Source of the DNA: Cytophagaceae bacterium
GTDB taxonomy: Bacteria; Bacteroidota; Bacteroidia; Cytophagales; Flexibacteraceae
NCBI GenBank assembly: GCA_027487695.1
Contig: JAIYDB010000093.1
Location: 1 to 33,645, forward strand
DNA: 33,645 nt
Direction of reading: 5' to 3'
In this document: positions 1-33,645 of the stretch, piece after piece
Layout: each line of letters begins with the position of its first letter
Numbering within the stretch: the stretch's first letter is position 1
Made by a program: the position numbers and the translations under genes
Notes under the pieces: model-generated
Seen by the model: the letters and a program-made list of their open reading frames with translations, nothing else
Told to the model about the DNA's origin: nothing
The model's database searches: none

Positions 1-1473
1 CGCAAATCGATCAAAACCTAATGGATAGGTTTGGCCTGTACGCGTTGAAAAATCGTTTCTTACAAAATCGCCATCGGCAACTACCAATACTTTGCCATTG
101 TAACCTTTTTCTTTAAACAGGGTACGTCTTTTGGCTTCTTCGTTTATTTTAAAGGTGAAAGAACTTTTAAATTCCCCTTCAAGCAAATAGGCTAGGGGTA
201 GGTTCTTTTTGTTGTATTGCTTTGGATTAGGTTCGTTACGTGCCTCGTTAAAGTTAACTCTTGCTGGCCCTGGCATAATTCTGCTATAAGGGCTAGTCAT
301 AAACATTTCAGTTTTCTTAATACCAGGTGTTTTTACAGTATCTATTGTAGAAGCAAAACGCAGATATAAGGCATCCATATTTTTTACAATTGGATGGTTA
401 CTGAAGTTATTGATTAACGGATAAAAGCCCCAAGGGATAAGTTGCGTATTCGGTCTATCACCTGCATAACCTACTACCATTGGAATAGCCGCAGAGTTAA
501 TATCCATTACCAAGTCTGAATTAAACCTTACGCCCCAATTAAAAAACAAATCGGTCAGGTTTAAATCATAAGGCAGTGCTAATGAACCTGATTCAGGATT
601 TATAGAATCAATATCCATTTTAACAGGATCAATAAAGAATAGGGCTTTACCTCCTTTAACTACATATTGGTCAATGATATACTTTTCAGCTTCAGTAAAG
701 AAGCTATCTGGTTTTGCGCAAATGATGGCATCATAGCCATCTAAGGTGGCTACTTCCTGAAGTTTTACTGGTTCTATTGCGTAATAGTCTTTTAGGGTAA
801 TACCCATATCGTAAAACTCGGTACCATTTAATTCACCATGCCCTTGCAGTACGCCAATTCTTGGAAGTTTTGTATTCGTAAGTCTTCTTATGGCTTGAGA
901 AAGTTCGTATTCTACCCCTTCAACCGACTGGTTCAGCCTAATTTCTGGTGGTGCAGCCTGATTACCTTTCAAAAAAGTAACGGCTATTTCAGCCCCGCCT
1001 GCGGTTGAAATAATTGCTCCTGGGAAAATGATTTTTTCAACACTTTGTCCATTTTCTTTGGTCTGCAAATTAGTAGGCTGTAAACCTCTTTTCGCTAGCT
1101 GATTAAAGTATTCATTACGGGTTTTAGCATCCGAATTAGCATTAGGGTTGGTGAACTTATACTGGATATTATCGCCAGCATAAACCCTAAACTCTTCTAA
1201 TTTTTCTCTGATGGTGGCCTGCAAACGCTCGAAACCCGCAGGAAACTCACCTTCCAAAAATACTTCTACATAAACTTCATTGTTCATTTTCTCAAGCATA
1301 GCTTGAGTGGCATCTGAAACGGTATATCGCTTATCTTCAGTTAAATCAATCCTAAAAAAGAATTGTTGGGCTATGATATTGATGAAGATAATAATGGCAA
1401 CGCCTCCTATAAACCATACGGTATCAGAAACGAATGAACCTTTTTGCTTGGGGTTGTTGTTCTGGTTTACCAT
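1..1473 (-). CDS. gldG: Gliding-motility ABC transporter component GldG (3' end beyond window)
   Basis: The reading frame is open from the ATG at 1473 to the window edge, 491 codons, so the C-terminus is missing. The product has one N-terminal membrane segment (about residues 18-38, after a short basic start) followed by a large extracytoplasmic domain. It contains RIDLTEDKRYTVS just after the membrane segment and IGVLQGHGEL further on, typical of the GldG / ABC-2 auxiliary family with a glutamine-amidotransferase-like fold. The family works with permease GldF and ATPase GldA in gliding Bacteroidota, and its transported substrate is not known. The start codon overlaps the gldF stop by 7 bases (ATGGTAA), so translation is probably coupled. 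The assignment rests on motif recognition and the gldF neighbour. Confidence 0.9.
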   Translation of the reverse strand, partial: MVNQNNNPKQKGSFVSDTVWFIGGVAIIIFINIIAQQFFFRIDLTEDKRYTVSDATQAMLEKMNNEVYVEVFLEGEFPAGFERLQATIREKLEEFRVYAGDNIQYKFTNPNANSDAKTRNEYFNQLAKRGLQPTNLQTKENGQSVEKIIFPGAIISTAGGAEIAVTFLKGNQAAPPEIRLNQSVEGVEYELSQAIRRLTNTKLPRIGVLQGHGELNGTEFYDMGITLKDYYAIEPVKLQEVATLDGYDAIICAKPDSFFTEAEKYIIDQYVVKGGKALFFIDPVKMDIDSINPESGSLALPYDLNLTDLFFNWGVRFNSDLVMDINSAAIPMVVGYAGDRPNTQLIPWGFYPLINNFSNHPIVKNMDALYLRFASTIDTVKTPGIKKTEMFMTSPYSRIMPGPARVNFNEARNEPNPKQYNKKNLPLAYLLEGEFKSSFTFKINEEAKRRTLFKEKGYNGKVLVVADGDFVRNDFSTRTGQTYPLGFDRFA

Positions 1474-2195
1474 CTGCGTGTATTCAAAGAAAGTTTAGTA
1501 GCCAATACCATTACAGTGATTACTGAAATGAAGTAAATAATATTCCGAGAGTCTATCAATCCCTTGCTCAATGCGCTATAATTATAGCTAATCCCAAATT
1601 TTAGGATTACTGAAGTTGCGCTACCCCAGATATCTATTGCTGCCAAGTAATCAATCCCTTGGTAAAAGGTGAACGACAAGAAAACGGCAATAATGAACGC
1701 TACAATCTGGTTATCGGCCAGAGAGGAAGAAAAAATGCCGATGCTGGCAAATACACCACCCAATAACAATACCCCTATATAACTACCGAAAATGCTCGGT
1801 AAGTCTAAATTACCTTTTGGTATACCCAACTGGTAAATTGTAAAAACATAAAATAACGTAGGGACAAGCGTTATAAATACCACCACCCACGATGCCAATA
1901 GCTTACCAATAATTATTTGAAAGGTAGAAACTGGCTTTGTGAAGAGTAATTCAAGCGTTCCTGTTTTCTTTTCTTCAGCAAAACTGCGCATGCAAATGGC
2001 AGGAATTAAGAATAAATAAACAAAAGGAGTAAGTTCAAAGAATGTCCTTAAATCGGCAAAGCCACTATCTAGTACATTTGTGCTCGGGTATATCCAAACA
2101 AACAAACCAATACCCACTAAGAATACTGGCATTACTATATAGGCTATGAGCGAACTCAAAAACCCATTTAACTCTTTCCTTAAAATGCTTAACAT
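1467..2195 (-). CDS. gldF: Gliding-motility ABC transporter permease GldF
   Basis: The 242-aa product is an ABC-2 type permease with about six hydrophobic segments. The cytoplasmic loop motif MRSFAEEKKTGTLELL followed by FTKPVS (about residues 69-91) is characteristic of this permease class. Family knowledge: GldF pairs with GldG and the ATPase GldA. No gldA is visible here, and it is usually encoded elsewhere. The length is normal for GldF. A very good Bacteroidota promoter lies 34 bases upstream, and gldG follows with a 7-base overlap, so the two form one transcript. The start is chosen because the protein begins MLSILRKEL, the usual amphipathic start of GldF. Confidence 0.92.
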   Translation of the reverse strand: MLSILRKELNGFLSSLIAYIVMPVFLVGIGLFVWIYPSTNVLDSGFADLRTFFELTPFVYLFLIPAICMRSFAEEKKTGTLELLFTKPVSTFQIIIGKLLASWVVVFITLVPTLFYVFTIYQLGIPKGNLDLPSIFGSYIGVLLLGGVFASIGIFSSSLADNQIVAFIIAVFLSFTFYQGIDYLAAIDIWGSATSVILKFGISYNYSALSKGLIDSRNIIYFISVITVMVLATKLSLNTRRW

Positions 2196-2229
2196 TTGTA
2201 AATAACTACGCTTTTGAAAATTCAGACTG

Positions 2230-2259
2230 CAAAAATAGAAAGTAGTGAGGCTTTATCAA
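2230..2259 (-). promoter_or_regulatory. Promoter of gldFG
   Basis: On the minus strand, TTG (2259-2257) is followed after exactly 19 bases by TATTTTTG (2237-2230). This matches the Bacteroidota consensus TTG / TAnnTTTG at both elements. The -7 element is 34 bases before the gldF ATG. It is the best promoter match in the window. Confidence 0.65.
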
Positions 2260-2327
2260 TACTTTATTACAGTTAGCAAAACCCAATCTCATCCTTAAAC
2301 GTTCTTAACTTAAATAAAATTTTAAGT

Positions 2328-3539
2328 ATGTTAACCAATAACCTAGATATAAACGAGTTCAACTACCCTTTACCTGCTGAACGAATTGCGCAATACCCAG
2401 TTTCGCCAAGAGATAGTAGCAAGCTATTAGTTTTTAACCACAACAGCATAGAACACAAGGTTTTTAATCAATTACCTGAACTTTTGCCAAGTAATTCGCT
2501 ATTGGTTTATAATGATACTAAGGTTATCCCCGCCAGGCTTTTATTAGAATCTGAAACGGGAGCCCATATTGAGGTATTGGTCCTTGAACCACACTTTATA
2601 AGTGAAATTCAGTTAGCACTGCAAACGCAAGCTTCAGTATCATATACTTGCATGGTGGGCAACAAAAAGAAATGGAAGGAAGAACAAACCCTCCATTTCA
2701 AACACCCTAATTTTGAGTTGAAACTCACTTGGCTAAATCGTGAAGAAAACGTGGTTAGCTTTAGTTGGGAGCCTGCCCATTTAGTTTTCGCTGAAATATT
2801 AGAGCAGATAGGGGCCATCCCTTTGCCGCCATATATGACTAGAGCTGCTGAAGAGGAAGATGCCGAGAACTACCAAACCATTTATGCTGCTGAAAATGGC
2901 GCTGTTGCCGCCCCAACTGCGGGGTTACATTTTACTGAAAATGTATTTGATGCTATTAGAGCTAAAGGCATAAAAGAGCTTTCTGTAACCTTGCACGTGG
3001 GCGCTGGTACCTTCTTGCCAGTAAAAACTGATAATGCCCTCGCGCATACAATGCATGGTGAACAAATTGTGGTAACTGCTGAGGCAATAAGACGGCTGAT
3101 TGCACATAACGGACCTATAGTTGCTGTGGGTACTACATCGGTTCGTACTTTGGAATCGCTTTTTTGGCTTGGCGTTCAGGTGGCTACTAAAGGAACTCTT
3201 GATAAAGTTTATGTTCACCAGTTTGAGCCTTATGAAACTGAATCAATGCTTTCACGAAAAGAAGCCTTAGGTCAGCTTTTAGGTTGGATGGAAAGCAATA
3301 ACCTTAAAACCTTAATTGGCGAAACGCAGGTTATGATAATACCAGGTTATCAATACCGAATGATTGATGCGTTGATAACCAATTTCCACCAACCAGCATC
3401 TACGCTTATGTTACTGGTTTCAGCCTTCATAGGTGAGCATTGGAAAAGAGTTTATGAAAGTGCCTTAGCGAATGACTACCGCTTTTTAAGTTATGGCGAT
3501 AGTTCCTTGCTTATTCCTAAACCTTTCGACGCCATATAA
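2328..3539 (+). CDS. QueA-like S-adenosylmethionine:tRNA ribosyltransferase-isomerase (long paralogue)
   Basis: The 403-aa protein has the full set of QueA motifs: NDTKVIPARL (62-71), IPLPPYMTR (about 164-172), APTAGLHF (195-202), TLHVGAGTF (221-229), GTTSVRTLES (268-277), ITNFHQPAST (350-359) and YRFLSYGD near the end. QueA transfers ribose from S-adenosylmethionine to preQ1 in tRNA, giving epoxyqueuosine. It is longer than ordinary QueA (about 340-360 aa). The extra length lies mostly between residues 278 and 335, and the segment at 90-150 is unlike the other copy. A second, shorter QueA is encoded at 7842-8906 and QueG between them. It is divergent from gldF and overlaps the 3' end of batD by 23 bases. 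Family membership is sure. Whether this copy makes queuosine or has another role is open. Confidence 0.88.
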   Translation: MLTNNLDINEFNYPLPAERIAQYPVSPRDSSKLLVFNHNSIEHKVFNQLPELLPSNSLLVYNDTKVIPARLLLESETGAHIEVLVLEPHFISEIQLALQTQASVSYTCMVGNKKKWKEEQTLHFKHPNFELKLTWLNREENVVSFSWEPAHLVFAEILEQIGAIPLPPYMTRAAEEEDAENYQTIYAAENGAVAAPTAGLHFTENVFDAIRAKGIKELSVTLHVGAGTFLPVKTDNALAHTMHGEQIVVTAEAIRRLIAHNGPIVAVGTTSVRTLESLFWLGVQVATKGTLDKVYVHQFEPYETESMLSRKEALGQLLGWMESNNLKTLIGETQVMIIPGYQYRMIDALITNFHQPASTLMLLVSAFIGEHWKRVYESALANDYRFLSYGDSSLLIPKPFDAI

Positions 3540-4959
3540 TGGCTACAATACCTAATGCCAATATTAAAGATAAAGCGATATTGAAATAGTAACGATGGTT
3601 GTTTTCTTCAAAAAGCGCAGTTTTCTCAGATGAAGCTAAGGCTATGTTCTCAGAATACCAGTCGGTAATGGTGGCCTTGGTTAGTGTCTTCTGAATGGTA
3701 GGACCATTAGCAAACAAGGTGTACTCAGAAAACAATGTATCGTAAACCCCACGATTAGGACTAAAGTAAACAAAGCTAAAAAACTGAGCTAGTTTAAACG
3801 TATCGGCTTTAAGGGGCACTATCTCGTAAGTGAATTTCTTACGGACCCTTAAAGCCGATTCACTTTTATTGATAGCCTGCGAAATTCTTGGTGGAAAAAC
3901 ATCTAATAAATCACTTTCAAGTGTAGCAGGTGGCTGCATACTACCTTGGTAACCATTACCAGCCACCTCAAATTCATATCTGATACTTTGTCCAGTAACT
4001 GCCTTATTTCTTGCAATAGCCTCTTTTAAGGTAAATTCACCAACAGGAACTACCGCCATTAATGGATGCTTTGGCAAAGGTTTTACAAAAATTCGCTGAG
4101 CTGGTGCATTAAACGTTTCTATGGTTTCTTTTGTCTTTACTCCAAAAGGACCTGGTTTATTAGTTTCCTTTAATACAGAAAACTGCATAGCAACAGGGCG
4201 TAAATCAATAGGCTTATCGTTAAAAGGATAAAATGCCGATTGGTAAATTTTGTATTCAGTATATCGCTTTTTATTGAGTGTTATTTTCCTAGTTTGTACC
4301 TCACTCAACTGAAAATCGGTTTCCCAACACGAGGTAGTTCTGAAGGCAGCAATAATCTTAGGTATTTGCTCAGTTAGTTTATAAAACTGAACCTCATTTT
4401 GGTAGTTATCTGGCAAGTAAAAACAGAGCTTTACTATTACTCCTTCTCCTTGATAAATCGCCTTTTTACTAGGAATAATCTGTAAAAAAGGCTTATTCTT
4501 ATTGGTATTTACCAACTCCAAAAGTTCATCGTCAGGTTCTGTATTAGTTTCCTCAATCTCCCTTTCAGGCACGTTAGAACTTATTGCTGGCGAAACTGTA
4601 ATAGTTACCCCATTAATCTTTTTAGACTTTCCGTTAACAGAAAAATTAAAGGCAGGAACTGTGAATCTGCCCTCTCTTATTGGGGCATAAGTTTGTTCAA
4701 TCACTATAACCTCGTAGCCTTCAGGGTCTTCTTCATTAACTGTATTAGTTGTAGTTATACTTTTCTTGAAGAATCCTTGTATTTCAGGAAAGCCACTATA
4801 ATTCTTTACTTCAGCACCTGTAACCTTTATTGCAATAGCAAAAGATCCGTTTAGAGGTACGTTAGCATTTTTTAAATCGGCGCTTATTTCTTGGGCACTC
4901 AACTGGAATACCCAAAAGAACAAAACCAATAAAAATAAGATATTTCTAAGTTTAAACAT
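3517..4959 (-). CDS. batD: BatD-like protein (aerotolerance family)
   Basis: The 480-aa product has a signal peptide (FLLVLFFWVFQLSA, then QE), beta-rich immunoglobulin-like repeats including an early SADLKNANVPLNGSFAI segment, and one C-terminal membrane helix (about 455-475) ending in the basic stop RRKV. This is the layout of BatD, the membrane-anchored member of the Bat proteins, which normally act with the von Willebrand-domain proteins BatA and BatB and the MoxR ATPase. It is somewhat shorter than the BatD proteins I remember (about 590 aa). No other bat gene is nearby, so this is either a solitary BatD or a BatD-like paralogue. Its 3' end overlaps the convergent QueA-like gene by 23 bases. 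A promoter is proposed just upstream. Confidence 0.8.
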   Translation of the reverse strand: MFKLRNILFLLVLFFWVFQLSAQEISADLKNANVPLNGSFAIAIKVTGAEVKNYSGFPEIQGFFKKSITTTNTVNEEDPEGYEVIVIEQTYAPIREGRFTVPAFNFSVNGKSKKINGVTITVSPAISSNVPEREIEETNTEPDDELLELVNTNKNKPFLQIIPSKKAIYQGEGVIVKLCFYLPDNYQNEVQFYKLTEQIPKIIAAFRTTSCWETDFQLSEVQTRKITLNKKRYTEYKIYQSAFYPFNDKPIDLRPVAMQFSVLKETNKPGPFGVKTKETIETFNAPAQRIFVKPLPKHPLMAVVPVGEFTLKEAIARNKAVTGQSIRYEFEVAGNGYQGSMQPPATLESDLLDVFPPRISQAINKSESALRVRKKFTYEIVPLKADTFKLAQFFSFVYFSPNRGVYDTLFSEYTLFANGPTIQKTLTKATITDWYSENIALASSEKTALFEENNHRYYFNIALSLILALGIVAIIWRRKV

Positions 4960-4985
4960 TAAATATTCTATCGATTAGAGATTTT

Positions 4986-5018
4986 CAAAATTAAATTCTG
5001 AAAATAATTTTTCATCAA
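4986..5018 (-). promoter_or_regulatory. Probable promoter of batD
   Basis: On the minus strand, TTG (5018-5016) is followed after 22 bases by TAATTTTG (4993-4986), which fits the Bacteroidota TTG / TAnnTTTG pattern. The -7 element lies 26 bases before the batD ATG. It sits in the 233-base gap between queG and batD, where I see no other gene. Confidence 0.45.
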
Positions 5019-5192
5019 ATTGATATTTTTTCTTAGGTAATCAATTTTCTTACCTATATTCGCATTGTAAAGGTAGCTATAAAGGTATTGATACCATCCG
5101 TTATATGTTTACTTTATGCATTTGACTAGGGTAAATCAAATTATTTAGTCTGCTTTTCAGTCGATTTTCGCCACTTTAATTCTGCTGCGTTT

Positions 5193-6140
5193 TTAGGAAA
5201 ATTTTAGAAATCGGAGGGTTTGCAGAAATCCCTCCGATTTTTTTCGTTTCAAGGGACTATTTTTGAACACCTTCGCAAAGGTTTCTTGAGTAAATTCTTC
5301 AAAACCATTAGCTTGTAAGGCTTTAAGTTCAGCACTTAAAAGAAAATGCGGCTCGTTATGGGGTTTACTAAACCTATTCCACGGACATACATCTTGACAG
5401 ATATCGCAGCCGAATGCCCAGTTTTTGAATTTACCTGTCCATTCAGAAGGTATTTCCTCTTTAAGTTCAATGGTAAAATACGAAATACACTTGCTCCCAT
5501 CAACTACATAAGGTGCTACTATTGCATCGGTGGGACAATCATCTATACAACGGGTACAAGTACCGCAATAATCTTTAATAGGTCCGTCGGGTACTAAGGG
5601 CAAATCAATGATAAGTTCAGCAATAAAAAAGAAGCTGCCGTTACCTTTATTGATAAGGTTGGTATGCTTACCCATCCAGCCAAGACCAGATTTAGCCGCC
5701 CAAACTTTATCCATTACGGGTGCACTATCTACAAAGGCGCGACCGTTTATTTCGCCAATTGTTTCCTGAATACGACTGTAAAATTGGTGGAGCTTATCTT
5801 TGATTACTAAATGATAATCAGTAGCATAGGCATACTTACTTATTTTGATAGCACCTTCTGTTTCATCAAGCTTTTCTTCAGGGTAATAATTGTAAAGCAA
5901 AGAAATAACTGACTTCGCACTATCAACTAATAGCCTAGGGTCTAACCGCTTATCGAAATGATTAGCCATATAACCCATTTGCCCGTGGTAATTTTTATTG
6001 AGCCAAGCTTCCAATTTAGGAGCTTCCTCTTCTAAAAAATCAGCTTTGGAAATACCCACAAAATCAAAACCCAACTCCTTGGCTATTGCTTTTACCTGGG
6101 CGGTATGCTTTTCAAGGAGAAGGGTTTGGGAATTTACCAT
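5193..6140 (-). CDS. queG: Epoxyqueuosine reductase QueG
   Basis: The 315-aa cytoplasmic iron-sulfur, cobalamin-dependent enzyme carries out the last step of queuosine synthesis, reducing epoxyqueuosine to queuosine in tRNA. Two [4Fe-4S] sites are visible: [12 protein letters not shown] (Cys192, 195, 198, 202) and [11 protein letters not shown] (Cys245, 248, 252), with Cys218 between them. VDSAPVMDK supplies the conserved Asp138 and is followed by the [15 protein letters not shown] motif. The C-terminal PLKRKKSEG...LRF segment is also typical. The start lies 14 bases after the guaB stop, so co-transcription with guaB is likely. The last codons contain an 11-base inverted repeat (5208-5240). 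The enzyme acts directly after QueA, two homologues of which flank this gene. Confidence 0.95.
5208..5240. repeat. Perfect 11-base inverted repeat within the 3' coding end of queG
   Basis: AAATCGGAGGG (5208-5218) and CCCTCCGATTT (5230-5240) are perfect reverse complements around an 11-base loop. On the plus strand the second arm runs into a T-tract (5238-5244), like an intrinsic terminator for plus-strand transcripts. On the queG strand the arm is followed only by CTAAAATTTTCC, a poor U-tract. The repeat encodes the conserved queG C-terminus. Confidence 0.7.
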
Positions 6141-6154
6141 ACGGTAATTGCTAA

Positions 6155-7624
6155 CTACTTAGTGCTGTAGTTTGGTGCTTCCTTAGTGATGGTAATATCG
6201 TGAGGGTGGCTTTCACGTACCCCAGCCGAAGTTATTTTCACAAAAGAGGCTCTTTGCAAAGTAGGAATATCTGGTGCACCCACATAACCCATACCTGCGT
6301 GTAAGCCACCAACTAATTGATATAACACTTCTGTAGCTTTTCCTTTAAATGGAACTCTACCAACTATACCTTCAGGTACTAATTTTTTGGCAGTAGTAGT
6401 ATCAGTCTGGAAGTAACGGTCTTTAGAGCCATCTTCCATGGCTTCTACCGATCCCATACCACGGTAAGTTTTATATTTTCTGCCTTCGGCTAAGATAATT
6501 TCGCCTGGCGCTTCTTCAGTACCCGCTAATAATGAACCTATCATTACTGTGTTAGCGCCAGCTGCTAATGCCTTTACAACATCACCAGAAAAGCGAATAC
6601 CACCATCTGCAATAATAGGAACTCCAGTACCAGCAACGCCATCAACTGCTTCTAAAACTGCTGAAAGTTGTGGCACTCCTATACCTGCAATAATACGTGT
6701 AGTACAAATAGAACCTGGCCCTACCCCTACTTTAATGCCATCAGCCCCTGCTTCGGCTAAAACTCTGGCAGCTTCTTTTGTGGCTACGTTACCTACTAAA
6801 ACATCTAGTTTAGGATAGCGCTCTTTTACTTTTTTAAGTCCTTCAATTACGCCTTTGCTGTGACCGTGAGCGGTATCAATGCTAACCACATCTACGCCAG
6901 CTTGAACCAGAGCATCAACTCTTGGCAATAAATCAGCAGTTATACCTAAGGCTGCACCAACTCTTAAACGTCCGTAAGAATCTTTGCAAGCATTAGGGTT
7001 GTATTTACGCTTTTGAATATCCTTGTAAGTAATAAGCCCCATCAATCTGCCATCTTCAGAAACGATAGGTAGCTTTTCAATTTTGTGCTTTTGCAAAATG
7101 GCTTCCCCTTCTTCAAGGTTTATCCCTTCAGGGGCAGTGATTAGGTTATCGCGAGTCATTATCTCGCTCACCTTTTTATTCATATCGTTTTCAAAACGAA
7201 GATCGCGATTGGTAATAATCCCTCTCAGTTTACCATCTTCCCCAACAATAGGAATACCCCCAATTTTGAACTCACGCATAATACTTTCTGCTTGTTCAAT
7301 AGAGGCATCTTCACGAAGGGTAACGGGATCCATAATCATTCCGCTTTCGCTACGTTTTACCTTACGTACTTGTTCGGCTTGTTGGGCAATACTCATATTC
7401 TTATGAATAATTCCAATACCACCTTCCTGAGCCATGGCAATAGCCATTTCATACTCAGTTACAGTATCCATTGCAGCGGATAAAAGCGGGATGTTAAGAC
7501 GGATATTTTTGGTAAGCCACGTTCCGCAATTAGTATCTTTAGGAAGAAACTCAGAATAGGCAGGGAGTAGGAGCACATCATCATAGGTGAGTGCTTCAAA
7601 AAGGATACGTGGATGGTTGCGCAT
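6155..7624 (-). CDS. guaB: Inosine-5'-monophosphate dehydrogenase
   Basis: The 489-aa protein oxidises IMP to XMP with NAD+, the committed step of GMP synthesis. The catalytic loop is GPGSICTTR with Cys307. The substrate-binding segment SIDTAHGHS (about 248-256) and the flap RGMGS are present. Two CBS domains are inserted in the TIM barrel at about residues 98-150 and 157-206, the standard IMPDH arrangement, and the length is normal. It is the first gene of a likely two-gene unit with queG 14 bases downstream. A TAnnTTTG element lies 30 bases upstream. It is divergent from queA across a 217-base gap in which I see no gene. Confidence 0.97.
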
Positions 7625-7654
7625 AGCAAATAAACAGGCTATTTATTTGCGGTA

Positions 7655-7662
7655 CAAATTTA
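7655..7662 (-). promoter_or_regulatory. Candidate -7 element of guaB-queG
   Basis: The minus strand reads TAAATTTG, a full match to TAnnTTTG, ending 30 bases before the guaB ATG. I do not find a TTG at the expected distance upstream, so only the proximal element is supported. Confidence 0.4.
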
Positions 7663-7768
7663 GGACTATTTTTGGCTTTATGAAGGTATTGGTAATTATT
7701 AGTTATATCTCATTGAAAATGAGCATTATATAAAATAAACCTTGACCTCCGCTCCTGTTTATTGTATA

Positions 7769-7797
7769 TTGGGAAAATAGGGAAGAGCTGCACTTTG
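7769..7797 (+). promoter_or_regulatory. Weak candidate promoter of queA
   Basis: TTG (7769-7771) is followed after 18 bases by GCACTTTG (7790-7797), which keeps TTTG but has GC in place of TA. It lies 44 bases before the queA ATG. Similar GCAnTTTG variants precede the peptide transporter and the broken Spy-like gene. No preQ1 riboswitch is seen in this leader. Confidence 0.28.
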
Positions 7798-7841
7798 TAA
7801 TTCTCCTTGTTCAATAGCTCTTAAAAGTAATATAAAAGCGA

Positions 7842-8906
7842 ATGAAGCTTTCTGAATTTAAGTTCGATTTACCATCTGAACTAATTGCACAGCATCCTGC
7901 TCACAACCGTGACGAATCCAGACTTTTGGTTTTGCATAAGGATACCGGTAAAATAGAACATAAAGTATTTAAAGAAATAACACAATACTTTACTGATGGC
8001 GATGTGCTGGTATCTAATAATACCAAGGTATTTCCAGCAAGGCTTATTGGCAAAAAGGATAAGGCCCTAAATGATAAAAATCCTGCCGCAATTATTGAAG
8101 TATTCTTATTGCGTGAATTGAACAGACAAGAGCGTTTATGGGATGTTTTGGTGGATCCTGCCCGTAAAATAAGAGTAGGTAACAAACTTATTTTTGGCGA
8201 CGATTTACTTGTTGCTGAAGTTATTGATAACACCACAAACCGTGGCAGAACTATCAAATTCGACTTCAAAGGCGATTTAGATGAGTTCTATAAAATTATC
8301 CATACCCTTGGCGAAACCCCAATCCCTCGTGAATTGGGTAGGGAAGTGGAACCAGAAGATGAAAAGCGTTATCAAACTATTTTTGCCGAACATATAGGTG
8401 CTGTAGCTGCTCCAACAGCAGGTTTACACTTTACTATTCAGCTAATTAAGCGTTTGCAATTAAAAAATGTAAACATTCATCCAATTACCTTGCACGTAGG
8501 TTTGGGTACGTTCAGATCGGTGGAAGTAGAAGACCTTACCAAACATAAAACTGATAGCGAAAGCTATAAAATACCAGTTGAAACTGCCAAAGCTGTAAAC
8601 GTAGCCTTAGATTCTAAGAAGCGAGTTTGTGCGGTAGGTACTACAGTTTTAAAGACTATTGAAAGCAGTGTAACTGCTAGCAGTCACCTTAAAGAAAGCG
8701 AAGGCTGGACCGATAAGTTCATTTTCCCTCCATACGACTTTAAAGTAGTAAACTCTTTGATAACCAACTTACACTTACCAGAAAGCACTTTACTTATGAT
8801 GGCTTGTGCCTTTGGAGGTTATGAAAACGTAATGAATGCTTATAAAGTAGCCATTGAAGAAAAATACCGCTTCTATACCTATGGCGATGCGATGCTTATT
8901 ATTTAA
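7842..8906 (+). CDS. queA: S-adenosylmethionine:tRNA ribosyltransferase-isomerase QueA
   Basis: The 354-aa protein has the usual QueA length and motif order: [20 protein letters not shown] (10-29), [10 protein letters not shown] (59-68), APTAGLHF (190-197), TLHVGLGTF (216-224), [10 protein letters not shown] (307-316) and [13 protein letters not shown] at the end. The stretch [13 protein letters not shown] (99-111) is typical of the Bacteroidota QueA form, so this is the more likely housekeeping copy. QueA makes epoxyqueuosine from preQ1-tRNA and S-adenosylmethionine, and QueG follows in the pathway. Some family positions differ from the consensus I remember: [10 protein letters not shown] (266-275) where GTTS-x-R is usual, and IPRELGRE where IPxYIxR is usual. 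The first QueA-like protein keeps the usual residues at these places. Confidence 0.92.
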
Positions 8907-8927
8907 GCAAGTACAGCTTTAGTTTCT

Positions 8928-8935
8928 TATATTTG
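8928..8935 (+). promoter_or_regulatory. Candidate -7 element of the DUF2807-type lipoprotein gene
   Basis: TATATTTG matches TAnnTTTG fully. It lies in the short gap after queA, 22 bases before the ATG at 8958, and suggests separate transcription. No convincing TTG element is seen upstream. Confidence 0.4.
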
Positions 8936-8957
8936 GGCATAACCTATTTTCTAATCC

Positions 8958-9665
8958 ATGAAAAAGTTTGTGCCCATATTTTTTTTGTTGCTAACTGTTT
9001 GTTTGGCTAGTTGTACCACCGCACGCCTTGAAGGCAATGGGAAGGTGATTACAGAGAATAGAAACACCACCAAGTTTTCAAAGATAAATTCTAGTGGAGC
9101 GTTTATCCTTAAGATAAAACAAGGTACTGCAGAAAGCATTGTTGTTCAGGCAGATGAAAACTTGCTTCCAGAAATAAAGACTGTTGTTAACGGCAATACC
9201 TTGACTATTGACTTCGGTAAAAATGATGTAAAACCTAGCAAATCAATTGTGATTGAGCTTACTGTTGTAGAGTTAGAAGGAATTGATATTAGCGGTAGCT
9301 GTGATATTATTGGGGTTGGCGATTGGCACTTTCAAAACTTTGCTTTGAATTGTAGTGGAGCAACCGAGTCGGTATTTACCTTGTTTGCTAAAAAGTTTAC
9401 TACCGATGCTAGTGGTAGCTGTAAACTAGTTGTAAAAGGTAGGGTAGATGAATCTGTTTACGAAATTAGCGGAGCAGGCGAACTTGTTGCCAGTACGTTA
9501 GAATCCAAAAAAGTTACTTTAGATATTTCAGGTTCTGGCGATGCTGAAGTTTTCGCAACAGAGTTCTTAAATGTGGATTGCAGTGGTGCTAGTGAAGTAC
9601 GCTACAAAGGTAGCCCTAAAATTACCCAAGATGTAAGTGGCGCTAGTTCAATAAAACCACTATAA
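8958..9665 (+). CDS. DUF2807-type lipoprotein (head GIN domain)
   Basis: The 235-aa product begins with a lipoprotein signal peptide ending in the lipobox LASC (Cys19). The mature part is a beta-helix-like protein in which short SG-containing turns recur: DISGSCD, NCSGATE, DASGSCK, EISGAGE, DISGSGD, DCSGASE and DVSGASS. This is the pattern of DUF2807 ('putative auto-transporter adhesin, head GIN domain'), common in Bacteroidota and without a known activity. The start ERNTTKF-like segment (about residues 35-45) and AFILKIKQG also fit. It is probably anchored in the periplasmic or outer-membrane face. It converges on the NUDIX gene with 4 bases between stop codons. Confidence 0.85.
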   Translation: MKKFVPIFFLLLTVCLASCTTARLEGNGKVITENRNTTKFSKINSSGAFILKIKQGTAESIVVQADENLLPEIKTVVNGNTLTIDFGKNDVKPSKSIVIELTVVELEGIDISGSCDIIGVGDWHFQNFALNCSGATESVFTLFAKKFTTDASGSCKLVVKGRVDESVYEISGAGELVASTLESKKVTLDISGSGDAEVFATEFLNVDCSGASEVRYKGSPKITQDVSGASSIKPL

Positions 9666-9669
9666 GCTT

Positions 9670-10230
9670 CTAAATACCAAACTTTCTAGCTGCAAGAAGA
9701 AGTGCCGTTTGGCTAATTGAATCTGTAATTCTTCCATCTAGTACCATAGCAACTGCTTCTGCTAGGGGTAGTTTCTTAACCGTGATATCTTCTGTATCTT
9801 CTTGTTCATCTGGTCCTTGCGAAAGACCAGTAGCCAAATACATATACCCAATTTCATTGGTTACTGAATTGCTGGTATGTAGCCTAGGACAAAGTAGTTC
9901 ATAATGTTCCGCTATGATTCCAGTTTCTTCCCTAAGCTCATTTTGCGCAGTAATAACTGGGTCGGTACCAAGTTTGGCGCCCCCTTCTGGTATTTCCCAG
10001 CTGTATTCATTAATGGTGAAACGAAACTGACCTACTAAATAGGTATTCATTTCAGCGTCAACAGGTACCACGCCAATGGCTAAGTTTTTGAAATGCACCT
10101 TACCGTAAATACCTGGCTTCCCTTTAGGATTCAATACATCTGAATGAGTAACAGTAATCCAAGGATTGTCATACACTTCCTTTTCAGCCAATATTTTCCA
10201 AGGGTTTTGGATTTCGGTATTATTTTCCAT
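9670..10230 (-). CDS. NUDIX hydrolase with a divergent Nudix box
   Basis: The 186-aa protein resembles the ADP-ribose pyrophosphatase branch of NUDIX enzymes, which cleave nucleoside diphosphates linked to another group. YSWEIPEGGAKLG precedes the helix AQNELREETGI. The metal-binding glutamates of the RExxEE core are kept (NELREE), but the usual box Arg is Asn, and the Glu of Gx5E is replaced by Thr in an ungapped alignment. Its ATG lies inside the 3' end of menD (11-base overlap, ATGGAAAATAA), so it is probably translated with menD. The substrate cannot be told from sequence. Confidence 0.85.
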   Translation of the reverse strand: MENNTEIQNPWKILAEKEVYDNPWITVTHSDVLNPKGKPGIYGKVHFKNLAIGVVPVDAEMNTYLVGQFRFTINEYSWEIPEGGAKLGTDPVITAQNELREETGIIAEHYELLCPRLHTSNSVTNEIGYMYLATGLSQGPDEQEDTEDITVKKLPLAEAVAMVLDGRITDSISQTALLLAARKFGI

Positions 10231-11926
10231 TGTGCGTAAATAGAGCTTTTAAGGATGCAAAATGATTTGCATTCAATTCTTTATTAGTAAAAATTTCAAG
10301 GATAGCTGTTTGTTCTGCCTGTAAAAAGTTGGTTAAACTAGCTTCAAAACTACCCTCAGTTGAACTAAAATAAGCTACACTATAATGCGCAGCAATATCT
10401 TTTGCATTGTTGTGATGTTCGGTTTCAAAAAGCTGAACCAATTCCGGTTGCTTTGCAGGACCCTCAATCATTCTGAAAATATTGCCGCCGCTATTATTTA
10501 AAATAATGATTTTCAGATTACTAGGTAAGTGATTATTCCAAAGTGCATTCTTATCGTACAAGAATGATAAATCGCCGGTGAGCATAAAAACAGGCAACTT
10601 TGTATTCATTGCTGCACCTACTGCAGTTGATATTGAACCATCAATACCGCTAGTACCTCGGTTGGCAAAAATTTGAATATCAGGAGGAAGTAAATTTTGC
10701 AGCAGGTTTACATACCTAACAGGCATACTATTAGCGATATGCAAAATGGCATTACTTGGTATATGAGGCAAAACTTGTTTTACACAAGAAATCTCTGATT
10801 GAGATTGAACTTGGAAAGCCTCGTTTAACTTTTGCATTGCATTACTTTCTGCATCCTGCCATAAGGCAGCATAAGCAGCCGCACCTTCATTCTTTGAAAA
10901 GAAAACTTGTTCTCCTATTTTCTTAAAGAAGAACTCAGGCTTACACTCAAAAATATGGGTTAGTGTTTGAAAACTATCAGGCGTATAACCACCTTCATGA
11001 ATATGCCAATGTTGTTTTGGGGCAGCGTTTCTTAGAAAGTGTTTTAAGTTTTTACTTAAAACTGACCTTCCACAAGTAATCACTAAATCTGGTTTTAGGG
11101 ATTCCTGAAAGGCTTCGTCTTTATTCATCAGAAACCAATCATGTAGCTTAATTATCTTCTTTAAACCATGAAGATTAGCAGTAACATCAGCAACTACTAC
11201 AGTTTCACCATAGTAATTTAAGGCATATAAGGCATTTTTAAGCTCTAAGTCAGGTTCAGTTTGTCCAACTACCACTAAAACTTTAGCACAGCCTAAGAAA
11301 AACTGAACGCTATCATGAAGCTGACCTGCGCTTAACTTTGCTTCAGGTTTCAAAACTTCAATTTGCCTAACAGTTGGGTAATTAAAGCTATCAGTTTCCG
11401 TAGGGTAAAATGGCTCTCTGAAAGGGATGTTAATATGAACAGGGCCCTTGTTGCTTCCTAAAAGAAAGTTGATTGCCTCATTAGCTGTTCTATTGGCAAA
11501 CCAACTAGCATCAGGATGACTCCAATCTGCTGGCCATTGGAAAGAGAAATGAGCGTGCTTTCCGAATATATTTTGCTGATGGATAGCTTGTCCATCGGCT
11601 TGTTCAATCCACTCTTGGGGTCTATCCGCTGTAAGTACAAGTAAAGGCACCTGGCTAAAATATGCCTCAGCCACTGCAGGGGAATAATTTAAAGCTGCAG
11701 TACCTGAAGTACAAACTAGTATTACTGGATGTTTTATCTGTTGGGCAGCACCAAGGGCTACAAATGCAGCACTGCGTTCATCTACTAAAACTGTTATTTT
11801 AAAGGCACCATGCCTAGCAAAAGCAAGTGATAATGGAGCATTTCTGCTACCAGGCGATAAAAATACCTGAGTAATTCCTTTTTGGGCGCAAAGCTGAACC
11901 AGATTTAAAATTGGTTGAATAACCAT
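10220..11926 (-). CDS. menD: 2-succinyl-5-enolpyruvyl-6-hydroxy-3-cyclohexene-1-carboxylate synthase
   Basis: The 568-aa thiamine-diphosphate enzyme joins isochorismate and 2-oxoglutarate in menaquinone synthesis. Diagnostic segments are FLSPGSRNAPLSLA near the N-terminus, VDERSAAFVALG, TSGTAALNYSPAVAEA, LTADRPQEW, NRGTSGIDGSISTAVG, and the cofactor-binding segment from GDLSFLYDKNALW to NNSGGNIFRM. The length is normal for MenD. The other men genes are not next to it. The 3' end overlaps the NUDIX gene by 11 bases. It is divergent from the MATE gene across 128 bases that hold candidate promoters for both. Confidence 0.96.
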   Translation of the reverse strand: MVIQPILNLVQLCAQKGITQVFLSPGSRNAPLSLAFARHGAFKITVLVDERSAAFVALGAAQQIKHPVILVCTSGTAALNYSPAVAEAYFSQVPLLVLTADRPQEWIEQADGQAIHQQNIFGKHAHFSFQWPADWSHPDASWFANRTANEAINFLLGSNKGPVHINIPFREPFYPTETDSFNYPTVRQIEVLKPEAKLSAGQLHDSVQFFLGCAKVLVVVGQTEPDLELKNALYALNYYGETVVVADVTANLHGLKKIIKLHDWFLMNKDEAFQESLKPDLVITCGRSVLSKNLKHFLRNAAPKQHWHIHEGGYTPDSFQTLTHIFECKPEFFFKKIGEQVFFSKNEGAAAYAALWQDAESNAMQKLNEAFQVQSQSEISCVKQVLPHIPSNAILHIANSMPVRYVNLLQNLLPPDIQIFANRGTSGIDGSISTAVGAAMNTKLPVFMLTGDLSFLYDKNALWNNHLPSNLKIIILNNSGGNIFRMIEGPAKQPELVQLFETEHHNNAKDIAAHYSVAYFSSTEGSFEASLTNFLQAEQTAILEIFTNKELNANHFASLKALFTHNGK

Positions 11927-11981
11927 ACATACTATTTGACTAAGGTTGCCCTGCTTGAACCTAATTGCTTTAGGTATTTTG

Positions 11982-11989
11982 CAAATATA
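11982..11989 (-). promoter_or_regulatory. Candidate -7 element of menD
   Basis: The minus strand reads TATATTTG, a full TAnnTTTG match, 55 bases before the menD ATG. No clear TTG element is found at the usual spacing. Confidence 0.35.
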
Positions 11990-12033
11990 AGGTGTGTTAA
12001 TAATAGGTAACCTTTAAAAACGATTATTGGTTG

Positions 12034-12041
12034 TAGTTTTG
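12034..12041 (+). promoter_or_regulatory. Candidate -7 element of the MATE transporter gene
   Basis: TAGTTTTG matches TAnnTTTG. It lies only 13 bases before the ATG, so a transcript from it would have a very short leader. The upstream element is not convincing. Confidence 0.35.
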
Positions 12042-12054
12042 CACCTACTTAATT

Positions 12055-13446
12055 ATGGCTACTCCTAAAAAACTCTCTTACCACATTCAGAAAACACTGG
12101 TTTTAGCATTTCCAATAATGCTAAGCCAATTAAGCCATATGCTTATTGGTCTATCAGATACTTTTTTGGTAGGTCACCTTGGTTCAGTACCATTGGCTGG
12201 CGTTGCGCTAGGGAATAGTATTTTTTCTTTGGTGCTAGTAGGTGCTTTAGGACTTACTTTTTCGCTTACTCCTTTGGTTGCCAAAGCCGATGGGGAAAAC
12301 AATGAAGCTGATGCAGTAGGCTACCTTAAAAATGCCATCCTATTATTTACACTTATAGGGATTGTAGCAGTAGGACTTGGTTATGGCGTTGCTTACAACT
12401 TAGATGTTTTTCAACAAAAGGAAGAAGTAGTAGCCCAAACTATCATATTCTTAGGTCCTTTTATGGCAAGTTTATTGCCTATAATGGTTTACCAAGCGTT
12501 TAAGCAGTTTATTGAAGGATTAGGCTATACCAAGCCAGCGATGATCATAAACCTCTCTAGCGCAGTGCTTAATATTGGGTTGGCGGTTTGTTTTATCAAT
12601 GGGTATTTGGGCTTTCCTAAGCTTGGTGTTTTAGGAATTGGGCTTGCGGGCTTAATTGATAGAACCTTGATGATGCTAACGATGATTGTTTACACTCTAA
12701 GCAGAAAAGAGTTCCGTAAATACACTTCTAAGCTTTCAAGTACTGCCTATAGCTGGTCGTATTCTATGAGCTTGCTTAAAATGGGCTTACCTATTTCTAT
12801 TCAAATGGTAATGGAAATTGCTTGTTTCGCGGCTGGTGGTATCCTGGTAGGAACTTATGGTGCAATTCCTTTAGCAGCTCACCAAGTAGCCTTAAGTATG
12901 GCAGCAGCTACTTATATGGCTGCCAGTGGTATTGGTACTGCGGCAAGTATTAGAATTGGAAACTACCTAGGTCAGAAAAACTATGTAGAACTACGCAACG
13001 CAGGTATCGTATCTATTTGGCTTACCATTGCCTTTATGACTATTACGAGCTTAATGTTTGTGATTTTCAGAAATATGCTGCCTGGCTTGTTTTCAGACGA
13101 TAGTCAAGTAATTGAAATTGCTGCTGGCTTATTAATATTTGCTGCAGTATTTCAAATTTCGGATGGTATTCAGGCTTGTACACAAGGTTGCTTAAGAGGT
13201 ATTCAAGACGTAACTATGCCAACAATAATCGTAACTATTTCTTATTGGGTGCTCGGTATTCCTGTTGGTTATTTACTAAGTCAGGTTACGAGTTGGAGTT
13301 TTTATTCAATTTGGGTAGGACTTTGCTCAGGACTGTTTTTCGCTTCTACATTACTAGTAATCAGATTCTTGAAAATATCTAAATACGAATACCTAAAAGC
13401 TAGATTTGAATCTGAAAATCCATCGTCGTTTACGGTAGGTCATTAA
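12055..13446 (+). CDS. MATE family multidrug/Na+ or H+ antiporter (NorM-like)
   Basis: The 463-aa inner-membrane protein has about twelve hydrophobic segments in two related halves. The first half begins with LAFPIMLSQLSHMLIGLSDT followed by FLVGHLGSVPLAGVALG, and the second with GLPISIQMVMEIACFAAGGI, both characteristic of MATE exporters. The length is typical. MATE proteins expel cationic drugs or metabolites using a Na+ or H+ gradient. The substrate is not evident here. The HD phosphohydrolase gene follows after 7 bases, so the two may share a transcript, though no functional link is apparent. Confidence 0.93.
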   Translation: MATPKKLSYHIQKTLVLAFPIMLSQLSHMLIGLSDTFLVGHLGSVPLAGVALGNSIFSLVLVGALGLTFSLTPLVAKADGENNEADAVGYLKNAILLFTLIGIVAVGLGYGVAYNLDVFQQKEEVVAQTIIFLGPFMASLLPIMVYQAFKQFIEGLGYTKPAMIINLSSAVLNIGLAVCFINGYLGFPKLGVLGIGLAGLIDRTLMMLTMIVYTLSRKEFRKYTSKLSSTAYSWSYSMSLLKMGLPISIQMVMEIACFAAGGILVGTYGAIPLAAHQVALSMAAATYMAASGIGTAASIRIGNYLGQKNYVELRNAGIVSIWLTIAFMTITSLMFVIFRNMLPGLFSDDSQVIEIAAGLLIFAAVFQISDGIQACTQGCLRGIQDVTMPTIIVTISYWVLGIPVGYLLSQVTSWSFYSIWVGLCSGLFFASTLLVIRFLKISKYEYLKARFESENPSSFTVGH

Positions 13447-13453
13447 GTTAAGT

Positions 13454-14689
13454 ATGTTAAAAGGTAAAATCATTAACGACCCTATTCACGGTTTCATAAC
13501 AATTCCGCAGGGGATAATCCAATCTATAATAGACCATCCTTACCTGCAAAGATTAAGAAGGATTAAGCAATTAGGACTAACAGATTATGTTTATCCTGGG
13601 GCTGTACATACCCGCTTTCACCACGCCTTAGGCGCAATGCACTTAATGGGTGTAGCTTTAGAAAGTTTAAGGTCTAAAGGGCATATAATTTCAGAGGAAG
13701 AAGAACAAGCAGGGAGAATTGCAGTTCTGTGCCACGATTTAGGACATGGCCCCTTTAGCCACGCTTTAGAATATAGCTTCGCCCAACATATAGATCATGA
13801 GGCTATTACGCTAATGTTAATGAACCGCTTAAACCAAGAGTTGGGGCAAGGATTAAGTTTGGCTATTGAAATGTTTGAAGGCAAATACCATAGACCTTTC
13901 TTTCACCAATTGATTAGTTCACAGTTAGATGTGGATAGACTAGACTACCTGAAGCGTGATAGCTTTTTTACAGGTGTAATAGAAGGTGGGGTAGGCACCA
14001 GTCGCATCCTAAAAATGATTGACTTAGTAAATGAGTCAATCGTAGTGGAAGAAAAGGCTATTTATTCGGTAGAACACTTCTTAAGCGCCAGAAGGCTTAT
14101 GTATTGGCAAGTGTATTTGCATAAAACAGCCTTAAGTGTGGAGCAAATGATTGTTCAAATCATCAGAAGGGCATCATTTGTATCTCAGAAGGGGATGGAG
14201 GTATTTGCACCGCCTTACTTACGCACTTTTTTAGAAAGGAATGTGGGCAAAACAGAGTTTGAAACCTATCCTGAATTACTTGATGCCTACTTGTTATTAG
14301 ATGATTATGATATCTGGACCTGCATTAAGCAATGGATGCTACATCCTGATAAAGTTTTGAGCGACCTTTGCCGCGCCTTGCTAAATAGGAAACCATTCAA
14401 AGTTTTACTTGAAAATGAAGCTATAGCAGAAGCTCTAAAAGACAAAATAGGTTTCGATATTCAACTTCATTTAGGTATTGATAGTGAAGAACTTAGCTAT
14501 TATATGTTTGAAGGTATTATTAGTAACAAGGCATACGTTCAAGGGAATAACAACATAAATATTCTGAAAAAGAACGGAGAAGTTTTAGATATTGCGCAAG
14601 CAAGCGACCTGCCCAACATTACGGCAATGAGTAAAATTGTGAGTAAATATTATTTGTGCTACCACAAACCAATATCTTTACGAGATTAA
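13454..14689 (+). CDS. HD domain phosphohydrolase (COG1078 type, dNTPase-like)
   Basis: The 411-aa cytoplasmic protein carries an HD metal site: TRFHHALGAMHL (His56, His57), CHDLGHGPFSHALE (His94, Asp95, His98, His103) and a later SSQLDVDRLDYLKRD segment that supplies the last Asp. The N-terminal KIINDPIHGFI motif is typical of COG1078, the family of B. subtilis YwfO, related to deoxynucleotide triphosphohydrolases. The nucleotide substrate is not defined. It follows the MATE gene by 7 bases and precedes lpxD by 62 bases. From memory, this gene is often next to lpxD in Bacteroidota. Confidence 0.9.
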   Translation: MLKGKIINDPIHGFITIPQGIIQSIIDHPYLQRLRRIKQLGLTDYVYPGAVHTRFHHALGAMHLMGVALESLRSKGHIISEEEEQAGRIAVLCHDLGHGPFSHALEYSFAQHIDHEAITLMLMNRLNQELGQGLSLAIEMFEGKYHRPFFHQLISSQLDVDRLDYLKRDSFFTGVIEGGVGTSRILKMIDLVNESIVVEEKAIYSVEHFLSARRLMYWQVYLHKTALSVEQMIVQIIRRASFVSQKGMEVFAPPYLRTFLERNVGKTEFETYPELLDAYLLLDDYDIWTCIKQWMLHPDKVLSDLCRALLNRKPFKVLLENEAIAEALKDKIGFDIQLHLGIDSEELSYYMFEGIISNKAYVQGNNNINILKKNGEVLDIAQASDLPNITAMSKIVSKYYLCYHKPISLRD

Positions 14690-14751
14690 ATTAACACTTG
14701 AGGTTATCCAGAAAGAATAGCCTAAAGATTTTGAATTGCTTATTTTAAGGA

Positions 14752-15792
14752 ATGAAGTTTACCGCAAGGCAAATAGCCAATCTTATTGGAGGCACCATTG
14801 AAGGTGATGAAAACGTAACAGTGGTTACGATAGCTAAGATACAAGAAGCTGAACCAGATGCTCTTGCCTTTTTTGCAAATCCGAAATACGAGGCAATGGT
14901 TTACACCACCAATGCTGGCGTATTACTAGTAAATAATGATTTTGTTCCTAAAGAATCTGTAAAGTCAACCTTAATCAGGGTACCTGATGCTTACCTAGCC
15001 TTTACAGGTTTATTAGAATACGCTCAAAAGCTGTTACTTTCTTTAAAAGTGGGCATTGAACAACCATCCTTTCAATCTGAAGGAGTGAAGATGGGAGATA
15101 ACTGCTACTTAGGTGCTTTCAGCTATTTAGGTACCAATGTTAAAGTTGGTAATAACACTAAAATATATCCACAAGTTTTCATTGGCGATAACTGCGAGAT
15201 TGGAAATGATACCATCATTTATGCTGGTGTAAAAATCTATGCAGGAAGTAAAGTAGGTAGCCATTCCGTAATCCATTCAGGTTGTGTAATTGGTGCCGAT
15301 GGTTTTGGCTTTGCTCCACAACCAGATGGTACTTACAAAACAATTCCTCAACTAGGAAATGTAGTAATTGGCGACCATGTAGATATTGGAGCAAACACAA
15401 CAATTGATCGCGCCACCCTTGGGAGTACCATTATTAAGGATGGTGTTAAACTAGATAACCTTATTCAAATTGCCCACAACGCAACCGTTCAGGAAAACAC
15501 TGTAATAGCAGCTCAAACTGGAGTTGCCGGTAGTGCAATTGTTGGCAAAAATTGTATGATTGGCGGGCAAGTTGGCATTGTTGGTCATATAACCATTGCC
15601 GATGGCACTAAAATTCAAGCACAAAGTGGAGTAAACTATTCCACAGAAAATAATGCAGTTTTACAAGGTAGTCCTGCAGAAGACCGTTCAAAGCACATTC
15701 GCAATCTGGTTGCTTTCAGGCAATTAGCTAATATGCTTACCAAATTAAACACTTTAGAAAAACAGGTTAAGGCATTAGAAAATCAGCAGTAA
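14752..15792 (+). CDS. lpxD: UDP-3-O-acylglucosamine N-acyltransferase
   Basis: The 346-aa enzyme performs the third step of lipid A synthesis, N-acylation of UDP-3-O-acylglucosamine with an acyl-ACP. Residues 1-100 form the uridine-binding domain (ARQIANLIGGTIEGD at the start). From about 105 a left-handed beta helix of hexapeptide repeats follows, with the catalytic His242 in LIQIAHNATV and the GADGFGFAP motif at 181-189. A short helical C-terminus (about 315-346) closes it. The length is normal. It is the first gene of the lipid A block, 75 bases before lpxC/fabZ. Confidence 0.97.
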   Translation: MKFTARQIANLIGGTIEGDENVTVVTIAKIQEAEPDALAFFANPKYEAMVYTTNAGVLLVNNDFVPKESVKSTLIRVPDAYLAFTGLLEYAQKLLLSLKVGIEQPSFQSEGVKMGDNCYLGAFSYLGTNVKVGNNTKIYPQVFIGDNCEIGNDTIIYAGVKIYAGSKVGSHSVIHSGCVIGADGFGFAPQPDGTYKTIPQLGNVVIGDHVDIGANTTIDRATLGSTIIKDGVKLDNLIQIAHNATVQENTVIAAQTGVAGSAIVGKNCMIGGQVGIVGHITIADGTKIQAQSGVNYSTENNAVLQGSPAEDRSKHIRNLVAFRQLANMLTKLNTLEKQVKALENQQ

Positions 15793-15867
15793 AATTGAAA
15801 TGTTACATACTCATTTGCAGAAGTATTTTCTCATCTCAATTTTTCGTTTTTACTTTGTCAGGCTTTT

Positions 15868-17262
15868 ATGAACACAAAACAGCATACAGTTAAAAGTCCT
15901 GTTTCAATTTCAGGGGTTGGTTTACACACCGGACAGCTCGCAACACTTACGTTTTGCCCTGCTCCAGCTAATCACGGAATTAAATTTCAACGGATAGATT
16001 TACCGGGTGAGCCTATTGTGCACGCCGATGTAGATAACGTAGTTGACGTAAGTCGGGGAACTACAATTGAAGAAAATGGTGCAAGAATTAACACCGTAGA
16101 ACATTGCCTTGCCGCCCTTGTAGGGATGGAAATTGACAATGTGCTTATCCAAATAGATGGACCTGAAATCCCTATTATGGATGGTAGTTCTATGCCGTTT
16201 ATTGAAAAACTTGAAAAAGTAGGCACAGAAGAACAAAACGCTATGCGTAATTTCTTTGAAGTTACCGAAATGGTAAACTACAGAGATGAATCGCGTAATG
16301 TTGAAATTGCAGCCCTTCCACTTAACGATTACAGGCTAACTGTAATGGTTGATTATAATAGTCCTGTACTTGGTAGCCAACATGCATCAATTACAGATAT
16401 TAGTCAGTTTAAAAAAGAGATAGCCAGTTGCAGAACATTCTGTTTCCTTCATGAAATAGAACAGTTATACAAACAAAACCTGATTAAGGGTGGCGATTTG
16501 AGCAATGCAATTGTAGTAGTAGATAGAGTAGTTGAAGAATCTGAAATCCAGTACCTAGCTGATTTATTCCGTCAACCAAAGGTGGAAGTACAGTCTGAAG
16601 GTATCTTAAATAACCTTGAACTTCGTTATAAAAACGAACCTGCGAGGCATAAACTTCTTGATTTAGTAGGTGATCTTGCTCTAGCTGGTCGTCCTTTAAA
16701 GGCGCAAATTCTAGCAGCTCGTCCAGGTCACGCGGCAAATGTTGAGTTTGCTCGTAAGCTTAAGCGTTTAATGAAGGAGCAAAGTAAGAGCCCAGTTCCT
16801 TATTATGATCCTAAGCTACCTCCAGTACTAGACGTAAATGAAATTTACAGAAGGTTACCACACGCTTACCCATTTAAACTAATCGATAGAATTTTTCACC
16901 TAGATGCTACTTCCGTAGCCAGTGTTAAAAACGTAACTATCAACGAACCTTATTTCCAAGGTCACTTCCCTGGTAACCCAGTTATGCCAGGCGTTATGCA
17001 AATTGAAGCTATGGCACAAACGGGCGGTATCTTGGTACTAAGCACAGTAGATGACCCTTACAATTATTGGACTTATTTCCTCGCCATTGAAAATGCACGC
17101 TTCAAAAAGTTTGTTGTTCCTGGCGATCAGATAATTTTCAAATGTGAGTTAATTGCACCTATTAAAAGGGGTATTGCCAAAATGTTTGGACAAGCCTTTG
17201 TATCAGGTCAAGTAGTAAGCGAAGCCATAATGACAGCCAGTGTTGTAAGGAAAGACAAATAA
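15868..17262 (+). CDS. lpxC/fabZ: Bifunctional UDP-3-O-acyl-N-acetylglucosamine deacetylase / 3-hydroxyacyl-ACP dehydratase (LpxC-FabZ)
   Basis: The 464-aa protein is a fusion. Residues 1 to about 305 are LpxC, the zinc deacetylase that commits lipid A synthesis: zinc ligands His79 (TVEHCLAAL), His261 and Asp265 (RHKLLDLVGDLAL), and catalytic His288 (RPGHAANVEFA). Residues from about 318 are FabZ, the hot-dog fold dehydratase of fatty-acid synthesis: His332 (LPHAYPFKLIDRI) and Glu380 (GVMQIEAMAQ), with the GHFPGNPVMPGVM motif. Both active sites are complete. The fusion is known in Bacteroidota and joins the two pathways competing for 3-hydroxyacyl-ACP. lpxA begins one base after the stop. Confidence 0.97.
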   Translation: MNTKQHTVKSPVSISGVGLHTGQLATLTFCPAPANHGIKFQRIDLPGEPIVHADVDNVVDVSRGTTIEENGARINTVEHCLAALVGMEIDNVLIQIDGPEIPIMDGSSMPFIEKLEKVGTEEQNAMRNFFEVTEMVNYRDESRNVEIAALPLNDYRLTVMVDYNSPVLGSQHASITDISQFKKEIASCRTFCFLHEIEQLYKQNLIKGGDLSNAIVVVDRVVEESEIQYLADLFRQPKVEVQSEGILNNLELRYKNEPARHKLLDLVGDLALAGRPLKAQILAARPGHAANVEFARKLKRLMKEQSKSPVPYYDPKLPPVLDVNEIYRRLPHAYPFKLIDRIFHLDATSVASVKNVTINEPYFQGHFPGNPVMPGVMQIEAMAQTGGILVLSTVDDPYNYWTYFLAIENARFKKFVVPGDQIIFKCELIAPIKRGIAKMFGQAFVSGQVVSEAIMTASVVRKDK

Positions 17263-17263
17263 T

Positions 17264-18070
17264 ATGAACCAACCTGCTCCCTACATACATCCGGATGCAC
17301 AAATACATCCAAGCGCTGTGATAGCACCGTTCGCCTATATTGAAGGCGACGTTGTTATAGGCGAAGGCTGCTGGATTGGTCCGCACGCCTGCATTATGAA
17401 TGGTGCTCGCTTAGGAAAAAACATTAGAGTTTTTCCTGGAGCGGTAGTATCAGGCATACCACAAGACTTAAAATTTGACGGCGAAGTAACTACCACTGAA
17501 ATTGGCGATGGCACTACCATCCGCGAATGTGTAACTATTAGCCGTGGAACTAAAGATAGATTCAAAACCGTAATTGGCGAAAATTGCCTTATTATGGCTT
17601 ACGTACACGTAGCTCACGATTGTATTATTGGAAACCATGTAATTCTTGGTAACAGTGTACAAGTAGCTGGTCACGTAACCATTGAAGATTGGGCTATTAT
17701 TAGTGGTGCTTCGGCAATACATCAATTTGTTCAAGTTGGGGCACACAGCATGGTAGCAGGTGGTTCACTTGTTCGTAAAGATGTTCCTCCATTTATTAAA
17801 GCCGCGCGTGAACCTTTAGCTTATGCTGGTATCAATACAATCGGTTTACGCAGAAGGGGTTATAGTCACGAACAAATAGATTCAATTCACAACTGTTTCC
17901 GTTTGCTTTACCAGAAAGGCTTGCCTGTAAGTAAAGCGCTTGAACAAATTGAAGCTGAAATTCCTGATAGCGACGAAAAAGCCCAATTAACTACTTTCTT
18001 AAAGCGTAGCAATAGGGGAGTGATAAAGGGTTTTGAAACCGAAATGAAGGATACCGATTTCGGATTTTAA
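17264..18070 (+). CDS. lpxA: UDP-N-acetylglucosamine O-acyltransferase
   Basis: The 268-aa enzyme catalyses the first step of lipid A synthesis, adding a 3-hydroxyacyl chain to UDP-GlcNAc. The N-terminal two-thirds is a left-handed beta helix (HPDAQIHPSAVIAPFAYIEG onward). The catalytic base is His118 in YVHVAHDC. GLRRRGYSHEQI and the helical C-terminus (about 190-268) are typical. The ATG follows the lpxC/fabZ stop by one base, so translation is probably coupled. lpxD, lpxC and lpxA thus give three of the first lipid A steps in one unit. pdhA lies 72 bases downstream, with no clear terminator between. Confidence 0.97.
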   Translation: MNQPAPYIHPDAQIHPSAVIAPFAYIEGDVVIGEGCWIGPHACIMNGARLGKNIRVFPGAVVSGIPQDLKFDGEVTTTEIGDGTTIRECVTISRGTKDRFKTVIGENCLIMAYVHVAHDCIIGNHVILGNSVQVAGHVTIEDWAIISGASAIHQFVQVGAHSMVAGGSLVRKDVPPFIKAAREPLAYAGINTIGLRRRGYSHEQIDSIHNCFRLLYQKGLPVSKALEQIEAEIPDSDEKAQLTTFLKRSNRGVIKGFETEMKDTDFGF

Positions 18071-18142
18071 ACTTCAAAGTACCATTTGCTGTTAATTATT
18101 GCAGCACTTAATTAGTTGTAAACATTCAAACATAGCCTTACA

Positions 18143-19165
18143 ATGGCAACCAAAACTAAATCATCAGCAAAAACCGCTTTAAAATACTCGAAAGAGCAGT
18201 ACTTATGGTGGTTTGAAAATATGTTGTTAATGCGTCGCTTTGAAGAAAAGGCGGGTCAGCTATACGGACAACAAAAAATTAAAGGATTCTGTCACCTTTA
18301 CATAGGTCAAGAAGCTTGTGCAAGTGGAACAGCATCTGCATTACGCCCAACCGATAAGTATATTACTGCTTACAGAGATCACGCTTTACCAATTGCCTTA
18401 GGTAGTCACCCAAATGCAATTATGGCTGAACTTATGGCTAAACAAACAGGTTGCAGTAAAGGAAAAGGTGGCTCAATGCACATCTTTGACAAGGAGCGCA
18501 ACTTTGTTGGTGGTCACGGTATTGTAGGAGGTCAAATTCCTTTAGGTGCAGGTTTAGGCTTTGCCGAAAAATATTTAGGTACCGATAATCTTTGCATTTG
18601 CTTCATGGGCGATGGTGCTGTACGTCAAGGTGCATTGCACGAGGCCTTCAACATGGCAATGCTATGGAAAACTCCCGTAATCTTTGTAATTGAAAACAAT
18701 GGTTACGCTATGGGTACTTCAGTAGAACGTACAAGTAATGTGCATGAACTATATAAAATTGGTTCATCGTATGCTATGCCTTCTTTCGCAGTTGACGGTA
18801 TGAACGTTGAAGCTGTGCACGAAGCAGTAGTGGAAGCGGCTGAAAGAGCAAGAAGAGGCGACGGCCCTACTTTGTTAGAGTTCAATACTTACCGCTATAA
18901 AGGACACTCAATGAGCGATCCTGCTAAGTACCGTACTAAAGAAGAATTGGATGAATACAAAGCCAAGGATCCAATTGAGCAAGTAAGAACTATCTTACTT
19001 GAAAATGGCTTATCAACCGAAGCTGATTTAGAAGCTATTGAAGAGAAAATCAAAGTTCAAGTTCAAGAATCAGTTGATTTTGCAGAAGCTTCTCCATACC
19101 CGCCAGTAGATGAAATGTATAAGGATATTTACGTAGAACCAAACTACCCTTATATCATTGACTAA
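18143..19165 (+). CDS. pdhA: Pyruvate dehydrogenase E1 component, alpha subunit
   Basis: The 340-aa protein is the thiamine-diphosphate subunit that decarboxylates pyruvate in the pyruvate dehydrogenase complex, working with an E1 beta partner. The cofactor motif GDGAVRQGALHEAFNMA runs on to ENNGYAMGTS, and the activation-loop sequence YRYKGHSMSDPAKYR is present, as in two-subunit E1 enzymes. The length is normal. The beta subunit is not next to it. In this window the next gene is a peroxiredoxin behind a strong terminator, so pdhA ends its transcript. A related 2-oxoacid substrate is possible but less likely. Confidence 0.93.
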   Translation: MATKTKSSAKTALKYSKEQYLWWFENMLLMRRFEEKAGQLYGQQKIKGFCHLYIGQEACASGTASALRPTDKYITAYRDHALPIALGSHPNAIMAELMAKQTGCSKGKGGSMHIFDKERNFVGGHGIVGGQIPLGAGLGFAEKYLGTDNLCICFMGDGAVRQGALHEAFNMAMLWKTPVIFVIENNGYAMGTSVERTSNVHELYKIGSSYAMPSFAVDGMNVEAVHEAVVEAAERARRGDGPTLLEFNTYRYKGHSMSDPAKYRTKEELDEYKAKDPIEQVRTILLENGLSTEADLEAIEEKIKVQVQESVDFAEASPYPPVDEMYKDIYVEPNYPYIID

Positions 19166-19171
19166 GGATAC

Positions 19172-19198
19172 AAAGGCAGGCTAAATACCTGCCTTTTT
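19172..19198 (+). terminator. Intrinsic terminator after pdhA
   Basis: AAAGGCAGG (19172-19180) pairs with CCTGCCTTT (19188-19196) across a 7-base loop, and T residues follow directly. It begins 6 bases after the pdhA stop. Confidence 0.9.
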
Positions 19199-19236
19199 TA
19201 TTAATCTAAAATCAACTCAAACCAAAACCCTCACAA

Positions 19237-19707
19237 ATGAATTCCTTAACCATAGGCTCAAAAGCTCCAGATTTTACGCTTACCAACTCAGATAAGCAAG
19301 CAATTACTCTTTCAGAACACTTCGGTAAGCCAATAGTATTGTTGTTTTTCCCATTGGCTTTTACGTCAGTATGTACCGCTGAATTATGCTCTGTGAGAGA
19401 TAACATTACTTTCTACAATCAAACCAATGCTACGGTTTTAGGTATATCTGTAGATTCTCCTTTTACTTTAGCAAAGTTTAAAGAAGAGCAGAAGCTTAAC
19501 TTCCAACTACTATCAGATTTCAACAAGGAAGTTTCTGGTGCCTATGGTTCCTTATACGAAAACTTTGTTTTAGGATTAAAGGGAGTAAGTAAGCGTTCAG
19601 CCTTTGTGATTAATACTGAAGGCACTATAGTTTATGCTGAAGTCCTTGAAAACGCAGGCGACCAACCAAACTTTAATGCAATTCAAGATGCATTAAGAGC
19701 ACTTTAA
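19237..19707 (+). CDS. Peroxiredoxin (AhpC/TSA family, BCP/AhpE-like)
   Basis: The 156-aa cytoplasmic thiol peroxidase reduces peroxides. The active-site motif is FPLAFTSVCTAELCSVRD, with Pro39, Thr43 and peroxidatic Cys46. Arg120 in KGVSKRSAFV is the conserved activating arginine. The only other cysteine is Cys51, five residues on, as in the BCP class where that residue can resolve the disulfide. The length is typical. It is a single-gene unit between two intrinsic terminators. Confidence 0.92.
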   Translation: MNSLTIGSKAPDFTLTNSDKQAITLSEHFGKPIVLLFFPLAFTSVCTAELCSVRDNITFYNQTNATVLGISVDSPFTLAKFKEEQKLNFQLLSDFNKEVSGAYGSLYENFVLGLKGVSKRSAFVINTEGTIVYAEVLENAGDQPNFNAIQDALRAL

Positions 19708-19733
19708 GCAATAAAATTTCAAATTCACATATA

Positions 19734-19759
19734 AGACAGCCCTCAAAGGCTGTCTTTTT
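19734..19759 (+). terminator. Intrinsic terminator after the peroxiredoxin gene
   Basis: AGACAGCC (19734-19741) pairs with GGCTGTCT (19748-19755) across a 6-base loop, followed by TTTT. It begins 26 bases after the stop codon. Confidence 0.9.
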
Positions 19760-19833
19760 GTTATATTGCTAGCCATTTGTTCTGTTTAAATCGTTTGTAC
19801 AGAATATAGTCCTATTTGAATACACCCTTGAAA

Positions 19834-20196
19834 ATGAGTAACCCAACAAAGCAAGAACTTAACCGTTGTTTGCTTACCATTTATTTAGCTGTAGCCTATT
19901 CAGATGGTACTTTAGGTACCGATGAAGGCAATGCTATTTTAAGAAAAGCGAACCAATTGTTCTCGGATACCAAAACTGCCCTTTTAGAGTTTAATGAAAT
20001 TAGCTCGATAGTAATGGCTATGAACAAAACAGATCTTTGGGATTATATTGCCGATAGCATTGAGCGTTTTCCCGAGCAAGCAGTTTTAAGAAAAGAACTA
20101 GAACACAACCTTTCTGAAATTATGGAAGCCGATGGCAAAGTATCTGAAAGTGAGCTTAGCCTTTACAGAAAGGTATTTGGTTTATTGATGCACTAA
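19834..20196 (+). CDS. Small TerB-like helical protein, function unknown
   Basis: The 120-aa soluble protein is mostly alpha helical with no signal peptide or membrane segment. Two acidic stretches at equivalent helix ends, AYSDGTLGTDEG near the N-terminus and MEADGKVSESE near the C-terminus, resemble the paired acidic motifs of TerB/DUF533-like proteins, which are thought to bind metal. This is a pattern resemblance only. The ATG at 19834 is preferred to an in-frame TTG at 19816, since a normal start codon directly precedes the conserved-looking part. It stands alone after a terminator, and 108 bases separate it from the peptide transporter gene. Confidence 0.7.
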   Translation: MSNPTKQELNRCLLTIYLAVAYSDGTLGTDEGNAILRKANQLFSDTKTALLEFNEISSIVMAMNKTDLWDYIADSIERFPEQAVLRKELEHNLSEIMEADGKVSESELSLYRKVFGLLMH

Positions 20197-20207
20197 TTTT
20201 TATAGTT

Positions 20208-20219
20208 ATACAATTGTAT
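20208..20219. promoter_or_regulatory. 12-base palindrome, candidate operator of the peptide transporter
   Basis: ATACAATTGTAT is a perfect palindrome in the leader of the transporter gene. It contains the TTG (20214-20216) that would be the upstream promoter element, so a bound dimer would block transcription. AT-rich sequence makes chance occurrence quite possible. Confidence 0.3.
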
Positions 20220-20245
20220 CAAATCTCAAAAAAATCTGCATTTTG
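20214..20245 (+). promoter_or_regulatory. Weak candidate promoter of the peptide transporter gene
   Basis: TTG (20214-20216), 21 bases, then GCATTTTG (20238-20245). TTTG is kept but TA is replaced by GC. The -7 element is part of the small inverted repeat CTGCA-TTT-TGCAG. The ATG lies 59 bases downstream. Confidence 0.28.
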
Positions 20246-20304
20246 CAGCTTGCTAATTTAGCTTTTTAAATACCTCCCCTTTACAATTACCAAATAAAAT
20301 ACTG

Positions 20305-21702
20305 ATGACTGCAGTAACTAACGACTCGACCTCCCAAAAACACCCACCAGGTTTATACCTACTTTTCTTCGCGGAAATGTGGGAACGCTTTAGCTTTTAT
20401 GGCAACCGCGCCCTACTAGTACTTTTTATGAGCAAGCCACTTATGGAAGGTGGTTTGGCAATTGCAAAATCGGATGCCGTAAAGTATTATGGCCTCATTC
20501 AAGGAGCTTGTTACTTAACCCCAATTATTGGTGGGTTCTTAGCTGATAAGTTTTTAGGACAACGTAAATCAATCTTAATTGGTGGTTTACTTATGGCAAT
20601 AGCGCAGTTGGTACTTTTCCTTTCTGCACAAGCTACAAGTATTGACTATTTCTGGATGGGTATTGCGTGTTTAATCATTGGTAATGGATTCTTTAAACCG
20701 AATATTTCTACGCTAGTAGGTAGGTTATATCCTGAAGGTAGCACCCTAAAAGACCAAGCCTATACCATATTCTATATGGGTATTAACCTAGGTGCTATGA
20801 GTCCACTTTTAATTGGGCCAATCGTTGAAAACTGGGCTGCTGAATTTGGGCCAGATGGTAAAATTAGCCACTACGGTTTTCAGTGGGGCTTTTTGTTAGC
20901 TTGTGGTGGCATGTTATTAGGTCAGCTAATTTTCAATTTATTAGCTTCTAAATACTTAGGCTCAATTGGTACAGCACCAGTAAAAACAGATAAATCTGCC
21001 ACCGAAAAGGCGGAAGATGGCTCTGGTGGCGCACTTTCAAAAATTGAAATTGATAGAATGATTGTACTAACCATCATTACTATTTTCTCAATCATATTCT
21101 GGTTAGGCTTTGAGCAAGCAGGTGGTGCATTCACCCTATATACTGATAACTACTTAGATAGAAACTTTATGGGTACTGTTATCCCAACGACTGTTTTCCA
21201 AGCAATTAACCCAATTTTCATTTTGGCTTTAGGTTTCCCACTATCTATAATGTGGATTAAAATGGGACCTAAAAACCCATCGCTTATCGTGAAAATGGCT
21301 TTAGGTTTGGTACTAATGGGTGCTGGTTTCTTCCTAATGGTAGGTGCTGCAATTGAACGTGGTGGCGATTCTGCTCCTGAAACAGCTTTAGCTTCTATGT
21401 GGTGGATGGTTGCTACATACTTTGTGCATACTGTTGCTGAGTTATTCCTTTCACCTGTAGGTCTTTCTGCAGTTTCTAAACTAGCACCAAAATCACTTAC
21501 TAGTGCATTTATGGGAGTTTGGTTCCTATCTCCATTCATTGCCCATACATTGGCAGGCTTTACGGAATCGTATATTGAAGTGCTAGGTGCCATTAACGTA
21601 TTCACCTATATTGGTGCTGGCGGTATTGCAATTGGTATTTTAATGTTAGTATTCTCTGGCGTTTTAAAGAAGATGATGCACGGTGCAGAAACAGCCAGTT
21701 AA
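20305..21702 (+). CDS. POT/PTR family proton-dependent oligopeptide transporter
   Basis: The 465-aa inner-membrane protein of the major facilitator superfamily imports di- and tripeptides with protons. The signature ExxERFxxYG is in EMWERFSFYG (Glu24, Glu27, Arg28), which is needed for proton coupling. The second PTR signature FYMGINLGAMSPLLIGPIV follows at about residues 152-170. There are about 12-14 membrane segments, with a soluble linker (about 225-245) rich in Lys, Ala and Gly between the halves. The length is a little short but normal for bacterial members. A terminator follows at once, so it is a single-gene unit. Confidence 0.94.
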   Translation: MTAVTNDSTSQKHPPGLYLLFFAEMWERFSFYGNRALLVLFMSKPLMEGGLAIAKSDAVKYYGLIQGACYLTPIIGGFLADKFLGQRKSILIGGLLMAIAQLVLFLSAQATSIDYFWMGIACLIIGNGFFKPNISTLVGRLYPEGSTLKDQAYTIFYMGINLGAMSPLLIGPIVENWAAEFGPDGKISHYGFQWGFLLACGGMLLGQLIFNLLASKYLGSIGTAPVKTDKSATEKAEDGSGGALSKIEIDRMIVLTIITIFSIIFWLGFEQAGGAFTLYTDNYLDRNFMGTVIPTTVFQAINPIFILALGFPLSIMWIKMGPKNPSLIVKMALGLVLMGAGFFLMVGAAIERGGDSAPETALASMWWMVATYFVHTVAELFLSPVGLSAVSKLAPKSLTSAFMGVWFLSPFIAHTLAGFTESYIEVLGAINVFTYIGAGGIAIGILMLVFSGVLKKMMHGAETAS

Positions 21703-21722
21703 TAAATCGTGATCCTTTACAA

Positions 21723-21757
21723 GGGAGGGTAGGGCAGCAATGCTTTACCCTCTTTTT
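21723..21757 (+). terminator. Intrinsic terminator after the peptide transporter gene
   Basis: GAGGGTA (21725-21731) pairs with TACCCTC (21746-21752), extended by G-T pairs, and TTTTT follows. The 14-base loop can itself form a small AGC/GCT hairpin. Confidence 0.85.
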
Positions 21758-21824
21758 ATGTTTAGAAACTAATAATAAGTCATTTTATTAACCTTAGCTT
21801 AACAAGAGATTACCTACTTAGTCT

Positions 21825-21832
21825 TACTTTTG
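21825..21832 (+). promoter_or_regulatory. Candidate -7 element of the surface-protein cluster
   Basis: TACTTTTG matches TAnnTTTG and lies 60 bases before the ATG of the 691-aa gene, in a gap opened by a terminator on its left. The upstream element is only TTA, so support is moderate. Confidence 0.38.
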
Positions 21833-21892
21833 TAATCGGGTTAGGCTTTAATTAAAAGTTACTAATACCCACAAACTTACTAGGCACTTAGA

Positions 21893-23968
21893 ATGCGCTT
21901 AAACTTAAATTTGTTGCTTGTTATTTGTATAACTATTTGGTTTACAGAAGTTAAAGCACAAACGATTTCAGAAAAAGTTACTTCCGAATGTAATATCGGG
22001 ATGACTATCAATAACTTAGGTATCATAGGCAACGCCTTTAATGGTTCTTACGTTGCTAATCCTCCCTTTCCTAGCTGTCGTTATCCTAAAAGTTCTGATA
22101 TAGAGCATCTTTTCACGGGAGGTTTATGGGTAGGTGGACTTAAGCAAGGGCAACCTGTTGTTACTACAGGTGCATTTGAAGCCAGCAGAGGCTATAGTGT
22201 GGGCGGTGCAAATTTTGAATTTGTGGCTCCGTTCGGTTCAGTATTGCAAGAGCGTTCATCATTAATTAGTAAGCAAGACTTATATTCTCCTGCTGCTATA
22301 TCTCACCAAGATTTTATTTCTGAATTTACCGATACCGCCTTTCGTGGGGTAGTGCCAGGAACACAATTTCCTATACCAGGTTATAATCCCTTAGGCCTTT
22401 CGGTTAGAATGGAAACCTATAATTGGAACTTCCCTTATTCTAACTTCTTTGTAATCCTCAATTTCAGGATTATTAACGTAGGTCAAGATTCTATTGTTAA
22501 TCCTTATGTAGGTTATTGGGCAGATGGGGCAGTTAGAAACGTACGTGTTTCTCCTCCTGGAACTACCAACTTTTTCGGAACAGGGGGCAATGCCTACATA
22601 GATTCATTAAATGCAGTTTACGAATACGATGCCACTGGCGATACCGCTTCTACTAGAAGTTATATGGCCATTAAATACCTTGGCGCAACTGATGCCAAAG
22701 GTTTTAGGTATCCTCTTCCTTATGGCAATCCTGCTATCAATCAAGATTTTAAGTGTAATAAGTATTCTTGGCGTTTCCGTGGTATTGAAGACTTCCAAAG
22801 CCCTAATACTGAGGCTTTACGCTATGATAGAATGAGTACTTCTATCACCGACCGACCAAACTGGAACGACCTCAAAACGATTATTGCCAAAGATTTTAAC
22901 GGCTCAAACCTTATAAGTGCAGGTCCGTTTACTACCCTTTACCCAGGCGATACCATCAATGCTACATTTGCTGTAGTGCTTGCCGATAGAGTTTTAGATG
23001 GTTTCCCGCCAGAAGCAAATACTGCTACTCAACTCAGAAATTTAATTAGTGGTTGCCAATATGTGCAAGCTGCTTTTAACGGAAACGACCGTAACTACGA
23101 TGGTTTAGCCGATAGCACAGGTGCTAGATTACAACGCTTTTTATTGCCAACCCCACCAGCAATTCCTAATACCAAAGTGGTAGCTCGTGATAATGCAGTC
23201 GATATCTATTGGAACAAAGAAGCTGAAAACAGCCGTGATAGAATTACTGGTCTGCAAGACTTTGAAGGGTACCGTATTTATAAAACCAAGTTCGGTTATG
23301 ATGTTCAAGCTGCTGTTGATGAAAACAACGCCTTTGAAATAGTTGCAGAATTTGACAAGGCAGGTAATAACCTGTTCTATAATACAGGTTTCAGTAAAAT
23401 TGCACTAGGTACTCCAGAAGTAATAGATGGTGATACGATGTTTTATAAGTACACCATTAATAAACTACAAAATGGTTGGCAGCATGTAGTTGCCCTTGAA
23501 ACTTTTGACGGTGGTAACCCTAGAACAAACCTTCCTTCATTGGCGACTGGTCCTTTGAACAACTTGTTCCGTGTTTTCCCTGGAAAAACGGCCAATGCTG
23601 ATGTTAAGAAGACAGAGCCTTTTGTTTACCCAAATCCTTACTACGGGGAAGCAGCTTGGGAAGGCATTGCCACTACAAGACCAGAAGATAAAAAGCTTTA
23701 CTTTGCTAATTTACCTAAGCGTTGCGTAATCCGTGTATTTACAATGAGCGGCGATTTAGTGGATGTAATTAACCACGACCAGGCCTACAACGGTTCAGAT
23801 ATAAAATCGTTCAGCAGTCCTAACCAGACTGTTTTTTCAGGAGGCGAGCACGCTTGGGATTTGCTTTCAAGTAATAACCAAATCATTTCTAGAGGTTTAT
23901 ATATGTTCACAGTCGAAGACTTGGAGAACAAAAAAACTTTTAGAGGCAACTTTACCATTATCAAATAA
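21893..23968 (+). CDS. Secreted protein with FnIII-like domain and T9SS-type C-terminal domain, function unknown
   Basis: The 691-aa product has a signal peptide (cleavage near VKA-Q at residue 22). Residues 23-415 form an unrecognised beta-rich region containing SSDIEHLFTGGLWVGG (67-82), which I believe recurs in secreted proteins of Bacteroidota and Ignavibacteria with no known role. Residues 418-555 look like a fibronectin III domain (DNAVDIYWN, FEGYRIYKT). The last 115 residues carry VYPNPYYGE and end with ISRGLYMFTVED...FRGNFTIIK, the pattern of a type IX secretion C-terminal signal. It is thus probably exported to the cell surface. It is the first gene of the cluster, 27 bases before the next gene. 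Confidence 0.8.
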   Translation: MRLNLNLLLVICITIWFTEVKAQTISEKVTSECNIGMTINNLGIIGNAFNGSYVANPPFPSCRYPKSSDIEHLFTGGLWVGGLKQGQPVVTTGAFEASRGYSVGGANFEFVAPFGSVLQERSSLISKQDLYSPAAISHQDFISEFTDTAFRGVVPGTQFPIPGYNPLGLSVRMETYNWNFPYSNFFVILNFRIINVGQDSIVNPYVGYWADGAVRNVRVSPPGTTNFFGTGGNAYIDSLNAVYEYDATGDTASTRSYMAIKYLGATDAKGFRYPLPYGNPAINQDFKCNKYSWRFRGIEDFQSPNTEALRYDRMSTSITDRPNWNDLKTIIAKDFNGSNLISAGPFTTLYPGDTINATFAVVLADRVLDGFPPEANTATQLRNLISGCQYVQAAFNGNDRNYDGLADSTGARLQRFLLPTPPAIPNTKVVARDNAVDIYWNKEAENSRDRITGLQDFEGYRIYKTKFGYDVQAAVDENNAFEIVAEFDKAGNNLFYNTGFSKIALGTPEVIDGDTMFYKYTINKLQNGWQHVVALETFDGGNPRTNLPSLATGPLNNLFRVFPGKTANADVKKTEPFVYPNPYYGEAAWEGIATTRPEDKKLYFANLPKRCVIRVFTMSGDLVDVINHDQAYNGSDIKSFSSPNQTVFSGGEHAWDLLSSNNQIISRGLYMFTVEDLENKKTFRGNFTIIK

Positions 23969-23995
23969 ACCTATCATTCACTTACTCAATTTATT

Positions 23996-26260
23996 ATGAG
24001 AAAATTACTACTTGGGTTGTTTGCTTTATGTGCTATGAATAGCGCTATGGCACAAACCGAAACAACAATTAGGGGGATTCAGTTCCGTACCCCAGAACAA
24101 CTTGCTGCTCGTGCCGATGAAAATAACTTTGTTGGTCAGGCTGTTAGAGTTAGAGGCGTAGTACTTATTCCTGGTACCGCAAACGTAAGTTCTTCTGAAG
24201 CAAATCCTAATCGTCACGTTTGGATGCGTCAGATAGGTGGTGGACCATTTTCAACCATTGGTTTCAGACACGATGGAAATACAGCACCTACAGATATGCG
24301 TGACTTGCAAATAGGTGATACTATTGAAGTGACAGGTGTTGCTGGTGAATTTAGAGGTGAAACACAAATTTTACCTGTAACATCAGTAAGAGTTATTTCC
24401 TTATATGAACCCGGTTCTCCTAAACCTGCAGCTACGCCTATTGAAATGCGTAATATGAATACTGTTCGTTTGCAAGATAGTATTCCATTAGGTGAGCAAT
24501 ATGAAGGCGATTATGTTGAATTAAGCAATGTAAGAGTTGTTGCAGTTGATCGTTTTTTTGCAAGTAATGCAAGCCGTGTTAGTTTTACCGTTCAAGATGA
24601 ATTTGGAAATAGATTAAGTATTGGCGATCGTTTCTTTGCTCAACGTTTACCAAACTGTTCTACATCACCCGTGAACCTTTGTGGACGTTTTGTTCCTCCA
24701 AGTGTTGGTGATGTATTTAGAAAAATTAGAGGTATTGTATTACATAATAAAGTTACTGGTGGTGGAACAAGAGGTGTTGGATACCAAATCCATCCTTTTG
24801 ATTCCCTTGATTATGAAAAAGGGAAGTCTGCTCCATTTGTAATCAATGTAAACAACAACCCAATTAAGCCTACTTCTGCACAAAACTGTTTAATTACAGC
24901 TCAAATTACTGATGGTACCGATTCATTAGGTAGAAGAGCTGAAATTACAAGGGCAATGTTATACTACACTCGTTTAGCTAACGATGCAACTGCAGTAACT
25001 ACTTTTACAGACTCTTTACAGTTGATTCGTGTTGGTGCAAGTGATTTGTTTAATGCAACAATTCCTGCTCAACCTGATGGTAGCATTGTAGCTTATTACA
25101 TTAGCGTAAGTAATAATCAAAATTTAACTACTAACTCTCCTGATGTTAGTAGAGCTGCCTTAACTGAATCGCCTCGTTTTTATTGGGTGTATGACAGGGC
25201 TTTACGCATAGCTGATATCCAAAGAAACCCATTAGTACCAACAAGAAGTGATATTAGAAATGCAGTAAGTGGTAGCATTGGTGCTCAAGTAACTGTATCA
25301 GGTATTGTAACAGTTGATACTAGCTTTAGCGGTCGTGCCTTCTTTATGCAAGATGCCACTGGCAGGGATTTCGCAGGTATTATGGTTCGTGTTACTAATG
25401 AAAGTGACTTAAGAAACCTAAGAAAAGGGCAGACAGTTACTGTTACAGGTATTGTTTCTGAAGATGGTCAAATGACTTATTTATTAGCAGCTAACGTAGT
25501 TATTGAAAATCAACCTTTAACGGCTATTCTTCCTCTAGAAATTCCTTTAACTGAATTAAATGTTGGAGTTTCAACCAGAAATGGAACTACAGTTACGGAT
25601 GCAGTTAACTGGTCATTAGCGAAAGAAAAGTATGAAGGTCAGTTAGTTAGAATAGTTAATCCTTCAGGAAACTTAGTAGTTTCAGATACAAACTTTTTAA
25701 GTAGCCTAAACACACCAGATACAACAAACTTTGGTGAATGGAAAGTAGGTTTAGATAGAACTGAAACAAATGGTGTAATTATCCTTTCGGGTTTACGTAG
25801 TAGATCAAATACTTATGTAAGCAGTCTTTACAATCCCTTCATAAATACTGATTCTTCAACTAGAATAAGAGTAACACCAAGACCAATTAGAACTGGTCAA
25901 GAGTTTGCTGCCATCACAGGTGTGGTTTACCACTCTTTCGGTATCTTAAAGCTTATCCCTAGAGATGGTTCTGATGTATGGTTAACTCCACAATCGGCTA
26001 ATGGCTTAATCAACAACTTGGTAGCTATGTTCCCTAACCCAGCTACTGAATCAGTAAATATTAACTTGAACCTAGAAAACGTTTCTGGTTATAATGTTCA
26101 ATTTACTGACCTAAGCGGCAGAACAGTGAAGCGTAATGCTCTAAACAGTGTGAACAACACTATTTCTGTAGCTAACTTGAATAACGGTTTATACGTAGTA
26201 TCAGTAACCGATGCTAGTGGTAAATTGGTATTCCGCAACAAATTAAACATAGTAAAATAA
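23996..26260 (+). CDS. T9SS-exported protein with four OB-like modules, function unknown
   Basis: The 754-aa product has a signal peptide (ending SAMA-Q at residue 20). OB-fold-like beta modules are seen at about 44-135 (GQAVRVRGVV, GDTIEVTGVA), 170-260 (YEGDYVELSNV, GDVFRKIRGIVL), 428-503 (GAQVTVSGIV, GQTVTVTGIV) and 545-660 (YEGQLVRIVNP). The first pair seems repeated by the second pair. Between them an immunoglobulin-like domain (about 278-395) has the ITDGTDSLG...AMLYYTR...VAYYISVS pattern. The end, from MFPNPATESVNI through LSGRTVKR and LNNGLYVVSVTD, is a T9SS type A sorting domain. Similar modules accompany surface nucleases in Bacteroidota, but I see no nuclease domain. A terminator-like hairpin follows. 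Confidence 0.82.
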   Translation: MRKLLLGLFALCAMNSAMAQTETTIRGIQFRTPEQLAARADENNFVGQAVRVRGVVLIPGTANVSSSEANPNRHVWMRQIGGGPFSTIGFRHDGNTAPTDMRDLQIGDTIEVTGVAGEFRGETQILPVTSVRVISLYEPGSPKPAATPIEMRNMNTVRLQDSIPLGEQYEGDYVELSNVRVVAVDRFFASNASRVSFTVQDEFGNRLSIGDRFFAQRLPNCSTSPVNLCGRFVPPSVGDVFRKIRGIVLHNKVTGGGTRGVGYQIHPFDSLDYEKGKSAPFVINVNNNPIKPTSAQNCLITAQITDGTDSLGRRAEITRAMLYYTRLANDATAVTTFTDSLQLIRVGASDLFNATIPAQPDGSIVAYYISVSNNQNLTTNSPDVSRAALTESPRFYWVYDRALRIADIQRNPLVPTRSDIRNAVSGSIGAQVTVSGIVTVDTSFSGRAFFMQDATGRDFAGIMVRVTNESDLRNLRKGQTVTVTGIVSEDGQMTYLLAANVVIENQPLTAILPLEIPLTELNVGVSTRNGTTVTDAVNWSLAKEKYEGQLVRIVNPSGNLVVSDTNFLSSLNTPDTTNFGEWKVGLDRTETNGVIILSGLRSRSNTYVSSLYNPFINTDSSTRIRVTPRPIRTGQEFAAITGVVYHSFGILKLIPRDGSDVWLTPQSANGLINNLVAMFPNPATESVNINLNLENVSGYNVQFTDLSGRTVKRNALNSVNNTISVANLNNGLYVVSVTDASGKLVFRNKLNIVK

Positions 26261-26273
26261 GCATATCCTGATT

Positions 26274-26306
26274 GGCCGACTCTTGCAATAGGGTCGGCCT
26301 TTCTTT
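26274..26306 (+). terminator. Terminator-like hairpin directly before the lipoprotein start codon
   Basis: GGCCGAC (26274-26280) pairs with GTCGGCC (26293-26299) across a 12-base loop, followed by TTTCTTT. It ends 3 bases before the ATG at 26310, so it can act as terminator or attenuator for transcripts from the upstream genes and also covers the normal ribosome-binding region. Confidence 0.75.
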
Positions 26307-26309
26307 ATT

Positions 26310-27824
26310 ATGAAGCAACTTTACCCACTCATTTTCATATTGGTAATTGCGCTGCTTGGCAGCTGCAAAGAAGGCGAACTACTTAAAACTAGTGCACCTT
26401 CTACCTCTTTATACGTTGATACTATTGCCCTTAGCGATAACGAACGCCTACCAAGTAGGGTATTGTTACGTTGGCAAGGCTTTAGTGCCGATGATTATGT
26501 AGTTGGTTATAAAGTGCTTTTCTCTTTTTCACCTATTCCTAATACAGCTGCTGCTTTTGATACTGTTAAAAGCGTAACCACAAAAACCGATTCTACTTTT
26601 CAGTTTGTAATACCAAGAGGCAGTAATAATGCCGATGTATATTTTTCTGTACAAGCCATTAATAGCAAAGGCATAGCCGATAATAATCCGCCTGTGCTAA
26701 AAGTGCCTATTATCAATACTCCACCAACTAGTCGTTGGGACGATGCCAAGCTACCGAAAGCAAATCAGGTATTGGCAGTAGTTACATTACCTTTTAATGT
26801 GGACGATTTCGATGGGAAAAACACCCTCGATAGCGTTCAAATCAGAGCCAATTTTGGCGAATGGATAACCATTCCTACCTCAACTACCCAGATAGCCTTG
26901 GTAGCTCAAAATCCGAAACAAAGCGGAACACAGTCTGCATTGATATATAATTCAACTTTTGAAAGAGGTCCTCTTTCAATACGCTTACCTAATTTCCGTA
27001 ATAACGATAGCAATAGCTTTGAAATAAGAGCCATTGATGCCTCAGGAGCCACCTCAAAATCAGATACCACCAAGAGTATTTTTGTTACTGCGCAAAGAGG
27101 AGATTTATTGGTATTGGAAGGTCATTACTCAGATTCATTATTGCCTTTCTATAAGACTCAAGTTTTTGCAAACACTTCAGTTGCCACTAATGGGGTTGAC
27201 TTCCTAACCTTTGCCCAAAATAACGAGCTAGACCAACCACAAGTTTTAGATCCTACTCTTGACCTATTGTTCTCTCTGTACAATAGCATCTATTTCTATA
27301 ACGATGTGCGTAATAGTGGTGATGACCCTTATTTGTTAGAAAGCTACTATCCTTATTTCAGAAACTACTTAAGGAACAACGGTAAACTGATTCTTAGTTG
27401 TCCGTTCCCAAAAGCAGTAGAGGCATTATCGAGTAATTCCCCAGTTTTTAGTTTAATACCAGTAAGCACCCAAGGTTTTGGAGCTACAGCATTCCAAGTA
27501 TCAGTTGCCCGATTAAATAACAATAGAGCGGCAAATCCGGCGGCAAGAGCAACAGGTTTCCCTGCTTTAACAAGTAATTTTGCCTTCGCTTCGATTGATC
27601 CATTCAATATTACCCCAGATGGTGATAGTTTATATTCGGCGCCAAATATTTTTTATACCCCAGCTAATCCATCTGGTAGTCAAATTATTGCAGCACGCAA
27701 AAAGAATAGCCAAGGAAAAACTAACCTGGTTTACTTTTCAGTGGAACTGCATAAGCTGAATGGTAACAATCAAAATTTACAACAACTATTTACCCATATT
27801 TTGAACAATGAATTTAACTGGTAA
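26310..27824 (+). CDS. Surface lipoprotein with FnIII-like domain, function unknown
   Basis: The 504-aa product has a lipoprotein signal with lipobox LGSC (Cys19). Residues about 45-150 look like a fibronectin III domain (RVLLRWQGFSADDYVVGYKV, then VYFSVQAINSKG), and an Ig-like unit follows. From about residue 267, DLLVLEGHYSDSLLPFYKTQ, together with YFRNYLRNNGKLILSCPF further on, resembles a glutamine-amidotransferase-like Rossmann fold without catalytic residues that I can name; this part is inference. The gene starts right after a terminator-like hairpin and overlaps the TonB receptor gene by 17 bases. By position it is the likely partner lipoprotein of that receptor, although it is not SusD-like. 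Confidence 0.75.
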   Translation: MKQLYPLIFILVIALLGSCKEGELLKTSAPSTSLYVDTIALSDNERLPSRVLLRWQGFSADDYVVGYKVLFSFSPIPNTAAAFDTVKSVTTKTDSTFQFVIPRGSNNADVYFSVQAINSKGIADNNPPVLKVPIINTPPTSRWDDAKLPKANQVLAVVTLPFNVDDFDGKNTLDSVQIRANFGEWITIPTSTTQIALVAQNPKQSGTQSALIYNSTFERGPLSIRLPNFRNNDSNSFEIRAIDASGATSKSDTTKSIFVTAQRGDLLVLEGHYSDSLLPFYKTQVFANTSVATNGVDFLTFAQNNELDQPQVLDPTLDLLFSLYNSIYFYNDVRNSGDDPYLLESYYPYFRNYLRNNGKLILSCPFPKAVEALSSNSPVFSLIPVSTQGFGATAFQVSVARLNNNRAANPAARATGFPALTSNFAFASIDPFNITPDGDSLYSAPNIFYTPANPSGSQIIAARKKNSQGKTNLVYFSVELHKLNGNNQNLQQLFTHILNNEFNW

Positions 27825-30660
27825 AGCTATATGCCTTTGGTTATTGTTTTTAGGATGGGCAATAAACGTATCGGCACAAAGTACTCCTGCAACTACTAGT
27901 CCTTCGGGTACATTAGTAGGTAAGGTTACTGATAAAGAATCTGGCGAACCACTGATTGGTGCCACCATCATGATTGTTGGTACTTACAAAGGTGCTGCAA
28001 CTGACTTTGATGGAAATTACATCATAAAAAATATTAAGCCGGGCGATTACAGCATAAAGGTTTCGTTCGTGGGATATACCGAAAAGATATTTACAGGTAT
28101 AAGAATTAAGGATGGCGAACCAACCAAATTAAGTGCTGCCATCTCTCAAATTGTAATTACCCGCCAGACAGTTGAAATTATTGGTCAGCGCCAAATTGTT
28201 GATATAGAGGATGGAAAAAGCCAAGTGCGTATTTCAGCCACTGATATTAAAGAAATGAATGTGAAGAACATTCAGGATATTATATCACAACAAGCTGGGG
28301 TTAGTGTATCGCCTGATGGTTTACAAATTAGAGGGGGTAGGGTTTATGAAACCCAATACCGTGTAGATGGTATTAGCGCAACCGACCCACTTGCAGGTAC
28401 AGGTTTTGGAGTAGAAGTATCTGCTGGTTCAGTAGCTGATGTTACCTTGGTAACTGGGGGTGCCGATGCAGAATACAATGGAACATCTGGTATTGTAATT
28501 ACAAAAGTGAAAGAAGGTGGCGATAAGTTTCAGGTATCTGGTGCTTGGCAACGTGACAATTTTGGTACTAATGTGAACCGTGGCAGTGCTTGGAACACTG
28601 ATATTGCAGAATTAGCTTTTGGAGGTCCGCTTTCTAAGAATAAGAAACTAAGGTACTTTGTATCGGGCAATGCTGCCTTTAACGATACCTATTACAGACT
28701 TACTGCCAATCAGTTACAATCAAGCATTACTGCTTACGATAAAACATTGGCCCCAAGGCAAGATAACAAAGTTACTAATACCATTAAGCTTAGCTACAGA
28801 GTAAACGACCAAGTAAAGCTTACTCTTACCAACCAACATTCCATTTTGATTAACCAGAATTCAAGAACCCTTCAAATTGTTGGTTTTGATGCTATTTTGG
28901 CTCCGGGTTTACAGTATCCATTTTCACAACTTTTGGATAATGCTACTACCTATACACACAGAACTAACCTTACTGCAGCCAATATTGATTATAGCTTTGG
29001 TAAGAACTTTACCTTTATTGGTAGCGTGGGTAGGTTATTTACTAACCTAAGAGCTGATGCTAATGGCAGGCCATTCCGTACCGCTACAGTTGATCGTGAC
29101 TTTGATCCAAGATCGGTACCTACTTTACCGGGAGTAGTTTACCCAAGTAATGATAGCACCGTGCAGTTCACTTTGCCGGGTAATGGTTTGTTCAATAATC
29201 CTGATGGTTTAACCACACTTTGGCATGACCACTACGTTCAGGAATATACTGTAAAGGCAAAGTTTAACTACCTAAGCGATAGCAAAAGGCACTTTATGTC
29301 GTTTGGTATTGAGCACAAAATGCAGGATATGCAGTGGGTAGATGTGAGTTCACCTTGGGTGGGTGCCCCTATTATTATCCCTGGTGTTGATACCTTAAAG
29401 AGCGATAGAATTGGTACATCGTCTGATGTTTGGAAAGTTAAAACCAACCAAGGCAGTATTTTCTTCCAAGACGAAATCAAGTACAAAGGTATTATTGCTA
29501 CAGTCGGCACATCGTTAGAGTACTGGCGACCAGGTAAATATGCTGAAGATGCCGTTGATAACCCGCGTACACCCTTACCAGACCAAACTAGAGAGGATTT
29601 CAAAAAGCAAACCTATAATGTGTTTGGTGCGAGGTATAAAGCCAGACTTTTACCACGAGTTAGAGTATCGTTCCCAGTTACAGAAAACCAAGTAATGTAC
29701 TTTAATTACGGCCATAGTATGCGTTTGGCTCACCCACGTTTCGTTTATGGTGGTATGGATCCTGTTTACTTGAACCGTGCAGAAATTGGTGATTTGGGTA
29801 ACCCAGGAATTAATCCAGAAGTTGCGGTATCGTACGAAGTAGGTATTAAAGGACAACTAAACAGAGATTTCGGTTATACTTTTACCGCCTTCTATAAGGA
29901 TTACTTCGATTTCATTGTTAACAGAAGCGTAGTAGTAAGAGGTGTAACAGGAGGTTTAGAAACCAAGTCGTTTGCATTTAACCAAGATTATGCAAGGGTA
30001 AGAGGTGCAGAAATTATGGTAAGCTACCGTTTAAGTTCTATGGTAAGAGCCATGGCTAATGCCTCGTTCCAAGTAGCTACTGGTAAATCAAACACCGCTG
30101 CTGAAAGTAGGTTACAAATTATTAACCAAGGCAATGTAGACTTAACCAAAGAACAATACCTAGCATGGGACCGTCCGTTAGATTTAAAAGGTACCCTAAT
30201 TTTTACCCCTGATACCTCAGTTCGCTTCTTTGGTATTCCATTGAAATACACAAGAGTTTTCGTGAGCTCTACTTGGAAGAGTGGCTTACGTTATACCCCA
30301 GCCGTATTGGTAGGAACCGATGACTTAGGCAGACCACGTTATGAGTCTGATTCAAAAAATCCATTTTCAGAAATTGGTAGTGCTTGGTCTTGGACCGATA
30401 TTAAAATTACCCGCGATTTCCCACTTGGAAAGAAGCGTTTTATTTCAGCTAGTATAGAAATAAACAACGCTTTCAATAATAAGAACGCTCAAATTATTAA
30501 CCCAGTAACTGGTACCGCTTACCAAAATGGCGATCAGTTATTGTATAGCCAACGTGATCCAAACTATCCATCGCCTTTAGACTTTGGTACACCTCCAAAT
30601 AACCCAGCGAGGTATATGCAGCCAAGGCAAATTATATACGGGATAGCCTTTAACTTCTAA
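27808..30660 (+). CDS. TonB-dependent outer-membrane receptor with carboxypeptidase-like regulatory domain
   Basis: The 950-aa outer-membrane protein has a signal peptide (ending NVSA-Q at residue 24), then a carboxypeptidase regulatory-like beta domain at 34-116 (GKVTDKESGEPLIGATIMIV, TDFDGNYIIKNIKPGDY). A plug domain follows at about 140-237 (GLQIRGGRVYETQYRVDGI, VTLVTGGADAEYNGTSGI). The remainder is a beta barrel ending in aromatic YGIAFNF. It imports an unknown ligand using TonB energy. No SusD homologue is adjacent, so it is not a standard polysaccharide utilisation locus. The start lies inside the lipoprotein gene (17-base overlap), suggesting coupled translation. A strong terminator ends the unit. 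Confidence 0.93.
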   Translation: MNLTGKAICLWLLFLGWAINVSAQSTPATTSPSGTLVGKVTDKESGEPLIGATIMIVGTYKGAATDFDGNYIIKNIKPGDYSIKVSFVGYTEKIFTGIRIKDGEPTKLSAAISQIVITRQTVEIIGQRQIVDIEDGKSQVRISATDIKEMNVKNIQDIISQQAGVSVSPDGLQIRGGRVYETQYRVDGISATDPLAGTGFGVEVSAGSVADVTLVTGGADAEYNGTSGIVITKVKEGGDKFQVSGAWQRDNFGTNVNRGSAWNTDIAELAFGGPLSKNKKLRYFVSGNAAFNDTYYRLTANQLQSSITAYDKTLAPRQDNKVTNTIKLSYRVNDQVKLTLTNQHSILINQNSRTLQIVGFDAILAPGLQYPFSQLLDNATTYTHRTNLTAANIDYSFGKNFTFIGSVGRLFTNLRADANGRPFRTATVDRDFDPRSVPTLPGVVYPSNDSTVQFTLPGNGLFNNPDGLTTLWHDHYVQEYTVKAKFNYLSDSKRHFMSFGIEHKMQDMQWVDVSSPWVGAPIIIPGVDTLKSDRIGTSSDVWKVKTNQGSIFFQDEIKYKGIIATVGTSLEYWRPGKYAEDAVDNPRTPLPDQTREDFKKQTYNVFGARYKARLLPRVRVSFPVTENQVMYFNYGHSMRLAHPRFVYGGMDPVYLNRAEIGDLGNPGINPEVAVSYEVGIKGQLNRDFGYTFTAFYKDYFDFIVNRSVVVRGVTGGLETKSFAFNQDYARVRGAEIMVSYRLSSMVRAMANASFQVATGKSNTAAESRLQIINQGNVDLTKEQYLAWDRPLDLKGTLIFTPDTSVRFFGIPLKYTRVFVSSTWKSGLRYTPAVLVGTDDLGRPRYESDSKNPFSEIGSAWSWTDIKITRDFPLGKKRFISASIEINNAFNNKNAQIINPVTGTAYQNGDQLLYSQRDPNYPSPLDFGTPPNNPARYMQPRQIIYGIAFNF

Positions 30661-30680
30661 TATACCCTTAGTTTAATCTT

Positions 30681-30716
30681 AAACAGCACTAATGAAAAAT
30701 TGGTGCTGTTTTTTTG
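30681..30716 (+). terminator. Intrinsic terminator after the TonB receptor gene
   Basis: AAACAGCAC (30681-30689) pairs with GTGCTGTTT (30703-30711). The stem extends by four more pairs, one of them G-T, to 13 base pairs with loop GAAAA, and a run of T follows. It closes the surface-protein cluster. Confidence 0.92.
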
Positions 30717-30742
30717 TATATTACAGATATTAAGGCAGTTTG
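30714..30742 (+). promoter_or_regulatory. Weak candidate promoter of the broken Spy-like gene
   Basis: TTG (30714-30716, in the tail of the preceding terminator), 18 bases, then GCAGTTTG (30735-30742), with GC in place of the usual TA. It lies 23 bases before the ATG. Confidence 0.22.
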
Positions 30743-30765
30743 CTTTACGAATAACTCACAATACT

Positions 30766-31226
30766 ATGAAAGCAAAATTTCTGATTGTAATGGCATTTAT
30801 TGCCATTAGTAATTCGCTTTGGGCACAAACTAAAACCCTTGAGCAAACCGTTCGCAACCAAGAACCTCATAACAACAAGCAACCCAAAAAGTACTATGCA
30901 AAGGGAAGCGTTGAAGATAGAGCCCATATAACTACTAATAAGTTAACCAAGCAACTCAACCTAAATGAAAGGGAAGCTTAAAAGTTTACAACACCACTCT
31001 TATTGCCATAAAGGAACGAGAGTCGGTGAAGAAAACTTATTATAGAAATAAAAAACTGCTTAATTCTAAAATGAATGAAGTTGATGAAAAGCTAGATAAG
31101 GAATACCAATCTATTTTCACAAGCGAAATTTACTTGAAGTACCAAGCGAACAAAGCGAAGTTAAAGAAAGAATATAAAAAAGATAAAAGGGCAATTAAGC
31201 GCGCTGCCGATACCATTGGAAGCTAA
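30766..31226 (+). pseudogene. Small secreted Spy-like protein gene broken by a one-base deletion
   Basis: The ATG at 30766 gives a signal peptide (MKAKFLIVMAFIAISNSLWA-Q) and 71 codons, then a TAA at 30979. From 30978 the next frame continues without stops to 31226. Adding one T to the TT at 30978-30979 would read E-A-L-K-V-Y-N and restore a 153-aa protein. The joined product aligns with the adjacent intact paralogue: EDRAHITTNKLTKQLNLNERE against EKRAKKQTAFLVKELGLNATQ, and FTSEIYLKYQANKAKLKKE against FTPEQFTAYTTKKAEMKGK. It is helical, basic and probably periplasmic. No slippery heptamer fits, so this is a real frameshift or a sequencing error. The second part also has an in-frame GTG at 31026, with no signal peptide. 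Confidence 0.8.
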
Positions 31227-31242
31227 ATGGTAAGTAAAAACT

Positions 31243-31274
31243 AAAAGTAGGGGATAGCATCTCCTACTTTTTTT
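31243..31274 (+). terminator. Intrinsic terminator after the broken Spy-like gene
   Basis: AAAAGTAGGGGA (31243-31254) pairs with TCTCCTACTTTT (31260-31271), with one G-T pair and a 5-base loop, and more T follows. It shows that the broken gene and its paralogue are separate units. Confidence 0.9.
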
Positions 31275-31330
31275 GGTACTATATTAAACCTTTGTTAGTA
31301 AATCGACATCCAATAACAAAACAGAAACTT

Positions 31331-31801
31331 ATGAACAAGATACTTTTAGTAGCCGCAGCGCTACTTTTCGGAAGTGCAACTTTTGCACAAACTGCAGCCC
31401 CATCTGCAACTCCAAACCAAACACCCTCTCAGACTGAAGATGGTCAAAGAGGTGGTGGAAGAGGACACCGTGGAGGTGGATCCCCTGAAAAACGTGCTAA
31501 GAAGCAAACTGCTTTCTTAGTGAAGGAATTGGGTTTAAATGCTACCCAAGAAAGCAAAACTTACGAGGCAGTATTAAATGCAGTAAATTCAAGAATGGCT
31601 GCCAGAAGCACCTATGGCAATGATAAAGATGCCATGCGCGAAAAAGCTAAAAGCATTCAAACCGATTTGGAAAATCAGTTAAAGAATATCTTTACTCCTG
31701 AGCAGTTTACAGCTTATACTACAAAAAAGGCTGAAATGAAGGGTAAAATGAAAGCTCGTAGGGCTGAAAAACAAGACGATACCCCTTTTGACCTAGACTA
31801 G
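31331..31801 (+). CDS. Small secreted Spy-like protein
   Basis: The 156-aa product has a signal peptide (MNKILLVAAALLFGSATFA-Q), a Gly/Arg-rich linker (GGGRGHRGGG, about residues 36-55), and a helical domain of about 90 residues with LGLNATQESKTYEAVLNAV and NIFTPEQFTAYTTKKAEMKG. This is the pattern of Spy/CpxP-like (LTxxQ) periplasmic proteins, which act as chaperones or stress sensors in other bacteria. Here the role is unproven. The ATG at 31331 is chosen over an in-frame TTG 39 bases upstream because it begins a proper signal peptide. It is a tandem paralogue of the broken gene before it. Confidence 0.8.
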   Translation: MNKILLVAAALLFGSATFAQTAAPSATPNQTPSQTEDGQRGGGRGHRGGGSPEKRAKKQTAFLVKELGLNATQESKTYEAVLNAVNSRMAARSTYGNDKDAMREKAKSIQTDLENQLKNIFTPEQFTAYTTKKAEMKGKMKARRAEKQDDTPFDLD

Positions 31802-31824
31802 TAACGCACCCTAATAAAGTATTG

Positions 31825-31861
31825 AAAAGTGATAGAGGTTTCTCTATCACTTTTTACTTTT
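31825..31861. terminator. Intrinsic terminator between convergent genes
   Basis: AAAAGTGATAGAG (31825-31837) pairs with CTCTATCACTTTT (31842-31854) across loop GTTT. The plus strand has a T-rich tail to 31861. On the minus strand the stem is followed only by TTTT inside its own arm, so action in that direction would be weaker. It overlaps the stop codon region of the minus-strand lipoprotein gene. Confidence 0.88.
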
Positions 31862-32459
31862 TTAGGCGAACTGCATAAAGGGCTATACACCATACCTCGG
31901 TGCCATACTTATAGCCATACCCATTTATAGAATAGCCAGAACTAAGCAAGTGAAACTCTCTATGGTTGGCCTCTCCAATAATGCCTGTATGTCCAGTAAG
32001 CGGGTCAGGAGGAAATTGAAACCAATATTGCACTATATCTCCTGGTTTTAAAGAATCATTTGCAGGTACCCAATCGGCTAAACCTTTATCAACTAGTACC
32101 TTACAGATACCTGTAATTTTAGAAGAATCGTTATTCCTTAGGTCAGCCTCAACTTGTTTAAGGCTTACGCCTTTAATATAGATGGCATCCTTTTCTGCTT
32201 GGGTAAATGTATAATGAGGCTTCAGGAGGTCGTGCATAAACTGCACACAATTACGGGCTTTGTAATTTGGTGCTAGTTTAGGTCCTCTTAATTCGGCTTC
32301 TTTTACCAACCAATGGGCGTTGGTATCTATTCGGTAGTTATCAGGCTCAAAGTTGCTCGTACTAGTTCCTAGTATATCTGAAACAATATCACCTGTCCTT
32401 GTTTCAGTACAAGAAAAAAGCAACCAAGAAATAATGACTAGAATGGTCAAAGGTTTCAA
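31854..32459 (-). CDS. Lipoprotein with a cysteine-peptidase/amidase-like (NlpC/P60- or CHAP-like) domain
   Basis: The 201-aa product has a lipoprotein signal with lipobox LFSC (Cys17). The mature part has ARNCVQFMHDLL (Cys71) early, LKPGDIVQYWFQF in the middle (about 137-149), and TGHTGIIGEA with His157. A Cys at the start of a helix, then a GDIV strand and a His in a G-H-x-G strand is the layout of NlpC/P60 and CHAP cell-wall peptidases and amidases. No family can be fixed. If active it would work on peptidoglycan or a peptide in the periplasm. It lies 46 bases after the agmatine deiminase gene on the same strand and may be co-transcribed, with no obvious functional link. Confidence 0.7.
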   Translation of the reverse strand: MKPLTILVIISWLLFSCTETRTGDIVSDILGTSTSNFEPDNYRIDTNAHWLVKEAELRGPKLAPNYKARNCVQFMHDLLKPHYTFTQAEKDAIYIKGVSLKQVEADLRNNDSSKITGICKVLVDKGLADWVPANDSLKPGDIVQYWFQFPPDPLTGHTGIIGEANHREFHLLSSGYSINGYGYKYGTEVWCIALYAVRLKK

Positions 32460-32505
32460 TAGGATGTTGGTTAATGCAAATACGCTTAAAACCTAAACCT
32501 ATTGT

Positions 32506-33558
32506 CTAAACCTCAGGTTCTTGCTGACTCAGGCAATGGAAACTACCTAATCCCCAAATAATATCAGTACTATCTAAACCGATAACTTCTCTTTCTGGGT
32601 GAGCTGCTGCAATTATTTGAAGCGCCTTATCGTCGTTAGCGCACCTGTAAGTGGGAACCACTACATACTTGTTACTTAAATAGTAATTGGCATAGCTAGC
32701 AGGTAGACGTTGGTCTTCAAAAATCACTGGGTCTGGCATTGGTAACTCAATGATATTAAGTTGCTTACCATTTAACAAGCGCATTTCTTTCAACTCTTCC
32801 AAGTTATCTTGAAGTAGTTGGTAGTTTTCATCGCCTTTGTTTTCTTCGATAACCGTTATTACGGTATCTTCATTAACAAAGCGGGTAATATCATCTATAT
32901 GGCCATCGGTATCATCGCCAACGATGCCATCGCCAACCCAAAGAATTTGATCAACGCCATAATAATCAGACAAATACTTTTCTATTTGTGCCTGATTCAA
33001 ATGAGGATTTCTGTTCTCATTCAAAAGGCAAGCCCTTGAAGTAAGCAGCGTTCCAGCCCCGTTAAATTCTACACTGCCACCTTCCATCACAATACCTGGA
33101 TGTAACACAGGTAAATTGAAATGATTGGCAATTAAAGTAGGTACTACATCGTCCAAATCGAATGGAGGGTATTTATTACCCCAAGCATTGTAACCCCAAT
33201 CGACAATAATCTTTTCTTTAGTGGTAGGGTTAATCAAGAATGCAGGACCGTGATCTCTGCACCAAGCATCGTTGGTTGGGAAGTGGAAAAACTCCACTTT
33301 ACTCATATCGGCCCCAGCTAACTGAATATGCTTTAATGCAAATTCTTGCATAGCTGCATTGGCAACGTTAATCCTAACTAATTCAGATTCAGTCAACAGC
33401 TTTATAAACTGCGCATATATAGGGAAAATGCTATCTATTTTGCCTGGCCAACTTTCTTCTTTATGTGGCCAAGAAAGCCAAGTTGCAGTATGTTTATGCC
33501 ATTCGGCAGGAAAGAAAAAGCCTTGCGATTTTGGAGATTGTGCAGGATTAAATGCCAT
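32506..33558 (-). CDS. aguA: Agmatine deiminase
   Basis: The 350-aa cytoplasmic enzyme of the peptidylarginine deiminase fold converts agmatine to N-carbamoylputrescine and ammonia, a step toward putrescine. Visible motifs are DAWCRDHGPAFLI (about 97-109), MEGGSVEFNG with Glu159, DTDGHIDDITRFV with His220 and Asp222, and the catalytic Cys342 in GLGSFHCLSQQEP. The start MAFNPAQSP and the length fit the family. The gene directly upstream, 20 bases away on the same strand, ends like N-carbamoylputrescine amidase, which uses the product of this enzyme. Confidence 0.95.
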   Translation of the reverse strand: MAFNPAQSPKSQGFFFPAEWHKHTATWLSWPHKEESWPGKIDSIFPIYAQFIKLLTESELVRINVANAAMQEFALKHIQLAGADMSKVEFFHFPTNDAWCRDHGPAFLINPTTKEKIIVDWGYNAWGNKYPPFDLDDVVPTLIANHFNLPVLHPGIVMEGGSVEFNGAGTLLTSRACLLNENRNPHLNQAQIEKYLSDYYGVDQILWVGDGIVGDDTDGHIDDITRFVNEDTVITVIEENKGDENYQLLQDNLEELKEMRLLNGKQLNIIELPMPDPVIFEDQRLPASYANYYLSNKYVVVPTYRCANDDKALQIIAAAHPEREVIGLDSTDIIWGLGSFHCLSQQEPEV

Positions 33559-33578
33559 TGGTAAGGAGTAGTTTGGGC

Positions 33579-33645
33579 TTATTGCTCGTCAATTAATCTT
33601 TTTGTGATAGGCTGATAGCTATCAATACGTCTATCACGTAAAAAC
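33579..33645 (-). CDS. aguB: Probable N-carbamoylputrescine amidase, last codons only
   Basis: Only the final 21 codons and the TAA stop lie in the window. The translation FLRDRRIDSYQPITKRLIDE is, from memory, the usual C-terminus of carbon-nitrogen hydrolases of the AguB type in Bacteroidota (F-L-R-D-R-R-I-D-x-Y). AguB hydrolyses N-carbamoylputrescine to putrescine. The position 20 bases upstream of aguA on the same strand supports this, as the two genes are commonly paired. The rest of the gene is outside the window. Confidence 0.7.
   Translation of the reverse strand, partial: FLRDRRIDSYQPITKRLIDEQ

Follow-up and report, generated by a model that had tools for sequence, protein, structure and literature searches.

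A SusD-free TonB receptor operon conserved across Bacteroidota, with a possible role in nucleic acid uptake

What is carried by a TonB-dependent receptor whose neighbouring lipoprotein is not SusD? The question is raised by four adjacent genes in a 33,645-nucleotide stretch of a Cytophagaceae bacterium contig, the whole of which we call the window. All features given below lie on its forward strand unless stated otherwise. g1 (21893..23968) encodes a 691-aa secreted protein. g2 (23996..26260) encodes a 754-aa T9SS protein with OB-fold modules and no nuclease domain. g3 (26310..27824) encodes a 504-aa lipoprotein with two FnIII/Ig-like domains and a ThuA/class-I-amidotransferase-like domain, and g4 (27808..30660) a 950-aa TonB-dependent receptor composed of a CarbopepD_reg domain, a plug and a barrel. 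A previous sequence-only reading had described the same four ORFs on one strand with spacings of 27, 49 and −17 bases, all of which we confirmed. It had joined the g1-g2 half to the g3-g4 half by position, and had proposed non-carbohydrate uptake or surface assembly.

A terminator-like hairpin (26274..26299) takes up the larger part of the g2-g3 gap; its 10-bp stem is followed by TTTCTTTATT, a T-rich tail. A second hairpin lies 3′ of g4 (30681..30711), with a 13-bp stem followed by a T run. The first may be a partial terminator, in which case the g3-g4 half might be expressed below the g1-g2 half; the second is a possible end of the local transcription unit. Seven hairpins of this type were found in the region against 7.8 expected. 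This is about the chance rate, so that the hairpins of the window are only suggestive.

The two halves were found together in other genomes. When genome contigs were scanned with the g4 alignment, 231 relatives came up, and we retained 80 of them (L035-L114). The retained relatives, from Cytophagales, Flavobacteriales, Sphingobacteriales and other groups, were 45-60% identical to g4, and the carriers include an isolate genome, Phaeocystidibacter luteus LMG 25704 (L100). Forty-five of the 49 loci with complete flanks had g1-g2-g3-g4 in order, followed in 44 by a gene pair for a PorV-like barrel and an NHL-type protein. The full order EEP-g1-g2-g3-g4-PorV-NHL, with a gene for a T9SS-type EEP nuclease at its head, was seen in 34 of the 49. 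Nine had the six-gene core without EEP, one had all seven genes with g2 duplicated, one had g1-g2-g3-g4 with EEP further on, one had g3-g4-PorV-NHL and three had g4 alone. The EEP gene was present in 36 of the 45 g1-g4 loci and absent beside nine of the 44 six-gene cores. From EEP to NHL, the median intergenic distances were 0, 15, 20, −17, −1 and −4 nt, short gaps that suggest an operon-like spacing.

The distribution extends beyond the window's class. Among 395 genomes sampled over the entire phylum, 113 had a match to a g3 profile, and of these all except the window's own were outside its class. Twenty loci fetched from other classes had the same core again, with EEP adjoining in several; in three of them (L118, L123 and L134), either g2 or g3 was below the detection threshold or fused with a neighbour in the frame. 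The g1-g4 order in 45 of 49 loci and its return in other classes argue that the arrangement is not due to chance. The seven-gene set, with its six-gene core, is almost certainly an ancient operon conserved over much of Bacteroidota. The link between the two halves was therefore upheld, and g1-g4 homologues across Bacteroidota were mostly together. The four-gene cluster of the sequence-only reading, while correct as to co-location, is in relatives a six-gene core plus a nuclease gene. Besides the propeller-type lipoprotein encoded by the NHL gene, no further lipoprotein recurred in the loci. A reading as anti-phage defence was dropped, as PADLOC models matched none of the seven proteins.

Co-inheritance was also seen among 39 genomes of the window's order. 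g3 and strong matches to g1 and g4 were found in the identical 13 genomes, mostly in the order g1-g2-g3-g4, with some draft contigs ending inside the cluster. One genome (G002) has the set in three places (g1; g2 with g3; g4 with the downstream pair), with every member still present. In the loci of relatives, g1-g4 were preceded by an EEP-superfamily gene and followed by genes for a PorV/PorQ-family barrel and an NHL-type propeller lipoprotein. The propeller lipoprotein was present in 12 of the 13 g3-positive and none of the 26 g3-negative genomes (Fisher 3e-9), and EEP in 12 of 13 and 2 of 26, respectively (Fisher 3e-7). Both co-occurred with g3 even where unlinked. g3 and the propeller protein each gave one match per positive genome. 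In the window, no remnants of the PorV, NHL or EEP genes were found 3′ of g4. The barrel and propeller genes of the window's genome are paired at the edge of another contig (C60; L173, 1-1900), where they are cut by the contig edge. An EEP gene was not found in this genome, whose assembly is 96% complete. In L035-L114, the N-terminus of the propeller lipoprotein has a conserved C-E-x-(Y/F)-(F/L)-G-x-K-T-D-L-x-F right after the lipidated Cys.

The receptor itself is of a familiar build. g4 has a signal peptide, a CarboxypepD_reg-like domain (27910..28140; PF13620, E 5.9e-17; CarbopepD_reg, E 4e-18), a plug (28228..28482; PF07715, E 2.3e-6) and a beta-barrel with barrel-family matches, in agreement with the layout read earlier from the sequence. 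Its match to the SusC/RagA model was partial, covered mainly the N-terminal domains and reached 57 bits against a cut-off of 368. Judged by this score, g4 is not a full SusC/RagA-type protein. Mean column identity was 67% over 12 sequences.

Its partner g3 starts with a signal peptide, and the Cys19 of its lipobox is invariant in 55 aligned homologues. No Pfam model matched it, SusD included, so that the concern that g3 might be an ordinary SusD member did not hold. In an AF2 model (pLDDT 88), residues 31-255 form FnIII/Ig-like domains, and residues 262-504 (27093..27821) form a ThuA/amidotransferase-like domain, as the earlier suggestion of an FnIII-like protein with an amidotransferase-like fold had it. 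The latter domain resembled 3soz (Z 14.5), the ThuA-like structure 4pxy (Z 12.6), homoserine O-succinyltransferase 2h2w (Z 11.1) and a levan-utilisome chain, 8aa2_G (Z 10.5). Residues 262-504 lack any conserved Cys, His or Glu, so that this domain probably serves in binding. For the levan SGBP, two Ig-like domains have been described, followed by a domain similar to ThuA-like proteins and to homoserine succinyltransferases (PMC7618045). g3 likewise is lipidated, with two Ig-like domains and a C-terminal ThuA-like domain in its model. Searching with the g3 sequence against solved structures added little, and there was no sequence similarity to the SGBP-lev chain 8aa2_G. As modelled, g3 is a pseudo-amidotransferase lipoprotein with the domain order of SGBP-lev, and not SusD. 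It had been called an unusual partner; this was right in that it is not SusD, but a precedent exists in the levan utilisome. The absence of SusD, the sub-cut-off SusC/RagA score of g4 and the fold of g3 together ruled out a SusCD/PUL reading.

Could the operon nevertheless be a glycan utilisome of unusual make-up? g3 would be its SGBP, g1 would contribute a carbohydrate-binding supersandwich, and EEP would act as a phosphodiesterase on a phosphorylated polymer. g1 speaks for this, along with the SGBP-lev architecture of g3. In its AF2 model (pLDDT 81), g1 has a beta-supersandwich (about 20-420), an FnIII-like domain (about 430-570) and a C-terminal sorting-like domain (about 575-691). The supersandwich, a domain type otherwise found in carbohydrate-active enzymes, resembled those of GH94/GH65/GH116 (Z 15-19), and the catalytic (alpha/alpha)6 domain was absent. 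g1 had no Pfam match, and its orthologues were about 40-55% identical. Other observations argue in the opposite direction. The EEP nuclease was the only polymer-degrading enzyme in the recurring set of L035-L134, which held no SusD and no glycan-degrading enzyme, the flanking genes being partly annotated; the absence of glycan enzymes, and of sigma/anti-sigma genes, agrees with what had been read from the window. Glycan loci differ in content among species, whereas the content of this operon is constant, and g2 and EEP belong to DNase families. We consider a glycan utilisome quite unlikely. The levan utilisome of Bacteroides thetaiotaomicron (SusC-SusD-SGBP-GH; PMC7618045) remains a useful comparison, with its TonB receptor, its Ig-Ig-ThuA-like surface lipoprotein and its surface polymer-cutting enzyme. 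Unlike it, the operon lacks SusD and a full SusC, has a T9SS-tailed EEP nuclease in place of a lipoprotein GH32, and adds a PorV-like barrel, an OB-fold protein and a propeller lipoprotein in a composition fixed across the phylum. Peptide uptake through the upstream POT-family gene (20305-21702) was another candidate; it was rejected because other genes occupy that place in relatives L014-L017.

A hint at the substrate came from g2 and EEP. Part of g2 (25295..25966) matched positions 1-212 of the 546 positions of the ExeM/NucH extracellular DNase model (E 1.4e-11), and all 26 g2 orthologues matched this model (best 1.4e-19). These positions are its OB half. A g2 profile also matched the N-terminal domain of 9sf8, a solved EEP-domain protein (1.3e-5). 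The EEP proteins of relatives matched positions 230-544, the catalytic half. All these ExeM/NucH matches of g2 and EEP were below the 300-bit cut-off. The MnuA nuclease family was matched by 14 of 23 EEP members, and the EEP proteins of relatives had an invariant catalytic set (E73, H171, D209/N211, D273 and S333-D334-H335). With the OB half in g2 and the catalytic half in EEP, the two together make one ExeM/NucH-type extracellular DNase split over two genes, as the models show at the level of the family. ExeM/NucH enzymes carry the OB part and then the EEP part in one protein; the operon version differs from them in being split, in its T9SS tails and TonB receptor, and in that no catalytic half was found for the genome of the window. 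Non-nucleic substrates are also known for OB folds and for EEP enzymes. The ExeM/NucH OB-fold modules of g2, the hairpin between g2 and g3, and the six- or seven-gene set of relatives all go beyond the earlier description of the locus.

The export route of these proteins could be read from their tails. The tail of g2 is a type A sorting domain of the T9SS (26027..26230, residues 678-745; PF18962, E 4.7e-13), seen in 25 of 26 orthologues, and 17 of 23 EEP members have a T9SS tail. Of the two T9SS-exported proteins proposed earlier, g2 thus has the expected tail; the C-terminus of g1 showed only weak matches to that of PorZ (E 0.018 and 4.7e-4), and its export by the T9SS is putative. The presence of SprA indicates that a T9SS exists in the window's genome.

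The partners of g4 lead to a second group of operons. In Riemerella anatipestifer, an outer-membrane gene with CarboxypepD-reg and an adjacent DUF5689/DUF5017 gene (RA0C_RS04915/RA0C_RS04920) are each essential for natural transformation, and neither matches known machinery (PMC8459023). Deletions of tonB there lower transformation, an effect that the authors partly attribute to iron (PMC8383284). Loci with strong DUF5689 matches in the window's class encode, in this order, a receptor, a DUF5689/DUF5017 lipoprotein and an OB-fold T9SS protein, and an EEP of the operon's family was near two of them. By hhalign, the C-terminal half of g2 matched the OB-fold third gene of these operons (8.4e-43) and its N-terminal half matched DUF5689 (4.7e-9, probability 96%). 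PF18942 (DUF5689) directly matched 2 of 26 g2 orthologues (6.5e-6), and gave no direct match to the g2 of the window. Across the class, EEP was found with 4 of 8 DUF5689 operons versus 12 of 52, a weak association.

The receptors did not follow their partners. In a quick tree, which contained the DUF5689-adjacent receptors of related operons in place of the Riemerella receptor itself, these and g4 formed separate clades with support of 99 each, and g4 as their sister received no support. Four rows of the tree (L163_860, L163_887, L166_853 and L166_872) are not receptors and one (L164_1080) probably belongs to another type, which leaves both groups as they are. By these profile and tree comparisons, then, the partner modules are common to both operon types and the receptor is not specially related. 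The operon is like the Riemerella pair in that an outer-membrane receptor stands beside putative DUF5689/OB-fold partners, and g2 appears homologous to both partner proteins of the related operons. It is unlike them in its separate receptor clade, and the Riemerella-type operons lack g1, g3, the PorV-like barrel and the propeller protein. A test for mutual exclusion of the two operon types was uninformative, because a receptor of the DUF5689-operon type was present in just 1 of the 39 relatives. The nearest relative of g4 in the tree was a 1253-aa paralogue from the same genome. The paralogous module in which it lies (L174, G000:C99, 6586-16000) includes a PorV-like barrel and a g1-like protein of 1453 aa but neither g2 nor g3, and shares its contig with sprA. 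Matched positions place this module in G005 as well, a genome without the main operon.

These relations raise the possibility that the operon imports DNA for natural transformation, as the outer-membrane DNA channel and receptor of Bacteroidota without type IV pili, with the nuclease trimming the DNA or making an entry end. The g2 modules common to DUF5689 operons, whose Riemerella counterparts are essential (PMC8459023), would fit this, as would the high conservation of g4 and the single match to g3 and to the propeller protein in each positive genome. Against it, the receptors of the two operon types belong to different subfamilies, transforming DNA would be at risk of destruction by a secreted DNase, and no competent organism with the operon is known here. 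We regard import for transformation as unlikely. Charge was no guide to DNA binding: most orthologues of g2 and g3 have an acidic pI (median about 4.6), the partners in transformation-type operons are likewise acidic, and the g2 of the window is basic (8.6).

Another use of the same genes would be surface assembly, with the PorV-like barrel, g1 and the receptor as a platform on which T9SS proteins are anchored or displayed, and the receptor serving as a scaffold and not as an importer. The barrel of relatives belongs to the PorV/PorQ family (NF033709, 6.9e-42), as do the T9SS PorV and PorQ shuttles, but it is below the equivalog cut-offs of both and is encoded with a receptor. A dedicated gene of this family within the operon, and the paralogous module of receptor, g1-like and PorV-like proteins in the same genome, speak for such a platform. 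It would leave the lipoprotein, OB-fold and nuclease genes with no obvious role, and g4 retains the plug and CarboxypepD-like domains of an importer. A platform is in our judgment rather improbable.

Still less can be said for a small-molecule receptor that works with lipoproteins and takes up a siderophore, a cofactor or a metal complex. BtuG, the surface lipoprotein partner of the TonB receptor BtuB, has a propeller fold. In the operon, too, a propeller-type lipoprotein is encoded near a TonB receptor, an arrangement like that of the BtuB-BtuG complex for vitamin B12 uptake (PMC10404256); the g4 barrel also has weak siderophore-receptor matches. The operon and BtuB-BtuG have no demonstrated sequence relation, and the operon has additional secreted proteins. 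Three large secreted proteins, one a nuclease, are unexpected for a small ligand, and no further gene recurred beside the core. This makes a small-molecule receptor very improbable.

We therefore favour, tentatively and with a probability of roughly 0.45, a SusD-free, T9SS-assisted TonB surface uptake complex for a polymer that is most probably extracellular nucleic acid, with DNA the likeliest. The operon, its order, its co-inheritance, its domain content and its homologies are observations, from which we infer its assembly at the surface, its substrate and the direction of transport. On this view g1, g2 and the EEP nuclease would leave the cell by the T9SS, perhaps shuttled or anchored by the dedicated PorV-like barrel. 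At the lip of the receptor, g3 might catch the polymer as the levan SGBP does, given the identical domain order. The OB-fold modules of g2 would bind the polymer, and the EEP enzyme, where present, would cut it. The TonB-driven channel of g4 would then import the fragments. Imported nucleic acid would feed the cell with phosphate or nucleotides or, with lower probability, serve transformation.

A nucleic-acid substrate is suggested by the DNase-family identity of g2 and EEP and by homology to the partners in DUF5689 operons. The DNase-family genes also make non-carbohydrate uptake, as in the sequence-only reading, the likelier case, although the substrate is a deduction and g1 has a domain of carbohydrate-enzyme type. 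This fold of g1 counts against the nucleic-acid reading, as does the lack of EEP in part of the loci and in the window's genome. Counted against the favoured explanation were also the position of g4 outside the sister group of DUF5689-operon receptors, the acidic g2 and g3 orthologues, and the lack of co-travelling genes for nucleotide processing or phosphate, none of which were seen among partly annotated flanking genes.

The passage of DNA across the outer membrane of Bacteroidota is largely unexplained. The operon joins, in a fixed order across the phylum, a conserved TonB receptor, an ExeM-type nuclease and OB-fold proteins of the Riemerella kind. A bolder claim would be that it is a phylum-wide machine that imports nucleic acid through a TonB receptor with its own T9SS-exported split DNase, capture lipoprotein and PorV-like barrel. 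It would then represent an outer-membrane DNA route of Bacteroidota without type IV pili, for nutrition and possibly for transformation; we think this doubtful. Even with another substrate, it would be a widely conserved surface transport operon. No description of it was found in the open-access literature searched, outside which most subscription journals lie. We rate its composition as new, and its overall kind as a TonB-receptor surface complex of the utilisome type.

Some other genes were noted on the way. Another pairing of OB fold, nuclease and receptor was seen in L172 (653-6860), where the genes for a PorV-like barrel and a TonB receptor have as their divergent neighbour a gene for a T9SS protein that combines an OB-fold part with an apparent nuclease part of phospholipase-D type. 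In the window, two genes (2328-3539 and 7842-8906) have QueA-type domains of queuosine synthesis (PF02547), and lpxD, a fused lpxC-fabZ and lpxA, for lipid A synthesis, lie in a row (14752-18070). A reverse-strand gene (31854-32459) with a TTG start encodes a 201-aa putative lipoprotein with a lipobox-like start and a weak CHAP-domain match.
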